This document shows positions 1 through 64,000 of a stretch of DNA of 64,000 nucleotides, piece by piece. The stretch is from NCBI GenBank assembly GCA_022736555.1, contig DZCW01000001.1, positions 62,001 through 126,000 of the forward strand. The letters run 5' to 3'. Below the pieces are notes generated by a model. That model saw nothing but the letters and a program-made list of their open reading frames with translations, was not told where the DNA came from and did no database searches. Positions within the stretch are counted from its first letter, which is position 1. Every line of letters begins with the position of its first letter. The position numbers were made by a program, and so were the translations under genes. This DNA comes from Candidatus Saccharimonas sp. (GTDB taxonomy: Bacteria; Patescibacteriota; Saccharimonadia; Saccharimonadales; Saccharimonadaceae).

Positions 1-60
1 TCAATTGACAGCTCAGATAGCAATATGCAAGTTAAATCTGGTGCATGCCCGGTAAACTAA
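1..60 (+). CDS. C-terminal fragment of an upstream gene (tentative)
   Basis: One plus-strand frame stays open from the window edge to a TAA at 58-60, giving 19 residues that end GACPVN. A second frame is also open for most of this stretch, so the reading is not secure. The residues do not resemble the end of prfB, a common neighbour of ftsE. They could be the tail of a small secreted or pilin-like protein, but that is a guess. Confidence 0.25.
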   Translation, partial: SIDSSDSNMQVKSGACPVN

Positions 61-94
61 AGTTGTTTAATGATCTTAAAACTTGAAATACTTA

Positions 95-103
95 TGCTAT
101 AAT
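95..103 (+). promoter_or_regulatory. Extended -10 promoter of ftsE
   Basis: TGC-TATAAT (TATAAT at 98-103) ends 9 nt before the ftsE ATG at 113. No well-spaced -35 is visible, as expected for an extended -10 promoter. The predicted transcript would have a leader of only a few nucleotides. Confidence 0.65.
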
Positions 104-112
104 TGATCAGGA

Positions 113-796
113 ATGATATTACTTGATCGAGTCACTAAATCCTACGGCAAGGATGCGAAACCGGCGATTGACCGTGTTAGTTTATTCATAGAACCACGCG
201 AATTCGTTATTCTGGTTGGGACTAGCGGTGCTGGTAAATCGACATTATTTAAATTATTAACCCGCGAAGAAAAACCAACTAGTGGCAAAATTGTTGTTGG
301 CGGAATTGATTACGACACATTAAAGGATAACAATATTCCGCTCCTTAGATGCAAAATCGGAGTTGTTTTCCAGGATTTTAAATTATTACCGCAACGTACG
401 GTGTTTGAGAATATTGCTTTTGCACTCGAGATCGCTGGCATGACGCGCCGTGAAATACGCAGTACTGTGCCAAAAGTTATCGAACTAGTTGGTCTAACGG
501 GTAAGGAAAAGCAATTTCCTCATCAATTATCGGGTGGTGAACGCCAACGTGTGGCGATCGCTAGGGCAGTAGTTCGTCAGCCTAAAATCCTGATTGCCGA
601 TGAGCCGACCGGAAACCTGGACCCTAAACACAGTTGGGATATTATTAGGTTACTAGAAAAGATTAATAAATACGGTACGACAGTCCTACTGACCACACAT
701 AATGCCGAGATAGTCGACAAGTTAAAACGTCGCGTTATTACACTTGACCACGGCACTATTACTAGTGATCAAGCGGTCGGGAGCTATAGACAATGA
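113..796 (+). CDS. ftsE: Cell division ATP-binding protein FtsE
   Basis: ATPase half of the FtsEX complex, which sits at the septum and activates periplasmic peptidoglycan hydrolases instead of transporting a substrate. The 227-residue protein has Walker A GTSGAGKST (36-44), a Q-loop near 87, signature LSGGERQ (139-145), Walker B ILIADEP (159-165) and an H-loop TTHN near 196. Length is normal for FtsE. The first ATG is used; it lies 9 nt after an extended -10 box and has little room for a ribosome site. The last codons overlap the ftsX start by 4 nt (ATGA), so translation is coupled. The gene opens a cluster with ftsX, a CHAP hydrolase and an S41 protease. Confidence 0.95.
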   Translation: MILLDRVTKSYGKDAKPAIDRVSLFIEPREFVILVGTSGAGKSTLFKLLTREEKPTSGKIVVGGIDYDTLKDNNIPLLRCKIGVVFQDFKLLPQRTVFENIAFALEIAGMTRREIRSTVPKVIELVGLTGKEKQFPHQLSGGERQRVAIARAVVRQPKILIADEPTGNLDPKHSWDIIRLLEKINKYGTTVLLTTHNAEIVDKLKRRVITLDHGTITSDQAVGSYRQ

Positions 797-1776
797 GCGC
801 CAAGAAAAAAGTTGATTCAAAAGTAGTATCCAGCCAAAAACGCTATAGGCGTCAGTTGCTGACATTTGCCCGTGTATTAAAATACGGGTTGGATAGTTTT
901 ATCAGGAATTCATGGCTGTCAGTGGCAGCCACTGCGGTAATGACGATCACACTGTTGATTATATTTACGACTTTTGTGGCGCAGAATATCCTAACTGATA
1001 CTATTGGCGATCTAAGAAACAAAGTCGATATGTCTATATATCTAAAAACTGATACGACCGACAAAGTAGGTAATGATTTGATAGCCGAACTCAAAAAGCT
1101 ATCGTCTGTTCGTTCTGTGACTTATATTAATGCGGCTAAAGCTCGCGAACAAGTAGCCCAAGCTAATAGTGGTGATTCTAGTGTCATTGCCGCCATTAAT
1201 GAGGCAACTAATAAAACTCCGGCTACACTCCGAGTAGTAGTAAGTGATATCAATAATACTACCCAACTAGAGCATTTCGTAAGTACCGATACTCTGCTAA
1301 AACAAAATATTAGCCCAGACTATAAACCGTCATTCGCTGGTGAGCGACGTAATACTATTCAGTCAATTGGTCGAGCAGTTAATTTTGCTCAAAAGGTCGG
1401 GATAGCTGCCGGTTTAGTATTTGTTATAATATCAGCGCTTATTATATTTAACACTATTAGAATGGCAATATTTAATCGCAAAGAGGAAATTCAGATGATG
1501 AAACTGATTGGGGCTAACCAATCATTTATACGTGGGCCGTTTTTGATAGAGGCAACTATATATGGTTTCATTGCGGCATTGATTGCTACCGGTGTTGGTT
1601 TGTTTGGATTATATAAATCATCAGCAACTCTGGCTAGCTATCAAATATCAGTACAGCCAACTATCGATTTAATAACACATGATATTGCCATTGTAATAGT
1701 TAGCATGATTGTGATTGGCGCGCTGATCGGTGTGGTCTCATCAATATTAGCAACCCGTAGATATTTAAAGCTGTAG
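793..1776 (+). CDS. ftsX: Cell division membrane protein FtsX
   Basis: Permease-like partner of FtsE that relays ATPase cycling to an extracellular wall hydrolase. The 327 residues show the FtsX plan: a cytoplasmic basic N-terminus, TM1 around 41-63, a large extracellular domain (about 65-200), then TM2 (202-220), TM3 (252-273) and TM4 (298-318). The stretch NRKEEIQMMKLIGA between TM2 and TM3 is the usual FtsX cytoplasmic signature. It starts inside the end of ftsE (ATGA overlap). The next gene encodes the coiled-coil CHAP protein expected to dock on the extracellular loop, as PcsB does in streptococci (known for that family; inferred here). Confidence 0.95.
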   Translation: MSAKKKVDSKVVSSQKRYRRQLLTFARVLKYGLDSFIRNSWLSVAATAVMTITLLIIFTTFVAQNILTDTIGDLRNKVDMSIYLKTDTTDKVGNDLIAELKKLSSVRSVTYINAAKAREQVAQANSGDSSVIAAINEATNKTPATLRVVVSDINNTTQLEHFVSTDTLLKQNISPDYKPSFAGERRNTIQSIGRAVNFAQKVGIAAGLVFVIISALIIFNTIRMAIFNRKEEIQMMKLIGANQSFIRGPFLIEATIYGFIAALIATGVGLFGLYKSSATLASYQISVQPTIDLITHDIAIVIVSMIVIGALIGVVSSILATRRYLKL

Positions 1777-1810
1777 TTAGGTATGGGTTTAATGTTTATC
1801 ATGATTATGG

Positions 1811-1816
1811 TAATAT
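1811..1816 (+). promoter_or_regulatory. Extended -10 box before the CHAP hydrolase gene
   Basis: TGG-TAATAT ends 10 nt before the ATG at 1827, so the hydrolase gene may also be transcribed separately from ftsEX with almost no leader. Confidence 0.5.
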
Positions 1817-1826
1817 CAGCATCAGT

Positions 1827-3017
1827 ATGAAACTGTGTAATATTAAACCAGCCTCAACCTCTATAACCACTAAGTTGGTGCTAGTTTTTATTAGTTTATT
1901 GATGGCAGTTATCACGCCTATACAGATGGTTCAGATAGCGCATGCCGATCAGTACGATGATCAAATTAGTACACTTCAGCAGAATATCGATGCCTATAAC
2001 GCTCAAGCCGCACAATTAGCTGCTCAAGCTAAAACGTTACAAGCAGCTATTGCTGAATTACAGAACCAATCGGCGGTTATTCAGACTCAAATCAATATTA
2101 GCCAAATTAAATACGACCAATTAGTGTCTAAGATTGCCGATACCGAAAAGCAAATCAAAGACAACCAGGATGCTTTAGGCACGGTTATTGCTAATATGTA
2201 TGTTGATGATCGGATTACGCCAATTGAAATGCTAGCAAGTAGCAAAAATATTGGTGATTATTTAGATAAACAAGAGTATAGCGCATCAGTTCGCAACCAA
2301 CTAGCCTCGACTATTAGTACGATCAAAAACTTAAAATCACAACTTGACAAACAAAAAGCTGATGTCGAATCAGTTTTAGAAAAACAAAAGGCTCAAAAAG
2401 CTGGTTTGGTAGCTAATCAAGAGCAACAGCAAAGTCTGCTAGACCAAACCAAAGGTCAAGAGGCCGAATATCAGCAGCTAGTCAGTAATAGCAGGCAAGA
2501 ACTAGCTAATACTGCTGCCAGACAGCGTGCTTATTATCAAAGCCTACTAAATAGTGGCGGTGGTAATTCTGGTGTTGTTGGCAGTTTTCAATACACCAAC
2601 TGGAGTGGCAATTCACCATGCGGTTCTGATGGATATCCATATTGTGGAGTGCAGGATAGCTATTCTGACCCATGGGCATTATATAATCGCGAATGTGTGA
2701 GCTATGTTGCTTGGGCCTTGTCTAGCCGGTTCGGTAGATACGTAGGCAGCTTTAATGGCTCTGGGAATGCTTATGAATGGCCTAGTAGTGCACCTAGGTA
2801 TAGCGGTGCTTACAGAGTCTCTAATCCACAACCAGGTGATGCCGTTGTATTGCCTATGATGGGTGACTTTTCACCGATCGGTCACTTGATGATAGTTGAA
2901 TCCGTCAGTGGCGGTTGGGTACATGTTAGCCAATATAATTTCTATGGTACGGGTGAATATAGCACTATGGATATTAAAACCTCCGGTGTTGTATTCCTAA
3001 GATTCCAATCTAAGTAA
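1827..3017 (+). CDS. Secreted coiled-coil CHAP peptidoglycan hydrolase (PcsB-like)
   Basis: Predicted septal peptidoglycan hydrolase controlled by FtsEX. The 396-residue protein has a Sec signal peptide with a hydrophobic core at 16-36 and an AHA/D cleavage site near 40. A long Gln/Ala/Lys-rich coiled coil follows (about 41-240), then a Gly/Ser linker and a C-terminal CHAP domain (about 260-396). The CHAP catalytic Cys is C290 (NRECVSYVAW) and the His is H353 (PIGHLMIVE). This is the architecture of PcsB/CwlO-type hydrolases, in which the coiled coil binds FtsX and blocks the active site until FtsE cycles. Position directly after ftsEX supports that pairing. The bond cleaved (amidase or endopeptidase) cannot be told from sequence. 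Confidence 0.88.
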   Translation: MKLCNIKPASTSITTKLVLVFISLLMAVITPIQMVQIAHADQYDDQISTLQQNIDAYNAQAAQLAAQAKTLQAAIAELQNQSAVIQTQINISQIKYDQLVSKIADTEKQIKDNQDALGTVIANMYVDDRITPIEMLASSKNIGDYLDKQEYSASVRNQLASTISTIKNLKSQLDKQKADVESVLEKQKAQKAGLVANQEQQQSLLDQTKGQEAEYQQLVSNSRQELANTAARQRAYYQSLLNSGGGNSGVVGSFQYTNWSGNSPCGSDGYPYCGVQDSYSDPWALYNRECVSYVAWALSSRFGRYVGSFNGSGNAYEWPSSAPRYSGAYRVSNPQPGDAVVLPMMGDFSPIGHLMIVESVSGGWVHVSQYNFYGTGEYSTMDIKTSGVVFLRFQSK

Positions 3018-3108
3018 TCTTTATAAAAGCACAAGATTTATGGCGTAACTTAAGGTTATTGCGCTATAATTGTACGATAATAGAAAAAAATTGTTGCGGA
3101 GTAGGGGA

Positions 3109-4341
3109 ATGATGACAGAGGGAACAACCAAAGTTACTGAACATGTAGCTAAACACCGAAGAGCCAAAAGACCTCTGGTGTCTAGCTTTTTATTTATCAT
3201 TATCGCAGTTACGGCGGCGCTGGGTTATGTCGCTGGTATGTACCATTATCAGATTGAAGCAGCTATTGGCCCAGTTTTCGGCTACAAGGCTCATTCGGGT
3301 AGTATAGATTTTAGTTCTTTGCAGCAAACTTATAATTCACTGGCGGCCAATTATGACGGCAAACTAGATACATCCAAGCTGATCCAAGGTGCCAACAATG
3401 GCTTAGTGGCGGCGGCGGGTGACGTTTATACTATTTATATGACTCCGACCGAATCGACTAGCTTTAATAATAGCTTGTCTGGCAATATTGGCGGCGGCAT
3501 AGGCGCCGAGATTGGCCTCAAAAATAACAAAATCACCGTCCTCAAAGTACTGGATAATAATCCAGCAAAAACAGCTGGTCTAGCAGCTAATGATATAGTG
3601 TTGGATATTAATGATCAATCGACCAGTGGCTGGACGGTCGATAAAGCCGTCGGTTCAATTCGCGGCGACAAGGGTACGACGGTCAAGCTAACTATACAAA
3701 GAGCTAGTGAAGTCAAAAATTACACAATCACCAGAGCGATAATAAGCAACCCTAGCGTTACTAGTAGCGTAGTTGATGGTGTTGGTACGATGACAATCAC
3801 TAGATTTGATACTGAAACGGGCAATTTAGCTAGAATTGCTGCTCAGGATTTCAAAAAACAATCCGTCAAAGCCGTTATTTTAGATCTTCGTAATAACGGT
3901 GGCGGTTATGTTGATGCTGCCAAGGATGTGGCTGGACTATGGCTAAACAACCGGGTCGTGGTTACCGAGAGAGTTGACGGTAAAATAAAAGACACACTGA
4001 GAACTGGCAATGATGCTATTCTATCTGGGATACCTACGGCCGTGTTGGTTAATGGCAATAGCGCTAGCGCAAGTGAGATAGTCGCAGGGGCTTTGCAGGA
4101 TCATGGCGCGGCTAAATTGGTTGGCGAAAAGACTTTTGGCAAAGGCAGTGTTCAGCAGCTATTATCGCTGACTGGCGGTGCTCAATTAAAAGTAACGATT
4201 GCTCGTTGGTATACACCAAATGGCAAAAATATTAACAAACAAGGCATAAGTCCGGATATCGCTGCTAGCCTAACTCAGACTGATTTTGATAATGGCATTG
4301 ATCCTCAATTTGATGCGGCCAAGAAGCTACTTGGATTATAG
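3109..4341 (+). CDS. S41-family C-terminal processing peptidase (PDZ protease)
   Basis: Membrane-anchored serine protease of the CtpA/Prc family, which trims or degrades extracytoplasmic proteins including wall hydrolases. An open frame extends upstream to a TTG at 3070, but the promoter TATAAT (3065-3070) overlaps that codon. I therefore place the start at ATG 3109, 7 nt after GGAG (3098-3101). The 410-residue product has one N-terminal TM (about 23-47), a PDZ domain (about 125-215) and the S41 core. The catalytic dyad is S320 (in GNSASASEI) and K345 (in TFGKGS), 25 residues apart as in the plant D1 protease. Its place after the CHAP hydrolase suggests it regulates hydrolase turnover (inference). 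Confidence 0.9.
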   Translation: MMTEGTTKVTEHVAKHRRAKRPLVSSFLFIIIAVTAALGYVAGMYHYQIEAAIGPVFGYKAHSGSIDFSSLQQTYNSLAANYDGKLDTSKLIQGANNGLVAAAGDVYTIYMTPTESTSFNNSLSGNIGGGIGAEIGLKNNKITVLKVLDNNPAKTAGLAANDIVLDINDQSTSGWTVDKAVGSIRGDKGTTVKLTIQRASEVKNYTITRAIISNPSVTSSVVDGVGTMTITRFDTETGNLARIAAQDFKKQSVKAVILDLRNNGGGYVDAAKDVAGLWLNNRVVVTERVDGKIKDTLRTGNDAILSGIPTAVLVNGNSASASEIVAGALQDHGAAKLVGEKTFGKGSVQQLLSLTGGAQLKVTIARWYTPNGKNINKQGISPDIAASLTQTDFDNGIDPQFDAAKKLLGL

Positions 4342-4383
4342 CGCTTGTGTTATTGTGGCGTAATGTAGTAATATAGGATCAAT

Positions 4384-4782
4384 ATGGATACTAAAAAGAA
4401 AATTTTACTCGTAGAAGATGATGCTGCGCTATCTGGGGTTTATAAATCTCGCCTAGAGATGGAAGGTTTTGAAATACGTGAAGTTGATAATGGAGAACAA
4501 GCCTTGTCTGCGGCTCTTGATTTCAAGCCCGACTTAATCTTGCTAGATGCTATGATGCCAAAAATTAGTGGGTTCGACGTACTGGACATCCTTCGTAACA
4601 CCACTGAGACGGCCAACGTTCGTATTATTATGTTAACTGCTCTTAGCCAGCCTAAGGACAAGGAACGCGCTGAATCATTGGGCGTTGATGATTATCTAGT
4701 TAAGTCACAAGTTGTAATCGGTGATGTTGTTGAGCGTGTTAAATATCACTTAGGTATGCTAGATACTCCACAGGAAAATTAA
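4384..4782 (+). CDS. Receiver-only response regulator
   Basis: A 132-residue stand-alone REC domain. The acidic pocket (ED near 11-12), the phospho-acceptor D55 (LILLDAMMP), T near 85 (IMLTALS) and K near 106 (YLVKSQ) are all present. There is no DNA-binding or enzymatic output domain, so it acts through protein contacts or phosphotransfer (inference). No kinase gene is adjacent. The sequence closely resembles the REC domain encoded at 39692-40516, including the unusual YLVKSQV segment, so the two may share a kinase or are recent paralogs. A TATAGG/TAATAT -10-like box lies 6-9 nt before the ATG. It is the last plus-strand gene before a bidirectional terminator. Confidence 0.88.
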   Translation: MDTKKKILLVEDDAALSGVYKSRLEMEGFEIREVDNGEQALSAALDFKPDLILLDAMMPKISGFDVLDILRNTTETANVRIIMLTALSQPKDKERAESLGVDDYLVKSQVVIGDVVERVKYHLGMLDTPQEN

Positions 4783-4797
4783 GATCGTTTAGTTAAA

Positions 4798-4834
4798 TAA
4801 AATATAGCGCCAAGTTTGGCGCTATATTTTTGTG
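4798..4834. terminator. Bidirectional intrinsic terminator
   Basis: A 14-bp inverted repeat (AAAATATAGCGCCA and its complement) around a short loop, with T-runs on both flanks. It sits between the convergent response-regulator gene (plus) and rpmA (minus) and can end transcription from both. Confidence 0.85.
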
Positions 4835-4846
4835 AGGCTGTGTTTA

Positions 4847-5119
4847 TTATTGAACTACGACTTGGGTGCGAGGTGTAGTTTTGCCAGTAAAGCGGCTTTT
4901 GCGAACTTTACTAAAACTAACGATACCGTCAATAGCAGCGTGGATAGTAAAATCACGGCTAATAAATGTGCCAGGTCCAGATAACTTAGTTGAGCCGGTT
5001 TGGCGTACTAAAACTTCGCCAGTGCGAACTTTTTGACCACCAAATCGTTTAACACCAAGTCTTTGACCGGCGTTATTGCGATTATTTTTTGATGTTCCGC
5101 CTGCTTTAACGTGTGACAT
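4847..5119 (-). CDS. rpmA: 50S ribosomal protein L27
   Basis: Small basic protein of the large subunit whose N-terminus reaches toward the peptidyl transferase centre. The 90 residues contain the family core QRLGVKRFGGQ and the VRQTGSTKLSGPGTF segment. The N-terminus (MSHVKAGGTS) starts directly as the mature form, without the cleaved extension of Firmicutes L27. Unlike most genes here it has a proper leader: AAGGAG lies 8 nt before the ATG, and a -35/-10 promoter lies about 40-65 nt upstream. rplU (L21), the usual neighbour, is absent from the window. Confidence 0.97.
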   Translation of the reverse strand: MSHVKAGGTSKNNRNNAGQRLGVKRFGGQKVRTGEVLVRQTGSTKLSGPGTFISRDFTIHAAIDGIVSFSKVRKSRFTGKTTPRTQVVVQ

Positions 5120-5156
5120 GGAAAACTCCTTGAACTTTTATAACAAAATCTAATCG

Positions 5157-5185
5157 ATTGTAACAAAAACAGGGGATAACGTCAA
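5157..5185 (-). promoter_or_regulatory. rpmA promoter (TTGACG-N17-TACAAT)
   Basis: On the minus strand TTGACG (5180-5185) and TACAAT (5157-5162) are separated by exactly 17 nt. The start point would fall near 5150, giving a leader of about 30 nt with a Shine-Dalgarno sequence. It lies just after the stop codon of the methyltransferase gene, so rpmA need not depend on read-through. Confidence 0.75.
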
Positions 5186-5188
5186 GGG

Positions 5189-6391
5189 TTACATCCTGGT
5201 GAGTACTAATAATTCACGAGCAACGATTTGATCGGCGCGATAATATAGTAGATCATTTTGTGATATGTTGGTGAATTCGTGTGGTTTATATCCCAAACGA
5301 GCAATTGTTGCGATTAATGGTAGGTGTGTGAATTGTCCAGTTTTGTCACGCCAAGCTGGGACGGCAATGCATAGTGGAGTGCCGGGTGTGATTTGGCTGC
5401 CCAAGTTTTTTAAAAATTCAGTGATAATATGGTTACAATTATCCCGAACCTCGACTAATTTGGCGGGGGATGGTGGGGCGCTAAAAGGTTGCCCAAGGTA
5501 TGTTTCACTAACTATCACATCAATCGGCTGGCGCCATTTTGCGTTCAAGGCATCATCTTCGTGCAGATACCAATCGAATTGAGCATGATATTTATCGGCT
5601 AGCCAGTTTAGATTATCGCGACTATAGCGTATCATTTTTTCTGACAGGTCAGATCCATAGGCTGAATATCCCATTAGTAAAGCTTCTTGCAGAATAACAC
5701 CTGTGCCGCAAAAAGGATCTAAAACTACCAAAGGTTGTTCGCTTGAGCATGGGGTTTTACTGGATATTTTGCTATATCCACCAACTGCCAGATTTAGCAT
5801 TATTTGAGCTAATTTTGGCGGTAGCATGCCTACGAAAGCATCGCGCTTGGGACGTTCTTGATCGCGATTAGCATAGGCGGTGATATTTTGCGATCCAGTA
5901 CTCTCGGCTATGATGGTTTTACCATTACTTGCGACGGCGACTATTATTTCGACCTTGTTTTGGCTGAGGCCTAATTTATTATGGTGGCTAGTGGCACTAC
6001 TGAGAGCCGGCTCGGTATTGGGTATTAGACGTAAACTAACGCCGGTCTTTTTTAGTTTTTGTTTTAATATAATTCCCGTTTTTTGGACTTCACGGGCATT
6101 AACATTGGGGCCATAGGCGCTAATTCCTAAAGTGATTTTTCCATCAAAGGTCGACCATTGGTCTGTGTAGTGCTTGACTATTTTCTGGCTAATTTGAAAC
6201 CAGTTATTGCTTGGTAGCTCAGCTATGATTTTGCCAGCTTTAGGAACTCCACCAAATTTTTGGACATCAAAAAAATCACAGTCAACTACGGCAAATTGAG
6301 ATGAGATTACCTTCACGTTATTGCCGCCGAATACCATTTCAAGTTCAGCAATACCGATTGCTGGTTGTCTGCCTAACATTGTTATATACAT
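5189..6391 (-). CDS. Trm11-like RNA methyltransferase
   Basis: Predicted SAM-dependent tRNA guanosine N2-methyltransferase of the Trm11/UPF0020 (THUMP plus Rossmann) group. The N-terminal half (1-200) is variable, as in THUMP-type RNA-binding regions. The C-terminal half holds motif I DPFCGTGVILQEALLMG with GSDLSEKMI after it. The expected D/NPPY catalytic motif is replaced by VSETYLGQP, a variant I associate with archaeal and CPR Trm11-like proteins (memory, not checked). Length is 400 residues. TATAAT on the minus strand (6398-6403) ends 6 nt before the ATG, so the mRNA is probably leaderless. Divergent from the flippase-like gene. The exact tRNA position modified is unknown. Confidence 0.75.
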   Translation of the reverse strand: MYITMLGRQPAIGIAELEMVFGGNNVKVISSQFAVVDCDFFDVQKFGGVPKAGKIIAELPSNNWFQISQKIVKHYTDQWSTFDGKITLGISAYGPNVNAREVQKTGIILKQKLKKTGVSLRLIPNTEPALSSATSHHNKLGLSQNKVEIIVAVASNGKTIIAESTGSQNITAYANRDQERPKRDAFVGMLPPKLAQIMLNLAVGGYSKISSKTPCSSEQPLVVLDPFCGTGVILQEALLMGYSAYGSDLSEKMIRYSRDNLNWLADKYHAQFDWYLHEDDALNAKWRQPIDVIVSETYLGQPFSAPPSPAKLVEVRDNCNHIITEFLKNLGSQITPGTPLCIAVPAWRDKTGQFTHLPLIATIARLGYKPHEFTNISQNDLLYYRADQIVARELLVLTRM

Positions 6392-6397
6392 AACTCT

Positions 6398-6403
6398 ATT
6401 ATA
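6398..6403 (-). promoter_or_regulatory. -10 box giving a leaderless transcript
   Basis: Minus-strand TATAAT with only 6 nt to the ATG at 6391. Normal initiation 6-7 nt downstream of a -10 hexamer would place +1 on the start codon. Confidence 0.65.
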
Positions 6404-6427
6404 CGTGGTAGTGGCGTTTTTAGGTGC

Positions 6428-6433
6428 TATAAT
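6428..6433 (+). promoter_or_regulatory. Extended -10 (TGC-TATAAT) of the flippase-like gene
   Basis: The hexamer ends 10 nt before the ATG at 6444. It is back-to-back with the minus-strand -10 box at 6398-6403, so two divergent near-leaderless promoters fit in about 50 bp. Confidence 0.6.
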
Positions 6434-6443
6434 TATGTGAGTT

Positions 6444-7475
6444 ATGAAATTTCGTACTTGGTTGAATGTTATAACGGTTTTCTTGCTGGCTCTGGTAGTC
6501 TTTTTTGGTTGGGAAGAAATTGTTAGGGCGTGGGCGATAGTCGGTGATGCTAATCTGTTTATTTTGGCTATTATGATACCTGTTCAAATATTTGATTATT
6601 ATGCTGTTGGCGAAGTAATTTTTTCATATTTACGGTCAAAGGGTAACTTAAAGGATACGTCGCGTTGGCAGATGGCACGAATGGCGTTAGAACTTAATTT
6701 TGTAAATCATATATTACCTAGTGGCGGTGCTGCCGGCTTTTCGTATTTGGGCTGGGTCTTGAAACGTCATGGGGTTAGTGCGGGTAGAGCGACTATGGCT
6801 CAGATCATTCGTTTTTCGTTATCATTTATAAGCTTTGTAGCGATATTAGTGCTAGCGGTTTTATTCTTGTTTTTCGATCAAAAAATCAATAAATTTACGG
6901 TTATCATTAGCGCCGTATTGGTGGTGGCGGTGATTATTGGGGTTATTTTGATGATCTACGTTATTGGCAATCGAAGTAGATTAACTAAGTTTGCTGGTTG
7001 GCTGACTCATACTGTTAATAGGGTTGTTTTTAGGTTTACACGAGGTAAAAAACGACAGGTTGTGAAGTTAGAAATTGTAGAGAACTTTTTTGGCGATCTT
7101 CACCAAGATTATCTTGAAATACGTCGTGAGAAAAAAATATTAATTAAGCCTTTATTGTGGGTTATAGTAGACCATATTCTAGATGTTGGTTTAATATTGA
7201 TTGCATTCTTGGCGTTAGGTTTTTGGGTCAATCCGGCAATGTTATTTATAGCATTTGGACTATCGTCGATCGTTAGTGTTTTTTCGGGCACACTAGGCGG
7301 AACTGGTGTCTACGAAGCTATTATGGTGGCGTTCTTAGCTTCGGCTGGGACTGAGCCAGGCATTGCTATTGCGGGTACTTTATTGGCGCGAGTAATATTG
7401 CTAGCCGGTACTATATTGTTCGGTTTTGTATTTTATCAATTAACCTTGAGTAAATATGGAAAAGCTAAACACTAA
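6444..7475 (+). CDS. Flippase-like integral membrane protein (UPF0104/LPG synthase TM-domain family)
   Basis: The 343-residue polytopic protein resembles the lysylphosphatidylglycerol synthetase transmembrane domain family (UPF0104, PF03706), here without a soluble catalytic domain. About seven to eight hydrophobic helices are visible. The family's conserved segment is ELNFVNHILPSGGAAGFSYL (near 90-110), with GGTGVYEAIM towards the C-terminus. Stand-alone members are predicted lipid or polyprenyl-glycan flippases (family knowledge; substrate unknown). The end overlaps xseA by 20 nt, suggesting a shared transcript without an obvious functional link. Confidence 0.75.
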   Translation: MKFRTWLNVITVFLLALVVFFGWEEIVRAWAIVGDANLFILAIMIPVQIFDYYAVGEVIFSYLRSKGNLKDTSRWQMARMALELNFVNHILPSGGAAGFSYLGWVLKRHGVSAGRATMAQIIRFSLSFISFVAILVLAVLFLFFDQKINKFTVIISAVLVVAVIIGVILMIYVIGNRSRLTKFAGWLTHTVNRVVFRFTRGKKRQVVKLEIVENFFGDLHQDYLEIRREKKILIKPLLWVIVDHILDVGLILIAFLALGFWVNPAMLFIAFGLSSIVSVFSGTLGGTGVYEAIMVAFLASAGTEPGIAIAGTLLARVILLAGTILFGFVFYQLTLSKYGKAKH

Positions 7476-8559
7476 ACCTGTCTTTAGCGTTAGTGATTTT
7501 ATCGCTGTCGTTAATCAAACGCTAGAATATGCTTATCAAAGTGTCGAGGTTGAGGGCGAGGTTGCTAGTTTTAAAGTTAGCCATGATAAATTCGTTTTCT
7601 TTGATATCAAGGATGGCAATAGTAGTATCGGCTGTTTTATGACCGTTTGGCAGCTACGCGTGCCTATACAGGATGGTATGAAGGTTATTGTATCGGCTGT
7701 TCCAAAATTAACTCAGTGGGGTAAATTTAGCCTAACGGTAAAATCCGTTCGCCCAAGCGGCGAGGGCGCCTTGAAAAAGAGCTTTGAGTTATTGAAATCT
7801 AAATTAGACGGCGAGGGTTTGTTCGCAATTGAACGTAAAAGGCAATTACCGACCATACCAAAACACATTGCGGTCATTAGCAGTATACAAGCAGCTGGTT
7901 ATGCGGATTTTATAAAGATCCTAAATGATCGGTGGGGCGGGATATCGATTGATGTTGCGAATGTGCAGGTTCAGGGAACTAGTGCGCCAGATCAGATAAT
8001 TAATGCTATAAATTATTTCAATCAACAAGAAAACTTGCCGGAAGTAATTGTAATTATTCGTGGTGGTGGTAGTGCCGATGATTTGGCGGTGTTTAATGAC
8101 GAACCATTAGTTAGGGCAATTGCTAGTAGCCGCATACCAACACTCACTGGTATTGGTCATGAAACTGACGAAAGTCTAGCTGATTTAGTGGTGGATATTA
8201 GGGCCGTAACGCCTAGTAATGCCGCCCAAATCTTAGTTCCAGACAAGGCCGAGATAATTAGGGCGGCTTATTCCCGTGTTAATTCGCTTTTGCCGCGAAT
8301 ATCACAACTAATTAATCAACAAAAGCAGTCAATTGATAGTCTACTAATTAAAGCATTAGATTCAATTAATACGGCAGTTAATGACCAGATACAAAAAATA
8401 TCCAATCTAAGGGGCGTACTAGCACAGTTAGATCCTAGCGTGGTGTTAGCGAGGGGCTACGCTCTAATTAGGGGTAATATATCTATTGGATCGGTTATTG
8501 AGGTAGAGACAAATAAAGTTATAATTAATGCAGAGGTAAAAAATGTCGTCAGCAAATAA
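7456..8559 (+). CDS. xseA: Exodeoxyribonuclease VII large subunit
   Basis: Catalytic subunit of exonuclease VII, which degrades single-stranded DNA during repair and recombination. The N-terminal OB-fold (about 5-100; EVASFKVSHDKFVFFDIKD) is followed by the nuclease domain with IAVISSIQAAGYADF, the IIRGGGSADDL core and GIGHETDESLADLVVDIRAVTPS. At 367 residues it is shorter than typical XseA (about 400-450), mostly in the C-terminal coiled coil that binds XseB. The start lies inside the end of the upstream membrane-protein gene, and the end overlaps xseB by 17 nt, a tight coupled operon. Confidence 0.93.
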   Translation: MEKLNTKPVFSVSDFIAVVNQTLEYAYQSVEVEGEVASFKVSHDKFVFFDIKDGNSSIGCFMTVWQLRVPIQDGMKVIVSAVPKLTQWGKFSLTVKSVRPSGEGALKKSFELLKSKLDGEGLFAIERKRQLPTIPKHIAVISSIQAAGYADFIKILNDRWGGISIDVANVQVQGTSAPDQIINAINYFNQQENLPEVIVIIRGGGSADDLAVFNDEPLVRAIASSRIPTLTGIGHETDESLADLVVDIRAVTPSNAAQILVPDKAEIIRAAYSRVNSLLPRISQLINQQKQSIDSLLIKALDSINTAVNDQIQKISNLRGVLAQLDPSVVLARGYALIRGNISIGSVIEVETNKVIINAEVKNVVSK

Positions 8560-8749
8560 ATCCATAAGTGACAAAACAATTGAATTAACTAAAATGGTCG
8601 AGTGGTTTGATAGTGATGATTTCACGCTCGAGGCGGCACTTGATAAGTTTAAACAAGCCGAGAAATTAGCGACCGATATCGAAAAAGATCTATTATCACT
8701 CAAAAACGAGATTCAAATCGTCAAACAGAAATTTGATAACGAGGGTTAA
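8543..8749 (+). CDS. xseB: Exodeoxyribonuclease VII small subunit
   Basis: The 68-residue helical protein matches XseB: ELTKMVEWFDSDDFTLEAALDKF followed by a heptad-rich helix. Small subunits wrap the large subunit's coiled coil and are required for exonuclease VII activity. The start codon lies inside xseA and is preceded by AGAGGT, 5 nt upstream. It ends just before a 13-bp hairpin. Confidence 0.92.
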   Translation: MSSANKSISDKTIELTKMVEWFDSDDFTLEAALDKFKQAEKLATDIEKDLLSLKNEIQIVKQKFDNEG

Positions 8750-8752
8750 GAA

Positions 8753-8810
8753 CCTGTTCCTAACCTCACCATTCTGACTAAAAATCATTTAGTTTTTGGT
8801 TAGGAATAGG
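8753..8810 (+). terminator. Hairpin after xseB (probable terminator)
   Basis: A 13-bp stem (CCTGTTCCTAACC at 8753-8765 with its complement at 8798-8810, one G-U pair), with a second AT-rich hairpin in the loop. There is no clear U-run, so it could also protect the 3' end or attenuate. Confidence 0.5.
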
Positions 8811-8852
8811 TGCTAAAACAGTTCTGCCATTTACAGTCAGATCAAGCACAAG

Positions 8853-8858
8853 TATAAT
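8853..8858 (+). promoter_or_regulatory. -10 box giving a leaderless transcript
   Basis: TATAAT ends 6 nt before the ATG at 8865. Confidence 0.6.
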
Positions 8859-8864
8859 AACGTT

Positions 8865-9524
8865 ATGAAACAGATGAAAAGATCGCACGAAGACGGCTTT
8901 AGCAATAGTTGGATGGTAGCTACGATTAGTTTAATTATAGTAGTGGCTATTTTAGCTGGTTTAGCGGTTTGGTCATTCGTAAATTATAACGACCAGAAAA
9001 ACAATGTTGATATTAAGGTCAGTAGCGCGGTCGCTTCGGCCAAGAAAACTCAGGCTGATTCTGACGAGGCTAAATTTTCTCAGCGTGAGAAAGAACCAAA
9101 TCGTCAATTCGTTGGTCCGGATGATTATGGTCGAGTAACTTTTGATTATCCAAAAACCTGGAGTGTGTATATCAATAAGGATGCCACTGATAGCGATACT
9201 TATGAAGCATACCTTAACCCTATAACCGTGCCGCCAGTCAGTTCCGTGCAACAATTTGCGCTTCGTGTGACGATCGAGCAAAAAGATTACGATACAGTAA
9301 TTACAAACTATGATTCTCTGGTCAAAAAAGGCGACTTAAAATCTAGTAGTGCGACGGTAGGTGGAGTAGTAGGCACTCGCCTGGATGGTAAATTTAGTGA
9401 TGATATCCGTGGATCAGCGGTTATATTCAAGATTCGTGATAAAACTTTGACGATTCGAACTGATGCCGACACGTTCAAGGCGGATTTCGATATGATAATT
9501 ACTACAATCAAGTTTAACCAATAA
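8865..9524 (+). CDS. Membrane-anchored extracytoplasmic protein, PsbP-like fold suspected
   Basis: No firm identification. The 219-residue protein has a short charged N-terminus, one TM (about 19-41), a charged linker and a globular domain (about 85-219) with GRVTFDYPKTWSVYI. That phrase is typical of PsbP/MOG1-like lipoprotein domains seen in many CPR and Gram-positive proteins (recollection, not verified). It ends with a beta-rich segment. TATAAT ends 6 nt before the ATG, so the mRNA is probably leaderless. It lies alone between xseB and the kinase gene and may be an envelope ligand-binding protein. Confidence 0.55.
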   Translation: MKQMKRSHEDGFSNSWMVATISLIIVVAILAGLAVWSFVNYNDQKNNVDIKVSSAVASAKKTQADSDEAKFSQREKEPNRQFVGPDDYGRVTFDYPKTWSVYINKDATDSDTYEAYLNPITVPPVSSVQQFALRVTIEQKDYDTVITNYDSLVKKGDLKSSSATVGGVVGTRLDGKFSDDIRGSAVIFKIRDKTLTIRTDADTFKADFDMIITTIKFNQ

Positions 9525-9563
9525 TCGAAATACGTCTATTTGGCGTGTTACAATTAATGTTAT

Positions 9564-10304
9564 ATGAGTGCAACGCGAGGGGAGCACGAGCAATTTTTAA
9601 TTGGGCCATTAAATGATGGTCTACCTTCGTTAGTTACTGCAGCCCATGAATTGAAATCACCACTGGCGTTAATGCGACAGCTAGCATTAATGCTCGAAGA
9701 TGGCAATTTATCTGATGATGAGCAAAAGAGGATGCTTAGACAGATTAGTCTGACTAGCGAGCGAGCCTTGCGCTTAACTAATGACCTAACTCGGTCTATT
9801 AGGCTCTCCGAGGCGCTTTTTACGTTGGAACCGATCAATCCGCAACAACTCTGCGAAGATATCATACACGAGCTAGAGCCCTTATTTACGGCGCACGGTC
9901 GTAATGTTCGTGTGGCATCGCGAAAGCATCCATTGTTGCTAGTAGCTAATCGTGATCTGCTACGACGAATTATTATGAATTTTAGCGACAATGCCCTGAA
10001 TTACACGGATACCAATACGACTATAGAGATTAAGGTTGGATCAATTAATTCAGGTAAAACTATTCGTTTAGGGGTGCGGGATTACGGTCCAGCTATGCCT
10101 ATTAACGCTTTGAAGTTATTGCGTGGCAAATTAGCGTACGCGCCAACTACTATTCACGCCAGGCCGAATAGCAGTGGTTTAGGGCTATATATTGCCGGTC
10201 AATTTGCCGATGCCATGAACGGCAAGATCGGCGTGATTAGACATCGTGATGGCGCGACGTTTTACGTTGATTTACAGGCATCTTGGCAATTAAGTTTATT
10301 ATGA
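9564..10304 (+). CDS. Small soluble sensor histidine kinase
   Basis: A 246-residue kinase without membrane segments or a recognisable sensor domain. It starts almost directly with a HisKA phosphoacceptor H28 (TAAHELKSPLALM). An N-box (MNFSDNALNYT), a weak G1 box (VRDYGPAMP) and a GLGLYIAGQFADAMNG G2 region follow. The G1 box has DYGPAMP where DxGxGIP is normal, and the F-box is shortened. It is presumably cytoplasmic and signals to the adjacent regulator through an ATGA start-stop overlap. TGT-TACAAT ends 9 nt before the ATG. The input signal is unknown. Confidence 0.85.
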   Translation: MSATRGEHEQFLIGPLNDGLPSLVTAAHELKSPLALMRQLALMLEDGNLSDDEQKRMLRQISLTSERALRLTNDLTRSIRLSEALFTLEPINPQQLCEDIIHELEPLFTAHGRNVRVASRKHPLLLVANRDLLRRIIMNFSDNALNYTDTNTTIEIKVGSINSGKTIRLGVRDYGPAMPINALKLLRGKLAYAPTTIHARPNSSGLGLYIAGQFADAMNGKIGVIRHRDGATFYVDLQASWQLSLL

Positions 10305-10672
10305 AAAAATTACCGATTTTAGTAGTTGACGATGATGAGTGGCTTGCTGAACAATATAAACGCTTATTGAATAGCCAAGGCTATGACGTCACCGTCGCTT
10401 CTCACGCTATCGCTGCGATACAGCTAGTTGATGATATTAATCCGTCTGCAATTATATTGGACGTTTTGTTGACCGGCAGTACGGCGTTTGCTCTACTGCA
10501 CGAGCTACAATCATATAGCGATACCGGTGATATACCAGTGATAATCTGCACGAATTTAGCTAGTGATTTATCTATAGAAGATTTAAAACCTTATGGTGTT
10601 AGACGAATACTAGATAAAACAAAAATGCTACCATCTGATTTATTAGTGGCTCTGCGGAGCGTGTTGCTATGA
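10301..10672 (+). CDS. Receiver-only response regulator (partner of the upstream kinase)
   Basis: The start is the ATG at 10301, which overlaps the kinase stop (ATGA). The product is a 123-residue single REC domain with the acidic pair DDDE (10-13) and phospho-acceptor D54 (AIILDVLL). The usual MMP after the Asp is LLTG, and the switch Lys sits in LDKTKM near the end. There is no output domain. It in turn overlaps recO by ATGA, so kinase, regulator and recO form one coupled unit. That link between two-component signalling and a repair gene may be only operon packing. Confidence 0.85.
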   Translation: MKKLPILVVDDDEWLAEQYKRLLNSQGYDVTVASHAIAAIQLVDDINPSAIILDVLLTGSTAFALLHELQSYSDTGDIPVIICTNLASDLSIEDLKPYGVRRILDKTKMLPSDLLVALRSVLL

Positions 10673-11343
10673 AAACTCATCGGACACAGGCTATTGTCCT
10701 GCGCCGCACTAACTATGGCGAGGCCGATCGAATCTTGCAGCTATTAACGCCGGATGGCAAGATGAGCGTAATGGCCAGGGGCGCACGTCGTGAAAAGAGT
10801 AGGTTAGCTGGTGGAATTGAACTGTTTGCAATTTGTGAAATAGTGGTTACCGAAGGTAAGGGCGAAATTGGCATATTAACTTCATCCAGATTGATTCAGT
10901 TTTATAGTCATATCATGCAAGATTACGATCGAATGCAATTTGCTTATTTAGCTATAAAATTAGTATCTACAGCGAGCGAAATGGTTGATGGGGCGGAGTG
11001 GTACGATTTATTGGCTGAAACTTTGGCTGGTATTGATAAACTCTCCATACGGTTAGAACTGATTCAAGCTTGGTTTTATCTGCATTATGCGGCGTTGATG
11101 GGTTATGAGCTTAGTTTGTGGCACGATATTACGGGTGACGATTTATTGCTAGGAAGCACTTATCGATATGATGTGGCTGAACGTGGGCTTAGGGCTATCG
11201 ACGGTAGTGAATTAACGTCAGAACATATAAAATTACTTCGCTTAATTGCAACTAGACCGATAAAAATATTATCTCAAATTGGTGGAATAGACAGTATTAT
11301 AGCTGATTGTTTATTTGTGTCACGCGAACACGCCGCGATATAA
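10669..11343 (+). CDS. recO: DNA repair protein RecO
   Basis: Recombination mediator that, with RecR, loads RecA onto SSB-coated DNA. The 224-residue protein has the N-terminal OB-fold signature RTQAIVLRRTNYGEADRILQLLTPDGK and the ARGARREKSRLAGGIELF segment. A helical C-terminal half follows. The CxxC-type zinc motif of many RecO proteins is not evident; only isolated Cys remain. It starts by ATGA overlap with the regulator gene. Slightly short for the family (about 240). Confidence 0.92.
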   Translation: MKTHRTQAIVLRRTNYGEADRILQLLTPDGKMSVMARGARREKSRLAGGIELFAICEIVVTEGKGEIGILTSSRLIQFYSHIMQDYDRMQFAYLAIKLVSTASEMVDGAEWYDLLAETLAGIDKLSIRLELIQAWFYLHYAALMGYELSLWHDITGDDLLLGSTYRYDVAERGLRAIDGSELTSEHIKLLRLIATRPIKILSQIGGIDSIIADCLFVSREHAAI

Positions 11344-11354
11344 TTACAAATTAC

Positions 11355-11363
11355 TGGTATAAT
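11355..11363 (+). promoter_or_regulatory. Extended -10 (TGG-TATAAT) of glyS
   Basis: TATAAT at 11358-11363 ends 11 nt before the ATG at 11375, leaving a leader of about 4-5 nt. Confidence 0.6.
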
Positions 11364-11374
11364 AGTTAGTAATT

Positions 11375-12733
11375 ATGAACGACAAAAACAAGAATAATAA
11401 AATGGAAGCTATTGTTAGCCTAGCTAAACGCCGAGGCTTTATTTATCAAGGTAGTGAAATCTACGGTGGTTTGGCTGGCACATGGGATTACGGCCCACTT
11501 GGCGTAGCTCTCAAACGTAATATCAGTAATCTTTGGTGGAAAATGTTTGTCGAAGATCGCGAAGATATGTATGGTCTAGATTCGGCTATACTCATGAACC
11601 AAAGGGTATGGCAGGCTAGTGGTCACACTGGTGCCGGCTTTGCCGATCCTCTAGTTGAGGATATGGAAAATCACAAACGATATCGCGCCGATCATCTGCT
11701 AGAGGATAATGGAATTGAAAATCCCGAAGCTATGACTTACGAGCAAATGGATGCTGTTATTGCCGAAAAGTCAATTAAGAGCCCCGACGGTAATGCGCTC
11801 AGCAAAGTTCGTGTCTTTAATATGATGTTTGAAACTAATGTCGGTCCCGTACACGACGAAAAATCTATTGCTTATCTACGTCCAGAGAATGCTCAGGCTA
11901 TGTTTGTTAATTATAAAAATGTGCTGGATAGCTTTTACCCAGATCTGCCCTTTGGTATTGCCCAGATCGGGCGTGCTTTTCGAAACGAGATTTCGCCACG
12001 CGAGTTTATTTTCCGTGTTCGTGAGTTTGATTTAATGGAATTTGAATATTTTATTAAACCCGATGAATGGGAAGAAAAATTTGAGTATTGGCGTGTGAAA
12101 TTTCATGATTGGATCAAGGCGATCGGCCTTGATGACAACAAACTACATGAATTAGAGGTACCGGCCGAAGATCGAGCACACTACAGTAAATGTACGATTG
12201 ATTTTGAGTACGAATTTGAATTTGGCGCCAAGGAAATTGGGGCGGTTGCGTACCGTACTGATTTTGATTTGTCGAATCATATGAAACACAGCGGTGTTAA
12301 TATGGAATATACCGTCAAAGGTACTAACCAAAAACTCATTCCGCATGTTATTGAGCCTACTTTTGGGCTAGACCGAAATATATTAGCTGTTTTGGCCGAG
12401 GGTTACACCGAAGACGAAGTTAATGGTGAAAAACGCATATATTTGAAATTGCCTGAACACTTGGCGCCGATTAAATATGCCGTATCGCCACTACTTAAAA
12501 ACAAGCCGGAACTTGTTGCCAAGGCTCGTGAAGTTTATAGCCTGCTAAAACAAAAACACGGAGCAGTTATGTGGGATGATAATGGCAATATAGGTAAGCG
12601 CTATCGTCGTCAGGACGAAATTGGCACACCATATTGCGTAGTGATTGATTTTGACACACTTGAGAATAATACTGTTACAATCCGTGACCGTGATAGTACC
12701 GAGCAAAAACGAGTTTCAATTAGCGAGTTATAA
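11375..12733 (+). CDS. glyS: Glycyl-tRNA synthetase (dimeric class II type)
   Basis: Charges tRNA-Gly. The 452-residue protein is the single-chain alpha2 type, not the alpha2beta2 type. The N-terminus RRGFIYQGSEIYGGLAGTWDYGPLGVALKRNI is diagnostic. Class II motif 2 (AFRNEISPREFIFRVREFDLMEFEYF), motif 3 (EPTFGLDRNILAVL) and a C-terminal anticodon-binding domain (KYAVSPLLKNK onward, ending RDRDSTEQ) are present. It has a near-leaderless promoter and is followed after 4 nt by a small membrane-protein gene. Confidence 0.96.
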   Translation: MNDKNKNNKMEAIVSLAKRRGFIYQGSEIYGGLAGTWDYGPLGVALKRNISNLWWKMFVEDREDMYGLDSAILMNQRVWQASGHTGAGFADPLVEDMENHKRYRADHLLEDNGIENPEAMTYEQMDAVIAEKSIKSPDGNALSKVRVFNMMFETNVGPVHDEKSIAYLRPENAQAMFVNYKNVLDSFYPDLPFGIAQIGRAFRNEISPREFIFRVREFDLMEFEYFIKPDEWEEKFEYWRVKFHDWIKAIGLDDNKLHELEVPAEDRAHYSKCTIDFEYEFEFGAKEIGAVAYRTDFDLSNHMKHSGVNMEYTVKGTNQKLIPHVIEPTFGLDRNILAVLAEGYTEDEVNGEKRIYLKLPEHLAPIKYAVSPLLKNKPELVAKAREVYSLLKQKHGAVMWDDNGNIGKRYRRQDEIGTPYCVVIDFDTLENNTVTIRDRDSTEQKRVSISEL

Positions 12734-12737
12734 GTTT

Positions 12738-13331
12738 ATGAATTTTAGCACAATACTTGTTATAGCAAGTAGCATATTATCTGTGGTTTGTTTTTTGCCT
12801 TATTTTATTGATATGGTCAAGGGCAAGACAAAACCGAGAATAGTGTCGTGGTTCATTTGGAGTGTTCTGGCAGCTGTAGCTTGTGTGGCTGCGTTAGTAG
12901 ATGGTCATTATCCGACTGCTGTATTTTTGTTATTGTCCTCGCTGGCGCCATTGGCGGTTGTTGTATTTGGATGGAAATTAGGGGGTGATAGGACTATTGA
13001 GCGGCTTGATATGGTCTGTTTGCTTGGGGCGTTGATCGGAGTGGTTTTACTAACAATTTTCAATTCACCAGCATTTGCTGTAATTATTACAATAATAATT
13101 GATCTTATAGGTGGGGTACCGACATTAGTTCATTCCTGGAAAAGGCCTAACGAAGAGACCTGGTTGGAGTTTGCTTTGGCTGGGGTAGCGGCACTTTGTA
13201 TGCTACTGGTTGTTAATAGTTGGGAAATTACGGCTTTTGTCTATCCATTCTATCTGTTATCAATTAATCTAGGGGTGATGTCGATCATTCTATTTCGAAA
13301 AAAACGCAGGCCATTAAAAAAGAAACGCTAG
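12738..13331 (+). CDS. Small polytopic membrane protein, PQ-loop-like
   Basis: A longer frame begins inside glyS, but the ATG at 12738, 4 nt after the glyS stop, gives a sensible 197-residue membrane protein with about seven helices. The first unit has LPYFIDMVKGKTKPRIVSWFIW, and a second similar unit has VPTLVHSWKRPNEETWLEF. The repeated Pro-Y/H and GKTKPR-type turns resemble PQ-loop/SemiSWEET transporters (resemblance only). The C-terminus is strongly basic (RKKRRPLKKKR). Likely co-transcribed with glyS. The substrate cannot be inferred. Confidence 0.55.
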   Translation: MNFSTILVIASSILSVVCFLPYFIDMVKGKTKPRIVSWFIWSVLAAVACVAALVDGHYPTAVFLLLSSLAPLAVVVFGWKLGGDRTIERLDMVCLLGALIGVVLLTIFNSPAFAVIITIIIDLIGGVPTLVHSWKRPNEETWLEFALAGVAALCMLLVVNSWEITAFVYPFYLLSINLGVMSIILFRKKRRPLKKKR

Positions 13332-13344
13332 ATCTAGCGTTTCT
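13321..13344. terminator. Palindromic hairpin over the stop codon
   Basis: Perfect palindrome AGAAACGCTAGA/TCTAGCGTTTCT that includes the TAG stop of the membrane-protein gene. The short CT-rich tail makes it a plausible terminator for converging transcripts. Confidence 0.55.
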
Positions 13345-13363
13345 CTCTAATTTATAACAGTAA

Positions 13364-13429
13364 CTATTTCTTGACTACTTTTTTCGGTTTTTTAGCTTCT
13401 TTTTTGCCTTTGTCAGCACCTTTTGCCAT
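13364..13429 (-). CDS. 21-residue Lys-rich small protein (candidate)
   Basis: Minus-strand ATG at 13429, preceded by AAAGGA with a 6-nt spacing, one of the best ribosome sites in the window. It encodes 21 residues, of which 10 are Lys: MAKGADKGKK, then EAKKPKKVVKK, then TAG. There are no hydrophobic segments. A 17-bp palindrome sits just upstream in its leader, and minus-strand -10-like AT-rich sequence is present near 13470-13480. I do not recognise a family; it might be a nucleic-acid-binding or ribosome-associated peptide. Its convergent end meets the upstream gene at a palindromic hairpin. Confidence 0.5.
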   Translation of the reverse strand: MAKGADKGKKEAKKPKKVVKK

Positions 13430-13444
13430 AAAACATCCTTTCTC

Positions 13445-13461
13445 GGATCTTTGAAAGATCC
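13445..13461 (-). promoter_or_regulatory. Leader hairpin of the small Lys-rich ORF
   Basis: GGATCTTT-G-AAAGATCC is a perfect inverted repeat 16 nt upstream of the minus-strand start codon, next to its ribosome site. It could control translation or serve as an operator. Confidence 0.4.
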
Positions 13462-13565
13462 TTATGTTTATATTATGCACTTTCGATTTCCAATATCAAT
13501 AGGCTTGTGGTAATAATAACTTTATCCTGTCTGTAAGGGTAGGTTGTGTAGTATCATAGATGGTA

Positions 13566-13997
13566 ATGATTACTTACTATACTGACGGTAGTTGCAGCCC
13601 TAACCCTGGCCCTGGCGGGTTTGTAGCTATAAAAAACGAAGAGCTAGCGATTGTAGGGCACGAAGGACTATCCACTAATATTCGTATGGAAGGGCGGGCT
13701 ATAATAGCCGCCCTAAAAGATGCCAATGATGACGAATGTCAAATATTTAGCGACAGTGAATTTTGGGTCAACGTCGTTACTAAATGGGGGTCTAGCTGGG
13801 AAGCTAATGGCTGGACTAAAAAAAGTGGCGAAATCAAGAATCTTGATCTAGTCAAAGAAATTTGTTGGCTGCATAAGCAAGCAAATGTCAAAGTCATCTG
13901 GGTGCGTGGGCATGTAGGTAATATTAATAACGAATTAGCTGACCGTTGGGCTAACAAGGCCAGAGAAGAACGTATAAACGGCAAGTTCTTGATATAG
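13566..13997 (+). CDS. rnhA: Ribonuclease HI
   Basis: Cleaves RNA in RNA-DNA hybrids (R-loops, primers). The 143-residue protein has all catalytic residues: D7 (YTDGSC), E42 (RMEGRA), D63 (FSDSE), H116 (VRGHVG) and D126 (NELAD). An alternative ATG lies two codons earlier (13560), but a TATCAT -10-like box (13552-13557) leaves only 2 nt there and 8 nt before 13566, so I prefer the latter. The gene begins a small group with the KwaB-like, HD and Pif1-like genes. In many genomes RNase HI functions in housekeeping, so membership in a defence set is not implied. Confidence 0.93.
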   Translation: MITYYTDGSCSPNPGPGGFVAIKNEELAIVGHEGLSTNIRMEGRAIIAALKDANDDECQIFSDSEFWVNVVTKWGSSWEANGWTKKSGEIKNLDLVKEICWLHKQANVKVIWVRGHVGNINNELADRWANKAREERINGKFLI

Positions 13998-14046
13998 CAC
14001 TAATTTTTAAAAGTCATAAAATTTAAATCCGAAAAGAGAATGTAAA

Positions 14047-15024
14047 ATGGAACAATCGCACGAACCAACTGATATTTTTTTATGGGCAAATAATATTGAT
14101 GGAATAAAAAAAGAGTTAGACGTTGAATTCTTTTTGTTTAATAAACACTACACGCCGTATACTACGAGTTTCGATAACGAATTAAATTCACAAATAAAAC
14201 CATTGTTTTTATATGATCTAATTAATTTTGTGACTATGGGGGCTGGTACTGGGCTGGCGGTACGAGATTTTGAGTTATCCGAAGATGAAGATAATGTGTT
14301 ATTACGAACAGACGTAGAAAAGGTCGGCCGACTCGAAACGCTACTGCATTTAATCGAGCACCAACGGAATGATATTGTTGAGTTTAGTGAACAGGAACAC
14401 GAGTTTAAACGCATTAAAGGTATTTTAGCCCGTTTTACGCATCGCGATTCTCCGAATAAACCGTTTTATGCTTTCAAGTTGATATCACAGGGGCAGGTAC
14501 TAAAAGGTTCGACTGCTTGGGAATTTCGTAGTGGTAAATTCGGTGCGTTTCAGGCTGAAATTGGTCTAAAAGTACCATCCGATAACCAGGTTTTGGTTGT
14601 TGCTGGTGATATATTTGTATTTAATCAGGCTAAATTCGAACGACTATTTAATTATGACTATAAGAAACAAGCGTTAGCTGACCAAAAAGTGGCTGAAATT
14701 GAAAAGCAATTCCGACTAAGCTTCCCAGATGGTATGGATTTGCAATCATTGGTTCGTGAACGTAAAAAAACGGTCAATAAACTCCAAAAAGTCGAAATCG
14801 GGGCAATCACCCAAGAGCAGGTAGTTGAATATGCTGACGGTATGCAACTGGAATTGATGACTGATGATACTGGCGCTATAATTATCATGGACGGTAACGA
14901 CCTAGATACGTTCGTGAATCTAATTAACGAGGATTATATAACTAGCGAAATTACTGGTCGTCGATACGAAGTTAAAACCAAAAAACTCTTAGATGATCCA
15001 GAAGGTGAACCGCCAAGAGGCTAG
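14047..15024 (+). CDS. KwaB-like DUF4868 protein (Kiwa defence family homolog)
   Basis: The 325-residue soluble protein resembles DUF4868, the family of KwaB, the nucleic-acid-interacting effector of the Kiwa anti-phage system. The match rests on two phrases: GDIFVFNQAKFERLFNYD in the middle (about 188-205) and a C-terminal DLDTFVNLINEDYITSEITGRRYEV with KTKKLL after it (about 284-314). I know both as DUF4868 hallmarks. No KwaA (four-TM sensor) gene is adjacent; upstream is rnhA and downstream an HD protein. No catalytic motif is visible. It could be a solitary defence protein or a housekeeping homolog. AAAGAGA precedes the ATG at a poor distance. Confidence 0.6.
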   Translation: MEQSHEPTDIFLWANNIDGIKKELDVEFFLFNKHYTPYTTSFDNELNSQIKPLFLYDLINFVTMGAGTGLAVRDFELSEDEDNVLLRTDVEKVGRLETLLHLIEHQRNDIVEFSEQEHEFKRIKGILARFTHRDSPNKPFYAFKLISQGQVLKGSTAWEFRSGKFGAFQAEIGLKVPSDNQVLVVAGDIFVFNQAKFERLFNYDYKKQALADQKVAEIEKQFRLSFPDGMDLQSLVRERKKTVNKLQKVEIGAITQEQVVEYADGMQLELMTDDTGAIIIMDGNDLDTFVNLINEDYITSEITGRRYEVKTKKLLDDPEGEPPRG

Positions 15025-15048
15025 TCGGGCTATCTTATATAAGTTATT

Positions 15049-15549
15049 ATGACGAGTTTAATGTCTTCAAAGTTTAATATAAAACCAAATCCTGCAGATG
15101 ACGAGGAATATTTGGACTGTGTTTGTGATCTAATGAGCCACGAAATACTATGGTCAATGGAAAATTATAGGCAGCATGCTGGGACGAGTTGTCTAGATCA
15201 TAGTTTTAATGTTTCGTATATAAGTTATTCTATTTGTAAACGGCTAAACCTGGATTTTTCTTCGGCGGCTAGAGGCGGTTTATTACACGATTTGTTTTTA
15301 TATGATTGGCACGAAGTTAGGTCATATGGTAGGCATGGGTTTACGCATCCTGGGTTAGCACTGCGTAACGCTAATAAATATTTTGATTTAAATAAATTAG
15401 AAAAAGAAATTATCAAAAAGCACATGTGGCCGCTAACAATAGTACCGGGTTTTCATATAGAAGTATTTGTAGTGATATTTACGGACAAATACTGTACTTT
15501 TATGGAGATACTTAGATTCTATAAACAGCGTATAGTCGAATATTTTTAG
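15049..15549 (+). CDS. HD-superfamily hydrolase
   Basis: The 166-residue protein has the metal-binding HD pattern: H46, H51 (CLDHSFN), HD at RGGLLHDLFLYDWHE, HGFTHPGLAL with a downstream KKHMWPLT, and a closing D in FTDKYC. This order (HD, then HP, then HxWPLT) matches a small group of uncharacterised HD phosphohydrolases common in Firmicutes. Substrates of HD proteins range from nucleotides to (p)ppGpp, so no specific activity is claimed. A TATATA box ends 7 nt before the ATG. Alternative start at 15061. Confidence 0.75.
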   Translation: MTSLMSSKFNIKPNPADDEEYLDCVCDLMSHEILWSMENYRQHAGTSCLDHSFNVSYISYSICKRLNLDFSSAARGGLLHDLFLYDWHEVRSYGRHGFTHPGLALRNANKYFDLNKLEKEIIKKHMWPLTIVPGFHIEVFVVIFTDKYCTFMEILRFYKQRIVEYF

Positions 15550-15561
15550 TGCAAAATAGGG

Positions 15562-15567
15562 TATAAT
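15562..15567 (+). promoter_or_regulatory. -10 box of the Pif1-like helicase gene
   Basis: TATAAT ends 8 nt before the ATG at 15576; near-leaderless. Confidence 0.6.
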
Positions 15568-15575
15568 TGTAAGTA

Positions 15576-17096
15576 ATGAAACAGGGGATGGCGCTCGAGG
15601 TTATGCTTTCGGGAGAAAGTGTGTTGCTAACTGGTCCAGCTGGGGCCGGCAAGACTTTTGTGTTGAATCAATTTATTAGAATGGTCAAGAGTGAAGGTAA
15701 GCACGTATCCGTGACGGCTACGACTGGTCTAGCGGCGACACACTTAGGTGGTACGACTATTCACTCGTGGAGCGGAATTGGTGTCTCTGATCAGCTTTAT
15801 TCTGGCTTTGTTGATAATATCGCCAAGGGTCGCAGGGAAATTATCGAAAAGACTGATGTGCTAATTATCGACGAGATTAGTATGCTACATGATTATCGTT
15901 TAGATATGGTTGACGAAGTCTGCCGTGCAGTGCGTGGCAAGGACGAACCATTTGGTGGTATTCAGCTAATTATGAGTGGCGATTTCTTTCAATTACCGCC
16001 AATCAACCGGGGTGATTCACGGGCGGGCGGTTTTGTAGTTAATAGCAATGTTTGGCAAGAACTCGACCCAGCTATTTGCTACCTCGAGGAACAGCATCGT
16101 CAGGATGATGAGGAATTATTAGATATCTTAAACGCACTCAGGGCTGGCGAATTACGTCGCAATCATGCCGAAAAACTATTGGCGCGAGTTGACGTCGTGC
16201 CTAGCGGTGACGAACCTTTGACTGAACTTCACACCGTTAATATCGATGTCGATCATTTAAACAATGAACGGTTAGAAACTCTGGAAGGTGATGAGATTTT
16301 CTACACACAGACGACAACTGGCAGCAAGAATTATGTTGAATCCCTACAACGATCCGTTCTAGCCCCAGCTACTCTGAGGTTAAAAAAGAATGCATTTGTT
16401 ATGGCGGTTAAAAACAGCATGGATCGTAAATATGCTAACGGTAGTTTGGGTGTGGTGATCGATTTCGAACCGGGTACTGAATATCCAGTTGTCGAGTTTA
16501 AAAGCGGTAAGGTCGTAACTATGTCGCCAGACACTTGGGAACTGCGCGATGGTGATAAAAAACGCGCCAGTATAACTCAAATACCGCTCAGATTGGCGTG
16601 GGCTATAACGGTTCATAAATCCCAGGGTATGACACTGGATTCGGCACGAATTGATCTGCGAAAAGCCTTTGTCGAAGGCATGGGATACGTTGCATTAAGC
16701 CGAGTAAAAAATTTGCACAGTTTGTATCTATCGGGTATAAACCAAATGGCGCTACGGGTTAGCGAAGATGCCCAGATTATTGATATAAATTTGCGCGATA
16801 AAGCCGCCAGGGATCTAAAGCGTTTTGCGCATTTGGATGGTAATATCGAAAAACGCAAAACCGAGCTGTTAAAAAAGCCAGTCAAAAAAGCCAGCGGTTG
16901 GGCTGACAAGATCGCCAAAATGCGTGAATCATATCCTAACGCCTATAAACCATGGGATGCCCAGCAGGATGCCGCGCTAAAAGAAAAATTTCAAAACGGG
17001 GTACCAGTCAAAGAACTGAGCCAGCTACTTGGTCGCCATGAGGGTTCGGTTGTTATGCGTTTACAAAAACATTTCGGCGAAGACATTGTTATATAA
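15576..17096 (+). CDS. Pif1/RecD2-type superfamily 1B helicase
   Basis: ATP-dependent 5'-3' DNA helicase of the Pif1 group. The 506-residue protein carries Walker A GPAGAGKT (20-27), motif Ia TATTGLAATHLGGTTIHSW, Walker B VLIIDEISML (95-104), a motif III-like IMSGDFFQLPPI, QHRQDD, and motif V/VI AITVHKSQGMTLD with YVALSRVKN. After the helicase core a basic linker leads to about 60 residues (KPWDAQQDAALKEKFQNGVP then ELSQLLGRHEGSVVMRLQK) that look like a helix-turn-helix for DNA or protein contact. Likely roles are G-quadruplex or R-loop removal. It is followed directly by yvcK, whose -10 overlaps its stop codon. Confidence 0.88.
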   Translation: MKQGMALEVMLSGESVLLTGPAGAGKTFVLNQFIRMVKSEGKHVSVTATTGLAATHLGGTTIHSWSGIGVSDQLYSGFVDNIAKGRREIIEKTDVLIIDEISMLHDYRLDMVDEVCRAVRGKDEPFGGIQLIMSGDFFQLPPINRGDSRAGGFVVNSNVWQELDPAICYLEEQHRQDDEELLDILNALRAGELRRNHAEKLLARVDVVPSGDEPLTELHTVNIDVDHLNNERLETLEGDEIFYTQTTTGSKNYVESLQRSVLAPATLRLKKNAFVMAVKNSMDRKYANGSLGVVIDFEPGTEYPVVEFKSGKVVTMSPDTWELRDGDKKRASITQIPLRLAWAITVHKSQGMTLDSARIDLRKAFVEGMGYVALSRVKNLHSLYLSGINQMALRVSEDAQIIDINLRDKAARDLKRFAHLDGNIEKRKTELLKKPVKKASGWADKIAKMRESYPNAYKPWDAQQDAALKEKFQNGVPVKELSQLLGRHEGSVVMRLQKHFGEDIVI

Positions 17097-17097
17097 T
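17092..17097 (+). promoter_or_regulatory. yvcK -10 box overlapping the helicase stop codon
   Basis: TATAAT at 17092-17097 includes the TAA stop of the helicase gene and ends 9 nt before the yvcK ATG. Confidence 0.5.
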
Positions 17098-17106
17098 AGA
17101 TAACAA

Positions 17107-18132
17107 ATGAACGAGCCTTTTACTAAGAATGATATCAAGATTGCGGTAATAGGTGGTGGTACCGGTAGTTTCACGTTGTTATCTGCCCTAAAAAAACACG
17201 CCAAGCAGCTAGCTGCAATTGTTAATATGTCCGATGACGGCGGTAGTACCGGGGTATTACGTGACGAACTAGGCGTATTGCCACCTGGTGATGTGCGCCA
17301 GTGTCTAGTGGCCTTGAGTGAATCGCCAAAGATTCGTGATCTATTTAATTATCGTTTTGAAGAGGGGACTTTTGGCGGACACTCGTTTGGTAATATTCTA
17401 ATTACGGCACTAGAAAAGGTGACAGGTGATTTTAATGAAGCAATTCAAACCGCTTCAGAGATTTTACGTGTCAGTGGAACGGTAATACCAGCTACGCTCG
17501 ATAATGTTCGATTGAAAATGGAATGGCCTGGTGCCAGTATTATATTACGGGGCGAGCGAGTGATTGCGGCTGATTATTTTAAACATGATCCGCGCCGAGC
17601 TGTATTATCATTAGTTCCACTAGCGAACGCTAACCCTACGGCGCTAAAGGCGATCGAACAAGCCGACATAGTCGTGATTGCGCCTGGCGATATGTATTCT
17701 TCCCTTGGTCCACTATTAGTAATTGACGGTATGGCCGAGGCTCTTCAAAAAACCGATGCTATTTGTGTTTATGTGTCAAATCTAGTGACAAAATATGGCC
17801 AAACTGCGGGCTTCACTGTTAGCGATCATGCCGGCGAGATTGAACGTTTCGTTGGTGAACCTTTTTTAGATTACGTTTTATATAATGAACAAACTCCGAC
17901 TAAGGAATTGGCGCGTAGATATAAAAAGGAAGATGCCTATTTGGTAAAAGTCGATAAAGCAGCTCTAAAAAAAGCATCATATATTGCTACACCTGGTAAT
18001 TTTCTAGGCAAGATGGCCGGTCGTAATAAATCGGATATCTTAATGGCAAAACGCCCATTAATACGTCATGATGCTGATGCAGTAGTAAAAGTTTTATTAG
18101 ACCTATACGATCAGGCTAGTAAGCGCCACTAA
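17107..18132 (+). CDS. yvcK: YvcK/CofD-like gluconeogenesis factor
   Basis: The 341-residue protein of the YvcK family binds UDP-sugars and is needed for cell-wall homeostasis on gluconeogenic substrates and for PBP1 localisation in Bacillus (family knowledge). Diagnostic segments are IAVIGGGTGSFTLLSALKKH, VNMSDDGGSTGVLRDELGVL, PPGDVRQCLVALSES and GGHSFGNILITAL. The usual partners rapZ and whiA are not adjacent; a helicase precedes it and the dcw cluster follows, which fits a wall-synthesis role. A hairpin lies after the stop. Confidence 0.92.
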   Translation: MNEPFTKNDIKIAVIGGGTGSFTLLSALKKHAKQLAAIVNMSDDGGSTGVLRDELGVLPPGDVRQCLVALSESPKIRDLFNYRFEEGTFGGHSFGNILITALEKVTGDFNEAIQTASEILRVSGTVIPATLDNVRLKMEWPGASIILRGERVIAADYFKHDPRRAVLSLVPLANANPTALKAIEQADIVVIAPGDMYSSLGPLLVIDGMAEALQKTDAICVYVSNLVTKYGQTAGFTVSDHAGEIERFVGEPFLDYVLYNEQTPTKELARRYKKEDAYLVKVDKAALKKASYIATPGNFLGKMAGRNKSDILMAKRPLIRHDADAVVKVLLDLYDQASKRH

Positions 18133-18152
18133 AATCATAATAGTATATACAA

Positions 18153-18184
18153 ATAGCCGTTGTAGTTAATATAACAACGGCTAT
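18153..18184. terminator. Hairpin after yvcK
   Basis: An 11-bp perfect stem (ATAGCCGTTGT at 18153-18163 and its complement at 18174-18184) with a 10-nt AT loop. There is no U-run, so termination is likely but not certain. Confidence 0.55.
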
Positions 18185-18274
18185 CATTAGAGTTGGCGCT
18201 GCCTCAGTTAATCCATGAACTTATCCACAAAACTGTGAATAAGTACCAGCTCAACCATTAAAAACTATAAAAAA

Positions 18275-18330
18275 TGGGGGTTGATGTGGGTAATGGTGGG
18301 TAGTATAGTTAACTCAGTGGAAAAAAGTGG
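18275..18330 (+). promoter_or_regulatory. Candidate MraZ operator: GGG repeats at 10-bp period
   Basis: GGGG (18277-18280), TGGG (18287-18290) and TGGG (18297-18300) are spaced exactly 10 bp apart. A second pair GTGG (18317-18320, 18327-18330) has the same period. MraZ binds direct TGGG/GTGG-type repeats upstream of its own gene in other bacteria. The first three cover the -35 and spacer, and the second pair lies at the start point, an arrangement suited to autorepression. Confidence 0.65.
18281..18309 (+). promoter_or_regulatory. mraZ promoter (TTGATG-N17-TATAGT)
   Basis: TTGATG (18281-18286), a 17-nt spacer and TATAGT (18304-18309) predict a start near 18316 and a leader of about 90 nt. 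That leader is AC-rich and almost free of G. Confidence 0.65.
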
Positions 18331-18405
18331 GTAACACCACCAAAACAAACAAACACCACTAATATCAAAAATAACCTAAGCGGAGCCGCAAATAGAAAGA
18401 ACAAT

Positions 18406-18777
18406 ATGGCAAGCATAGATTATTTCGAACGAAAGCTTGACGACAAGCGACGGTTGACAATACCAACCGAACTTCGGAATGAATTTGCTAGCGGTGTCGT
18501 ACTAACTCGCGGTTTCAACCAGTACCTACACCTGTATCCGAAACAAATTTGGGACAGGGAAGTCGAACCGGCGCTAAATGGCAGCATTCTCGATGAGAAG
18601 ATAGCCGATATGAACGTACGGTTTAGGCGTGGCAAGACTGAGGCTGAACTTGACCAGAAACAGGGTCGAGTTACAATCGAGCAGCACCTGCTAGATTATG
18701 CCGGGATTGATCACGAACTGGTCGCTGTCAGAGCTGGCGCTTACTGGCGCATTATGCCTCCGACTGCCGACGTTTAG
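18406..18777 (+). CDS. mraZ: Transcriptional regulator MraZ
   Basis: DNA-binding repressor of the division and cell wall cluster, built of two swapped-hairpin AbrB-like halves. The 123 residues show both conserved motifs: LDDKRRLTIPTELR (11-24) and QKQGRVTIEQHLLDYAG (about 82-98). It is a little shorter than the usual 140-150. It heads the dcw cluster as in most bacteria. Candidate operators cover its own promoter. No strong ribosome site is present (AGAAAGAAC before the ATG). Confidence 0.95.
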   Translation: MASIDYFERKLDDKRRLTIPTELRNEFASGVVLTRGFNQYLHLYPKQIWDREVEPALNGSILDEKIADMNVRFRRGKTEAELDQKQGRVTIEQHLLDYAGIDHELVAVRAGAYWRIMPPTADV

Positions 18778-18951
18778 GCTTCCGAATTTTCGTAGCTCTT
18801 TAAAAATTCATACGTAAAAACAAGAAAAACTCTCGAGATCAACTATCTGGTAGTTAGGCAGTGGGCTACGGGACCACATTAAAAAACTCGCGCACCTTCT
18901 TCAAAAAAACACACCTCCCAAAAAACTCCACCTCACACATAAGTCTCTCAA

Positions 18952-19006
18952 CCGAATAATTACAGCTTGTGATTTGCCTTCGGCAACCACTTTGACAATT
19001 ATTCGG
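18952..19006 (+). other. Two-tier structured RNA element
   Basis: The outer stem CCGAATAATT (18952-18961) pairs perfectly with AATTATTCGG (18997-19006). Inside is a TTGCC-TTC-GGCAA hairpin extended by GTG/CAC pairing. No U-run follows. It may end or stabilise the mraZ transcript, or be a cis-regulatory element; family unknown. Confidence 0.5.
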
Positions 19007-19084
19007 ACACTTATAAATAAAACAAACACACAACAAAAACAAACAGCCATAGCTACCAGTTAGGTGATCTCGAATAGCCGTTCA

Positions 19085-19093
19085 TGTTATCAT
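19085..19093 (+). promoter_or_regulatory. Extended -10 (TGT-TATCAT) of rsmH
   Basis: TATCAT (19088-19093) ends 8 nt before the ATG at 19102, so rsmH and the genes after it can be transcribed independently of mraZ, nearly leaderless. Confidence 0.5.
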
Positions 19094-19101
19094 GATAGGC
19101 A

Positions 19102-19998
19102 ATGAGTAAAGAACATCCACCACACAATCCATTACATGTTCCAGTCTTGTTAGAATCGACAGTTAAATTACTAGATCCAAAGTTGGGCGAGAGATATCTC
19201 GATCTGACGGCCGGATATGGTGGTCATGCTGAAAGAATTCTATCTATGACTGGCAATTATGCCGAGTCCATTCTAGTTGACCGTGACGATTACGCCATCG
19301 AGCGATTAACGCCATTATCAACAAAAGGGGCAAAGCTAATGCACACCGATTTTGTGACAGCTGCAAAACAGCTAGCAAAAGAGGGGCAAAAATTTGACAT
19401 AGTACTGATTGATTTGGGGGTGTCATCACCACAACTCGATCAGAGTGAGCGAGGGTTTTCTTTTACAAATAGTGGTCCGCTAGATATGCGTATGGATCGA
19501 CGTCAGGAAAAGAGCGCTAAAACGCTGGTTAATACTGCTTCGACCGAGGAATTAACGCATATCATTAACCAATACGGTGAAGAGCCTATTGGGCTATCGA
19601 GAACGATTGCAAAAACAATCGTCGCCAGTAGACCACTGTCTGAAACGAGCGAACTCGCCGATCTGATAAAACATGTATATCGTGGCAAATGGAAAAAAAT
19701 CCATCCAGCCACTCGCACCTTTCAAGCACTCCGGATTGCAGTCAACGATGAGCTACGGCAAGTCGAAGACTTGTTACTAAATTTGCCTCGCCTGTTAAAA
19801 GCGGGCGGGCGAGTTGGTATCATTAGCTTTCATAGTCTCGAAGACCGTATAGTCAAACGCTACTTAAAAGAGCAATTTGATTCCGGCTACGAAGCTGAAT
19901 TACTGCCATTGACCAAAAAGCTAATCGTCGGGAGTATCGATGATGTTCACAACCCGCGTGCACGCAGCAGTAAGTTACGTGTCGCAGTGAAAAAATAA
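19102..19998 (+). CDS. rsmH: 16S rRNA (cytosine(1402)-N(4))-methyltransferase
   Basis: MraW/RsmH methylates C1402 in the decoding centre. The 298-residue protein has the N-terminal HVPVLLESTVKLLDP, SAM-binding DLTAGYGGHAERIL, IDLGVSSPQLDQSERGFSF, GPLDMRMD, the RTFQALRIAVNDEL helix and the closing GIISFHSLEDRIVKRYLKE. All are standard for the family, and the length is normal. It sits second in the dcw cluster as usual, but 324 bp from mraZ and with its own -10 box. Confidence 0.97.
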   Translation: MSKEHPPHNPLHVPVLLESTVKLLDPKLGERYLDLTAGYGGHAERILSMTGNYAESILVDRDDYAIERLTPLSTKGAKLMHTDFVTAAKQLAKEGQKFDIVLIDLGVSSPQLDQSERGFSFTNSGPLDMRMDRRQEKSAKTLVNTASTEELTHIINQYGEEPIGLSRTIAKTIVASRPLSETSELADLIKHVYRGKWKKIHPATRTFQALRIAVNDELRQVEDLLLNLPRLLKAGGRVGIISFHSLEDRIVKRYLKEQFDSGYEAELLPLTKKLIVGSIDDVHNPRARSSKLRVAVKK

Positions 19999-20030
19999 AA
20001 CAAACAAAAAATAGGAAAGGGCAAAACACT

Positions 20031-20096
20031 ATGCCAGTTCACATATCAGTACAGTACGCAGACATCGCTCAAGTAGTGACTGTTCGCGTAAAGTAA
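20031..20096 (+). CDS. 21-codon ORF with strong ribosome site (possible leader peptide)
   Basis: AGGAAAGGG lies 9 nt before ATG 20031. The ORF encodes 21 residues (MPVHISVQYAD, then IAQVVTVRVK, then TAA). It begins 32 nt after rsmH and is followed by an 11-bp GC-rich hairpin and then the ftsL-like gene, which lacks a ribosome site. The layout resembles a leader peptide controlling a downstream hairpin, but no run of one codon suggests a sensed amino acid. It could equally be a small functional protein. Confidence 0.45.
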   Translation: MPVHISVQYADIAQVVTVRVK

Positions 20097-20107
20097 AAAT
20101 TTTTATA

Positions 20108-20134
20108 GCTCCGCCCACACTCTGTGGGCGGAGC
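20108..20134 (+). other. GC-rich 11-bp hairpin before the ftsL-like gene
   Basis: GCTCCGCCCAC (20108-20118) and GTGGGCGGAGC (20124-20134) form a perfect stem with a 5-nt loop. The plus-strand downstream flank is A-rich rather than U-rich, so it is not a standard plus-strand terminator; pausing, attenuation or mRNA protection are alternatives. Confidence 0.6.
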
Positions 20135-20169
20135 ACCAAAATAAACATAAACAGAAAAACTCCACCATA

Positions 20170-20517
20170 ATGTCTTATCAACGTACCCAAACTTTTAATA
20201 GTCGACGTCAACAGAATTGGTCTCGTAACCAAAATACTGTTGCTTTTACTTCAACTGTCAAACTTGGCCCTGTAACTCATACGGTTATAATTGCCCTTAT
20301 GATTACCGTACTTGGCTTGATATATTTAACGCAGGCTACGCGTGCGACGAGCTATGATTATGCTACTCAAAAAGTCGACAACCAAATTGCGGAACTAAAC
20401 TCTCAAAAAAGTGATTTAGAAGTTGAGAATGCACGATTAACTGCGCTCGAGACGGTCAAAAACAGCAATGTCGCCTCGACGATGACAACACCAGCTTCGA
20501 CTCAATACGCTCAGTAG
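20170..20517 (+). CDS. ftsL: FtsL/DivIC-like division protein
   Basis: Small bitopic divisome protein expected to form the FtsQ-FtsL complex that activates FtsW-FtsI. The 115 residues have a basic Gln/Arg-rich cytoplasmic tail, one TM (about 38-57) and an extracytoplasmic coiled coil (VDNQIAELNSQKSDLEVENARLTALE). Primary sequence is poorly conserved in this family, so the call rests on architecture and on its place between rsmH and ftsI, the canonical ftsL position. The leader is AC-rich with no visible Shine-Dalgarno. Confidence 0.78.
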   Translation: MSYQRTQTFNSRRQQNWSRNQNTVAFTSTVKLGPVTHTVIIALMITVLGLIYLTQATRATSYDYATQKVDNQIAELNSQKSDLEVENARLTALETVKNSNVASTMTTPASTQYAQ

Positions 20518-20526
20518 TAAGTTTAT

Positions 20527-22263
20527 ATGAATCTAGAATTACAAAAAGGCAGTCGTTCCAAAGTCCTAGCGACCATACTACTCGGTATTATGGTCGTATT
20601 TGTTATTAGGCTGTTCTACCTGCAGATAATCCAACATAGCTACTATGTTGGTAAGGCTAATCAAGAACAAATTAAACGACTAACTATTCCAGCTAAGCGC
20701 GGTGTAATCTACGCTTTAAATGATCAAACGCCAGTACCTCTCGTTATGAATCAGACAGTATATACGGTATTTGCAGATCCTCAGACAACGAATGATGATA
20801 ACAAAATTATTGATGTAATTCGACAAGTTGCTGGTGGAAATGCCAGGTCTAATCTAAAAGCCTTGCTTAATAATAAAGATAGCCGCTATCAAATTTTAGC
20901 AACTAGAATAACTCGTGTTCAAGCTGACAAAATAAAGAGTAATAACCTCAAGGGTATTGGTTTCCAAGAGCAATCTCAACGAGTATATCCCGAAGGATCG
21001 CTAGCGGCCCAAACTTTGGGTTTTGTTGATTTTAGCGGGGCTGGCCGTTATGGTATCGAGAGTGAACTAAATAGTCGATTAACTGGTATGGATGGACTAT
21101 TGCAATCAGTTACTGACGTTAGCGATGTACCGCTGACAATTGGTAATAATAATATCAATAAACCGGCTGTTGACGGTGATAATGTCGTTCTTAGTATTGA
21201 TAGCAATATTCAATCACGCGTAGAGCAGGCTTTGGTGGACGGTCTAAAGCGCACAGGCGCAACCAGAGGCAGCGCGATTGTTATTAACCCTAGTAACGGC
21301 AGAGTAATGGCAATGGCTAACTTACCAACATATGACCCATCTAAATTTAATGAAGTCCAAGATGCCGCCGCCTTTAATAACGGGGTTGTCTCGGCGCCAT
21401 ATGAGCCTGGGTCAGATGTGAAGACACTTACGATGGCGACGGGTATTGATAAGGGGGTAGTCACTCCCGATTCTACATATGTTAACACTGACTATATTCG
21501 GGTTGATGATATAGTAATATCGAATGCGGCGTTAGGGCATACTGGGACTATAAGTTTTCAATACGCGCTTAATTGGTCACTTAACACTGGGTTTGTCACT
21601 GTTGCTGAACGTTTAGGTGACGGCAAGAGTATAAATCTAAAGGCGCGACAAACAATGTACGATTATTTTTATAACCGATTCAAATTAGGGCAAATAACAG
21701 GTATAGAAGTGGCCAGTGAGGCCGAGGGCACTATCATACCACCAGAATCTGCAGATGGTAATGCGGTTAGATATTCTAATATGGCATTCGGTCAGGGTTT
21801 GGATGTAACTATGATACAAGTTGCATCGGCATTCTCTTCGTTAGTAAACGGCGGTAAATACTATAAACCTACAGTTTTAGCTGGTGTTATAGACAAAAAC
21901 GGTAAATATATTGAAAACAAGGTAACCACACCATCCAATCCGATTGCAAAATCGACGGCTGATCAAATGCGGGTAATGACTCATGTGGCTAGGGGAATGT
22001 TCATTGGTATAGACCCAGCTGGCTATTATATCGGTGGTAAAACCGGTACTTCGCAGGTTATTAAAAACGGGACCTATACTAGTGATGAAACGATTGCGAC
22101 ATATTTAGGCTATGGTGGTAGTGAAGATTTAACTAGGTATGTCATAATGGTACAGGTATCGGGCGACCACAAGGCGCTTGCTGGTAACACCGATGCTTTG
22201 CCGATTTTTACAGATATATCGAACTGGATGCTTAATTATTTAGAAATACAACCGAAGGGGTAG
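20527..22263 (+). CDS. ftsI: Septal peptidoglycan transpeptidase FtsI/PBP2-type
   Basis: Class B penicillin-binding protein that crosslinks septal peptidoglycan with FtsW. The 578-residue protein has a single N-terminal TM (about 14-34), a pedestal/dimerisation domain with AKRGVIYALNDQTPV, and the transpeptidase domain. The active-site motifs are S296-D-V-K299 (PGSDVK), SLN (351-353) and KTG (505-507). There are no C-terminal PASTA repeats. It starts 9 nt after the ftsL-like gene and is followed 3 nt later by mraY. Confidence 0.94.
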   Translation: MNLELQKGSRSKVLATILLGIMVVFVIRLFYLQIIQHSYYVGKANQEQIKRLTIPAKRGVIYALNDQTPVPLVMNQTVYTVFADPQTTNDDNKIIDVIRQVAGGNARSNLKALLNNKDSRYQILATRITRVQADKIKSNNLKGIGFQEQSQRVYPEGSLAAQTLGFVDFSGAGRYGIESELNSRLTGMDGLLQSVTDVSDVPLTIGNNNINKPAVDGDNVVLSIDSNIQSRVEQALVDGLKRTGATRGSAIVINPSNGRVMAMANLPTYDPSKFNEVQDAAAFNNGVVSAPYEPGSDVKTLTMATGIDKGVVTPDSTYVNTDYIRVDDIVISNAALGHTGTISFQYALNWSLNTGFVTVAERLGDGKSINLKARQTMYDYFYNRFKLGQITGIEVASEAEGTIIPPESADGNAVRYSNMAFGQGLDVTMIQVASAFSSLVNGGKYYKPTVLAGVIDKNGKYIENKVTTPSNPIAKSTADQMRVMTHVARGMFIGIDPAGYYIGGKTGTSQVIKNGTYTSDETIATYLGYGGSEDLTRYVIMVQVSGDHKALAGNTDALPIFTDISNWMLNYLEIQPKG

Positions 22264-22266
22264 AAT

Positions 22267-23307
22267 ATGGAAATGGAACAAGCAATAAGTAATTTAACTC
22301 ATGAGTTAACTGGTAACTTCGTGCTAAGCATGGGAGCTTTCTTAATAGCGATGCTACTAACGCCGGTATTCACGTTTATGGCGTATAGGTATAAATTCTG
22401 GAAAAAACAACGGACAACCAGCACTACTGGTGAGAAACTAGAGGTATTCAATAAATTGCATGCCGACAAGTTCAAGCGTAATATCCCAACGATGGCAGGT
22501 GTTATATTTGTAATCGCTATTACGGTGATAACCTTCGCTTTCAACTTGAACAGAGGCCAGACATGGTTGCCATTAGCTGCGCTTATTTGCGGCGGTTTTG
22601 TGGGTATATTAGATGATATCATCAATGTCCGTGGCAACGGCGACGGTGTTGCTGGGTTACGTTCTGGTATAAAATTTGTCATGATTACTGCTATTGGGTT
22701 GGCTTTAGGGTGGTTCTTTTTCGCTAAACTTGGCGCTACGGCGATCCACATACCATTTCTTGGCAATTGGATATTAGGCATGGCAATTATTCCGTTATTT
22801 GCCTTTGCGGTAGTCGCTACTAGCAATGCGGTTAATATAAGTGACGGCTTAGATGGTCTAGCTGGTGGTTTACTGGCTATTAGCTTCGGTGCATTCGGTA
22901 TTATCGCACTTTTCCAATCGCAGATTATGCTGTCTGGGTTTTGTTTCACTGTAGTTGGCGCATTGCTTAGTTATCTATGGTTTAACGTCTATCCAGCGCG
23001 CTTTTTTATGGGTGACGTAGGCAGTTTTGCTTTAGGAACTTCACTGGGCGTAGTAGCGATGCTGACTAACACGTTATTTCTATTACCAATAATCGGGGTA
23101 ATTTTTGTGGTTGAGGCCGGTTCGAGTTTAATACAGATCTTGAGTAAGCGTATATTTCACAAACGCATATTTATTTCAGCTCCATTTCATCAACATCTCG
23201 AAGCATCTGGTTGGCCAGAAACAAAGGTTACTATGCGTTTTTGGATAATTGCTATAGTAGCGTCATTTATAGGCATATTACTAGCTTTGGCTGGAGGCAG
23301 TATTTAA
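22267..23307 (+). CDS. mraY: Phospho-N-acetylmuramoyl-pentapeptide transferase
   Basis: Integral membrane enzyme that makes lipid I from UDP-MurNAc-pentapeptide and undecaprenyl phosphate. The 346-residue protein has ten predicted helices and the catalytic signatures PTMAGVIFV, GILDDIINV with GLRSGIKF, NAVNISDGLDGLAGGL and RIFISAPFHQHLEASGW. AAGGGG stands 6 nt before the ATG, a good ribosome site typical of internal operon genes here. Start 22267 or 22273. Confidence 0.96.
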   Translation: MEMEQAISNLTHELTGNFVLSMGAFLIAMLLTPVFTFMAYRYKFWKKQRTTSTTGEKLEVFNKLHADKFKRNIPTMAGVIFVIAITVITFAFNLNRGQTWLPLAALICGGFVGILDDIINVRGNGDGVAGLRSGIKFVMITAIGLALGWFFFAKLGATAIHIPFLGNWILGMAIIPLFAFAVVATSNAVNISDGLDGLAGGLLAISFGAFGIIALFQSQIMLSGFCFTVVGALLSYLWFNVYPARFFMGDVGSFALGTSLGVVAMLTNTLFLLPIIGVIFVVEAGSSLIQILSKRIFHKRIFISAPFHQHLEASGWPETKVTMRFWIIAIVASFIGILLALAGGSI

Positions 23308-23308
23308 A

Positions 23309-24622
23309 GTGTCCGCAACTAGCAATAAAGGCTACGTAGCGACAATATCCGAGCAAGCTCAGTTTGCCGATATGACATCAGTTCGTCGTCATCGCCCTGA
23401 CTACCTGGTTGTGTTATTTATGGGGCTTTTAATGCTCTTAGGGCTGATTGTGATGTATGCTATCGGGCCTCAACGAGCCAACGTGCTGAATAACGCCTAC
23501 GGTAGCAATTATGGTGATACTTATTTTTTTGTTAAGCAGTCGATTAGCTTGCTATTAGCTTTGCTGACGTTTATTGTTATGGCGTTTGTGCCTTATACCT
23601 CAATCACTAAACATGCTGGCAAGATGTTGTGGATTGCGTTAGGTGCCTGTGCTCTATTGGCTGTTTCTGGTTGGCTACATCTAGGAATTGCTCAGCAATC
23701 TCTGGGTGCAACACGGTGGTTTAATTTGGGTGCTTTCGGGAGTTTGCAGCCAGCCGAGATGTTAAAGTTCGCAATTCTAGTGTTTACGGCTGGTTTCTTA
23801 GGTGGCAAGGCTAGACAGGGTAAATTAAATGATATCCATGAAACGCTCATACCACTGGCTGTGATTACGGCTATCGCTATGTTATTTATCGTCGTAATCC
23901 AAAAGGATTTAGGTACGGGGGCATCGCTAGTTGGTATTATTATGTCGATGTTACTCGTGGGCGGTATCAATAAACGCAATGGTGGTCTTATTTTGGCTGC
24001 AATTGTAGTTATCGGGGCGATATTAATAGTTAGTGCGCCACATCGTGTTGATCGTATTATGACGTATCTTAGGGGTGATAATACCTCAACCAGTGACGAT
24101 AGTAGCTACCAGGTGGAACACGCCAAGCTAGCTATTGGCAGCGGTGGCCTGTTTGGGGTTGGTATAGGTAATAGTGTCCAAGCTACCGGTTATTTACCAG
24201 AGGCTATTAACGATTCAGTATTCGCGATTATGGGTGAGACTTTTGGTTTCGTGGGACTTATGACTATATTGGCGCTGTTCGTGTCGCTAATGATACGCCT
24301 GCTTAAGATTATGGATCATCTAGTTGATATTAGGTTAAAGTTATTAACGGCGGGCGTGTTTGGTTGGTTCGGCTCTCATGTTATTCTAAATGTAGCATCA
24401 ATGGTAGGCATTTTTCCGCTAACTGGTATTACTTTGCCGTTGCTCAGTTTTGGCGGAACTAGCATGCTATTTATTACTGCCGCACTTGGAATAATATTTC
24501 AACTGTCGCGCTATACCGTTCACTCATCAAAACTAAAGGAGGGAAGTTATGAAAATCTTAGTAGTCGGCGGGGGATCGGGCGGTCACGTTACGCCGGTCG
24601 TAGCGGTTCTACGCGAAATTAA
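23309..24622 (+). CDS. ftsW: Septal peptidoglycan polymerase FtsW (SEDS)
   Basis: SEDS glycosyltransferase that polymerises lipid II with FtsI. The 437-residue protein starts at GTG 23309, with GGAGG 11 nt upstream. Ten TM segments follow a cytoplasmic N-tail (TM1 from about 31). Family motifs include ARQGKLND, GTGASLVGIIMSMLLVGG, VEHAKLAIGSGGLFGVGIGNS and PLTGITLPLLSFGGTSML. The C-terminal 25 residues are Arg/Ser/Gly-rich and are encoded in the 74 nt shared with the start of murG. Confidence 0.93.
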   Translation: MSATSNKGYVATISEQAQFADMTSVRRHRPDYLVVLFMGLLMLLGLIVMYAIGPQRANVLNNAYGSNYGDTYFFVKQSISLLLALLTFIVMAFVPYTSITKHAGKMLWIALGACALLAVSGWLHLGIAQQSLGATRWFNLGAFGSLQPAEMLKFAILVFTAGFLGGKARQGKLNDIHETLIPLAVITAIAMLFIVVIQKDLGTGASLVGIIMSMLLVGGINKRNGGLILAAIVVIGAILIVSAPHRVDRIMTYLRGDNTSTSDDSSYQVEHAKLAIGSGGLFGVGIGNSVQATGYLPEAINDSVFAIMGETFGFVGLMTILALFVSLMIRLLKIMDHLVDIRLKLLTAGVFGWFGSHVILNVASMVGIFPLTGITLPLLSFGGTSMLFITAALGIIFQLSRYTVHSSKLKEGSYENLSSRRGIGRSRYAGRSGSTRN

Positions 24623-25700
24623 AAAAGCTCATCCCAGAGCTAATATACGATTCTGGTGTGATTATAAATTCACCGAACAAGCGCGTGAAATAATGGGGCA
24701 TTTTGATACAAGTATCCCCGTACAAGTGATAATTGCCGGAAAATTCCGTCGTTATTATCATCTATCGGTAATGCGCCAGTTGTTATGGCCCTCCCTAGTT
24801 CTACATAATATTTTTGACGGTTTTTTGGTCGGTATCGGCTTTTTCCAGAGTCTGGCAGAGTTAATTATTTGGCGGCCGAATGTCGTATTCACCAAGGGTG
24901 GCTATGTTTGCTTGCCAGTTGGTATTGCGGCACGCATATTACGTATCCCGCTAGTAATCCATGATTCTGATGCTCACCCAGGTTTAACTAATCTAATTCT
25001 AAGCAAATGGGCAACCAAGATTGCCACTGGTGCACCTCTGGAATATTATCCATATCCAGCTAGTAAAACTAGATACGTTGGTATTCCGATATCGTCTGAT
25101 TTTCACGAATTCACTAGTGATGAACGTCTAGCTGCCAGAGAGCAGTGGGGAATTAGCCAGGATCATCCATTGATCGTTGTAACTGGTGGTGGGCTAGGGG
25201 CTCAGCGCATAAATGATACAGTGGCCCTAGAGCTCGACGATCTGTTAAAGCTAGGCTCGTTAGTGTTAATATCTGGAACTGGGCAATATGACGAGTTGCG
25301 ATCTATAACTCCGCCAAATAATGACAGATTCCAGCTTCATTCATTTATATCCAAGGATATGGCTACACTGCTAGGGGCCGCCGATGTGGTTGTAGCTAGG
25401 GCTGGTGCTACAACTATCTTAGAATTAGCGGCGCTAGCTAGGCCGACTATATTAGTACCTAATGCTAAACTAACTGGTGGCCATCAATTAAAGAATGCGG
25501 CGGTTTATCAAAAGGCTAATGCCGCTGTTGTAATAAATGAGGAAGAAATGATAAACGATCCTCAAATACTATTGTCGGCGATTAAGAGTGTACTGTCGAA
25601 CCCTGATGAATCAGATAAAATGGCACAATTATTCGCAAAATTTACTCGTCCTGATGCTGCGCGCGATGTTGCTGATATGATCATTTCTAGCGCTAAATAG
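24549..25700 (+). CDS. murG: UDP-GlcNAc transferase MurG (lipid II synthesis)
   Basis: Adds GlcNAc to lipid I on the inner face of the membrane. The 383-residue GT28/GT-B protein has the exact MurG start MKILVVGGGSGGHVTPVVAV, KGGYVCLPVGIAARILRIP, HDSDAHPGLTNLIL, TGGGLGAQRIND and the acceptor/donor region RAGATTILELAALARPTILVP. The start is secure: AAAGGAGG lies 6 nt before the ATG, although it falls 74 nt inside ftsW. Slightly longer than the usual 355-365. Confidence 0.95.
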   Translation: MKILVVGGGSGGHVTPVVAVLREIKKAHPRANIRFWCDYKFTEQAREIMGHFDTSIPVQVIIAGKFRRYYHLSVMRQLLWPSLVLHNIFDGFLVGIGFFQSLAELIIWRPNVVFTKGGYVCLPVGIAARILRIPLVIHDSDAHPGLTNLILSKWATKIATGAPLEYYPYPASKTRYVGIPISSDFHEFTSDERLAAREQWGISQDHPLIVVTGGGLGAQRINDTVALELDDLLKLGSLVLISGTGQYDELRSITPPNNDRFQLHSFISKDMATLLGAADVVVARAGATTILELAALARPTILVPNAKLTGGHQLKNAAVYQKANAAVVINEEEMINDPQILLSAIKSVLSNPDESDKMAQLFAKFTRPDAARDVADMIISSAK

Positions 25701-25702
25701 AC

Positions 25703-25708
25703 TATAAT
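25703..25708 (+). promoter_or_regulatory. -10 box of the ftsQ-like gene
   Basis: TATAAT just after the murG stop, 13 nt before the ATG at 25722; gives ftsQ its own promoter. Confidence 0.5.
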
Positions 25709-25721
25709 AAACATTATCAAT

Positions 25722-26669
25722 ATGAGTCTGTTTAATTTTAGCAAGAAACAACCTAATATTCCCAAACGTAGGTTATCTGGGGATGTGTCGCGTATGCGTA
25801 TGCCATCTGCTACTCCGTCGGGCGTGTTTAGGCGTAATCGTACGCTCACCGGTACTACCTCTAACCACTTAGATAGTGTCAGTGCTAAATCTGATCTAGA
25901 ATCGACCAGAACTCGTGTCCATCATTTAACGATTCAACGTCGCAAGATCGGTAGTATCTTTTCTATGATATTACTGGCCAGTATCCTCATTTGGACTTTG
26001 GTTAATAATTTTACCGCTACGGCCGTAGTAAGTGTATCTGATACCAATATATCTAGACATGTTAACGCATCAACTTATGAAAAGGTTATCCAAGATTATC
26101 TAGATGGGAACCCCATTAGTCGATTGTCTTTTTTAATTGATCAAGTGTCACTTACTACTTATGTAACGAGTAAATTGCCTGAGGTCAAGAATATAGTTAC
26201 AAGGGGCTCTGCTGGTGTTGGTGCGACTAATTTTGTTATCACTATGCGAACACCGGTGGCTGGCTGGAAATTAAATGATAAACAATACTATGTCGACTCA
26301 GAAGGTATGCCGTTCGAACAAAATTATTTTTCTGCGCCGTCTGTTCAAATAGTGGACGACAGTGGTATATCACTTCAAGCCGGCACAACGGCTATCGCTA
26401 GCAAGCGATTCCTTAGTTTTGTAGGTCGGGTTGTATCCCTATCAAAAGCTAATGGATACACTGTTATTCAGGCGATTTTGCCATCTGGTACGACTCGTGG
26501 ACTAGAGGTGAAGCTAAAAGAGAGCAGCTCTCTGGTTAAATTATCAATTGATCGACCAGCAGGGGAGCAGGTAGAGGATATGGCTAGGGCAATACGGTAT
26601 TTTGCTAGTCATAGTCAATCTCCGCAGTATATAGATATACGTGTCAGCGGTAAAGCTTTTTATCGTTAA
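25722..26669 (+). CDS. ftsQ: FtsQ/DivIB-like division protein
   Basis: Bitopic divisome scaffold. The 315-residue protein has a long basic cytoplasmic tail (1-80), one TM (about 84-106) and an extracytoplasmic part. That part has a POTRA-like region (VVSVSDTNISRHVN to about 185) and a beta domain with AGWKLNDKQYYVDSEGMPFEQNY, the usual FtsQ phrase. It has its own -10 box 13 nt upstream. It ends the dcw cluster: no ftsA or ftsZ follows, only a long gap. Confidence 0.82.
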   Translation: MSLFNFSKKQPNIPKRRLSGDVSRMRMPSATPSGVFRRNRTLTGTTSNHLDSVSAKSDLESTRTRVHHLTIQRRKIGSIFSMILLASILIWTLVNNFTATAVVSVSDTNISRHVNASTYEKVIQDYLDGNPISRLSFLIDQVSLTTYVTSKLPEVKNIVTRGSAGVGATNFVITMRTPVAGWKLNDKQYYVDSEGMPFEQNYFSAPSVQIVDDSGISLQAGTTAIASKRFLSFVGRVVSLSKANGYTVIQAILPSGTTRGLEVKLKESSSLVKLSIDRPAGEQVEDMARAIRYFASHSQSPQYIDIRVSGKAFYR

Positions 26670-26710
26670 CTATGCGATAGAATAGGGCTACACCCTGCTA
26701 CGTTTATGGT

Positions 26711-26727
26711 GTTCTATATTTGTTCTA
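26711..26727 (+). repeat. Direct repeat copy 1 (17 bp)
   Basis: GTTCTATATTTGTTCTA, matching 16 of 17 bases with the copy at 27345-27361. The pair brackets about 620 bp of the gene-poor region. Confidence 0.5.
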
Positions 26728-27344
26728 GTTTTTATTATTTATGCAATTATTCAAAAAAGTATATTTTAATACAAAAATACAAAAAAGCAAATATGCGGAG
26801 TAGGGTGAGGATGGTGTAGTGCTTCTTGTAGAATAAAACGTTTCTGTGGAAAACTCTGATAATGGCCGACTGTTAGTGTAATATAAACAATAGTATGGGC
26901 TTTATGACATACCTACGTTGTTATGCAGTGTGATTAGTATAATACAAATCACAAAGACACCGACATAGTAACAAACGCGTAGGTCAATATATACCCATCC
27001 CCCTATTTTAGGGGGTATCATCACTTGTAGGCTCGGTGATAAGGTATTACTAGTCGTCTATTCAATATATAGTCAATGTCGTAAAAGATATATTGTGCGA
27101 CGTTAAGTCTATGTATGAAACACGACTAACGATGAGTCTGCCTTTTGTTGGTTTGTTGGCTGATCGTTCTGCCGCTGTCCTATTCATGCGTTACTACTGC
27201 CGGCATTTATATTGCGATTGTTTTTATAGTTAAATTTCCTGGTCGTTTTTTTGGATTTATAAATAATCTAAAATATTGGCACTTAGGTTTAACCCATGAT
27301 AGTTTACGTAAGTTTCAATTCATGCTTTTGTCGATATAATTGAT

Positions 27345-27361
27345 GTTCCATATTTGTTCTA
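27345..27361 (+). repeat. Direct repeat copy 2 (17 bp)
   Basis: GTTCCATATTTGTTCTA, one mismatch to the copy at 26711-26727. Confidence 0.5.
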
Positions 27362-27435
27362 TACACGACATTGTTATGAAACAGTATGTTTTAGTAAAAC
27401 TACCATGTAGCGGTTGATTAGCTTATATTTATTTA

Positions 27436-27466
27436 ACAGTAGGGTAAACTCACCTACCCTATCTGT
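27436..27466 (-). terminator. Hairpin downstream of the TraG-like gene
   Basis: On the minus strand ACAG-A-TAGGGT pairs with ACCCTA-CTGT (one bulge), about 30 nt after the stop of the minus-strand gene. The following sequence is AU-rich but has no solid U-run. Confidence 0.5.
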
Positions 27467-27493
27467 AGATATAGTGATCTGAAACTAAGAATA

Positions 27494-30178
27494 CTAGTGT
27501 CTAATCTGTAATTCACCGTCTGGTGACGTGGGTGCTGATGTAGGCGTAGTGGTCTTTTTCTTGCGGGTACGGTTTCGTTTGCGCTTAGGCTTTACGTCCG
27601 AATCGTTCGGCTCGGTAGCGATTACGGGGCTAATAGGGGTTGTCTGCTGCCCTACTGGAGCTGTATTATTAGCGTTACCGACCGGCTGGATGCCTGTAGG
27701 CCATTTCATAGGCTTTGGCTGCGTTTGTTGGGCTGGCGGACGGTTATTACCGCTTTGTTGAGTGTTAGGGCTACTCATCAGCCCTATAGTTGCGGCTATC
27801 TCTCGTTCGACTTCTTCGCGGCTACGGCTGTAATTGCGACGGGTATTCTCGATTATAAGACCGGCATTATCAGTCTGGGGTTTTGGTAAGGTTAGAGTAG
27901 TAGCATTAAAGGCTGGGGCTTTCTCGCCCTTTATTACCATATTGATGATGAAATTACGATTATGCATTTGCAGCAGATCATTAGGCTCGAACTGAGGTTC
28001 GAACTGCTTGGCGAGGATTGGTGCATCATCAGCCGACACGCGGAATGAAATCATAGTGCCGACATTACCGAACACCGCATCGCGCACGTTTTCACTCATC
28101 TGACTGATGTATTGATTGGCGACAGTTAGATTCAACCCGTATTTACGAGCTTCGGATAGAATAGTAGCAAATGAATCAGTTGCAAAGTTTTGGAACTCAT
28201 CGACATACAGATAGAACGGACGTCGATCCTCGACTCGTTCAATATCGCTACGACTCATCGAAGCTAATTGGATTTTAGTTACTAGAAACGCACCTAGGAT
28301 GGCGGCATTATCCTCACCTATTAGACCTTTTGATAAATTGACGATTAATATCTTGCCTTCGTCCATTATCTTGCGGATATTAAAGGTCGATTTAGGTTGC
28401 CCGATGATATTTCGGATGATTGGGTTGGCGGTAAAGGCTCCAACCTTATTTAAGACCGGGGATATGGCTTCGGCAACGAACTTATCGTTCCAGCTGACGA
28501 ATTCGATTCTCCAAAAGTTCAAGACGACCGTATCTTTGCAATATTCGAGTGTTTCTTTACGGAAGTTCTTGTCGGTCAACATCCTAGCGATATCGAGCAT
28601 AGTGGTTTCTGGTCGGTCTAATAACGCCAAGATTGTATAGCGCAATATATATTCGAGACGTGGTCCCCATGATTCACCAAACATACGTTTTAAGACACCG
28701 ATAACTTCTGAACTGATATTTGGTTTCATGTGACGGTTTTGATCGGTAATCTCAAGTGGATTGAAACCGATCGGAAAAGCCGTATCGGCTGGATTAAAAT
28801 AAACAACGTCATCCAAGCGGCTACCTGGTATAAAGCGCATATTGTCGATAGCAAAATCTCCGTGCGGGTCAATTATGGCATAGCCGTGACCATGGAATAT
28901 GTCACTAAGAGCCAATAGAGCTAACGTACCGCTCTTACCTGCGCCAGTCTGTCCGATAATATAAACGTGCCTAGAACGATCAGAACGAAGCATCCCGAAC
29001 TGGTGATTAACTCCACGAAAACTGGTCATGCCAAATGCGCTGATGTTTTCATCGATGGCTGGGTTACCGGTGATTATTGGTAACTTAGATGGCGGTTCGG
29101 CGGTTTTGCTGCTAGCCCAGACGACATTAGGAGTTTCGACGTTAGTGTGTGGCAAGTGAAAAACGCTGGCTAACTCTTCGATATTCAATATAAAGCCTTC
29201 GTCGCTGAAATCTCGCATATGGTAGCGATTCAAATCTTCTTTTTTGAAACTAGTGTTAGATATCTTGAAACCGTTTAGATTAGTACTATTAAATTGTTTA
29301 AAAGTACCGACAATAGCCTGCATACGCAAATGAGCGTTAGTTGTGCTATCACCTAGATAAACTAGACGTATTTTGACCTTATAGCCCAGTTTAGTGGCCT
29401 TTTTCTCGGCTTCGGAAACTCGAGTTCTGTCACGTTCAGATAGCTCCTTGGGGGCGTTACTGCCCTTGTTGGCCTCTGGTGGGCGCCAAAGTGCACCTAA
29501 AAATTCAGCTGCCCAAGCTATACCTGGGGTTGATTTACCCTTTTTAATACCCTTAGCCCACTGTTCAGAGTCTTTGTGCCAGTTGTCTTCGATTGGGCGG
29601 GCTAGGATTTGTATCCAAACTTCTTCGCTAGTAAACTCTAATTTAGCCAAGGCTCCGGTAATACCAGCCAGTGGGTCGACTTCGAAATTTTGAAAAGTTT
29701 TAATCGGTAGCATTTCACTAGTTGTTAGTGTTATTTCCGAGGAATAAGCTACACTATGGTCGTCTTCGTGTACGGTGTAATCTTCGTCTGCTTTGCGTAT
29801 TTGAACACTCGGATATTGGGAATAGATCTGTCCTTCGACAAAACTTCTGAGTGCTCTAGGTACCCAAGCGTAGAAACGGATCTGTCCATTGATTGAGGCT
29901 ATCTCGAAACCGAGGTGTTCTTGAAAGCCGTTATTTATTTTAAGTTCATTCTTGTCGCGCAAAATACCATGGAGGCTAGCAAAAAGCTGTTCAGCTGCTA
30001 ACTCACTCTTGTCGTTGGCTTTTGGAATCTCGAGGATTAACAGATCACTCTCTATGTCTACGGGGTGGAGCGCTGCTCGTTTATAATTGCGCCAGGTTAG
30101 GTATGATAAAATCAACACAATTAGTATCCATACATACCACTGTAATAATAAATCTATAATTGTTGATAGTAAGCCCAT
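27494..30178 (-). CDS. VirD4/TraG-type membrane ATPase (type IV secretion coupling-protein-like)
   Basis: The 894-residue protein has one N-terminal TM (about 7-29) and a large N-terminal domain (40-390) of unknown fold. A P-loop motor follows: Walker A GQTGAGKS (409-416), IIDPHGDF, Walker B FYLYVDEFQNF (655-665) and the sensor region TVANQYISQM. These are features of TraG/TraD/VirD4 and HerA-FtsK ATPases that pump DNA or protein. The C-terminal 130 residues are Pro/Gln/Asn-rich with a Lys/Arg cluster (KPKRKRNRTRKKK) and look disordered. No VirB4, relaxase or channel genes are adjacent. AAGGG precedes the ATG. It lies 44 nt after the sigma4/HARE gene, so both are probably co-transcribed. Confidence 0.8.
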   Translation of the reverse strand: MGLLSTIIDLLLQWYVWILIVLILSYLTWRNYKRAALHPVDIESDLLILEIPKANDKSELAAEQLFASLHGILRDKNELKINNGFQEHLGFEIASINGQIRFYAWVPRALRSFVEGQIYSQYPSVQIRKADEDYTVHEDDHSVAYSSEITLTTSEMLPIKTFQNFEVDPLAGITGALAKLEFTSEEVWIQILARPIEDNWHKDSEQWAKGIKKGKSTPGIAWAAEFLGALWRPPEANKGSNAPKELSERDRTRVSEAEKKATKLGYKVKIRLVYLGDSTTNAHLRMQAIVGTFKQFNSTNLNGFKISNTSFKKEDLNRYHMRDFSDEGFILNIEELASVFHLPHTNVETPNVVWASSKTAEPPSKLPIITGNPAIDENISAFGMTSFRGVNHQFGMLRSDRSRHVYIIGQTGAGKSGTLALLALSDIFHGHGYAIIDPHGDFAIDNMRFIPGSRLDDVVYFNPADTAFPIGFNPLEITDQNRHMKPNISSEVIGVLKRMFGESWGPRLEYILRYTILALLDRPETTMLDIARMLTDKNFRKETLEYCKDTVVLNFWRIEFVSWNDKFVAEAISPVLNKVGAFTANPIIRNIIGQPKSTFNIRKIMDEGKILIVNLSKGLIGEDNAAILGAFLVTKIQLASMSRSDIERVEDRRPFYLYVDEFQNFATDSFATILSEARKYGLNLTVANQYISQMSENVRDAVFGNVGTMISFRVSADDAPILAKQFEPQFEPNDLLQMHNRNFIINMVIKGEKAPAFNATTLTLPKPQTDNAGLIIENTRRNYSRSREEVEREIAATIGLMSSPNTQQSGNNRPPAQQTQPKPMKWPTGIQPVGNANNTAPVGQQTTPISPVIATEPNDSDVKPKRKRNRTRKKKTTTPTSAPTSPDGELQIRH

Positions 30179-30222
30179 GTTACCCTTTTATTGTCTCACC
30201 AGAGATGCGCCTTGGCAATGTA

Positions 30223-31278
30223 TTAGTTTGTTTTTGAATCAAATGCGTAAGTTGCTTTGGCAACACGTTTGAATTGAGATTTGTTTTGTAGGTTCAGTAA
30301 AATAGTCGTTTCTTTGACTTGGCGACTCTTGAGAACGCGTTTGACGATCTCGTCGCGATGAAGTGGGATTGGCGATTCCTGTAATACACTAGCGATAATA
30401 TCCGATACTGTTCCTCGGCTAAAACCCCAGCTGCTAAGGGCGTAAATACCACGACCGATCAATACAAAACGTGAATCTTTGATAAGTTCGTTGTGAATTG
30501 CCTGAGTTGTGACGTTTTTACGTTTAAAGCTACTACCTTTGATCGATTTGGCGATTTCGGAAAAATGCATAGGTTTGCCGTTTTCGTTAAGAATCACATA
30601 GATTTTGTCACGAATATTCTTTGGATTAACGGTCGGCCATTTTACTAGACCCCAGTTATCGTTCAGGTGAGCTAATAATTTCGAAACACTAGCTAAGGCA
30701 CGAACATGATTTGGATGTTCGTATGATAACTGGTTATGTAATTCCTCGATGGTTAGTGGCTCACCGTGTTTTTTGATAGTCGATACGATCGTGTCGACTT
30801 CTTGGCGAACTTTCTTTTCATCACCGTATTCACTAATGCCAACACTATTGAAGTAGTTGTCGTTTTGTTCAATAACAGTTAGGCCTGGGGCCAGATTGGC
30901 AATAAAAGATATGCGAGCTCTATCTAATTGGCTGCTGGGTTCCCCTAGTAGGCGGTTAGCTAGATCTTGGACACGAGCAATACGACCCATTTCTGATAAT
31001 TCACGAATAATGGTTTTTTCTAGGCTGTTGATTATTTCTACTTTGCCGTTTTCGGTTGCGGCTTTGAGTTTTGTCAGGATAGCCTTTTCTAGCTGTCGCA
31101 CGCGTTCGCGAGTTATGCCTAGTAATTCACCAATCTGCTCTAGTGTTTCGCGGCGGTCATATAGGCCAAAGCGACGTGTAATAATCTCACGTTCACGCTC
31201 TTGATCAATAAGGGTTAATATGTCATTTATACCAGCCTGGAGGTTGATGGTTTGTTCGGTTTCGGTCATGTGATTCAT
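30223..31278 (-). CDS. Sigma region 4 + HARE-HTH regulator (RpoE-delta-like)
   Basis: The 351-residue protein starts with an almost canonical sigma-70 region 4 (about 25-72: ITRRFGLYDRRETLEQIGEL with GITRERVRQLE). Sigma regions 1-3 are absent. The rest contains two to three winged-helix units of the HB1/HARE-HTH type found in the RNA polymerase delta subunit: EPLTIEELHNQL (about 172), KPMHFSEIAKSIKG (about 233) and SPIPLHRDEIVKRV (about 301). It therefore probably contacts RNA polymerase or -35 DNA without being a complete sigma factor (inference). The promoter is a perfect TTGACA-N17-TATAAT. An alternative start lies three codons downstream. Confidence 0.75.
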   Translation of the reverse strand: MNHMTETEQTINLQAGINDILTLIDQEREREIITRRFGLYDRRETLEQIGELLGITRERVRQLEKAILTKLKAATENGKVEIINSLEKTIIRELSEMGRIARVQDLANRLLGEPSSQLDRARISFIANLAPGLTVIEQNDNYFNSVGISEYGDEKKVRQEVDTIVSTIKKHGEPLTIEELHNQLSYEHPNHVRALASVSKLLAHLNDNWGLVKWPTVNPKNIRDKIYVILNENGKPMHFSEIAKSIKGSSFKRKNVTTQAIHNELIKDSRFVLIGRGIYALSSWGFSRGTVSDIIASVLQESPIPLHRDEIVKRVLKSRQVKETTILLNLQNKSQFKRVAKATYAFDSKTN

Positions 31279-31332
31279 AGCTCCAATCTTGTTCTATCCA
31301 GTTTTCAAATAGTTTTTATAGATCTATGTTGA

Positions 31333-31361
31333 ATTATAAAATATAATCTTTATAATGTCAA
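31333..31361 (-). promoter_or_regulatory. Perfect consensus sigma-70 promoter
   Basis: On the minus strand TTGACA (31356-31361), a 17-nt spacer and TATAAT (31333-31338). The leader is about 45-50 nt and contains a sequence resembling the rRNA BoxA region (31291-31310). Confidence 0.85.
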
Positions 31362-31428
31362 GCAATTTATTTACTTAACTCATTATAGCATGAAATAGAC
31401 ATGTCATGTAAATAATGATGTGGGACGT

Positions 31429-33798
31429 TTATGCCTTCTTACGCTTAACTTTAACTGTTTTAGTTTTTTTGACAGTTTTGCGGGATCTGGTCGTAATTGC
31501 CCGTTTTTTGCCAGCTGGAGCGGATGCAACCATCTGTTTGGCTTGATCATGAGTGATACTAGTTGGTTCGGTGCCTTTTGGTATTTTGACATTTTTTGAC
31601 CCATCGGTAATATAGGGTCCGAAGCGCCCTTTTAATATCTTGATTCCGTCACCAAAATCAGCTATATTTTTCTCGATTTCGGCTTTTAGCTTGGAATTGT
31701 ATAATTCCAAGGCTTCATCGAGCGTAATAGTATGTGGATCGAATGGTTTGATGCTGACGAATAATTTATCTATCTGAATATAAGGTCCAAAGCGTCCAAT
31801 GTTAGCTTTGATTATTGCTCCATCGGGAGTCTGCCCGACTGTACGCGGTAATCTAAAGGCATGCAAAGCTTGGTCGAGCGTGACTGTCTCGATTTTGCAC
31901 CCAGCGGGCATTGGAGCGAACTGCAATTTGTCTTCTTTGTCATCGCCACTGCCTAGCTGCAACATTGGCCCAAAACGCCCAAAACGCGCCAGGATCGGCT
32001 TGCCGCTAACTGGGTCTATACCGATTTCGCGGGCTTTTGTGACCGTACTGCGGTCGATCCCACCTGAATTTTCAATTAATTTATGAAATGGTATATAAAA
32101 ACTATCCAACATAGTATTGCGGGCTAATGCCCCAGTTGCTATCTTGTCGAAGCTAGTCTCGACCTTGGCCGTGAAACCATAATCTACGATCTGTTCGAAA
32201 TGGTTAGATAAAAAATCACTAACTACCTCGCCGGCTGGAGTTGGCACTAATTTACCACGATCTGAGCCGGTTTTTTCCTGAATAACTTTGCGTTTTACTA
32301 AATCACTGCTTAGATTTAGGGTGATGATGTCGCGTGAAGCGCCTTCATTTTCGCCTTTTTCGGCGTAACCGCGAACCTGCACGGTGTTAATGATAGTGGC
32401 GTAGGTTGACGGACGTCCAATACCTAATTCTTCTAATTTTTTAACTAAACTACCTTCACTGTATCTAGATGGAGGTCGAGCAAATATTTGTTTGGCTCCA
32501 GCTGATTTAAGGGCTAGGATATCGTTAACTGTGACTGATGGCAGTATTTCGGCATCCTTTTTGCTACCACCGTAGACTTTTAGGAAACCGTCGAATAGGA
32601 TAACTTCGCCTTTGGCTTCAAAATATATATTATTATGAGCCGAGCGGTTCTGATTCTTGATCTCGATAGTAATAACGGTTTTTTCTAATTTAGCTGGTGC
32701 CATTTGACTGGCTAGTGTTCGGCGACGGATCAGATCGTATAGCTTTTGGTCGTATTCATTACTGCTGCCGCGTTCGCGTGACATATCAGTTGGGCGGATA
32801 GCCTCGTGAGCTTCCTGGGCGTTGGCACTCTTGGTCTTGAATTTACGCACCTGGCTGTATTGTTCGCCAAAAGCGCCCTTAATGTAATCTGTTGCCATAG
32901 CGATCGCCTGGCCGCTTAGATTGACCGAGTCGGTACGCATATAGGTTATCTTGCCCTCTTGGTATAGCTTTTGGGCGCTAGACATAGTTGCTCGGGCACT
33001 AAAGCCTAGTCGGCTATTAGCATCCTGTTGCAAGGTGCTGGTCGTGAATGGCGCGGCTGGATTACGGGTTGCTGGACTAGTCGTGACGTCAGACACGACA
33101 AATGTCGAATTAATTAAACTTTCTAGGAAAGTCTGGGCTTCGGCCTCGGTGTCGAACCTATTTGGCAATTCGGCCTTAATAATTTCACCGTTATATGTAA
33201 ATTCAGCGACTACTTTAAAAGAGAACGATCCATTAAAAGCCTCGATTTCGCGTTCACGCTCTACTAGCAATCTGACAGCTGGTGATTGAACACGACCGGC
33301 TGATTTGCCGCCAGGAACTTTACGCCAAACAACTGGTGACAGTTCAAAACCAACTAATCGGTCTAGTATTTGACGAGCCTGTTGAGCCTGGACTAAGTCC
33401 ATATCAATAGTTCGTGGGTGTTTGATTGCTTCTTCGATAGCGTTTTTGGTAATTTCGTGAAAAACGATACGTTTAGTAGTTTTCAGATCAAGTTTTAGAA
33501 CTTCTGCTAAGTGCCAAGCGATGGCTTCCCCTTCGCGGTCTTCATCGGTTGCTAGCCAAACTGTGTCGGCGGTAGCGACAGCTTTTTTAAGCCCGCTGAT
33601 AATTTTTCGTTTTTCACTGTCAATTTCGTAGGTTGTTTTGAAACCATTTTTAGTATCGATGGGCGGAATATTGTCTTTGGCTTTTTTGATGATGTTGCGG
33701 ATATGGCCAACACTGGACAACACCGTAAAATCACCACCGAGATATTTTTCGATGGTTTTGGCTTTGGCTGGAGATTCGACAATAACTAAGTTCTTCAT
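31429..33798 (-). CDS. topA: DNA topoisomerase I
   Basis: Type IA topoisomerase relaxing negative supercoils. The frame is open to 33849, but the true start is ATG 33798, giving MKNLVIVESPAKAKTIEKYL, the universal TopA start. The 789-residue protein has the TOPRIM acidic triad (ATDEDREGEAIAWH near 83-96) and catalytic Tyr 286 in ITYMRTDS. The C-terminus has several GRFGP-type repeats (for example GRFGPYI and ARFGRFGPML) in place of Cys zinc fingers, ending in a Lys/Arg tail. It follows dprA by 77 nt, a common bacterial pairing. Confidence 0.95.
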   Translation of the reverse strand: MKNLVIVESPAKAKTIEKYLGGDFTVLSSVGHIRNIIKKAKDNIPPIDTKNGFKTTYEIDSEKRKIISGLKKAVATADTVWLATDEDREGEAIAWHLAEVLKLDLKTTKRIVFHEITKNAIEEAIKHPRTIDMDLVQAQQARQILDRLVGFELSPVVWRKVPGGKSAGRVQSPAVRLLVEREREIEAFNGSFSFKVVAEFTYNGEIIKAELPNRFDTEAEAQTFLESLINSTFVVSDVTTSPATRNPAAPFTTSTLQQDANSRLGFSARATMSSAQKLYQEGKITYMRTDSVNLSGQAIAMATDYIKGAFGEQYSQVRKFKTKSANAQEAHEAIRPTDMSRERGSSNEYDQKLYDLIRRRTLASQMAPAKLEKTVITIEIKNQNRSAHNNIYFEAKGEVILFDGFLKVYGGSKKDAEILPSVTVNDILALKSAGAKQIFARPPSRYSEGSLVKKLEELGIGRPSTYATIINTVQVRGYAEKGENEGASRDIITLNLSSDLVKRKVIQEKTGSDRGKLVPTPAGEVVSDFLSNHFEQIVDYGFTAKVETSFDKIATGALARNTMLDSFYIPFHKLIENSGGIDRSTVTKAREIGIDPVSGKPILARFGRFGPMLQLGSGDDKEDKLQFAPMPAGCKIETVTLDQALHAFRLPRTVGQTPDGAIIKANIGRFGPYIQIDKLFVSIKPFDPHTITLDEALELYNSKLKAEIEKNIADFGDGIKILKGRFGPYITDGSKNVKIPKGTEPTSITHDQAKQMVASAPAGKKRAITTRSRKTVKKTKTVKVKRKKA

Positions 33799-33875
33799 AA
33801 AAGTAATACTTACGCTTGTTGGCTGAGTACAATGCCCTATACTACGCAATTTGTTTTATTTTGTAAACTAATTTT

Positions 33876-34733
33876 TTATTTGATAGTCCATTGGTTGCCG
33901 CCTAGTGCGCGGATCGTACCGGATATTTCTAGCATAGTTATAGCCTGCATAAATTCGCTTGTTTCGACTTTTGATAGTTTATATAATTTGTCACCATCGC
34001 GGATGCCTGACTGTATTAATTCAATAATTATTGACTCGGTTCTATTGTTACCCAGAGGCAACATAGCCTGGGGTTTTAACAGATCTGGAGCGATAATTTC
34101 CAAAACGTCTTCTGCGCACGTGATTGGGTGCGCCCCTTGTTTTATCAAATTATTACATCCAGCCGACAGAGGGCTGGTGATATTACCTGGTACAACAAAA
34201 ACTTCACGGCCCTGTTCCAGGGCGTGCATAACAGTTGATAATACCCCACTCCTAGTAGCTGCTTCGGTTACTATTATCGCATCGGATAGGCCGCTAATTA
34301 TACGATTGCGTTCTAGGAATCTAAAGATACGAGCTTCGGTCCCTGGTAAATATTCGCTAATAATAGCGCCGCTATTATCTAGGATATCGCTAGCCAAACC
34401 CTTATTAGTGGCGGGATAGATGGTATCAACTCCGTTGGCTAAAACGGCCATGGTTATGCCGCCGGCATCTAATGCGCCGCGGTGAGCTATGGTATCAACA
34501 CCTAATGCCAGACCACTGACTACGACCACTCCATAGCGAGCCAGATCGTAAGCTAATTTATAAGTGACCTCTCTACCGTAATTAGTAGGCTTGCGTGAAC
34601 CGACGACGGCTACTGTACAACGCCTGGTTTCGGGCAATTTACCAATAAAATACAATTTTTTAGGACTTTTAGCAATAGTATCTATGATCTGTAGGTAATT
34701 GTGGTTAACCGGTGTTATTGCATTGATTTTCAT
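33876..34733 (-). CDS. dprA: DNA processing protein DprA
   Basis: Binds incoming single-stranded DNA and loads RecA during natural transformation; also widespread in non-competent bacteria. The 285-residue protein has the Rossmann signature VAVVGSRKPTNYGREVTYKL and VVSGLALGVDTIAHRGALD. MAVLANGVDTIYP, GAIISEYLPGT, RFLERNRIISGLSDAIIVTEA and a C-terminal winged helix (about 225-285) follow. Its promoter shares a palindromic -35 region with the divergent ncRNA. Confidence 0.93.
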   Translation of the reverse strand: MKINAITPVNHNYLQIIDTIAKSPKKLYFIGKLPETRRCTVAVVGSRKPTNYGREVTYKLAYDLARYGVVVVSGLALGVDTIAHRGALDAGGITMAVLANGVDTIYPATNKGLASDILDNSGAIISEYLPGTEARIFRFLERNRIISGLSDAIIVTEAATRSGVLSTVMHALEQGREVFVVPGNITSPLSAGCNNLIKQGAHPITCAEDVLEIIAPDLLKPQAMLPLGNNRTESIIIELIQSGIRDGDKLYKLSKVETSEFMQAITMLEISGTIRALGGNQWTIK

Positions 34734-34753
34734 ATAAATTATGTCAGTAAGTG

Positions 34754-34782
34754 TTGACTTTAAGTCAAATACGTGCTAATAT
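34754..34782 (+). promoter_or_regulatory. Strong promoter of the structured ncRNA; palindromic -35
   Basis: TTGACT (34754-34759), a 17-nt spacer and TAATAT (34777-34782) with an extended TGC. The -35 lies in a 15-bp perfect palindrome TTGACTT-T-AAGTCAA (34754-34768) that also offers TTGACT on the minus strand toward dprA, with CATAAT at 34738-34743 as a possible -10 (19-nt spacer). Confidence 0.7.
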
Positions 34783-34787
34783 CGGTT

Positions 34788-35039
34788 TCGATTGGTTACA
34801 TTGCGAGATTAACCAAACGCACCTTATACCCCCTATTCTAACTTATGTTAGATTACATGCAATGTATTTTGAGGTAGAATACCCTCCTTTCTCAAGACTA
34901 TATAGCATTGCATGTATACTAACCCCTTTAACCGGCGAACATCTGCGATTCAATCGAGATCTGTTACGTTTACCCCTCGGGTGGGTTAAAGGGTAAAATA
35001 CACCCACAGCGATGCCCACCCTTGCTGTGGGTGTTTTTT
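34788..35039 (+). ncRNA. Structured RNA of about 250 nt with intrinsic terminator (unknown family)
   Basis: Downstream of a strong promoter lie consecutive perfect stems: TTGGTT/AACCAA (34792-34797, 34811-34816), TCTAAC/GTTAGA (34837-34852), an 11-bp stem TACATGCAATG/CATTGCATGTA (34854-34864, 34906-34916) enclosing TTGAG/CTCAA, and a 10-bp stem CCCTTTAACC/GGTTAAAGGG (34924-34933, 34984-34993). A terminator ACACCCACAGC/GCTGTGGGTGT with six Ts closes it. No coding frame fits: the open frame starts within the -35. I find no landmarks of tmRNA, RNase P RNA, SRP RNA or 6S RNA. The next gene has its own promoter, so this looks like a separate transcript, although a riboswitch-like leader is possible. 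Confidence 0.7.
35000..35039 (+). terminator. Intrinsic terminator of the structured RNA
   Basis: Perfect 11-bp stem (35000-35010 with 35024-35034) followed by TTTTTT; the strongest plus-strand terminator in the window. Confidence 0.9.
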
Positions 35040-35138
35040 GTCCAATCTATTATTGACAGATTACGGATATAATGTTATTTTATGTTTATTGTATCTATTC
35101 ATACAATGAATCTTAGAAATTAGAAAGAAGGTAATATT

Positions 35139-35405
35139 ATGTGGGCTATCGTCTCTATCGTAGTTATCCTGTATGTGGTTAGCTTTATTCTTTTTATTCG
35201 TTATTTAAGAGATAAATCTAAAAAGAAATTCAAGGCAGCAAAACTAGATCTAGCTCTTTTGGCGATATCATTTATCGTGATCATCGGGTTATCATATTTA
35301 GTCGGCATAATACCCACACCATTGCTTACTGGTCTGGGGGTATTCATGACTGTGTATTGGTTTTTTATATTCATCTTTGTTTTGTTAACGGCTCTAGATG
35401 ACTAA
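35139..35405 (+). CDS. Small three-helix membrane protein
   Basis: I do not recognise a family. The 88 residues form three hydrophobic helices (about 3-22, 38-60, 63-84), with a basic segment RYLRDKSKKKFKAAK after the first. AGAAGG lies 7 nt before the ATG. The promoter is either TATAAT at 35068-35073 or TTGACA (35053-35058) with TATTTT 17 nt on, so it has a leader of about 60 nt. It is flanked by terminators on both sides, a monocistronic unit. Confidence 0.65.
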   Translation: MWAIVSIVVILYVVSFILFIRYLRDKSKKKFKAAKLDLALLAISFIVIIGLSYLVGIIPTPLLTGLGVFMTVYWFFIFIFVLLTALDD

Positions 35406-35474
35406 AATTCCAATCTAACTACTATTTTTTCTAGAATGTAGACGTTGAGGTTTACTCCGTCTATCTTTTCATCT

Positions 35475-35498
35475 AACACCCTCTATAGGGTGTTTTTT
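35475..35498 (+). terminator. Intrinsic terminator
   Basis: AACACCCT/AGGGTGTT stem with a CTAT loop (35475-35494) and a T-run to 35498, after the 88-residue membrane protein gene. Confidence 0.85.
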
Positions 35499-35545
35499 CT
35501 TGGTTAGAATAACACTGACAAAACCTACAGTTCGATCTAATGCTA

Positions 35546-35574
35546 TTGACAAAAATATAATAAAGTGCTATGAT
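35546..35574 (+). promoter_or_regulatory. Promoter TTGACA-N17-TATGAT
   Basis: TTGACA (35546-35551), a 17-nt spacer and TATGAT (35569-35574) with an extended TGC. Leader of about 60 nt to the GTG at 35642. Confidence 0.75.
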
Positions 35575-35641
35575 GTTAAACATCAATCCAGCCAGAGCAG
35601 TGATAGGATTTGAAATTTGAAAATTAGGTAGGTGGATAAAA

Positions 35642-36013
35642 GTGTTTGTAAATTTCATAGATTCAATTGGTTTTGACATGTTAGATTACGCACTATTAGC
35701 AATTTTATTGGTTATTTCTGTATTGTGCTTATATTCGGTTTTACGTGGTAAGACGGATAACAGCAATAGAATATGTCTATTCGGAGTCTCGCTGGCTACA
35801 TTTGCTCTAGCTTTGAGGGTTTTAAGTAACCTTTTCAGCTTTAGCGTTATGGTATTCATAGGTGGCAACGAAGTTGATATATCATACACATTGGTTACAT
35901 CGATCTTCCTGATCGGCTTTGTCATGGCTATCCCTGCAATTATAAAAACTATAATTGTGAGTGTGTCATCAAAACTACATAAGGAATCACCTTATAATGT
36001 TAAGCATAAATAG
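35642..36013 (+). CDS. Small three-helix membrane protein
   Basis: No family recognised. The 123-residue protein starts at GTG 35642 (GGTGG lies 6 nt before it). It has three helices: about 14-36, 47-70 and 82-108, with a charged C-terminus. The arrangement (consensus promoter, leader, ribosome site, own terminator) resembles the preceding 88-residue membrane gene, and the two may be distant relatives or regulated together. A later ATG (MLDYALLAIL) would cut into the first helix. Confidence 0.6.
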   Translation: MFVNFIDSIGFDMLDYALLAILLVISVLCLYSVLRGKTDNSNRICLFGVSLATFALALRVLSNLFSFSVMVFIGGNEVDISYTLVTSIFLIGFVMAIPAIIKTIIVSVSSKLHKESPYNVKHK

Positions 36014-36071
36014 CTTACACCGTTGGATTAATTGTGCTGCTCTCACAACTAATCTGCTTCCTATCTTTCGA

Positions 36072-36097
36072 AGCCCCCTTGTTTTTACAAGGGGGCT
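36072..36097. terminator. Bidirectional terminator
   Basis: Perfect 11-bp stem AGCCCCCTTGT/ACAAGGGGGCT with a TTTT loop, between the convergent membrane-protein gene and pth. Confidence 0.75.
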
Positions 36098-36103
36098 ATT
36101 TAA

Positions 36104-36673
36104 TTACTCAGCGATTTTGACACTAGTTGGCTCTAGGCTATTGCTGCAGAATTTGTTTATTAAATCTATAGTCTGTGGGATCACTGACTCTTTTAGCTGG
36201 CTTAGTTCTTTGGCATTGAACTTAGATAGTACGAATGTCGCATCATTTATTCGGCTATGAGTTTCATTCATTATGCCAATCCTTATACGAGTGTAGTTTG
36301 ATTCGATATGCGAATTTATAGATTTTATGCCATTATTACCGGCATCACTGCCTTGACTGCGAACGCGAATCGTACCGAACGGCAACGCTAGGTCGTCATG
36401 GATAACCAGCAGATCACTAGTTGGATCGATTTTATAGAAATCGACGAGTTTTCGGATCGAAACTCCAGTATCGTTATAGTAAGTGGACGGTTTTATAAAT
36501 AGTGCCTTTTCGCCATTAATAGTAGATTCGGCGATTATGGCATGGAACTTGGTTTTGGTGATCCATTTAGTTTTAAGCTGGTTTGCTATGGCGTTTAACA
36601 CTAAAAATCCGACATTATGACGTGATAGTGCATAATCTGATTCGGGATTACCCTGGGCAAAGATGAGTTTCAT
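36104..36673 (-). CDS. pth: Peptidyl-tRNA hydrolase
   Basis: Releases tRNA from prematurely dropped peptidyl-tRNA. The 189-residue protein has the catalytic His in SRHNVGFLVL (H19), KPSTYYNDTG, VIHDDLALPFGTIRV and GSDAGNNGIKSI. The start codon overlaps the der stop (TAATG), so the two are coupled. Length is normal. Confidence 0.95.
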   Translation of the reverse strand: MKLIFAQGNPESDYALSRHNVGFLVLNAIANQLKTKWITKTKFHAIIAESTINGEKALFIKPSTYYNDTGVSIRKLVDFYKIDPTSDLLVIHDDLALPFGTIRVRSQGSDAGNNGIKSINSHIESNYTRIRIGIMNETHSRINDATFVLSKFNAKELSQLKESVIPQTIDLINKFCSNSLEPTSVKIAE

Positions 36674-38055
36674 TATTCCTCTTTTGATTGTTTAGCTAGC
36701 TTGGTTTGTTCAAGCTGTTCTTTTTCGCGATTGGCTTTGATCTGTTTTTCGTCACGGAAACTGAATTTTATCGGGGTCCCCGTATAATTATAGGTTTCGC
36801 GTAATTGACGTTCTAGGTAGCGTTTGTAGCTCCAGTGAAGGAATTTGAGGTTAGATCCGTGGATGACAAACCATGGCGGTTTAGTATCAGTCTGAACTAT
36901 ATAGCGAAGTTTAGGATGAGTGTTTTTGAGGCCAGCTGGTGGATGGGCTTGAACGCTTTTTTGGAGCATATCGTTTAATATTCGGGTTCTGGTCTTTTGT
37001 TCTCGTCTAGCTTCGATATCTAGGGCTAGATCGAATAATTTAGTAACATTCTGACCAGTTACACTGCTAGTAAAAATAAGTGGCGCCCAAGGTGTGAAAT
37101 CAAAAGTTCGTGAAATAGTTGGAGCTAGATCGTCGCGAGTATAGGCGTCTTTACCTTCGACACTATCCCACTTAGTAACAACGATTGCCATACCTTTGCC
37201 GGCTTCGTCGATAATACCGGCAATACGCTGGTCTAACTGGGTGTTTAATTCGTTGGCATCCATTAGCAAGAAACAAATATCTGATTCTTCGATAGCCTGT
37301 AGTGTGCGCAGTACACTGAACTTTTCAATACCAACCTCTTGTTTACCTGGTTTACGCATACCGGCAGTATCTAGCAATTCGATATCGCGAGCACCATAGC
37401 GAATAGATATACGATTGACATCGCGGGTTGTACCAGCGACATTGGCGACAATTGCCTGCTGTTTGCCAGCCATAGTGTTAAATAGATAACTTTTACCGAC
37501 ATTCGGTCGTCCAATTAGGGCGATTCGCAAAATGTCATCGGGAATATATTCACTTTTGGCAGGGATTAGGCTGACAATAGCATCCAGAGTATCAGTGATA
37601 CCATAATTATGTTCGGCACTAGTGCGGATAATTTCTTTGATACCTAGGCGTTTAAAATCGTCATCTGGCAGACTGTCTTTTAGGTCGGCTTTGTTAGTTA
37701 GTAATATAACTGGTTTTTTACTTCGCAAGGCTTTTTTGGCGACGAATTTGTCTTGGTCGCTAGAATATTGGCTACTATCAACTACTACTAGGATGATATC
37801 GGCGGCTTCGGCTGCCTCTGTTATTTGTTCTTGAATTGAAGCTTCGAAGTCGTCGGTTGGGTCCTTTAGACCGGCGGTGTCTACTAACCAAAAACTATGC
37901 TTTTTGTACTCAACACGCCCCAGAACATTATCACGGGTCGTACCAGCCTCACGGGCGACAATTGCCTGTTGTGAGCGCACCATACGATTAAAAAGCGAAC
38001 TTTTGCCGACGTTCGCTTGACCAATAATTGCAACTGTAGGGAGTTTTGAAGCCAT
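36673..38055 (-). CDS. der: Ribosome-assembly GTPase Der (EngA)
   Basis: Double-GTPase essential for 50S maturation. The 460-residue protein has G1 of domain 1 GQANVGKSSLFNRM (12-25) with DTAGL and TNKADL. G1 of domain 2 is GRPNVGKSYLFNTM, with DTAGMRKPG and TKWDSVEG. A C-terminal KH-like domain and a charged tail (REKEQLEQTKLAKQ) follow. Minus-strand TATAAT (38068-38073) lies 12 nt before the ATG. Confidence 0.95.
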   Translation of the reverse strand: MASKLPTVAIIGQANVGKSSLFNRMVRSQQAIVAREAGTTRDNVLGRVEYKKHSFWLVDTAGLKDPTDDFEASIQEQITEAAEAADIILVVVDSSQYSSDQDKFVAKKALRSKKPVILLTNKADLKDSLPDDDFKRLGIKEIIRTSAEHNYGITDTLDAIVSLIPAKSEYIPDDILRIALIGRPNVGKSYLFNTMAGKQQAIVANVAGTTRDVNRISIRYGARDIELLDTAGMRKPGKQEVGIEKFSVLRTLQAIEESDICFLLMDANELNTQLDQRIAGIIDEAGKGMAIVVTKWDSVEGKDAYTRDDLAPTISRTFDFTPWAPLIFTSSVTGQNVTKLFDLALDIEARREQKTRTRILNDMLQKSVQAHPPAGLKNTHPKLRYIVQTDTKPPWFVIHGSNLKFLHWSYKRYLERQLRETYNYTGTPIKFSFRDEKQIKANREKEQLEQTKLAKQSKEE

Positions 38056-38132
38056 AAACTAACGGTTATTATAACAGAGATAAGCCTAGCTTGCGAACAT
38101 AACCTTTATTAAATGTTTTTCAGAATTAAAAT

Positions 38133-38175
38133 AGCCGACAGGGCGCATCGATTACGACGCATCAACCTGTCGGCT
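38133..38175 (-). terminator. Terminator of the phosphatase-like gene
   Basis: AGCCGACAGG/CCTGTCGGCT perfect 10-bp stem with an internal GCG/CGC pair; on the minus strand it is followed by ATTTTAATT. Confidence 0.7.
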
Positions 38176-38217
38176 TTTGGGCTTTTGAACTAATAAAATA
38201 ATTTAAAGATCGTTAGA

Positions 38218-38682
38218 TTAACGGCTGCTACCCGAGAATATATGAGATGGCGTTAACATCCCTTTATCTCTCTTGTACGGAGCATATTCTCGACCACTAC
38301 CATCAAAATGGAGTGACTTGAGGGGGTAATTTTCGAGATAATCGCTAAACCGTTGATCGTCGGTAACGACGATCACTAGGTCGGCTAGGCCTTCGTATTT
38401 ATTTATCATTGCCGAGAGCGTTGCTATATCTTGGTATTCTGGCAAGACACCCTCGAAAACACTAAAATCATTACCTACTAGATTGCATACTACGATTACA
38501 CCTCCATCTCTTGATGCAATACTTTTTGTGCTGAGAACAGCAATCTTTTGCTTAACTAGTGGTAAACGAAAATCGTCGACTAACCGTTCTGTTAGTGTGT
38601 GGACTGATTTCGACCCCCTTCTGTTAAGGTGACCATCTGGGCTAGAATCACATTTTTCAAGAATAACTGATCTGATAATCAT
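38218..38682 (-). CDS. Histidine-phosphatase-like protein lacking the catalytic RHG (degenerate)
   Basis: The 154 residues follow the layout of the SixA/phosphoglycerate-mutase fold: a first beta strand, then LNRRGSKSVHTLTERL (as PLTxRGxxQAxxLAxxL), KIAVLSTKSIASRDGGVIV (as the CSPxxRAxxTA strand) and DLVIVVTDDQRFSDYL (as the VGHNP strand). The catalytic RHG is ILEKCDS here and the second His is Asp-Asp, so it is unlikely to be a phosphatase. It may bind a phosphorylated ligand or protein. The similarity is by eye and uncertain. Its leader has two hairpins after a TTGATT-N18-TATACT promoter, and no close ribosome site. Confidence 0.5.
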   Translation of the reverse strand: MIIRSVILEKCDSSPDGHLNRRGSKSVHTLTERLVDDFRLPLVKQKIAVLSTKSIASRDGGVIVVCNLVGNDFSVFEGVLPEYQDIATLSAMINKYEGLADLVIVVTDDQRFSDYLENYPLKSLHFDGSGREYAPYKRDKGMLTPSHIFSGSSR

Positions 38683-38712
38683 TAAAATAACACTTCGCTT
38701 TCCTCTCTTATT

Positions 38713-38793
38713 TATATTGCTCTTCGCAATATACTTCGTTAGATTAAATTTTTAATCCGAGGGAGTATATTGCGAAGCATAATACATAATCAA
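38713..38793 (-). promoter_or_regulatory. Promoter and repeat-rich leader of the phosphatase-like gene
   Basis: Minus-strand TTGATT (38788-38793), 18 nt, TATACT (38764-38769). The transcript would begin near 38757 and form GATTAAA/TTTAATC (38742-38757) and TATATTGC/GCAATATA (38713-38733) hairpins. The CTTCGCAATATAC arm (38722-38734) also matches, as a 13-bp inverted repeat, the -10 region itself (38765-38777). Confidence 0.55.
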
Positions 38794-38963
38794 GGGGTGC
38801 TTCGGTATTTTATTAGTTCTTAAGTTACGTTTCATTAATTAGCCGCAAGGGCTAATAGATGAAATTAAGGATATCATAGTACTAAATTTGCCGTAGCGCA
38901 AGCATAACTATAATAGTTATAATACAACAATCAATGAAGTGTAATCTATCTGTAATATACCAT

Positions 38964-39659
38964 CTATAATATATTGACGATATCGAATTTGCCTGGCTGT
39001 ATATCACCCAGTGAATAATTACCGAAGTTTGTTCTATGCAATTTTATGACGGTATAACCTAGTGATCCGAAAGTGCGACGAATCTGCCGATTACGTCCCT
39101 CGTGCATGGTTATGATCCAACTTTTACGATCAGTTTCGTTCATGCGCTCAAGCTGTAATTTGCTTGGTCCGTCCTCTAATTTAATACCATAATCACTAAT
39201 CATTTGCTGATGTAATGGGGCTAATTCCCTATCTAGGCGAGCATTATAAATCTTGGTCTTGAAAAACTTGGGATGTGTCATTTGGTAGGCAAAATCACCG
39301 TCATTAGTCAGCAAAATTAATCCGCTGCTATCCCTGTCTAGGCGGCCAACTGGCTTTAGATGATGGTATGATTCGGGTAATAATTCGTAAATAGTTGGAT
39401 TATCGCCTTGTTGTTTGCGTGAACAGACATAACCAACTGGCTTATTTAGGGCTAGATATTGGTATTTGGTTGTATTACTGACCTCTTGGCCGTTGACGGT
39501 AATGATATCACCCTCGCCAAAACGAGCTCCAAGTTTCACTGGTCCGTCATTAACCTTGACCTTTTGCTGATCAATTAGATCGTCGGCCTCACGACGAGAA
39601 ATGCCTAAATTTAAGGCTAGATATTTGTTTAAACGTATCGAATCCGATTTTAATTCCAT
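38964..39659 (-). CDS. RsuA/RluB-family rRNA pseudouridine synthase
   Basis: The 231-residue protein has an N-terminal S4 RNA-binding domain (RLNKYLALNLGISRREADDLI) and the RsuA-type catalytic domain with NKPVGYVCSRKQ. The catalytic Asp is in GRLDRDSSGLILLTNDG, and GRNRQIRRTFGSLGY is present. RluB (23S) and RsuA (16S) cannot be separated safely; length and motifs favour RluB/RluE-like. Minus-strand TGT-TATACT (39666-39671) ends 6 nt before the ATG, so the mRNA is probably leaderless. Confidence 0.9.
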   Translation of the reverse strand: MELKSDSIRLNKYLALNLGISRREADDLIDQQKVKVNDGPVKLGARFGEGDIITVNGQEVSNTTKYQYLALNKPVGYVCSRKQQGDNPTIYELLPESYHHLKPVGRLDRDSSGLILLTNDGDFAYQMTHPKFFKTKIYNARLDRELAPLHQQMISDYGIKLEDGPSKLQLERMNETDRKSWIITMHEGRNRQIRRTFGSLGYTVIKLHRTNFGNYSLGDIQPGKFDIVNIL

Positions 39660-39665
39660 CTGCTC

Positions 39666-39671
39666 AGTATA
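39666..39671 (-). promoter_or_regulatory. Extended -10 giving a leaderless transcript
   Basis: Minus-strand TATACT with an upstream TGT; 6 nt to the ATG of the pseudouridine synthase gene. Confidence 0.55.
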
Positions 39672-39691
39672 ACAGATTATATAGTGTTAGA

Positions 39692-40516
39692 TTAGAACTG
39701 AGGTTGAGTTGGCGGCTGGGGTGTATTAGGCATCTCGCCTAGTTCCTGGTCTATGAGAGTTGCAATGTCTGGTTTTGAAGTGTCTGACTGAAGGGGGTTA
39801 ATAACACGATCACCGAGTGATGCTGGAGCTGGTGACGAGAATGGTGCGGTTGGTCGTGGCATCTGTGATGGCTCTGTTTTTGGAGCAAAATCCACAGGTG
39901 TTAGTGACGGCATTGTTGGCTGAACCGGCTGAGGAGGCAAGGTCGTAGTCTGAGTTGGAATTGGTGCTACGGTGCTAGCATTCTGAAATGCCACTGGTTC
40001 TGCTGGTTGTTGCATCGGTCTAGGTGTGGGCGTAGGAATATTCATAGTTCGCGGCATAGTCGGTGCAGATTGAGGTGCTTCGGCTAGCACAGGCGCACTA
40101 AAAGTTTCAGCTACAGGAGCTGGAGCCGCTGGGGCTGCTAGCTCTGGTTTGTCGGCTAATACCTCGTGGACTGTTCTAACGACATCTTCGATACCGACTT
40201 GGGATTTAACTAGATAACGATTAGCGCCAAGTGATTCACCGCGGCCACGTTGATCTTCACTGCTAAGGGCTGTCATCATAATAACTTTAATGTCTTTGGT
40301 CTCTGGGGTGGTGCGCAATATATCCAACATATCGAAACCACTAATTTTAGGCATCATTACGTCGCTAAGTATTAGATCAGGCCTTTCCTTGACTGCCATT
40401 GCTAATGCTTCTTCGCCATCACCGGCTGATGTTATTTCGTAACCCTCTGCTGATAGCCGTACGCCGTAGATTTCGCGTAGGCTCTTGTCATCTTCAACTA
40501 GCATAATTTTTGTCAT
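39692..40516 (-). CDS. Response regulator with long Pro-rich tail
   Basis: I choose ATG 40516 over the one at 40528, because ATGGTGG then serves as ribosome site and a TACAAT box lies 11 nt upstream. The 274-residue protein has a REC domain (1-120) with D52 (LILSDVMMP) and YLVKSQVG. About 155 residues dominated by Pro, Ala, Thr and Gln follow, ending in a short acidic helix (DIATLIDQELGEMP). There is no DNA-binding domain. The tail is probably disordered and may bind partners or act as a spacer. It is encoded just after its likely kinase, which also has a Gln/Ala-rich tail. The REC part is a close relative of the orphan receiver at 4384-4782. Confidence 0.82.
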   Translation of the reverse strand: MTKIMLVEDDKSLREIYGVRLSAEGYEITSAGDGEEALAMAVKERPDLILSDVMMPKISGFDMLDILRTTPETKDIKVIMMTALSSEDQRGRGESLGANRYLVKSQVGIEDVVRTVHEVLADKPELAAPAAPAPVAETFSAPVLAEAPQSAPTMPRTMNIPTPTPRPMQQPAEPVAFQNASTVAPIPTQTTTLPPQPVQPTMPSLTPVDFAPKTEPSQMPRPTAPFSSPAPASLGDRVINPLQSDTSKPDIATLIDQELGEMPNTPQPPTQPQF

Positions 40517-40575
40517 ATATACCACCATTGTAACTAAGTGTAACTAAAAATGCCATACTTCTAATGTTTTATATA

Positions 40576-42081
40576 TCAGGTTCTATTCTCCGGAGAGGCG
40601 GCGTGTTGTTGTGCTAGAGTGTGTTGCTTGGCAGCGTACGCTGCGATCTGTTCTCGTGTCAAGGTTTGGCTACGAGGTACTGAACTTACCTGCTGAACCA
40701 CGCTTAGAGGCTGTTCTTTGACCGTTGCGGTAGCAATAGGTACTTTCACCTGGTTGGCTTCTTGTTGGGTCTTTATAGCCTCCTCCTCGGCTAGTTGGCT
40801 GGCTTCTTGGCTACTTATCCTAGGTAATTCAATGAAAAACGTACTGCCTTTGGTATATACACTCTCGGCCCAGATACGGCCGCCTATAGCCTCGGCTAGG
40901 CGCCTGGATAGGTATAACCCTAAACCAGTACCACCAATATCGCGCGTATCCTTGTTATCTACTCGATAAAATTTTTGGAACAAGTGAGGCATATCCTCGG
41001 CTGGAATGCCGACACCGCTATCTTTGACACTGATAACTACATGTTCGTCATCACTATCGATATCAATCGTTATGTCACCGAAAAGCGTGTATTTGATAGC
41101 GTTTTCAACAAGATTATTAACTATTTCACGAACATGATCGTTGTCTAGATTTATGTAATAGGCTGGTGCCAAAAACTTTTCGGTCGCATTTTCGGGCATT
41201 GGTTTATAAATCAGCTTTAAGCCTTTGTCGTTAGCCTTTTGCTTTAAGCCCTGGACTACGTCGTGCACGAAAGTAATAATGTTTACGACTTTTGGGTTGT
41301 TAGACAATCGCCCGTCCTCTGATTTAGACACGTCCAGAAGATCCTGAAATAGGCGGCCTAGGTGTTCGGCTGAAGCGTGGGCTTTCATGATAAAATCACG
41401 GGCTCGGCTGTCTATTTGTGCAGTTTGGGGGTTTAAGGCTAATCCTATATAGCCCTCTATTGAAGCGACTGGTGTGCGCATTTCGTGGCTGGCTGTACTA
41501 ATAAATTCAGCTTGCTCGCGTTCCTCAGCTTTTTCTTTGGTTATATCGTGGAAGACGATAATAGCGCCCGAACCACTCTCACCAATAGGCGAAACTACTA
41601 GTGATACCATTAGTTTTTTACCGCTGTTAGTTGTTGCTATTAGGTTATTGGTGCGGATCTGTTGGTTGTTGTTTAAGGCTTGCTGGATCGGATCACCATT
41701 AGCATCTAATTCTTCGTCTTTTTGGTTAGTTAGTTTTAACACGGATTTGTAGTTTAGCGATAATGCGTCCTTTTCACTCCAGCCTATAATTGTTTGGGCG
41801 GCAGGATTGATCAAACGAATTACCCCACGGTTATCAATAGCCACTACACCATCACCGATGGCATTGATGACAACTTCAGATTTATTAGCAACTTCACTTA
41901 ATTCACTGTGAATTGTTTTGTTATTTTTTTTATTCAATAATAAAAAGTATGATATTAGACAAATTATAGCCGTTATTCCAGCTAATATGGCAGTCGGTAG
42001 ATTAATAAGTATTAATTTATTAGTATCGGAAATTATTAATGGGTTCCAAAAGTAAAATATAACTATAAAAATAGAGATCAA
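40576..42081 (-). CDS. Membrane sensor histidine kinase with PAS domain
   Basis: The 501-residue kinase has an N-terminal hydrophobic hairpin (about 1-16 and 26-49) and a PAS domain (about 65-180: INAIGDGVVAIDNRGVIRLI). The phosphoacceptor is H199 (FISTASHEMRTPVASIEGYI), with N-box IVNNLVENAIKYT, G1 DSGVGIPAEDMPHLFQKFYR and G2 GGTGLGLYLSRRLAEAIGG. A Gln/Ala/Val-rich tail of about 80 residues follows. No ATG is available: TTG 42081 is used here, but the frame is open another 30 codons and an AGGGGG site precedes an ATC codon, so the true start may lie upstream. The regulator follows 59 nt later. Confidence 0.87.
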   Translation of the reverse strand: MISIFIVIFYFWNPLIISDTNKLILINLPTAILAGITAIICLISYFLLLNKKNNKTIHSELSEVANKSEVVINAIGDGVVAIDNRGVIRLINPAAQTIIGWSEKDALSLNYKSVLKLTNQKDEELDANGDPIQQALNNNQQIRTNNLIATTNSGKKLMVSLVVSPIGESGSGAIIVFHDITKEKAEEREQAEFISTASHEMRTPVASIEGYIGLALNPQTAQIDSRARDFIMKAHASAEHLGRLFQDLLDVSKSEDGRLSNNPKVVNIITFVHDVVQGLKQKANDKGLKLIYKPMPENATEKFLAPAYYINLDNDHVREIVNNLVENAIKYTLFGDITIDIDSDDEHVVISVKDSGVGIPAEDMPHLFQKFYRVDNKDTRDIGGTGLGLYLSRRLAEAIGGRIWAESVYTKGSTFFIELPRISSQEASQLAEEEAIKTQQEANQVKVPIATATVKEQPLSVVQQVSSVPRSQTLTREQIAAYAAKQHTLAQQHAASPENRT

Positions 42082-42224
42082 AAAAGCAATCTCGCAAATA
42101 CGGCGATGCCAAAAAATAGTTATCGTGACTGGTTTGATATCGCCCCCTATTATCTAATAGTAACCTAGTGGGTATTATGACGATTATGGTTGGTTTTTAC
42201 AAGTGTGCCCTGTCTAGATAATAC

Positions 42225-42632
42225 TTAATGGTTGGGTGTATTTAACTTATAAAGTTTTTCGGACAGATCATATAGTTTTTGGGTGCCGTTTTCGAGTTGG
42301 TAATAATGCCGTATATAGAAAAGTTCAGTGGCTAACAATATAACTGCAATAATCAAAATTAAAATATTCAAAAGCGTGTAACTGTATGCTATCGAAAATA
42401 GACCTACTACTGATAGCAATAATAGACAGGCAAAGAAAAGCGTTACAATCAAGTGGATTAGCCGTTCATGTTGAAAATCACGTACAACTTGGCAATGATA
42501 TTTGTATAATTTACCGATACGTTTCTGTATTGGCTTACTGTCCTGATTGGCCCCTGCGGTTTTTAATTCGTTTTTGAACTTTTCAATTTCGGTTCTTACG
42601 AATTTATCATGAGCTAATAATTTTTTATCCAT
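42225..42632 (-). CDS. Two-helix membrane protein of unknown function
   Basis: A GTG-initiated frame reaches 42650, but the promoter TATAAT (42639-42644) overlaps it, so ATG 42632, 6 nt after the box, is the likely leaderless start. The 135-residue product has a charged helical N-terminus (1-58), two TM helices (about 60-82 and 88-107) with almost no loop, and a cytoplasmic C-terminal helix ending LYDLSEKLYKLN. No family recognised. Confidence 0.65.
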   Translation of the reverse strand: MDKKLLAHDKFVRTEIEKFKNELKTAGANQDSKPIQKRIGKLYKYHCQVVRDFQHERLIHLIVTLFFACLLLLSVVGLFSIAYSYTLLNILILIIAVILLATELFYIRHYYQLENGTQKLYDLSEKLYKLNTPNH

Positions 42633-42638
42633 AAGATT

Positions 42639-42644
42639 ATTATA
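42639..42644 (-). promoter_or_regulatory. -10 box giving a leaderless transcript
   Basis: Minus-strand TATAAT, 6 nt before ATG 42632. Confidence 0.6.
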
Positions 42645-42690
42645 TACCACTAATGCAATGTGTAATTTATCTGTTATCTCGTAGAAATGA

Positions 42691-43356
42691 TTACAACTGA
42701 GCTACTATTTTTGCTGACTCCATATTTATAACTTCGGCGGTCTTAGGCTTGTTTTTTTGGAATTCCTCGGCTTTTACGAAGCGATCTTTTATATAAGCTA
42801 ATTGGTTTTCTTCGTATTTACCGAAATCAAGACTACCTATAGTGTAATCGCCTGTTTTTTCCCCTCGGTCTGCACCACCCTTTAGCTTGTTAAGGGTGGT
42901 TTTTAGTAGCTTGCCGTCATCTGGAGCTTCTAATAAATCGAAAACGGATGAAATATCAACGTCGCCCGATAACATATCGTCATCTGAGCGTATGTCGCCG
43001 CTAATCCTTGATAAATAAACAGTTCCCTCTTTGCATAGAATAATGAGGCTGGTTGGGATAGCTTCGCTAATATCCTCTTTTAGAATCGAATAAGTCCTAT
43101 TTTTTGAATCGACATCTCGGATGAAGGCATTTGGATATTTTTTGGATAATAGATTCATTACCTCTAAATTTTGTCTTTGAGTTTCGGTTAGTTCTGTCTT
43201 TGCTTCTATTTCTGGAGTGGTGTTATCCACGACTAGTTCCAGATGCCTCTCGGTTAGGTCGGGTGTTAGCGGTGTCTCGTTTGACACGTTTGGGTTGTGC
43301 ATGTCGGATTCTGGACTTGGCTGTGGTTGTTGAAATTCGTGAGTTTGATTTTCCAT
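42691..43356 (-). CDS. Soluble acidic protein of unknown function
   Basis: No family recognised. The 221-residue protein has a disordered Gln/Pro/Asn/Glu-rich N-terminus (1-55) and a globular domain (about 60-220) of mixed alpha/beta character with ISRISGDIRSDDDMLSGDVDI. It has no membrane segment or signal peptide. AAGGAT lies 6 nt before the ATG, and a TTGACA with a weak TAAACT -10 lies about 40 nt upstream, so it belongs to the leadered minority of genes. Confidence 0.6.
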   Translation of the reverse strand: MENQTHEFQQPQPSPESDMHNPNVSNETPLTPDLTERHLELVVDNTTPEIEAKTELTETQRQNLEVMNLLSKKYPNAFIRDVDSKNRTYSILKEDISEAIPTSLIILCKEGTVYLSRISGDIRSDDDMLSGDVDISSVFDLLEAPDDGKLLKTTLNKLKGGADRGEKTGDYTIGSLDFGKYEENQLAYIKDRFVKAEEFQKNKPKTAEVINMESAKIVAQL

Positions 43357-43440
43357 TTTTTATCCTTTTTTTATTTTTGACTATGTGTTGAGTTTAGTTT
43401 AGCCGTAAGTATGAAGGAATGTCAAATGTCGATTATAATA

Positions 43441-43482
43441 CCAAAATAAAATACCCATCAAATGATGAGTATTTTATTTTGG
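43441..43482. terminator. 14-bp bidirectional terminator after tRNA-Glu
   Basis: CCAAAATAAAATAC (43441-43454) pairs perfectly with its complement at 43469-43482, with a 14-nt loop. T-rich on both strands. The minus-strand stem includes the encoded CCA end of tRNA-Glu. Confidence 0.7.
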
Positions 43483-43554
43483 TGATCGTACCGGGAATTG
43501 AACCCGGATTGCCAGGATGAGAACCTGGTGTCCTAACCTTTAGACGATACGACC
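43480..43554 (-). tRNA. tRNA-Glu (anticodon CTC)
   Basis: The minus strand folds as a 72-nt cloverleaf plus encoded CCA. Acceptor GGTCGTA pairs with TACGATC, the discriminator is A, the D-arm has TAAAGGTTAGGA, the anticodon arm is CCAGG-TTCTCAT-CCTGG, and the T-arm is CCGGG-TTCAATT-CCCGG. Anticodon CTC reads GAG. Confidence 0.95.
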
Positions 43555-43606
43555 GTAATGAGGCCATTGCCTCGCGAATTACTGTAACAAATAACAGTGG
43601 TAATGT

Positions 43607-43987
43607 CTAGGCGTTACTGAGGTGTTGGATTACGGATATTAGCTTTTTTGGAGTAATTTCGGCCTTAATTAGATAGGCATCGGCATGTTTTTGCATAGCC
43701 AAGCGTGATTCGTCATCCTGTTCGAAATTAGTCAAAATAATGACGTGAGTGTGTGGTATTAGGTCTTCTTTACCGCCACGCAGAGCATCTAGTATCTCGG
43801 TGCCGCGGCGTTCCGGCAACATAACATCTAGTAAAATAAAGTCGTATTGTTTATTACGGGCGGCGATTAAACCATCATTACCGTCAACCATCCAGTCGAC
43901 TTCGTAACCGGCCTTTTTAAGGCTACGGACGTACATCTCGCCGATAAAGCGGTCGTCCTCGATACATAAGATTGTTTTTGCTATCAT
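43607..43987 (-). CDS. Receiver-only response regulator
   Basis: A 126-residue single REC domain with acidic EDD (10-12), phospho-acceptor D54 (FILLDVMLPE), T near 86 (ILTNFEQ) and K near 108 (YLIKAE). No output domain. It starts 3 nt after the stop of the preceding kinase gene with AGGGG as ribosome site. Probably phosphorylated by that kinase and acting by protein-protein contact. Confidence 0.88.
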   Translation of the reverse strand: MIAKTILCIEDDRFIGEMYVRSLKKAGYEVDWMVDGNDGLIAARNKQYDFILLDVMLPERRGTEILDALRGGKEDLIPHTHVIILTNFEQDDESRLAMQKHADAYLIKAEITPKKLISVIQHLSNA

Positions 43988-43990
43988 TTT

Positions 43991-45541
43991 TTAACCCCTA
44001 AACATTGAATGGTTTTTAATCCAGCCATTGCCTTCGCTAATTAAACCTTCGTTACTATTATCACCTGTTTTTAGCTTGTCTGCAACTGTTGAATAAATCG
44101 GTAGGGATACTATAAAAGTTGAACCTCGTCCATCTTGGCTACGAACGCTAACTGTGCCACCATGTGATTCAACGATAGCTTTGCTGATGTATAATCCGAT
44201 ACCTGTGCCTGCTACGGTTTCGCGTGATCGATGCGATCGATAAAATTTTTGGAATAACTGGCTAACAACGCTCTCCGGCATACCTATACCGTGATCCTGA
44301 ATTGAAACGTCGACAAAATTACCATTAGTTTTAGCAGTTACGTTTATAGCGCCACCTTCGTTGCTGTATTTTATGGCGTTATCGATTAAATTTCCAAACA
44401 CCTCGCTCATACTGGCACGATCGACGGCGATCGTTGGTAAATCCGCTGGAATGTTAACTGATAATAGACGGTTTTGGACACTAGCCCTTAGCTGCATATC
44501 GTCTTTTATGATGTCGTACACTGCCGTGACCGTGTCTTCGTTCAGACGTATTTTTAAGTGTCTACGATCATAGCGCGAGGTATTCAATATGTTATCTATA
44601 TAACCAGATAAACGACTGGACGAGATTGATAATCGGTTGAATAGTTCGGCTTGATCGTTTTGTAACACATCATGCAGTTCGTCTTGTAGGATATCAACAT
44701 AACCCTTGATGACCGTAATTGGTCCACGTAATTCATGGGCGGCAAATGATATGAAATCTAAATCTTCTTCCTCGGTTATATAAGAATCGGTTTTGTCTAC
44801 TAAACACAAGATGACTTCGATAGTAGAGCTTTTTTGATACGAAGCAATGACGTCGAAAAAGCGACGACCTTCTTGATTAGGCAGCCGATCTGGAATGCGT
44901 ACCCAGACGTGTTTAGCGTGTACAGAATTATCCGAACATTCATTCAGCCAGGTGTCTAGGCTATCCTTTTCATTGAATAATAAATCCAGGGTTTGTAGAC
45001 CGTCGATGTCAATATGAGTTGGTGCGGCTTTGTTGGCATATATGACCTTGCGATTCTTATTCATAGCCACGAAACCACAGGTTGTTATATCAAGTGCTTC
45101 GGCTACGACTGATATTTGCGGTTCAGCGGCCTCTTCGATTTCGCTACTCTTCTTGGTTGATAGTTCATAAATTGTTTGTAGCGCATCGCGAAAACCAGTT
45201 CGTTCGTTTTCACTGGTATTGGGATTTGGTGGCGTTAATGCTGATTTTTCACCAGATACGGTTATAATTGCCGCCATTAAATCTCTGGTTGGGCGAGCTG
45301 TCGATAGTAATATCATAACGTTTAATCCTAAACTAACAGCAAATAGCGCTATAGTAACCGGCCAAAGTATTAATGAGTTAATTGTCAAAGTTTTTGATAA
45401 AATTAGCATCAATATTAAAGTGAACGCTGACATTAAAAATATCTGTGTCGTTATCAGTACAATTAGCCTTTGCCTGAAGAATGTGGGCCAAAATTGGCTG
45501 GCTAATTTAATTGGCTTAATTTCTTCTTCTTTTACTGCCAT
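43991..45541 (-). CDS. Membrane sensor histidine kinase
   Basis: The 516-residue kinase has two adjacent TM helices (about 26-49 and 55-80) with no sizeable extracellular loop. A PAS-like cytoplasmic sensor follows (about 145-250), then phosphoacceptor H269 ([20 protein letters not shown]). The N-box is [15 protein letters not shown]1 is [20 protein letters not shown] and G2 is [18 protein letters not shown]. The lack of an external domain suggests sensing of membrane or cytoplasmic cues. Its ATG overlaps the end of the DUF3048 gene by 10 nt, with GGAGG 9 nt upstream, so DUF3048, kinase and regulator form an operon. Confidence 0.9.
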
Positions 45542-46632
45542 GTGACATCTCCTCCATCGTTAGGTACTGCTGCAATCCAGGTTTGACCACGTACCAGTGG
45601 TATATCCTGGCCGTTTGTATCCGTGAAAGTGATTTGGCTGGTTTTGCTAGATTTATGCCAAGTGGCGCTTATGGCGATGCCGTTTTGGAAAATAGTGGCA
45701 TTACCACTGCCTATGGTGTTTATAGTTTCTCGGTATCCATCCTCGAGTACGGTTGTTTCATCGACTCGCATGGCAATCACGACACTTGGGGTGATCTGAC
45801 CGGATTCTCGATCCAGATGTGCTTCCCCTGCCTGAGATCTGGCATAAGTGTTTGTAGTTTTATCATAGGCGTAAGTGCTGTTGTATAGATAGCTGCTAAC
45901 GACAATATTTATATTGGTGGCGTTTGGTGTTGCGCTAGGCTTGCCATCAACGCGGCTAAAACCAGTGAAATTAGCGGTGGTATAGCCTTTGGCTGCATTT
46001 AAAGCATCTAGCCTCTCAAAGCTAGTGTAGACGTTATGTGGAGCCCATCGATCAGTGGATCGCCAGAAACTGCCAGGGTTAAAAAATTGATCCAGGTCGC
46101 GGTAACTGCCATTTCGTACTTCCGATAGAGCCGCCGCGCTACCACCGACATGGGCGATACCCGCACCGAATGCTGCTAGCCAATCGACATCGTATAATCT
46201 AAGGCTTCGTACTGGTCCGATCATTTGCGGTTTTTCTGATTGATATAAAACCAAGAACCTAGTAATGCCCCCTTCGGCGATAGCTTCGAATACTACCCCA
46301 CTATCCTTTAGCCCGGATTGTGGCCTGGCATCTGGACTGTTTTCGATCATGACACCCGTTGCCGCTTGTTGAGTTGCTGCTTCATTGGCAACTAGACTGC
46401 CAGTTAATGGTGAATAGTATTTAACTGGTTCGGGTTTAGGTGCGGCTTTTACGATAGCTTTACTGACTGTCTTTTTGATTGTGGCTGGTTTGTGAGATAA
46501 AATCAAAAAAGCAGTTAAACCACCAACGCAAATAATTACGACACCACCTATAGCCCAGGCTATTTTACGGTGTTTTGATAGCCATTGACGAAAGCGAGAC
46601 CACGATAATTGTCGGTGTTTCAACAGTTTCAT
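45532..46632 (-). CDS. DUF3048 (YerB-like) extracytoplasmic protein
   Basis: The 366-residue membrane-anchored protein has a basic N-tail, one TM (about 25-46) and two DUF3048 segments. The first has TGVMIENSPDARPQSGLKDS and FEAIAEGGITRFLVLYQ with PQMIGPVRSLRLYDVDWL. The second has WYRSTD-like FWRSTDRWAPHNVYTS and a closing GQTWIAAVP. The biochemical role of DUF3048 is unknown. It is translationally coupled to a sensor kinase, so it may deliver the signal that kinase reads (inference). TGC-TATAAT (minus, 46645-46650) is 12 nt upstream. Confidence 0.85.
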   Translation of the reverse strand: MKLLKHRQLSWSRFRQWLSKHRKIAWAIGGVVIICVGGLTAFLILSHKPATIKKTVSKAIVKAAPKPEPVKYYSPLTGSLVANEAATQQAATGVMIENSPDARPQSGLKDSGVVFEAIAEGGITRFLVLYQSEKPQMIGPVRSLRLYDVDWLAAFGAGIAHVGGSAAALSEVRNGSYRDLDQFFNPGSFWRSTDRWAPHNVYTSFERLDALNAAKGYTTANFTGFSRVDGKPSATPNATNINIVVSSYLYNSTYAYDKTTNTYARSQAGEAHLDRESGQITPSVVIAMRVDETTVLEDGYRETINTIGSGNATIFQNGIAISATWHKSSKTSQITFTDTNGQDIPLVRGQTWIAAVPNDGGDVTWQ

Positions 46633-46685
46633 AACTTAAGCGTTATTATAGCAGAAAAATGGGTGTATTAATGGGGGTATTTTAA

Positions 46686-48155
46686 CTATTCAGTTTGTTC
46701 TTTTAAACCGGTATCTATCGCCAATTGCAATCTGGCCTGAACTTTGGTGCTGCCGATAATCGATATCGTGTCGTTTAATGCTGGGCTGAATGGCGCCCAT
46801 GATATCGCGAAACGAATCAGGCTGAATAGAATACCTGGTTTTTGACCGGTAGTTTCTAATAATGTGTTAAGGGTTGCCTGGAGTGATTCGGCATCGTATT
46901 CACTAGCCAGTAGTGCTGATTGGGCTGTCTTTAGTAGCGATATTATCTCGTCGCGTGATAATTTAGACAATTGTTTGTTGTCATTGATCATCTGCCAATC
47001 GGGGGTTGGTTCGGTAAAGAAATACGACGTTAATAGTGGTAATTCAGCTAGGGTTTTCAGACGGTCTTGGACTAATACTAGAACTTGTTTTTTGAATTCA
47101 TCGCTTGCCTGTTCGGCCGATTCTGGCCAAAAATTTCTAACTCGTTCAAATAGATCATCGATCGTCAATTTACGAATCCACTGACCATTCATCCATGATA
47201 AACGCTGCTCGTCAAAGCGAGCGCCGCTGCGCTGAACTCGGTTTAGGCTGAATTTTTCAATTAATTCATCAACGGTAAATATTTCTTGTTCAGTACCATC
47301 ATTCCAACCTAGGCTTGCTAGGAAGTTAATCAAGGCCTCGGGCAATATACCCTCTGTGCGGTATTCATCAACACTTTTGGCACCGTCGCGTTTGCCTAGT
47401 TTTTTCTTGCCGTCGGGCGCTAGAATGTGTGGTAGACACGCCATTATTGGCGGTTGCAGTTCCAGGGCTTCGTATAATGATAAATACTTTGGAATTGAAG
47501 GAATATATTCGAGCCCACGAATTATATGTGTAATATCCATCTCGGCATCGTCAACGATATGGGCAAAATTATAGGTTGGTAGCCCATCACTTTTAATAAG
47601 AATAAAATCATCGAGCGCTTCGGGCCCGGCTGATAAATCGCCCATAACTTCGTCGTGCCATGAATAGCGTTTAATTTCGGGAACTTTGAATCGTAGGGGT
47701 TTAGTACCATCCCAAGTTGGTGGGTTTTCTGGACGGTAATCTCGGTATAAGAAAGCTTTTTTGTTGTTTTTAGCCTCGGTACGGAACGCTTCGACTTCGT
47801 CAACCGTATATGGGTCGGCGTAGGCTAAACCTTTGTCTATTAACTTTTGAGCCCATTTGAGGTAATGGTCTTTGCGTTCGGTTTGAGTGTATGGACCAAA
47901 ATCACCACCTATATCAGGTCCTTCGTCCCAAGCAATACCCAACCAGCCAAGAGTATTTATAACTAATTCAGTGGCACCTTCGACAAATCGAGCTTGGTCG
48001 GTGTCTTCGATTCGTAGGATAAACTTGCCGTTTTGCTGACGAGCTAGTAGCCATGGGAAAAGTGCACTGCGGACATTACCGATGTGGATATAGCCAGTTG
48101 GACTGGGTGCAAAACGAGTGCGAATAGTTTTAGATTGGGTCTTTTCGGGCATCAT
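46686..48155 (-). CDS. gltX: Glutamyl-tRNA synthetase
   Basis: Class I synthetase; 489 residues. The HIGH-type motif is FAPSPTGYIHIGNVRSALF and the KMSKS-type motif is KKLGKRDGAKSV. The catalytic core has RIEDTDQARFVEG and DFILIKSDGLPTYNFAHIVDD. The C-terminal anticodon-binding helical domain is present. No glnS is in the window, so it may be non-discriminating, with amidotransferase correction elsewhere (open question). Starts at 48155 or 48152; minus-strand TATAAT at 48165-48170 is 9-12 nt away. Confidence 0.96.
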   Translation of the reverse strand: MMPEKTQSKTIRTRFAPSPTGYIHIGNVRSALFPWLLARQQNGKFILRIEDTDQARFVEGATELVINTLGWLGIAWDEGPDIGGDFGPYTQTERKDHYLKWAQKLIDKGLAYADPYTVDEVEAFRTEAKNNKKAFLYRDYRPENPPTWDGTKPLRFKVPEIKRYSWHDEVMGDLSAGPEALDDFILIKSDGLPTYNFAHIVDDAEMDITHIIRGLEYIPSIPKYLSLYEALELQPPIMACLPHILAPDGKKKLGKRDGAKSVDEYRTEGILPEALINFLASLGWNDGTEQEIFTVDELIEKFSLNRVQRSGARFDEQRLSWMNGQWIRKLTIDDLFERVRNFWPESAEQASDEFKKQVLVLVQDRLKTLAELPLLTSYFFTEPTPDWQMINDNKQLSKLSRDEIISLLKTAQSALLASEYDAESLQATLNTLLETTGQKPGILFSLIRFAISWAPFSPALNDTISIIGSTKVQARLQLAIDTGLKEQTE

Positions 48156-48175
48156 TATGTGGTTATTATAACAGG

Positions 48176-49120
48176 CTAAAGCAATCCGGTGACTATTTTT
48201 TGGATTTGGCCGATTGATAATGGTGCATTGCCGGTTATGTTATATAAAATACCATCGTTTATCCATGCAGCGTTGTTATTGTATGTATATATAGTTAAAC
48301 CGCCATCTTGGGTGGTTATAAATTCACCGTTAGAATCCTTGTTGACTTGGACTTCTAGCGCGCTAGAGTCCCAGGAACTCTTGGTTTGTTTGATCGAAAA
48401 CTGGCTATTGCCGGTGTTAGCGTGGAAGTTTATTACAACTTGGCCGTTGCTATATGATACGGGTCCGTTGATACTGTAGCCATCTGGGCGGTAACTTGGG
48501 TATTTAGCTTCGATATTAGCTTGGGCGCTAGCAATACGAACCGATAAGGCCGGCATATTAATATATGCAAAATATCCGACCGTAATCAGTAATATCAAAC
48601 CGATAGTAAACGCATTTACAAATTTAGGGTAACGCTTGAATAAATTACTCGATTTTTTTGATTTTCCGGTTGGTTTTTTGAGGGCAGCAGTGATGGCTTC
48701 TTCCTTGATGACTTTGGCGGGCTTATCGGCGCCTGGCTTGCTTTGTTGGCTTTTGGCAATTGACCTGACTTGTTCAACCCTGGTCGCCAGAGGGTGTTTC
48801 ACGGGTCCTATATCTATCGGTTTATTATTAACTACGGGTTTATTGTTGGTTTTAATATCCGTAACGCGGTGAGTGGCAAAATGAGCTATGCTTTTGCTGC
48901 GTGCAATATCCATACTACGACCAATTCTACGTATTTTAGAGATACTGTTAACAGCCGGCCTTTGAATAGCTCGGTTATATATAGCTTGAGACTTTTGTGC
49001 TATTGAATGAATATTTTTAATGTCGTTTAGTTTTTTGGATGCAGCCGGCATGTCCACTGGTAAACCTGAAGCGCGGTTATATGCTTGACTATTCATGTCA
49101 ATATTTTTTTCATTTTTCAT
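48176..49120 (-). CDS. DUF4367-like membrane-anchored protein
   Basis: The 314-residue protein has a long basic, probably disordered cytoplasmic region (1-165), one TM (about 169-190) and an extracytoplasmic domain of about 120 residues. That domain ends GGLTIYTYNNNAAWINDGIL and NITGNAPLSIGQIQKIVTGL. This ending is typical of DUF4367-type domains attached to anti-sigma or lipoprotein anchors. Function unknown. It ends 20 nt before gltX starts, on the same strand. Confidence 0.65.
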   Translation of the reverse strand: MKNEKNIDMNSQAYNRASGLPVDMPAASKKLNDIKNIHSIAQKSQAIYNRAIQRPAVNSISKIRRIGRSMDIARSKSIAHFATHRVTDIKTNNKPVVNNKPIDIGPVKHPLATRVEQVRSIAKSQQSKPGADKPAKVIKEEAITAALKKPTGKSKKSSNLFKRYPKFVNAFTIGLILLITVGYFAYINMPALSVRIASAQANIEAKYPSYRPDGYSINGPVSYSNGQVVINFHANTGNSQFSIKQTKSSWDSSALEVQVNKDSNGEFITTQDGGLTIYTYNNNAAWINDGILYNITGNAPLSIGQIQKIVTGLL

Positions 49121-49238
49121 TGGTTCTCGCAGATCCTTTGTTTATAGTTTATGCCATTTTATGACATAAGCAATACTAATATCTTAGGAATATTTCGTTA
49201 AATATACAAGGTTTTATACAAAAAAGGTAACAACTTGG

Positions 49239-49244
49239 TATAAT
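49239..49244 (+). promoter_or_regulatory. Extended -10 (TGG-TATAAT)
   Basis: Ends 14 nt before the ATG at 49259. Confidence 0.55.
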
Positions 49245-49258
49245 ATAGTACAACGATT

Positions 49259-50728
49259 ATGTATCACCAACCATCAAAGCGAAAGCGACTGATTAATTTA
49301 ATTGCTGTCTATACTATTATGACTATAGCGGTGGTTAGTATAGTAACTGTGATTGTTTTATTCATGCTCGGGTTTAGGCTCAACGCCAATGGTGGCAACC
49401 TAGAGCAATATGCTTTTTTACAGTTTAGTTCAACACCATCAGGGGCAACGGTAACTGTTGATGGTGCTGTAATTGGTTCTAAAACGCCAAATAAAATATC
49501 AATTCCAGCCGGCAAACACGAAATTATGATGTGGCGTGATGGCTACGAGACTTGGCATAAAACCGTTGATATTAAGGCTGGTACTTTAACCTGGTTAAAT
49601 TATACTTTGCTCGTACCCAAGAATTTATCTGTCGAGGTGGTGGCTCATTACCCTTCGATCTATGCGACACTTGCTTCGCCCACTGGCAATAGTATGTTGG
49701 TCGTTGAGAAGTCCGATACGCCCACTTTTAATCTAGTTGATTTGGGCTCGGATACCGCCAAAAACACTAAATTAGTGATACCAACTAATCTATATAGTGA
49801 ATCGACTACTGTTGGGGTATCACACACATTCCAAATTAGTAAATGGGATGATGGTGGGCGGTATGTTTTAATTAGGCATATTTACGGGGCTCAGGATGAG
49901 TGGTTAGCCCTCGATACTCAGTCGGTAGCTTCGACTAAAAATATAACTCGCTTATTAGATGTTTCAATCAGTGACATCGTTTTCTCTGGTACTAGTGGTA
50001 ATGTTTTCTACGCTTTGGTATCTAGTGACATACGTAAACTCGACCTGTCGGCTGGCACGATATCAAAAACATTCGTTAATAATGTAAGTAGTTTTGACAT
50101 TTATAGCGATTTAAACGTTATAACCTATATCGGTATGAACACTGATAGCGTACCTAAACAAGTTGTAGGTATATATAGGGATGGTGACGATAAATCATCT
50201 GTCATCAGAACTATACCCGTCTCTCAAACCGGTCCTGTTCATATTGCAACCACCCACTACTTCAATCAGGACTATGTTGCGATATCGGAGGGTAAAAAAG
50301 TTGACATATTGAGCGGTAGCTACCCCAATACCACCAGCGACAATACAACGAGTTTAAAAAATATTGCATCGTTTAACACTACCGAAGATGTTCAGAAACT
50401 AACTTTTAGCCCGATTGGCGAATATGTTTTTGCTCAATCCGGGGCTTATTTCGCGAGTTACGATTTAGAATACCAAAAACTAGCATCGACAACTATTGAT
50501 GGTACCACCGCTATGTCGCAGCTGAAGTGGTTGGATAAGAACTATGTTTGGTCGGATCGAGACGGTAAGCTGACTATCCGAGAGTTTGATGGGGCTAATG
50601 TCCATACTATTAATGCCGTAACTATTGGCCAAGATGCCACCCTTACCCATAACGGACGATATCTATACAGTATCAACAAAACCGTCGCAGATTACCAATT
50701 GCAACGTGTGCGCATGATATTGCCTTAG
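49259..50728 (+). CDS. PEGA-domain membrane protein with propeller-like region
   Basis: The 489-residue protein has one N-terminal TM (about 12-37) and a PEGA domain (about 52-120: FSSTPSGATVTVDGAVIGSK then PAGKHEIMMWRDGYETWHKT). An extracytoplasmic beta-rich region follows with spaced LASPTGNSMLV, SPIGEYVFAQ and KWLDKNYVWSD strands reminiscent of a WD/TolB propeller. PEGA domains are found on surface layer-associated proteins. Probably surface exposed; ligand unknown. It ends 4 bp into the convergent sortase gene. Confidence 0.78.
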   Translation: MYHQPSKRKRLINLIAVYTIMTIAVVSIVTVIVLFMLGFRLNANGGNLEQYAFLQFSSTPSGATVTVDGAVIGSKTPNKISIPAGKHEIMMWRDGYETWHKTVDIKAGTLTWLNYTLLVPKNLSVEVVAHYPSIYATLASPTGNSMLVVEKSDTPTFNLVDLGSDTAKNTKLVIPTNLYSESTTVGVSHTFQISKWDDGGRYVLIRHIYGAQDEWLALDTQSVASTKNITRLLDVSISDIVFSGTSGNVFYALVSSDIRKLDLSAGTISKTFVNNVSSFDIYSDLNVITYIGMNTDSVPKQVVGIYRDGDDKSSVIRTIPVSQTGPVHIATTHYFNQDYVAISEGKKVDILSGSYPNTTSDNTTSLKNIASFNTTEDVQKLTFSPIGEYVFAQSGAYFASYDLEYQKLASTTIDGTTAMSQLKWLDKNYVWSDRDGKLTIREFDGANVHTINAVTIGQDATLTHNGRYLYSINKTVADYQLQRVRMILP

Positions 50729-51933
50729 TTTTTTATACCGAATAATTTTTCGAGGAAAGTTAGTGAATTACCAGGCATGCTGGTTGATTTGCTAGCTGTG
50801 GCTAGGCTAGGTGCGGCAGTGGCAATGCTAGGGTCGGGGCTAACTTGTTCGGCTATGACTAGCAAGCGATTTATAGATGTCCCAAGTGGCGTGCACGTCA
50901 GTAGTGTTAATATTGGTTTAGCGGTTGGATAAACTAACTTGCTGACGTCAGTGGGCTTTACGACCTCTTTACCTGTAACTATATAGGTGTAGCGTTTGGA
51001 ATTGTAATTAGCATATATGGTATCACCGGCATTTAACTTATCTAGTTGAGCGAAAATAAATTTATAGCTACCGGAATCAAATAGATCGTTGCTACTATGC
51101 CCGGCTATAACGGTATTACCCACCTGGCCAGGACGGCTATCGGCACCCGGTATGGCAAATTGAGCCACTCCTTTGGTCATGGCCGCCATTTGTGAGTTAT
51201 AATCGCTTCCAACGCCATATAAAACCGGTACGTCAACATTAATCTTGGGGACTATTAGTCGTGGTTCTGGGCTGACGACTACGTCGGCGCTAGGATCAAT
51301 TACTATGTTTTGAGGATCTATATTACCTGGGCTAACATAAGCTACTACATTAGAAATCAAGACTCGGTTGTACTGTAAAAATAAAAACAATATAACTACT
51401 GATACGCCAGCGATTATAGGTAAAAAATGGCGGCTTTTGCGAATTTTATGGGCGGATTGTTGAACTTTATCGATTAACTGTTGTTTTAGATCGGATTCTA
51501 GCTCTTCGACAGAAGCAGCTTTTGGTAGTTCGGGATTGTTACTGAAATATCCGTTGTTTTGGCTATTATCAACCTGGGCTGCTTTGGCTAGATGATGTTT
51601 GTAATACCCCTCATAATATTTCTGGTAATAATTTTGCCAAGCGGTATGGTATTGTTTCCAGTCATTAGTCTGTGATGCGGTTGATTCACTGTGGGTTTTT
51701 TGGTACGGACTATCGGCTCGTAGTTGCGGTTGGCTGACTTCTGCCTTAGCCTGTATACCGTCGTTGTTGTCCGGGGTTTGGTGGGCATAGATATTATCGA
51801 TTTGAGAACGAATAACCTTTGCAGCCGCCTCTTGGGATTGATGGTTATGATGCGATTCGTTGATACTCAACATAGCCCTCTGTTGTAACAGTGGTATCCC
51901 ACTTTGACTGCTACTGGACTCGCCTGGCTTCAT
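50725..51933 (-). CDS. Sortase (class D/E-like transpeptidase)
   Basis: Membrane cysteine transpeptidase that attaches surface proteins or pilins to the wall. The frame opens at 51975, but a TACAAT box overlaps those codons, so ATG 51933 (MKPGES) is preferred, giving 402 residues. A long Gln/His/Tyr-rich cytoplasmic tail (1-168) and one TM (about 170-187) precede the sortase domain (215-365). Catalytic residues are H279 (VIAGHSS), C347 (LLTCTPLG) and R356 (INRLLV). The tail is unusually long. No obvious LPxTG substrate is in the window. Confidence 0.9.
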   Translation of the reverse strand: MKPGESSSSQSGIPLLQQRAMLSINESHHNHQSQEAAAKVIRSQIDNIYAHQTPDNNDGIQAKAEVSQPQLRADSPYQKTHSESTASQTNDWKQYHTAWQNYYQKYYEGYYKHHLAKAAQVDNSQNNGYFSNNPELPKAASVEELESDLKQQLIDKVQQSAHKIRKSRHFLPIIAGVSVVILFLFLQYNRVLISNVVAYVSPGNIDPQNIVIDPSADVVVSPEPRLIVPKINVDVPVLYGVGSDYNSQMAAMTKGVAQFAIPGADSRPGQVGNTVIAGHSSNDLFDSGSYKFIFAQLDKLNAGDTIYANYNSKRYTYIVTGKEVVKPTDVSKLVYPTAKPILTLLTCTPLGTSINRLLVIAEQVSPDPSIATAAPSLATASKSTSMPGNSLTFLEKLFGIKN

Positions 51934-52041
51934 TAGATATAGATTCCTACTTGGTTCTATTGTACAATATATCACCAGTAACTACTATTTGCGAAAATGA
52001 ATTAGTAGGCGTTTATTACAATCAAAAATCAAGATATTGTT

Positions 52042-52127
52042 GGGCGAGTGGCGGAATGGTAGACGCGCTAGACTCAAAATCTGGTATTCGCAAGGATGTG
52101 GGGGTTCGAGTCCCCCCTTGCCCACCA
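52042..52127 (+). tRNA. tRNA-Leu (anticodon CAA)
   Basis: A class II tRNA of 86 nt including the encoded CCA. Acceptor GGGCGAG pairs with CTTGCCC. The D-arm has GGCGGAATGGTAGACGC, the anticodon arm is CTAGA-CTCAAAA-TCTGG, a long variable arm follows (TATTCGCAAGGATG), and the T-arm is GGGGG-TTCGAGT-CCCCC. Anticodon CAA reads TTG. Confidence 0.96.
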
Positions 52128-52159
52128 ATATTTAGATTTTTTCCACAACTTGGCTATAG

Positions 52160-52165
52160 TATAAT
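52160..52165 (+). promoter_or_regulatory. -10 box giving a leaderless transcript
   Basis: TATAAT ends 6 nt before ATG 52172, just downstream of tRNA-Leu. Confidence 0.6.
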
Positions 52166-52171
52166 AAATTT

Positions 52172-52723
52172 ATGAATAGTAAGATCCCCATTATTAAAAT
52201 GGCAAAAAACCATTTCGTTGACTTGTATAATAAATCTGGCGACCCAAACCCATACATTGAGCATGTTAGTGGTGTTGAAAAAATAGTAGGCAAGATATTA
52301 AAAGATTTTCCAGAAGCTGATAAGAACATTCTATTTATTGCCGTTTGGCTGCATGATATAGGCTCTTTCCTTGGCGAACGTGATGTACATGAAATAAATT
52401 CAGAGAAAGAATCCAGAAGATTCTTAGCCGACCAGGGTTTAGACGATGATAGTATTGAAAAAGTCGCTCATTGTGTGAGAGCTCATCGTTGCGGAAATGT
52501 AAAACCTGCCACTATTGAAGCGAAAATATTAGCCGTTGCTGATTCTGCTGAACATCTTGTTGCTGGACCGTATATCAATATGATGCACAAATACGGAAAA
52601 GAATTTGTTATCGGAAAACTAGAAAGAGATTTTAGGGATATTGGCTTATTGCCAAATATAAAAAATGATTTTACACGACTATACGAGGCTTGGAAAAATC
52701 TACTTGAAATCATTCCGGAATAA
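52172..52723 (+). CDS. HD-domain hydrolase
   Basis: The 183-residue HD-superfamily protein has PYIEHVSGVEKIV (first His), VWLHDIGSFLGERDVHE (HD dyad), RAHRCGN and VADSAEHLV (last Asp). This resembles small HD hydrolases acting on nucleotides or in tRNA/nucleotide clean-up; substrate unknown. It differs from the HD protein at 15049-15549 in motif context, so they are not recent duplicates. Confidence 0.8.
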   Translation: MNSKIPIIKMAKNHFVDLYNKSGDPNPYIEHVSGVEKIVGKILKDFPEADKNILFIAVWLHDIGSFLGERDVHEINSEKESRRFLADQGLDDDSIEKVAHCVRAHRCGNVKPATIEAKILAVADSAEHLVAGPYINMMHKYGKEFVIGKLERDFRDIGLLPNIKNDFTRLYEAWKNLLEIIPE

Positions 52724-52852
52724 ACTAAGCGTAAGTGGTAATTTAAATAAAATTATCTAGTAAATCAGATCATTACAATTAGTGCACGCCAAACCACTGT
52801 GAGTGGTTCACGATAAAGAATATCGGATAATTTATGGTTAATATGTGTATTA

Positions 52853-52892
52853 ATTGCGGGGTTACGGTCACTAGGACCGATCCCCCCGCAAT
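52853..52892 (-). terminator. Nested hairpin after the 119-residue gene
   Basis: Outer stem ATTGCGGGG/CCCCGCAAT with an inner CGGTC/GACCG stem. Lies directly downstream of the minus-strand gene ending at 52903. The U-tract is short (TTAAT). Confidence 0.6.
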
Positions 52893-52902
52893 CATTCCAA
52901 GG

Positions 52903-53262
52903 TTAAATTTTAAACGGAACCGGTACGCGGTTCTTAATTTTTGTCAAACCAACTAATTTAGTAAACCAACCAATTATTTTACAGAATATCTTCTGTAAAA
53001 TGTTTGGTTTTCTGACCATTGGTATTGAAAAAGCTAAATCGGTTGCTCTTTTGTACTTTTTATTGTCACCATTACTCGCAATCCGCAAAGCCTCTTTGAC
53101 GGTTTGTTCGCAAGGTATGCCCTTTTCTTGGCTTTTTAAAAAATAACGACGAGCCTTTTTGCAATATTTGTTCTTGCACGTTGGGTCAATCACGGTTAAA
53201 CCTCTGTACAAACATATCTCATAATATCTGATTATCAACCTATTTCTCTTGGATTTTAGCAT
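52903..53262 (-). CDS. Basic protein of unknown function
   Basis: Two ATGs compete: 53271 touches the ribosome site AAAGGAGG with no spacing, while 53262 lies 9 nt after it, so 53262 is chosen. The 119-residue product is Lys/Arg-rich, with CKNKYCKKARRYFLKSQEKG, helical segments and four Cys in the first half, and a hydrophobic stretch near 92-105 (LQKIFCKIIGWFTKLVG) that may be amphipathic. No family recognised. Confidence 0.55.
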   Translation of the reverse strand: MLKSKRNRLIIRYYEICLYRGLTVIDPTCKNKYCKKARRYFLKSQEKGIPCEQTVKEALRIASNGDNKKYKRATDLAFSIPMVRKPNILQKIFCKIIGWFTKLVGLTKIKNRVPVPFKI

Positions 53263-53271
53263 TGGATTCAT

Positions 53272-53526
53272 CCTCCTTTTATTTTGGCTGGCTATATTAG
53301 CTGCCTAATTATATTTGGGGGCAGCGCGTGAATCAGCCATAGGATAATGACTAATTGATGCACTGCCCTCAATTTAGAGGATGAAAATCACATAAGTAAC
53401 GCATATTTTTTCAAACATGCACTGTAATCATCTGACTTGTTAAGGATTCTCGATATCCATAAACCTGAGGTTTAGATATTAACTAAATTATAGCATAAGT
53501 ATCACTATACGTCAATAGCGTAACCT
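53272..53526 (-). other. Leader/intergenic region with a long hairpin
   Basis: No gene seen. On the minus strand GGGCAGTGC and GCGCTGCCC (between about 53323 and 53372, one G-U pair) form a 9-bp stem upstream of the ribosome site for the 119-residue gene; TATAAT also occurs nearby on that strand. Confidence 0.35.
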
Positions 53527-54318
53527 CTAATAGAATAGACTAGCCGTAGTGCTTTCGAGGGGTTTTAATGGAGTCCATAGCCAATAAACGGCGGCTTTGG
53601 TGGCGGTTATGCCACGCCATATTTCCATTGAGCGGCTAGCCCATGGCGTACTAGTGACTTCTCCGCTGCTAGCAACCAGTAATATATCTAAATGCATAAC
53701 GGCGATACTAACTGGATATGTGATGGTGAATTTATGTAAAGCCTCGACTAGATTAGTTAGTTGCATGCTAAATGTTAGGACTTTTGGGTAATAAACGGAT
53801 TGGAACAGTTTTTGTAATTGCGCAAATGATGTTATTAATAGCGTATCCGGTCGCTCAATTAGCATTTGGTTACTATTTTTGATTAAATCGATAGCATCGC
53901 GAGTAATAGTCAGCGGCCCACGGTAATCGCGAATGAAATCTTCGTATAAAATAGCTGTTTCGCTATTATTGCCGGTGTCACCAATCATTAGAATTCCACT
54001 AGCCCAACTGCCGAGCGCTTTCATCTCGGTTAGAGCGCCGCGTGCTAAGCCGCCAGATTGGTTCGATTCGCCATAAATAACATCGGTAATTGTGGCTGGT
54101 ATGGCCTTTTTTAGTGTGTCTGGCAATAAAACACGAACCTCACCCGCGCCGGTTTTGAGCGCAGTAGTGTAACTTTCGGCGATACCGATGAAGCCAAGCT
54201 TATTGCCGCCAATAATTCCTAAGCGCCCACGACTACTTCGTTGTTCGGGTTTAGACCACTCGATATCTGGGTAGAGTGGTTTATCGGTAGTTTGTTTATG
54301 CCAGTAAGGGTGTTCCAT
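53527..54318 (-). CDS. NAD(P)H-hydrate dehydratase-like protein (ribokinase fold, degenerate)
   Basis: The start is ATG 54318, 7 nt after the Nudix gene. The 263-residue protein begins like the ADP/ATP-dependent NAD(P)H-hydrate dehydratase family: RGRLGIIGGNKLGFIGIAES, then TGAGEVRVLLPDT (as the GGSxxxxGA and GAGLVTVAxP motifs) and ILMIGDTGNNSETA. The conserved NPHPGE segment and the catalytic GTGD motif near the C-terminus are not visible; the end reads SSGEVTSTPWASRSMEIW. It is therefore probably not an active dehydratase, or it uses a changed site. Neighbours are Nudix and Xth, fitting damaged-metabolite clean-up. Confidence 0.6.
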   Translation of the reverse strand: MEHPYWHKQTTDKPLYPDIEWSKPEQRSSRGRLGIIGGNKLGFIGIAESYTTALKTGAGEVRVLLPDTLKKAIPATITDVIYGESNQSGGLARGALTEMKALGSWASGILMIGDTGNNSETAILYEDFIRDYRGPLTITRDAIDLIKNSNQMLIERPDTLLITSFAQLQKLFQSVYYPKVLTFSMQLTNLVEALHKFTITYPVSIAVMHLDILLVASSGEVTSTPWASRSMEIWRGITATKAAVYWLWTPLKPLESTTASLFY

Positions 54319-54325
54319 ATTTAGC

Positions 54326-54799
54326 CTAGAAGTTATGCACAATATCTACGTTGTGTGAAATTATTTTATCGTTTTCGTCTAATTTAAACTGAGCTTTGAG
54401 CTTTTTGCCGTCCAGAACCTGAGGTAGCCAATGTATATCGTCGGACCACATTTTGTCGAATGGTAAATTGTCGATATTAAACCATTGCGGTGACATTTCC
54501 TCTGATTCGGTTGGCTCGCCAGTCCATTCCTCGGTCGTAAAAACATGGACATTCATGATTGCCGGTTCGCCCTTAAAAAATTCATCAAAGGTAATATGAG
54601 CCATTTTCTCGAAGTTTTTAGGCGTGATACTGATTTCTTCTTGTGACTCACGGATGAGTGCTTGCTCGATGGATTCATCGCCTTCGATTTTGCCGCCAAC
54701 GCCGTTAAAACGACCGGCGCCAAAACCACGTTTTTTCATAGCGAGCAGTACCTGGTCGTCTTTTGTTAGAAATAATAGTGTGAGTGTTAGTTCGGTCAT
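54326..54799 (-). CDS. Nudix hydrolase, MTH1/MutT-like
   Basis: Predicted pyrophosphatase of oxidised purine nucleotides. The 157-residue protein resembles MTH1 more than classical MutT: LLAMKKRGFGAGRFNGVGGK is the MTH1-type start, followed by the Nudix box (G36 to I58: GKIEGDESIEQALIRESQEE) and FFKGEPAIMNVHVF with PQWFNIDNLPFDKMW. The start follows the xth stop after 4 nt, with AAAGGAG as ribosome site, so it is co-expressed with the repair nuclease. Confidence 0.9.
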   Translation of the reverse strand: MTELTLTLLFLTKDDQVLLAMKKRGFGAGRFNGVGGKIEGDESIEQALIRESQEEISITPKNFEKMAHITFDEFFKGEPAIMNVHVFTTEEWTGEPTESEEMSPQWFNIDNLPFDKMWSDDIHWLPQVLDGKKLKAQFKLDENDKIISHNVDIVHNF

Positions 54800-54803
54800 T
54801 TAG

Positions 54804-55604
54804 TTACTCCTTTATCTCGATACTTATTGGACAATGGTCTGATCCTAGGATATTAGGGTGAATTTCACTAGATATAACCTTGTCGGCAATGGTTTTGCTA
54901 GCTAACCAGTAATCAATACGCCACCCTAGATTGCGCGCTCTAGCGTTGGCCCAGTGACTCCACCAGGTAAAAGCATCGGATTTGTCGGGGTATTTTGCCC
55001 TGAATGTATCGATAAAACCGGCGTTTTCATAGGCATCAAAGCCGCCGCGTTCATCAGCGGTAAAGCCGTGTTTGCCGGCATTACCCTTGGGATTAGCCAG
55101 ATCAATCGCGGTATGTGCGACGTTCAGATCACCGCAAAATAGGACTGGCTTGGTCTGTCCGAGTTCTTTGACGTGTTCTAGAAACGCTGGGTCCCATTGT
55201 TTATGGCGGAGGCCTAATCGCGATAAATCACCCTTGGAATTCGGAGTATAAACCGTAACTACCCAAAAATTATCAAATTCAGCTGAAATTACCCTGCCTT
55301 CGGCGCTTGGGTCGCCGTAACTGTCGCCGGCGAGGTTGTATTCCTCGGCAATTTTATCAGTAAAGCCGTTAATAATGGTTGATGGTTTGACTTTACTGAG
55401 GATGGCAGTGCCGCTATAACCTGGTTTATCAGCACTATTCCAGTATTCAAAATATCCAGGTAGCTCGATTTCAAATTGATCGCGGCGAGCTTTGGTTTCT
55501 TGTAAACATAGAATGTCCGGCTGCTCGCTTTCGATAAACGATATGAATAGCCCTTTCCTTAGGACTGCGCGTATACCATTGACGTTCCAAGAATAAAGTT
55601 TCAT
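54804..55604 (-). CDS. xth: Exodeoxyribonuclease III / AP endonuclease
   Basis: Base-excision repair nuclease of the Xth family. The 266-residue protein has the start MKLYSWNVNGIRAVL, LCLQETKARRDQF (metal-binding Glu), YSGTAILSKV, VVTVYTPNSKG, FCGDLNVAH (catalytic Asp/Asn), FTWWSHWANARARNLGWRID and LGSDHCPISIEI (catalytic His). Minus-strand TATAAT (55612-55617) ends 7 nt before the ATG. Confidence 0.95.
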   Translation of the reverse strand: MKLYSWNVNGIRAVLRKGLFISFIESEQPDILCLQETKARRDQFEIELPGYFEYWNSADKPGYSGTAILSKVKPSTIINGFTDKIAEEYNLAGDSYGDPSAEGRVISAEFDNFWVVTVYTPNSKGDLSRLGLRHKQWDPAFLEHVKELGQTKPVLFCGDLNVAHTAIDLANPKGNAGKHGFTADERGGFDAYENAGFIDTFRAKYPDKSDAFTWWSHWANARARNLGWRIDYWLASKTIADKVISSEIHPNILGSDHCPISIEIKE

Positions 55605-55611
55605 TGGTTTA

Positions 55612-55617
55612 ATTATA
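55612..55617 (-). promoter_or_regulatory. -10 box giving a leaderless transcript
   Basis: Minus-strand TATAAT, 7 nt before the xth ATG at 55604. Confidence 0.6.
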
Positions 55618-55624
55618 GCCCATG

Positions 55625-56095
55625 CTAAATATTTTTTATGGCACGGTTAATATCGCGCTCTTGGTCGCGGCGTTTCATGGTTTCGCGTTTGTCGTAGTTT
55701 TTCTTGCCTTTACCTAGGGCGATGACAACCTTAATAAAACGTCCACCAGTTAGTAATTTAATAGGCACGATACTCATTCCGGCCTGTTTTTTGGCGTATA
55801 GATCATCGATTTGCTTGCGTTTGGCTAGCAGTTTACGTGGCGAAGTGTCGATTGATCGAGCGCCGATCTTGCCCTTTTCGTTCAATTTCAAACTAAAACT
55901 GGTGTTATTCAACCACAATTCGTTATCTTTGATACTGACGAAAGCACCTTTTAATTGGACGTGACCATCCCTGGCAGCGCGAGTTTCTGGACCAGTCAAT
56001 GTAACACCCACCACTAATTCATCATCGAGCGCGTAATCAAACTTGGCGCGGCGATTGACGATGGATTTAGGGACGGGTTTATTAGGTTTAGTCAT
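55625..56095 (-). CDS. smpB: SsrA-binding protein SmpB
   Basis: Partner of tmRNA in ribosome rescue. The 156-residue protein has NRRAKFDYALDDELVVGVTL then TGPETRAARDGHVQLKGAFV, SPRKLLAKRKQIDDLYAK, VPIKLLTGGRFIKVVIALGK and the basic tail KNYDKRETMKRRDQERDINR, all SmpB hallmarks. tmRNA itself was not found in this window. Its -10 (minus TATAAT, 56113-56118) lies 17 nt before the ATG, leaving a leader of about 10 nt. Confidence 0.95.
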   Translation of the reverse strand: MTKPNKPVPKSIVNRRAKFDYALDDELVVGVTLTGPETRAARDGHVQLKGAFVSIKDNELWLNNTSFSLKLNEKGKIGARSIDTSPRKLLAKRKQIDDLYAKKQAGMSIVPIKLLTGGRFIKVVIALGKGKKNYDKRETMKRRDQERDINRAIKNI

Positions 56096-56154
56096 AATTA
56101 TTTATCTCTTATATTATACCATTATCCGCTTGATTTGGTTTCTGGCGTATATGA

Positions 56155-56160
56155 TATAAT
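56155..56160 (+). promoter_or_regulatory. Extended -10 (TGA-TATAAT) giving a leaderless transcript
   Basis: Ends 7 nt before ATG 56168; about 40 bp from the divergent smpB -10 box. Confidence 0.6.
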
Positions 56161-56167
56161 TGCACTT

Positions 56168-57337
56168 ATGAAAATCCTAATCTCGTCAGATTTACATTGG
56201 CCTACGATTAACGGAGTGTCGATGTTTAGTCGTAATTTGGCGCGAGGCTTGGCGGCTCGCGGGCATGAAGTTTTAGTTATTGCACCTAGCCAAACTGGTA
56301 AAAAATATAAAGAAATCGACGGTAATTACGTCGTTGCACGCACAGCCTCGGTTGTGTTTCCTTTTTATCAAAATTTTAGAATATCGCTTACACCTTATAG
56401 TGAAGTCAAGAAAATAATTGACGAATTTGAGCCAGATATCATTCATATCCAGATGCTCTTGATGATTGGTCAAGCGGTTATGCGTTATGGTAACAAACAT
56501 AATATCCCGATCGTCAGCACTAACCATGCTATGCCCGAAAATTTGATGGATAATCTAAAAATGTTAGCACCATTGTCGCGGCCGATTAATTACATGCTGA
56601 AACGATACGGTGTTAACTTTTATTCCAAGGCTGATTATATTACTATGCCAACTCAGGCGGCGATTGATATGTTCGGGCTTAGTACGAAAAAAACCAAGAT
56701 TCCCCTCGAAGCCGTTTCAAATGGTATTGATTTGAGCCGATTCTCGGTCGGTAAAATATCCAAGGAAACGATCGACAAATTCAAACTGCCAACTAATATG
56801 CCGATAATTACTTATATTGGTCGAGTTGATGCCGAGAAGCATATATCGGTATTAATCCACGCTTTTGATCAGATACTACCTAAGCTCGACATGCATTTGT
56901 TGATTGTTGGTGATGGCACAGATGCTCTTAATCTAAGAGAATTAGTTAAGGAATTAGGGCTATCTAGTAATGTTACGTTTACTGGGCGGGTTAGTGACGA
57001 GGAAATTGTTGATTTGCATAAAGTCGGTACGGTATTTTGCATGCCATCCCCTGCTGAGTTGCAGAGCATCGCGATGTTAGAGGCTATGGCTAGCGGTAAA
57101 CCCGTGGTTGCAGTTGATGCTGGCGCATTAAAAGAATTGTGTCAGGATGGTCGAAATGGCTATCTATGCGGTAAAGATGACGACAAAGCGATCGCCAAAA
57201 GCCTGCTCAAGATCATCAATGACCCTAAGTTATGTAAATCAATGGGCGAAGAGAGTGTCAAGATAGCTGCAACTCACGATTTACGAAAAACCTTGGAAAA
57301 ATTCGAAGAAATCTATACAAACCTAATTAATCAATAA
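56168..57337 (+). CDS. GT4-family glycosyltransferase
   Basis: The frame extends to 56135, but the promoter box lies inside that extension, so ATG 56168 (MKILISSDLHWPTINGVSMF) is the start; 389 residues. GT-B fold: the N-terminal acceptor domain has the Gly-rich start and HIQMLLMIGQAV. The donor domain has YIGRVDAEKHISVLIHAF, LLIVGDGTDALNLREL and the E-x7-E segment CMPSPAELQSIAMLEAMASG. Similar proteins mannosylate or glucosylate phosphatidylinositol or diacylglycerol; the acceptor is not predictable here. It overlaps the convergent hydrolase gene by 11 bp. Confidence 0.88.
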   Translation: MKILISSDLHWPTINGVSMFSRNLARGLAARGHEVLVIAPSQTGKKYKEIDGNYVVARTASVVFPFYQNFRISLTPYSEVKKIIDEFEPDIIHIQMLLMIGQAVMRYGNKHNIPIVSTNHAMPENLMDNLKMLAPLSRPINYMLKRYGVNFYSKADYITMPTQAAIDMFGLSTKKTKIPLEAVSNGIDLSRFSVGKISKETIDKFKLPTNMPIITYIGRVDAEKHISVLIHAFDQILPKLDMHLLIVGDGTDALNLRELVKELGLSSNVTFTGRVSDEEIVDLHKVGTVFCMPSPAELQSIAMLEAMASGKPVVAVDAGALKELCQDGRNGYLCGKDDDKAIAKSLLKIINDPKLCKSMGEESVKIAATHDLRKTLEKFEEIYTNLINQ

Positions 57338-58157
57338 ATTTTTTGATTGCGCTGGCTACTTGGTCTGGCGTTTCATAATGGGTTAAATGCCCAACATTTT
57401 TGATGGCTTTTAGCTTGGCATTAGGGAATAGCGTTACTAGTTCTCGTTGTTTTGTTAGGGGTGTAATATCATCGTGGTCACCTGCTATTAGTAAGGTCGA
57501 CGCAGTTATATTGGGGGCTACAGTCCTGACGTTATTCTGAACTGATGCTTGGAATGCTTCACTAACAACTTTACGATTTGTAAATGAGCTAAAATGTTCG
57601 AGATGTTGTTGGTTTATATATTTTTTCGTATCTTTATCCTTAGTTTTCGTCATGATGGTGCTCATAATCTGAACTACCGTTTTAGAGGAAAGCCACTGGG
57701 CGGCGATTGGTTCTGGCAACTTATAACCTAGCCAGTAGTACAAGATCGCTAGCTGGGTCATGATCGCTCTTGGCCCTTCTAGCGCTGGTGCGCCTATAGG
57801 ATTAACTAAAATTAGTTTGGTAATAGTACTATGGTATTTACTAGCATAACCACTAGCGATGATACTGCCGAAGGAATGGCCTAGTAATATCGGTAATTCG
57901 GTTAGATTTAACTCGGTTATAAAATCATTTAGCCAATCGACATAGTTTTCGAGTGAATGCTCGCTAGACAGTGGCTCGGTTTCACCGAAACCTGGTAGGT
58001 CGGGTATGATAACCCGATATTTATCTAGTTGTTCGGCTATTAATTCTAGTCCGTGATGAGTGCCGCGAAAGCCATGGATCATAACTATCACTGGTAGTTT
58101 AGGATTATCATTGTATATCCAATAGGCAGTTTTATCGAGATTATGATGTGAATTCAT
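57327..58157 (-). CDS. Alpha/beta hydrolase
   Basis: The 276-residue alpha/beta-hydrolase-fold protein has oxyanion region MIHGFRGTHHG, nucleophile S95 in LLGHSFGSII, acid D229 in AGDHDDITP and H257 in VGHLTHYE. A four-helix cap lies between 130 and 200. Substrate unknown; members act on esters, epoxides or lipids. Minus-strand TATAAT (58165-58170) is 7 nt before the ATG. It shares a compact divergent promoter region with the ABC-F gene. Confidence 0.85.
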   Translation of the reverse strand: MNSHHNLDKTAYWIYNDNPKLPVIVMIHGFRGTHHGLELIAEQLDKYRVIIPDLPGFGETEPLSSEHSLENYVDWLNDFITELNLTELPILLGHSFGSIIASGYASKYHSTITKLILVNPIGAPALEGPRAIMTQLAILYYWLGYKLPEPIAAQWLSSKTVVQIMSTIMTKTKDKDTKKYINQQHLEHFSSFTNRKVVSEAFQASVQNNVRTVAPNITASTLLIAGDHDDITPLTKQRELVTLFPNAKLKAIKNVGHLTHYETPDQVASAIKKFID

Positions 58158-58164
58158 AACTAAG

Positions 58165-58170
58165 ATTATA
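58165..58170 (-). promoter_or_regulatory. -10 box giving a leaderless transcript
   Basis: Minus-strand TATAAT, 7 nt before the hydrolase ATG at 58157. Confidence 0.6.
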
Positions 58171-58213
58171 AACTAAACTATTAGATTAGCTACTACCTAC
58201 CCTCTCTCTGTGG

Positions 58214-58219
58214 TATGCT
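58214..58219 (+). promoter_or_regulatory. Extended -10 (TGG-TATGCT) of the ABC-F gene
   Basis: Ends 7 nt before ATG 58227 and contains the earlier ATG at 58215, which argues for 58227 as the true start. Confidence 0.5.
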
Positions 58220-58226
58220 GTTACAG

Positions 58227-59858
58227 ATGATTGCCGATATTACCATTACAGAGAAGAGTTTTGGTCCCAAGATTTTAATGACTGGGATTAAATTCAGTAT
58301 CAACGACGGCGAAAAAGTTGGCGTAGTTGGTCGTAATGGTGTCGGTAAGTCCACGCTTTTCGGTATACTGACTGGCGAAGACAAGGATTTTACTGGTGAA
58401 ATCATATTCAAACGTGGCACTGTTGTAGTGTCAACCGCCCAGGAGCATCATAATTTGGGCGATATAACTGTCTTGCAATATATCCTATCTGGCCTGCCTG
58501 AATATACGAAACTCAGCAATATTATGGAAACCTATCCCGAGACTATGGGCGATAATATGAAATTAATCGACGAATACACCCAGGCTTTAATGCGATTTGA
58601 TGAAAAAGGTTTTTATCAAATCGAGGATGTAATTGAACGAGAACTTGATAACTTTCAGCTACCAGGGGTGGCTCATCGTGCCTTTTCTACCCTATCTGGT
58701 GGTCAAAAACGCCTAATTGAAATCGTCAAAGTTATGCATAGTGATGCCGATCTAGCGCTTATTGATGAACCTACTAATCACATGGACTATGTAGCAAAAT
58801 CCCAATATATCGAATGGATGAAGGGTGCGCGCGAAGCGATGTTAGTAATCACCCACGATCGTGAAGTCCTGAGTGAAGTTGACCGCATTATCGAACTAAA
58901 GGATGGCGACAATGTGAGCTATAAGGGTAATTATGATGCTTATTTAAAACAAAATGCCGTCAGCACTGGCACTCAAATGAATGATTTCGAGATGATTGAG
59001 AAAAGAATCGTCAATCTAAAAACTAAAGTTATCGATTATCAACGACTCAAAGAAAAATCACGCAACCCCGGCACTATCCAAAAGTTTAAGCGCCTAGAGG
59101 AAAGATCACGCCAGGAATTAGCTGAGTTGCAGGCCAAAGAAAAGCCAACTTTCTGGATTGACAAGGAATCAGCTGAAAATCTAAATTACAAGGTTGCCGC
59201 TCAATACGATAAATTCAAAGCCAAAAATATCAGAATGAATATGAAAAACGAAGAATCGCGCAGTAAGCACGTCCTGATTACGGCACGAGATTTGTCATTG
59301 GGGTACGATCGACCACTCTTTAGCGGTGTTAATATTGATTTGCGCGAAGGTGAAGCCCTAGAATTACGCGGTAGAAATGGCGCTGGTAAAACTACACTAA
59401 TCAAGGCGTTATTAAGTGATAAATCAGTCAATAAATTCGCTGGTGAAATATCAATTGATAAACATGTCAGAATTGGTATATACGAGCAAGAAATCTCACC
59501 GACCTATTTTGGCATGGATCTAGAAACTGCCATCGAACGAATGTATTTGGACCGCAACTTACCAATTTCGACCACTAAAATTCGTAGTTTAATGAGTGAT
59601 TATCTGTTCATTGAAAATGATGGCAAAACGCCAATTTCACGTTTGTCGGGTGGTCAGAAAGCCAGGTTCCAGTTGATTGCGATGTTAGCTGATAGTCCAC
59701 AACTTTTGATTTTAGATGAACCAACTAATCACTTGGATTTACCAAGTATTGAAGAGCTGGAAACGGCTATGGCTAAATATAATGGCGCAGCGTTATATGT
59801 CAGCCATGACGGCTATTTCCGCCAGGCTATCGGTGGTGAAACACTACTAATTGGCTAA
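58227..59858 (+). CDS. ABC-F family ribosome-associated ATPase
   Basis: The 543-residue protein has two ABC cassettes and no membrane domain. Cassette 1 has GRNGVGKSTLFG and LSGGQKRLIEIVKVMHSDAD with LIDEPTNHMD. Cassette 2 has GRNGAGKTTLIK and LSGGQKARFQLIAML with LILDEPTNHLD. A charged linker of about 80 residues (ERSRQELAELQAKEKP region) lies between them, corresponding to the P-site tRNA interaction motif. ABC-F proteins resolve stalled ribosomes or regulate translation; the subfamily (EttA, Uup, YkpA-like) is not assigned. Confidence 0.92.
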   Translation: MIADITITEKSFGPKILMTGIKFSINDGEKVGVVGRNGVGKSTLFGILTGEDKDFTGEIIFKRGTVVVSTAQEHHNLGDITVLQYILSGLPEYTKLSNIMETYPETMGDNMKLIDEYTQALMRFDEKGFYQIEDVIERELDNFQLPGVAHRAFSTLSGGQKRLIEIVKVMHSDADLALIDEPTNHMDYVAKSQYIEWMKGAREAMLVITHDREVLSEVDRIIELKDGDNVSYKGNYDAYLKQNAVSTGTQMNDFEMIEKRIVNLKTKVIDYQRLKEKSRNPGTIQKFKRLEERSRQELAELQAKEKPTFWIDKESAENLNYKVAAQYDKFKAKNIRMNMKNEESRSKHVLITARDLSLGYDRPLFSGVNIDLREGEALELRGRNGAGKTTLIKALLSDKSVNKFAGEISIDKHVRIGIYEQEISPTYFGMDLETAIERMYLDRNLPISTTKIRSLMSDYLFIENDGKTPISRLSGGQKARFQLIAMLADSPQLLILDEPTNHLDLPSIEELETAMAKYNGAALYVSHDGYFRQAIGGETLLIG

Positions 59859-59869
59859 AGAACTTATGC

Positions 59870-59875
59870 TATACT
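59870..59875 (+). promoter_or_regulatory. Extended -10 (TGC-TATACT) of the RCC1 surface protein
   Basis: Ends 6 nt before ATG 59882; leaderless expected. Confidence 0.55.
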
Positions 59876-59881
59876 AAGGCT

Positions 59882-62704
59882 ATGAAATTTCGGCGTTCAA
59901 GTGGGTTTGCCCTTCCTACCGTACTAGTCGTGTCTGTCGTAATGATGATTGTATTATTAGTGGCTGTAACTTCAACCGCCTCTGTCCGTGTAGCTTTGAC
60001 ATCACAATATTATAACCAGTTGTCTAAAACAGCTGGCGAGGCTGGTGTTGCCTATGCCAAAGCCTGCCTGAGTGCCAATAATGGTGTTTCGCAGTGGTCA
60101 AACGCCCAACCGCTTAAACCAAATACCGATTGTACCGGCACTGCTCTCGCGGGCGTGACTTGTCCATCGGCGGATACGCACTGTTCTGTCGTGAGTGACG
60201 GCAATGTTAGTAGCACTTTTTCGGTTGGCCTGGACCAATTGACTACCCCCAATGGCGGGTGGAGCCAAGTGGTATCTGGGTATTATCACACCTGTGCTAT
60301 CGCTATATCAAATAGCAAGATTTATTGTTGGGGTAATAACAGTAGTGGCCAGTTAGGTGACGGTTCGATTATTACTAGCCCTATTCCTACTACCGTCGAT
60401 ACTTCTGGTGTTTTGAGCGGGTTGACGATCAAAGCTATCGCGGCCGGAGGTTACCATACTTGTGTTATCGCTTCGGACGATAGGGCTTATTGCTGGGGCA
60501 ATAACGGTAGTGGGCAGCTGGGTAATAACTCGACCACTAATAGTTCGATACCCGTGGCCGTCGATACCTCTGGGGTTTTAAATGGGCTAACAGTCAAAGC
60601 TATTTCGGCTGGGTATAATTTTACCTGCGCGATTGCTTCGGATAATAATACTTATTGTTGGGGCGACAATAGTTATGGAGGGCAGCTCGGCAATAACTCT
60701 TCTACTAGCAGTTCGGTACCTGTTGCCGTTACTACTTCTGGGGTATTGAGTGGTTTAACCGTTAAGGCAATAACGTCCAGTGATTATCACACCTGCGTGA
60801 TTGCTTCAAATAATAATGCCTATTGTTGGGGCTATGGTTCGAGCGGTAGCTATACCCTGGGCACTAATTCGGTCGCACTCAGTCGTGTACCAGTTGCTGT
60901 CACTACCTCTGGCGTGTTAAGTGGGCTGACTATTAATTCGATATCGGCCGGTGGTGAACATACCTGCGTAGTAGCTTCGAATAACAAGGCGTATTGTTGG
61001 GGCACTAACAGATATGGACAACTCGGTAACAATTCGACTACTAATAGTTCTACCGCGGTTGCAGTTACTACTTCTGGAGTTTTAAGCGGTCTAACCGTTA
61101 AGGCGGTCGCATCAGGCGATTCACATACCTGCGCGGTAGCTTCGAATAATAATTCTTATTGCTGGGGGTTAAACTCTTATGGGCAACTCGGTAATAACTC
61201 GACTACTAATAGCTTGGTCCCAGTCACCGTTACCACTTCTGGTGCTTTGAGCGGCTTAACTATCAAATTCGTAACGGCTGGGTCGCATCATAATTGCACA
61301 GTCGCCTCTAATGACAAGATATATTGTTGGGGTTATAACAGTTACGGCCAACTCGGGGCTAGTTCGTATAATAACAGTTCCGTTGCGGTTAGTTTGAATA
61401 TTACCGGTGCAATGATTAACGATATAACCTCAATAGGAACAACTAACCTATCGCGCACAACTGATAATACCATCTGGCGGCAGTATACTCAGGCGACACG
61501 ATTTAATTCGGTCAAAAAGACGTCGCAGAGCCAGATTGTGTTACAGGCAGTAGATGGCGGACTATTTCATACCTGTGCCATCGCTTCGGATAACAAAGCC
61601 TATTGTTGGGGAAATAATGGTAATGGCCAATTAGGTATTAATTCCACTACTAGCAAGTTTGTGCCCGTAGCGGTTATTTCCTCTGGAGTTTTAGCTGGCA
61701 AGACAATCAAGGCTATATCGCCTGGGTTCTATCATACCTGTGCCATAGCTTCGGATAACAAAGCCTATTGTTGGGGATCAGGATATAATGGTCAGTTAGG
61801 TGATAATACCACCGACCAAGATTATGTTCCGGTAGCCGTAAGCACATCAGGGGCTTTAAGTGGTTTAGGTATTACGGCGATAGCTGCTGGCGGTTATCAT
61901 AACTGTGTGATTGCCTCGAATAACAAAGCCTACTGCTGGGGTGCTGATTGGAGTGGTCAATTAGGTAATAATTCAACTTCTAATAGTTCAGTGCCAGTCG
62001 CAGTCACTACCTCTGGGGTTTTGAGTGGTTTAACGATTAAAGCAATTTCTAATGGCGAGAGCCACACCTGTGCTATTGCTTCTAATGATAAGGTTTATTG
62101 TTGGGGCGATAATAGCTATGGTCAATTAGGTAATAATTCAACAACCGACAGTTCAGTGCCAGTTGCCGTCACTACATCTGGGGTATTAAGCGGCTTAACT
62201 ATCAAGGCGCTATCGTTAGGTGGTTATCATACATGCGTAATTGCCTCAAACAACAAAACTTATTGTTGGGGTTATAACACCTATAGGCAGTTAGGTAATA
62301 ACTCAACATCTAACAGTTCAGTGCCAGTTGCCGTCACTACATCTGGGGTATTGAGTGGTTTAACGATCAAATTCTTGTCGGCTGGCGGCTATCATAACTG
62401 CGTGGTGGCCTCGAATAATAATGCCTATTGTTGGGGCCGTAATGATGATGGTCAATTAGGCAATAATTCTACCAATAATAGCTCTACGCCCGTAGCTGTT
62501 AATAACACTGGGGTTCTCAGTGGTTTGACGTTAAAATCAATCGCCGCTGGATTTTTTCATAACTGCGTGATTGCTTCGGATGACAACACCTATTGTTGGG
62601 GTGAAAATGCTCTCGGCGCATTGGGCAATAACTCAACTAATCAGAGCAGCGTCCCCGTCATGACATTAGTTATTCTCTACTATGACACTAGTATTTATTT
62701 TTAG
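59882..62704 (+). CDS. Prepilin-like protein with two seven-bladed RCC1 beta-propellers
   Basis: The 940-residue protein starts MKFRRSSGFALPTVLVVSVV, a type IV prepilin/PilX-like leader (cleavage after G8, no Glu at +5) and hydrophobic helix. About 90 residues of pilin-like sequence follow. Fourteen RCC1 repeats of about 53 residues come next, each with HTC-xIAS...YCWG...GQLGNNST. Seven lie before and seven after a non-RCC1 segment (about 515-560: TTNLSRTTDNTIWRQYTQAT), so two complete propellers are likely. The segment between resembles the C-terminal part of a pilin-like domain, suggesting propeller 1 is inserted in it (inference). Each blade has a Cys pair 9-10 residues apart, probably disulfide bonded. 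Likely a surface adhesin or pilus-tip protein. Confidence 0.85.
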   Translation: MKFRRSSGFALPTVLVVSVVMMIVLLVAVTSTASVRVALTSQYYNQLSKTAGEAGVAYAKACLSANNGVSQWSNAQPLKPNTDCTGTALAGVTCPSADTHCSVVSDGNVSSTFSVGLDQLTTPNGGWSQVVSGYYHTCAIAISNSKIYCWGNNSSGQLGDGSIITSPIPTTVDTSGVLSGLTIKAIAAGGYHTCVIASDDRAYCWGNNGSGQLGNNSTTNSSIPVAVDTSGVLNGLTVKAISAGYNFTCAIASDNNTYCWGDNSYGGQLGNNSSTSSSVPVAVTTSGVLSGLTVKAITSSDYHTCVIASNNNAYCWGYGSSGSYTLGTNSVALSRVPVAVTTSGVLSGLTINSISAGGEHTCVVASNNKAYCWGTNRYGQLGNNSTTNSSTAVAVTTSGVLSGLTVKAVASGDSHTCAVASNNNSYCWGLNSYGQLGNNSTTNSLVPVTVTTSGALSGLTIKFVTAGSHHNCTVASNDKIYCWGYNSYGQLGASSYNNSSVAVSLNITGAMINDITSIGTTNLSRTTDNTIWRQYTQATRFNSVKKTSQSQIVLQAVDGGLFHTCAIASDNKAYCWGNNGNGQLGINSTTSKFVPVAVISSGVLAGKTIKAISPGFYHTCAIASDNKAYCWGSGYNGQLGDNTTDQDYVPVAVSTSGALSGLGITAIAAGGYHNCVIASNNKAYCWGADWSGQLGNNSTSNSSVPVAVTTSGVLSGLTIKAISNGESHTCAIASNDKVYCWGDNSYGQLGNNSTTDSSVPVAVTTSGVLSGLTIKALSLGGYHTCVIASNNKTYCWGYNTYRQLGNNSTSNSSVPVAVTTSGVLSGLTIKFLSAGGYHNCVVASNNNAYCWGRNDDGQLGNNSTNNSSTPVAVNNTGVLSGLTLKSIAAGFFHNCVIASDDNTYCWGENALGALGNNSTNQSSVPVMTLVILYYDTSIYF
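60270..62660 (+). repeat. Fourteen RCC1-coding tandem repeats (about 160 bp period)
   Basis: DNA-level similarity is high among several units, especially those in 61,960-62,400, where long stretches such as GTAATAATTCAAC and TTGAGTGGTTTAAC recur. Recent unit duplication or conversion is likely. The assembly here should be treated with care. Confidence 0.8.
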
Positions 62705-62715
62705 GAATGATGTAT

Positions 62716-63783
62716 TTATTTTAATAGCCGGCGGGCTTCTTCGGTGTTTTTTGTATGCATTAATTTTTCACGAAGTTCGCTAGCGCCTGGAAAATCGCGA
62801 ATATAAATCTTGAAAAAGCGTTTTAACGGATCAAATTTGCGTGGTTCTAATTCACTAGAGTATTTGTCGTGTAGGTCTAGGTGGAGGTTTAGTAGGTTTA
62901 ACAGCTCTTTTTTATTATGTATATTCCGTTCGATATCACAACTAGCAAACGGCTTCACGCCGGGTACGAACAAGGGTCCCGACACCTTGTCGTCCTCGGG
63001 TTGCAGATGTTTGTTAGCTGCAATATCCAACGAATTAGCTGGCGACGGTCTAAACTTTTCAAACGCAAATGGATTACTAAAAACGCCACGACCGATCATG
63101 ATTCCATCTATGCCGTATGCATTAACTAACTCCATACCATGCTCACGATCACGAATATCGCCGTTGATTGTCAGTAGCGTATTAGGTGCTATTTCGTCGC
63201 GGAGTTTTTTAATATCGGGGATTAGTTCAAAGTGGGCTTTGACTTTACTCATTTCGCTGCGGGTGCGCAAGTGAACTGTTAGATTAACTATATCTTGGCG
63301 GAGTAAAAACCCGATCCAGTCTTGCCATTCGTTTGCTTTTATATCACCTAGACGAGTTTTAACACTAACTGGTAATCCCCCAGTTTTGGCGGCTCTGATT
63401 AATTCGCCAGCTAGTTCTGGTGTACGAATGAGGGCGCTGCCTGAACCAGTTTTGATGACTGATTTGTCAGGGCAACCCATATTGATGTCGATACCAGCGT
63501 AGCCCATTTCGGCCAATGCTAGACTCATTTTGGTAAATTCATCAGGTTTGTTGCCCCAGATTTGGGCAACTATAGGCTGTTCGTCACTAGTAAAAGCTAA
63601 CCGACCACGGGTGCTATGGGTGCCTTTTGGACTACAAAAACTCGAGGCATTAACAAATTCCGTGAAAAAAATATCTGGTTTGGCGGCACTGGCTATAACA
63701 TGGCGCCAAACGACGTCAGTTACTGCCTCCATCGGAGCTAGTGCAAAAAATGGTTTTGGTAGGTTATTCCAGAAATTTGTCAT
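62716..63783 (-). CDS. dus: tRNA-dihydrouridine synthase
   Basis: FMN-dependent reductase of tRNA uridines. The 355-residue TIM-barrel protein has [45 protein letters not shown] (catalytic C104), [22 protein letters not shown] and [15 protein letters not shown]. Relative to typical DusB it has a short insert near 265-285. Minus-strand GATAAT (63790-63795) is 6 nt before the ATG. It lies convergent to the RCC1 gene, 11 bp away. Confidence 0.93.
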
Positions 63784-63789
63784 TATATT

Positions 63790-63795
63790 ATTATC
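63790..63795 (-). promoter_or_regulatory. -10 box of dus (TGA-GATAAT)
   Basis: 6 nt before the dus ATG; leaderless expected. Confidence 0.45.
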
Positions 63796-63806
63796 TCATA
63801 AGGTGA

Positions 63807-63847
63807 TAAAAAATATCCCTAGCCTGGTTAAAAACCGAGCTAGGGAT
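63807..63847 (-). terminator. Intrinsic terminator of the zinc-ribbon gene
   Basis: ATCCCTAGC/GCTAGGGAT 9-bp stem with an inner GGTT/AACC, followed on the minus strand by A and six Ts. Ends the gene to its right before the dus promoter. Confidence 0.85.
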
Positions 63848-63866
63848 TGGGTGTGGTTGCGGGGGG

Positions 63867-64000
63867 TTAATGCTCTTTCTTGCTGCCTTTGCATACTGGA
63901 CAGTTGCCGCCGCCTGGGTATGTTCCGGCTAGAATGTCTTTGGTTGAGCATTCGGAGCAGCCTTTACCTTTGCATTTAGGGCATATCCCCGTACCCTTAC
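63867..64000 (-). CDS. Small zinc-ribbon protein (partial, 5' end outside window)
   Basis: The minus-strand frame enters from the window edge and ends at TAA 63867-63869, giving at least 43 residues. It carries DnaJ-type zinc repeats: CPKCKGKGCSEC, then a Gly-rich link, then CPVCKGSKKEH at the C-terminus. It is not in the supplied translations because of its length. A strong terminator follows. The missing N-terminus prevents assignment. Confidence 0.7.
   Translation of the reverse strand, partial: KGTGICPKCKGKGCSECSTKDILAGTYPGGGNCPVCKGSKKEH

Follow-up and report, generated by a model that had tools for sequence, protein, structure and literature searches.

A structured RNA gene divergent from dprA in Saccharimonadia, with a conserved loop resembling the 3' tail of 16S rRNA

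Within the stretch of Candidatus Saccharimonas sp. DNA analyzed here (the window, 64,000 nucleotides in full), the region upstream of the divergent dprA gene is almost certainly the gene of a stand-alone structured RNA, although no transcript data are at hand. The features of the locus are as follows, in window coordinates.

33876 to 34733, reverse strand: dprA, the divergent conserved neighbor, not part of the RNA; it adjoins 63 of 78 RNA loci, and the RNA lies upstream of dprA in 25 Saccharimonadia loci from other orders.
34754 to 34782, forward strand: sigma-70 promoter TTGACT-17-TAATAT with an extended -10 (TGC), read from the sequence; the same promoter precedes the RNA at relatives' loci.
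34789 to 35039, forward strand: RNA gene, supported by fold energy (z = -7.87), homologs in 326/393 genomes of the class, and covariation.
34792 to 34816, forward strand: helix P1, hairpin UUGGUUA/UAACCAA, 95% paired, with double changes in 3/7 pairs (alignment A5).
34819 to 34837, forward strand: unpaired 5' element GCACCUUAUACCCCCUAUU, near-invariant in family f1 (alignment A5).
34838 to 34851, forward strand: hairpin P2, CUAAC/GUUAG, read from the sequence and extended by matching changes in relatives.
34847 to 34923, forward strand: long arm P3, with base GUUAG:CUAAC and stem 34855-34864/34906-34915; double changes in 9/10 stem pairs, 96% paired, arm z = -5.5.
34880 to 34887, forward strand: P3 apical loop UACCCUCC, like the 16S 3' tail, supported by loop counts and by a first base equal to the 16S base in 15/16 genomes.
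34924 to 34993, forward strand: helix P4, CCCUUUAAC (34924-34932) with GUUAAAGGG (34985-34993), enclosing P5; 99% paired, double changes in 8/9 pairs (86 sequences).
34935 to 34969, forward strand: helix P5 within P4, 93% paired, double changes in 7/7 pairs.
34980 to 34985, forward strand: GGUGGG, proposed kissing partner of the terminator loop, found within P4 in 82/86 sequences versus about 4% by shuffling.
35000 to 35039, forward strand: terminator hairpin with conserved 13-nt loop GAUGCCCACCCUU (35011-35023) and U6; double changes in 10/10 modeled stem pairs.

The promoter consists of a -35 element, TTGACT, at positions 34754 to 34759, a 17-nt spacer, and TGC-TAATAT ending at 34782. Taken singly, such a match is not above chance (five of equal quality found, 3.7 expected); the element is seen, however, at nearly every homologous locus read, and this conservation bears out the promoter proposed in the preliminary description. 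The start of the RNA gene was inferred from the -10 element, and its end was set at the U6 of the terminator (35034-35039), which follows an 11-bp stem (35000-35010/35024-35034) whose pairs covary. The RNA is thus about 250 nt long here, and 180 to 430 nt long in relatives. No conserved open reading frame was found in the RNA region: the start of an 81-amino-acid frame lies within the promoter, and indels and inserts of any length separate the relatives. A peptide-coding RNA was rejected on this ground, in agreement with the earlier view that no plausible protein is encoded. That view had also placed a small membrane gene at the flank of the feature. We exclude this gene, because the downstream genes differ between relatives; the conserved neighbor is dprA. 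Two further observations concern the interval 34733 to 34782. The -35 element of the RNA lies within an inverted repeat (TTGAC-N5-GTCAA) that many relatives retain, and dprA looks leaderless, with a promoter that overlaps that of the RNA.

The fold of positions 34780 to 35045 has an energy of -88.9 kcal/mol, compared with -55.8 +/- 4.2 kcal/mol for shuffled sequences, and none of 200 shuffles was as good. At least six helices were found, several with compensatory changes, where at least four perfect stems had been claimed. In the 86 distinct sequences of an alignment fitted to a covariance model, 25/26 pairs of P4, P5, and the terminator stem showed compensatory changes, and 96.6% were paired, versus at most 53% when the strands were slid. 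The unfitted alignment A1 gave double changes in 16/26 pairs of the same helices, with 92.7% paired. For P1 and P3 together, 12/22 pairs were doubly changed (9/10 in the P3 stem) and 96.9% were paired; sliding the strands lowered this to 37% or less. RNAalifold, run without a given structure on an independent basal set, recovered the P3 apical hairpin, P4, and P5, with 12/21 pairs doubly changed. A set that includes other classes agrees with the fold, though about 15 of its rows are weak antisense or chance matches. Lack of covariation in relatives had been named as a result that would refute the RNA; covariation is instead strong in A1, in the 86 sequences, in P1/P3, and in the basal set. These comparisons show that the predicted fold, composed of P1, P3, P4 enclosing P5, and the terminator hairpin, is conserved.

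Some strands have alternative partners. The GUUAG of P2 can pair with positions 34919 to 34923 as the base of P3, and energies favor either pairing, depending on context; in family f30, a P4 strand can likewise join P3. These alternatives look like strand exchange during folding, which is not proved. The fold also accommodates additional sequence. In loci L004 and L005, the P2 loop is enlarged by inserts (about 60 and 170 nt) whose ends match (GTGAACTTACCGC...GCGGTAAGTTCAC), and inserts also occur in L091 and L095; they resemble a small mobile element tolerated within the RNA. In several families (L149-L154, L159-L162, L166, and L167), an extra domain of 100 to 150 nt within P4 replaces the short P5, with recurring GUGAG, GGCGC, and GACGCUUC motifs.

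The terminator loop is near-invariant in Saccharimonadaceae-type sequences, and its core CCCACC is kept in most Saccharimonadales. Its complement, GGUGGG, adjoins P4 in most of the 86 sequences; about 20 have lost this first site and have a copy in P5 only. The partner site thus moves yet stays complementary, which argues for a real contact with the terminator loop. Family f31 has a C-rich terminator loop without an obvious partner, and the contact is therefore not universal.

All 17 Saccharibacterial dprA loci examined share the divergent promoter and the conserved blocks. A search with R1, a covariance model built on the 3' half of the RNA, detected the RNA in 326/393 Saccharimonadia genomes, usually as a single copy, and a re-search of 40 genomes picked among those with R1 matches found it in all 40. 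The RNA upstream of dprA in the 25 loci from other Saccharimonadia orders is a shorter form; none was found upstream of dprA in three loci from other classes. R2, a covariance model built from the basal forms of those other orders, extended the RNA to at least three further Patescibacteria families: f72 (seven genomes), f83 (two genomes), and f129 (one genome). All eight of these loci that were read have the promoter, the P3 hairpin, P4, and the terminator, and six of the eight are divergent to dprA; their homology is supported by these shared elements and this position. Two R1 matches in other classes (G596 and G702) were dismissed as chance, as they lie in apparent coding sequence and lack the motifs. 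In a further set of more than 60 loci, the majority of them dprA loci from other phyla, no E value fell below 0.7. Within everything searched, the RNA is confined to Patescibacteria (CPR), and it was present in an ancestor of several of their lineages. The preliminary description had suggested a CPR-specific regulatory RNA. A stand-alone structured RNA that is absent from Rfam and limited to CPR in our searches is what we find; the regulatory role is plausible and has not been demonstrated.

Judged from the aligned sequences, no other unpaired element of the RNA family is as conserved as the P3 apical loop. This loop reads UACCCUCC or CACCCUCC, with the family consensus U/C-ACCCUCC, and among the 86 sequences ACCCUCC occurs in 65, ACCUCC in 18, and UCCCUCC in 3. 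CACCCUCCUU is invariant in 16/16 basal sequences from many families; genomes G033 and G104 have altered loops. Because the surrounding stem changes freely, the loop itself appears to be under selection. It resembles the 3' tail of 16S rRNA, AU[U/C]ACCUCCUUU, which reads GGAUUACCUCC or GGAUCACCUCC. The tail is GGAUUACCUCCUUUCUAG in Saccharimonadales, f31, and f32, and GGAUCACCUCCUUUCUAG in f30, f33, f34, f35, f37, f38, f40, and f72. Most P3 loops have one extra C compared with the tail (ACCCUCC versus ACCUCC), and some genera, g3 among them, have the loop AUUACCUCC, identical to the 16S tail of the other f1 genomes. A 16S sequence from a Saccharimonadia genome (L268 in G043) has the tail GGAUCACCUCCUUAAA and a helix 18 unlike the class, and is probably from a contaminating contig.

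The first base of the loop equals the 16S base that precedes ACCUCC in 15/16 genomes, dividing them into a U group (G002, G003, G033, G041, G058, G074, G111, and G175) and a C group (G001, G005, G006, G013, G022, G035, and G461). The sole exception is G016, of family f37; G104 was ambiguous and was excluded from the comparison. The 16S tree nests family f32 within C lineages (98/99), the dprA tree sets it apart from the U clade, and this placement indicates that U arose at least twice, each time jointly in the 16S rRNA and the RNA. The tracking of the 16S base by the loop base is suggestive, not conclusive, as it comprises about two independent changes and the core of the tail is near-universal.

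This raises the possibility that the RNA acts in trans as a mimic of the 16S tail. The single long arm P3 would display an unpaired anti-Shine-Dalgarno sequence that competes with the tail of the ribosome for its partner, most likely the Shine-Dalgarno (SD) regions of messages, and this competition would alter the balance of translation between leaderless and SD-led messages. We put this forward tentatively, as a real possibility that falls short of even chances; partner and effect are inferred, without transcript, binding, or phenotype data. The broader proposal, in which an ancient Patescibacteria RNA imitates and co-evolves with the 16S tail and, in hosts that have lost Era and RbfA, takes part in maturing the ribosome or choosing start sites, whether as decoy or as partner, would make it a translation-machinery RNA of an undescribed kind, and we hold it to be somewhat unlikely. 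In the whole genome that contains the window, 234/668 genes are SD-led and 89/668 belong to a leaderless class, with TATAAT-like boxes 3 to 9 nt before the start and a sharp peak at 6 to 7 nt. As both classes are common, the RNA could shift the balance between them. The exact complement of the loop, GGAGGGU, occurs at 13 sites genome-wide and at one called start only, that of thymidylate synthase, so that there is no broad target set with a full 7-nt match, and general blocking of SD regions by the full 7-nt loop was rejected. A duplex energy scan for specific targets in one genome gave no outstanding target.

Other explanations of the loop must be weighed against the tail mimic. It could be an ordinary small RNA seed for a few specific messages, with its likeness to 16S rRNA arising only from shared G-rich SD targets. 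C-rich loops aimed at SD regions are a known strategy of small RNAs (PMC10746234, PMC6778093), GGAGG is found at 36 starts, and the hpf-like gene is one of the plausible partners that emerge from the duplex scans. We nevertheless consider such a seed rather unlikely: no recurrent target has been established (one genome scanned), the near-invariance of the loop across classes exceeds what shifting targets usually demand, and the matching 16S base is left unexplained. A protein might read the loop in place of a message. Era is the best-known reader of the 16S 3' tail in other bacteria, and no Era-like G1 motif was found by a crude motif scan in our genome or in one f72 genome that carries the RNA. 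The genes era and rbfA are, moreover, nearly absent from Saccharimonadia, Dojkabacteria, and WWE3 (PMC12641178). With these factors lost, the RNA could be the scaffold of an RNA-protein particle whose protein reads the loop, and perhaps the 16S tail too, in 30S maturation or initiation, and a complex fold with a pseudoknot, present in one copy and near-universal in the class, would suit such a particle. On the other hand, no protein partner is known, and Era itself is unlikely as the reader of the loop, because none was found and its near-absence from the class is published; we judge the particle to be unlikely.

Two further explanations were weighed. If the loop contacted the G-rich stretch near P4 of its own RNA, or another rRNA site, its conservation would be structural. 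Pairing of ACCCUCC with the GGUGGGU beside P4 would be possible, with a single U-U mismatch; this G-rich stretch, however, is fully complementary to the terminator loop, and it varies widely among lineages while the P3 loop does not. The sole rRNA target tested was 16S rRNA, and GGAGGGU was absent from the nine 16S sequences scanned whole, helix 18 included. (Helix 18 was rejected as a target also because the E. coli-like GGAGGGUGC is absent from the Saccharimonadia 16S sequences read there.) An internal or rRNA contact is accordingly quite improbable in our estimation. Finally, the region could be a cis element of dprA, by antisense transcription or promoter interference, and not trans-acting at all; the overlapping divergent promoters, the seemingly leaderless dprA, and the conserved adjacency are all compatible with this. 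Yet 15 of the 78 RNA loci have no dprA nearby, and genome G009 retains the RNA with no dprA found. As the RNA is kept apart from dprA in these cases, and as what is conserved is RNA structure, which promoter interference does not need, we regard a cis element as very improbable.

Few structured RNAs are near-universal in a bacterial class, and this one is missing from Rfam. Oral Saccharibacteria that are in culture and genetically tractable are among its hosts. The RNA offers a concrete way into the control of translation or the assembly of ribosomes in organisms that are missing many standard assembly factors, as well as a new marker for the annotation of CPR genomes. The RNA may tune protein synthesis in poorly understood ultra-small parasites. 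If the link to the 16S tail is true, it would be a directly testable RNA that co-evolves with the message-finding sequence of the ribosome.

The window region had no match at the gathering level in Rfam 15; at E <= 10, the only match was STnc260, on the opposite strand, with 18 bits against a gathering score of 100. The RNA of six diverse relatives also had no match in Rfam 15, so that the RNA is uncatalogued, and the Rfam models confirm the earlier impression that landmarks of tmRNA, RNase P, SRP, and 6S RNA are lacking. No earlier description was found in open-license papers, supplements excluded; the RNA could still figure, without a name, in some large list of candidates. The window has two tRNAs only. 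Genome G000 carries a repeat, a stretch of at least 80 nt that is identical at C1:249191 and C5:11657.

Among the known RNAs, tmRNA and RNase P RNA share with the new RNA housekeeping-type conservation and pseudoknots; neither can be the RNA itself, as both are located elsewhere in the same genome (C3:30258 and C3:27122, respectively). SRP RNA was rejected because neither the small nor the large bacterial model matches the genome, which is 97% complete. 6S RNA is alike in being single copy, clade-wide, structured, stand-alone, and of similar size. The new RNA differs from it in lacking both a closing stem that joins the 5' and 3' ends and a central bubble; its 5' hairpin P1 and separate terminator, and the absence of a match to the 6S model in the same 97% complete genome, exclude this identity. 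Yfr1 is among the Rfam families and is much shorter than the RNA of about 250 nt described here; its covariance model gave no match even at E <= 10 in the all-Rfam scan of the window region. Yfr1/Yfr10 are near-universal in cyanobacteria, and their short unpaired pyrimidine motif is ultraconserved and directed at G-rich sites (PMC6778093, PMC2190773). The new RNA is likewise clade-wide with a conserved unpaired pyrimidine motif, but the motif of Yfr1 lies between two hairpins, whereas the new RNA has P4, the terminator-loop contact, and the 16S-matching base. In Alphaproteobacteria, cuckoo/alpha-r14 (NfeR1) presents an anti-Shine-Dalgarno motif in unpaired hairpin regions while the stems vary (PMC10746234), and the same holds for the anti-SD-like motif of the new RNA. 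That RNA has three hairpins, each with an identical CCUCCUCCC, a sequence absent from positions 34780 to 35045, so that the three-hairpin criterion for cuckoo is not met; ours has one ACCCUCC loop on a long arm and differs in architecture, in clade, and in having no Rfam match. By the tests run, Yfr1 and cuckoo/alpha-r14 are analogs of the RNA described here, not relatives.

What the first reader, a model, noticed from the sequence alone, without database searches (positions are those of the whole stretch)
59882..62704. Prepilin leader fused to exactly 14 RCC1 repeats arranged 7 + 7
Counting YCWG motifs gives 14 blades, split 7/7 by a non-RCC1 segment. That predicts two complete seven-bladed propellers on a type IV pilin-like stem. 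The middle segment looks like pilin-domain C-terminal sequence, so propeller 1 appears inserted into a minor-pilin fold. A host-contact role would suit an episymbiont.
Basis: partly seen in the sequence, partly recalled or inferred. Interest (0 to 1): 0.7.

Follow-up and report, generated by a model that had tools for sequence, protein, structure and literature searches.

The report
Pilus tip protein with two propellers
A very small bacterium that probably lives attached to other bacteria encodes a pilus protein carrying two seven-bladed propeller domains, one of them threaded into the middle of its pilin body, and sister species carry the same pilin body at the same place in the genome with quite different front ends, so this may be where such bacteria change what they stick to.

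Summary
ORF 59882-62704 (+, 940 aa) has a prepilin-like N-terminus and exactly 14 RCC1 repeats, 7 + 7, split by 38 residues. AlphaFold2 gives two complete 7 x 4-strand propellers, both matching UVR8 (Z 56 and 58). An HMM built from 10 relatives, window excluded, places the last pilin strands at 514-545 (4.7e-9 among 139 window ORFs), so propeller 1 lies inside the pilin domain. The pilin head itself was not modelled confidently. One C-terminal RCC1 propeller on a Saccharibacteria minor pilin (PilX2 of Nanosynbacter lyticus, needed for normal host binding) was published in 2025, so this is a new variant, not a new kind. New here: the gene looks like a relocated PilX2. The pilW2-pilA2 slot where relatives carry PilX is empty in this genome, and the gene follows an ABC-F gene instead. 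In the same genus that spot keeps the stem (all 276 pairs align, median 60% identity) while heads differ: RCC1 x14 or x21, glycine-rich, PA14-like, lectin-like, or none. Nine of 46 stems carry an internal insert; only this one is RCC1. Best reading: an E5-less tip subunit of the second type IV pilus presenting two adhesin heads to a host bacterium. Ligand and tip position are untested.

The parts
59882..59905 (+). Leader peptide, residues 1-8 (MKFRRSSG), predicted cleavage after Gly8
   Evidence: Read from the translation. Of 47 proteins of this stem type, 43 showed the motif and none of these had Glu at +5; 4 did not fit the pattern. Cleavage itself untested.
59903..60244 (+). Pilin domain, N-terminal half (residues 8-121): hydrophobic helix 11-63 and first strands, ending at STFSVG
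   Evidence: HMM A, built from 10 relatives without the window, 160 bits at residues 8-116; next best window ORF 5.2 bits; helix in models
60245..61414 (+). Propeller 1: seven RCC1 repeats (residues 122-511), inserted in the pilin domain; one Cys pair per blade
   Evidence: 28 strands at high pLDDT; UVR8 Z 56.1, rmsd 1.7 over 365 residues
61415..61522 (+). Pilin domain, C-terminal strands (residues 512-547: ...ITSIGTTNLSRTTDNTIWRQYTQATRF...)
   Evidence: HMM B, window not in the seed: 28.9 bits, residues 514-545, iE 4.7e-9; next of 139 ORFs 5.3 bits
61523..62689 (+). Propeller 2: seven RCC1 repeats (residues 548-936) at the C-terminus
   Evidence: UVR8 Z 57.6, rmsd 1.9 over 368 residues
62690..62704 (+). 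C-terminal tail and stop codon
58215..59858 (+). ABC-F ATPase gene directly upstream: the conserved left neighbour of the locus (name recalled from sequence)
   Evidence: found upstream in 21 of 23 same-genus stretches
62716..63783 (-). tRNA-dihydrouridine synthase (dus) gene, convergent right neighbour (name recalled from sequence)
   Evidence: found downstream in 6 of those 23 stretches

Best explanation
The protein is a modular minor pilin of the PilX2 kind, from a Saccharibacteria-like episymbiont. Its N-terminal helix is processed by PilD and packs into the second type IV pilus (T4P-2). Lacking Glu5, it sits at the pilus tip, next to PilW2. Its pilin body carries two RCC1 propellers, one in an internal loop and one at the C-terminus, each blade probably locked by a disulfide. 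The propellers are the adhesive heads that recognise a surface ligand on the host bacterium. The pilin stem stays fixed while heads are replaced between species. Shown by computation: ORF, 14 repeats, two propeller folds (predicted), split pilin domain, conserved locus with different heads, pilus and PilD genes in the genome. Inferred: cleavage, tip position, disulfides, which pilus, host ligand.
For: Two 7-bladed propellers. Split pilin domain. PilD, PilB, PilT, PilC, PilM/N/O and minor pilins on C3, a second pilB/pilC/pilMNO set on C4. The T4P-2-like cluster murB-Z-V-W-[102-bp gap]-A2-glyA in this genome is collinear with L018 and L025, in which an RCC1 PilX follows the pilW-type gene; in five genomes of two other genera the same stem gene directly follows pilW2 (coordinates). 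Deletion of pilX2 in N. lyticus cut host binding from about 10.6% to 4.6% of host cells (PMC12206443). Stem conserved, heads not: 276 of 276 stem pairs but 119 of 253 head pairs align. Cys pairs nearly all-or-none: 146 both, 16 none, 4 single in this stem family, and a membrane-anchored DsbA-like protein with CPGC is in the genome.
Against: The leader is non-canonical: Thr5, and no curated pilin model passes its cut-off; the PilX2 authors' predictor also found no PilD site in PilX2. The pilin head has pLDDT under 50 in both models, so that fold is by homology only. The gene lies far from all pil genes. No VKOR partner for DsbA was found. N. lyticus PilX2 itself was not compared, since its sequence was not at hand. 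RCC1 says nothing certain about the ligand. The deletion phenotype is from another species with one propeller.
Confidence: 0.68

Rival explanations
1. It is a membrane-anchored surface protein, not a pilus subunit: the N-terminal helix stays uncleaved and the propellers sit at the cell surface.
For: No Glu5, no curated pilin match, gene away from pil clusters; non-pilin RCC1 surface proteins with other N-termini exist in related genomes.
Against: The stem has pilin-like C-terminal strands; relatives sit directly after pilW-type genes; pilX2 deletion changed T4P-2 filament number and length (passage).
Confidence: 0.15
2. The heads are diversified mainly to escape phages or predators that use the pilus, not to choose a host; the propellers are shields or decoys.
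For: Heads turn over between sister species at one locus as expected of surface antigens; nothing here tells the two pressures apart.
Against: Many heads are binding folds (Laminin_G_3, Fibrinogen_C, Ricin_B_lectin, CBM-like), and pilX2 deletion lowers host binding.
Confidence: 0.12
3. The propellers are mechanical: they prime or cap pilus assembly, or bind pilus to pilus, without a host ligand.
For: Head type co-varies with the size of PilW2, as expected if heads pack against pilus partners; pilX2 loss changed filament counts and length.
Against: One species keeps the stem with no head at all (L094, 172 aa), so a head is not needed for a stem to persist.
Confidence: 0.15
4. Artefact: a chimeric assembly or a mis-assembled repeat that pushed a second propeller into the pilin.
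For: Draft genome in 9 contigs; repeats are hard to assemble; the window is the only case of RCC1 at an internal site among 46 stems.
Against: Open frame without stops; synonymous positions saturated, so no recent copy; eight relatives have other domains in internal loops of the same pilin.
Confidence: 0.04

Closest known systems
PilX2 of Nanosynbacter lyticus TM7x (Grossman et al. 2025, PMC12206443; abstract, outline and passages seen)
   Same: Saccharibacteria minor pilin with a seven-bladed RCC1 propeller at the C-terminus and a non-canonical signal peptide; the authors propose it as the adhesin of T4P-2
   Different: One propeller, not two; none described inside the pilin domain; located with pilA2/W2/V2/Z2, whereas here the gene follows an ABC-F gene
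Modular pilins PilB and PilC of Streptococcus sanguinis (PMC8179133, PMC9934059; passages seen)
   Same: Minor pilins with extra adhesive modules presented at the pilus tip
   Different: vWA or Ig plus ConA-like lectin modules, all C-terminal; PilC has Glu5; such pilins were surveyed by the IPR012902 motif, while none of 21 stems here matched any Pfam pilin model
ComZ of Thermus and GspK of type II secretion (as described in PMC8179133, passage)
   Same: A large domain inserted into the pilin beta-sheet of a minor pilin; GspK proposed at the tip
   Different: Inserted domain is a beta-solenoid (ComZ) or an alpha-domain (GspK); I know of no second C-terminal head on them (recalled)
PilY1/PilC tip adhesins
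   Same: A beta-propeller presented by a type IV pilus for adhesion
   Different: Not a pilin, and a different propeller family (no such Pfam match)
UVR8 and other eukaryotic RCC1-like propellers; BLIP-II
   Same: Fold: UVR8 Z 56-58; BLIP-II Z about 28
   Different: Single propellers without a pilin stem

Membership tests
Type IV pilin superfamily | Short basic leader ending in Gly/Ala, then a hydrophobic helix | tested here: met
   MKFRRSSG|FALPTVLVV; helix 11-63/65
Type IV pilin superfamily | Glu at position 5 of the mature protein (typical; recalled to be absent in GspK/PilX-type tip subunits) | tested here: not met
   Thr here; of 47 proteins in the script 43 showed the motif and had T 37, S 2, L 2, A 1, V 1; 4 did not fit the pattern
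Type IV pilin superfamily | Match to a curated pilin model above cut-off | tested here: not met
   PilX_N E 0.29; NF007660 E 0.017; none of 21 stems
Type IV pilin superfamily | Processed by prepilin peptidase and assembled | not testable with these tools
   Peptidase gene present; processing unknown
Modular pilin | Pilin module plus a module not specific to pili | tested here: met
PilX2-type RCC1 minor pilin (T4P-2 of Saccharibacteria) | C-terminal seven-bladed RCC1 propeller on an E5-less stem | tested here: met
   Propeller 2; stem HMM also matches L025/L026, 52-54 bits
PilX2-type RCC1 minor pilin (T4P-2 of Saccharibacteria) | Encoded in the pilA2/W2/V2 cluster | tested here: not met
   Gene lies elsewhere; its slot between W2 and A2 is empty. 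Position is not a defining feature of the protein, so the claim is lowered, not dropped
PilX2-type RCC1 minor pilin (T4P-2 of Saccharibacteria) | Sequence relation to N. lyticus PilX2 itself | not tested
   TM7x sequence not at hand; L025/L026 (Saccharibacteria, L026 oral taxon 352) used instead
PilX2-type RCC1 minor pilin (T4P-2 of Saccharibacteria) | Needed for normal host binding | not testable with these tools
   No culture or mutant at hand
RCC1-like seven-bladed propeller | Seven repeats of about 51-57 aa, four strands each | tested here: met
   Twice:
PilY1/PilC tip adhesin | PilC/PilY1 beta-propeller family | tested here: not met
   No such family among Pfam matches up to E 1

The most novel reading that the evidence does not exclude
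Saccharibacteria of this family use a fixed pilin stem at a fixed locus, with two or more loading points in the pilin body, as a holder for interchangeable host-recognition heads, and the head on PilX changes together with that on its tip neighbour PilW2. This locus, not the pilus machine, would then set which host each species can hold, and the window protein is a two-headed, disulfide-locked form of it.
Probability: 0.4. Interest if true: 0.82.

Novelty: new variant of a known kind. Interest (0 to 1): 0.62.

Why it matters
How episymbionts find and hold the right host bacterium is an open question, and the one tested pilus adhesin candidate (PilX2) is of this kind. If the stem-and-head reading is right, one small gene in each species names its candidate recognition domain, which can be expressed and tested for binding without growing the epibiont. 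Two RCC1 propellers on one pilin, one inside the pilin body, also widen what a pilus subunit can carry.

Tried and rejected
In-register duplication of propeller 1 from propeller 2: rejected; mean identity of blade i to blade i is 61.2% against 57.0-62.2% for the six shifted registers, DNA likewise. Curated pilin models for the stem and a profile search of 21 stems against PDB sequences (0 hits at E up to 1) gave nothing. AlphaFold of the pilin head failed: pLDDT under 50 in both jobs; only window and the search for related loci sequences were allowed as rows, so the closer relatives could not be used. Alignment A2 was discarded because fragments scattered. VKOR: none found. A literature search for GspK and Glu5 gave 0 papers; that point stays recalled. 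Is the exchange of heads in print? Searches returned no paper whose listing describes it; only four papers were opened (PMC12206443, PMC8179133, PMC9934059, PMC10633639), in passages.

Repeat number as a multiple of seven: 14 of 20 RCC1 arrays on such proteins (21 twice, 14 seven times, 7 five times); against: L116 13, L124 10 (13 weakly), L126 12, L113 8, L117 3 (7 weakly), L121 3 (6 weakly). The rows are related, so no probability is given.

Link between propeller heads and a bare PilW2: in the own genus 4 of 4 with propeller heads are bare (255-283 aa) and 0 of 17 others (488 aa or more); set aside G132 (interrupted), G186, G215, G224 (no match), G194, G218, G221 (head unknown). Other genera: 8 of 10 RCC1-bearing bare, against it G158 (701) and G072 (639); 0 of 4 others bare; G170 (350, near a contig end) and G055 (no match) set aside. 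On the tree only 1-2 independent pairs, so it is a lead, not a result.

Full report
What is there. The ORF at 59882-62704 (+) encodes 940 residues. It is the only frame in its genome (G000, 692,521 bases, 9 contigs, 96.6% complete) with RCC1 matches, and all 14 matches pass the Pfam cut-off. The repeats are 55-57 residues long, seven at 124-511 and seven at 550-934, with 38 other residues between. Pfam gives WD40_RLD at 1.6e-178, RCC1_2 at 8.9e-124 and RCC1 at 1.3e-118.

Two propellers. AlphaFold2 on the whole protein (13-row alignment) gave mean pLDDT 77.5 with both arrays high and the pilin head under 50. A second job on residues 1-552 (18 rows) gave propeller 1 as 28 strands, 7 x 4, mostly over 90. 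VIA-align matched residues 122-508 to UVR8 with Z 56.1, rmsd 1.7 over 365 residues, and residues 546-931 with Z 57.6, rmsd 1.9 over 368. Foldseek gave UVR8 TM-scores up to 0.94 on the target length.

Propeller 1 lies inside the pilin. I built two HMMs from 10 relatives in which the pilin domain is uninterrupted; the window was not in the seeds. The N-terminal half matches residues 8-116 (160 bits) and the C-terminal strands match 514-545 (28.9 bits) with a gap of 398 residues. Among 139 window ORFs the next best scores were 5.2 and 5.3 bits. Of 46 stems examined, 9 have a gap over 200 residues: the window and L095, L098, L103, L105, L107, L118, L119, L120. In the eight others the inserted material holds glycine-rich domains, in several in an earlier loop; in L098 it sits at the same place as propeller 1 here, after the FS[IV]G strand (sequence).

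The stem. The leader MKFRRSSG|FALPT has no Glu5. In the script, 43 of 47 proteins showed the motif (+5 is T 37, S 2, L 2, A 1, V 1) and 4 did not fit it. From memory, GspK and PilX-type tip subunits also lack Glu5; no call confirms this (one search found no paper). None of 21 stems matches a Pfam pilin model at E up to 0.05, so a survey by the usual pilin motif, like that in PMC8179133 (passage), would probably miss this stem family.

Where it belongs. The genome has pilM, N, O, B, T, C, a pilin, a prepilin peptidase and minor pilins in one run on contig C3, and a second pilB, pilC, pilM, N, O set on C4 (gene names by sequence and recall, except the ATPases and the peptidase, which are Pfam hits). 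A separate minor-pilin cluster lies between murB and glyA (names recalled from sequence). It is collinear with L018 and L025, Saccharibacteria genomes in which an RCC1 pilin of this stem type sits after the pilW-type gene. Here that slot is a 102-bp gap, and the only stem of this kind in the genome follows the ABC-F gene. In five genomes of genera g25 and g36 (G024, G139; G035, G100, G113) the stem gene still directly follows pilW2 (coordinates). The simplest reading is that the window gene is the PilX2 of the second pilus, moved.

Published anchor. In N. lyticus TM7x, PilX2 is a minor pilin with a C-terminal seven-bladed RCC1 propeller and no predicted PilD site. [quoted passage not shown] T4P genes are largely essential in Southlakia (PMC10633639, passages).

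Heads change on a fixed stem. The first 118 residues hit 119 of 394 genomes of the family, 24 of the 28 of the genus. I fetched 40 stretches holding 42 such proteins; this is a part of the matches listed, all same-genus matches but some second copies, and a choice of the other genera. In the 23 same-genus stretches (second copy in G114 not counted) an ABC-F gene lies upstream in 21, at 0 to 2 kb, and dus downstream in 6 (several stretches were cut short). Head content by my HMMs and Pfam: RCC1 x14 in the window and G114, x21 in G203; glycine-rich, PA14-like, Laminin_G_3, Fibrinogen_C, InlB-type repeats, a lactonase-type propeller in G124; none in G168. All 276 stem pairs align (median 60% identity), but only 119 of 253 head pairs; the window's head aligns with 2 of 22 others. 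On an ABC-F tree of 25 rows (9 of 22 inner branches well supported) the head class changes at least 7 times and the internal-insert state at least 5 times. Close relatives share head types, so exchange happens between species; variation within a species was not looked at.

Seven as a unit. Of 20 RCC1 arrays on such proteins, 14 have a multiple of seven repeats; the six that do not are listed under Tried and rejected. This fits heads gained or lost as whole propellers.

Disulfides. Each of the 14 blades has a Cys pair 9-10 residues apart, 28 of the protein's 32 Cys. Across stem-family repeats 146 have both, 16 neither, 4 one; in the other RCC1 proteins 139, 87 and 3. Nearly all-or-none presence points to one disulfide per blade. 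The genome has a DsbA-like protein with an N-terminal membrane helix and CPGC but no VKOR match.

PilW2. In the genus the four genomes with propeller heads have a bare PilW2 (255-283 aa) and the 17 others with known heads have an enlarged one; outside the genus 8 of 10 against 0 of 4, with two counter-examples. The tree allows only 1-2 independent comparisons. It suggests that PilX and PilW2 heads pack together at the tip, no more.

Verdict. A single-propeller relative is known, so it is a new variant of a known kind. Interest lies in the two loading sites and in heads that turn over on a conserved stem, which makes host recognition by these epibionts testable with purified domains.

Noticed in passing
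L129:6439-9805 and L139-L162: The minor-pilin cluster murB-Z-V-W-A2-glyA is conserved across the genus; PilW2, and in some genomes PilV2 or the first pilin, carries large extra domains mostly unknown to Pfam.
   Followed up: partly
window 59867-59875: An extended -10-like TGCTATACT ends 6 bases before the ATG with no clear Shine-Dalgarno sequence, as for a leaderless transcript (read by eye; the scan does not list it).
   Followed up: no
L131+L132 (G057), L133 (G065), L134 (G020), L135 (G114), L136 (G124): Giant non-pilin RCC1 proteins in genomes of about 1 Mb, one of 6773 aa with at least 36 repeats in blocks of 5-7, another of 2628 aa with blocks 7,6,7,7,7.
   Followed up: partly
L029:1507-10578: A Poseidoniaceae archaeon contig encodes a 3024-aa protein with 42 RCC1 repeats in six blocks of seven.
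   Followed up: no
L015:90-1250: A vWA-like secreted protein gene directly before the pilM-N-O-B-T-C run, a possible pilus-linked adhesin (name by eye).
   Followed up: no
L017:7742-9367: A third PilB-type ATPase (E 1.9e-91) with no pilin gene seen in the 16-kb stretch around it.
   Followed up: no
window 59882-62704: GC falls along the gene: stem 49.0%, propeller 1 46.4%, propeller 2 43.5%, window mean 41.6%.
   Followed up: no
L117 and L121: In two other genera the stem protein carries RCC1 repeats on both sides of Ricin_B lectin domains, as if the propeller were itself interrupted.
   Followed up: no
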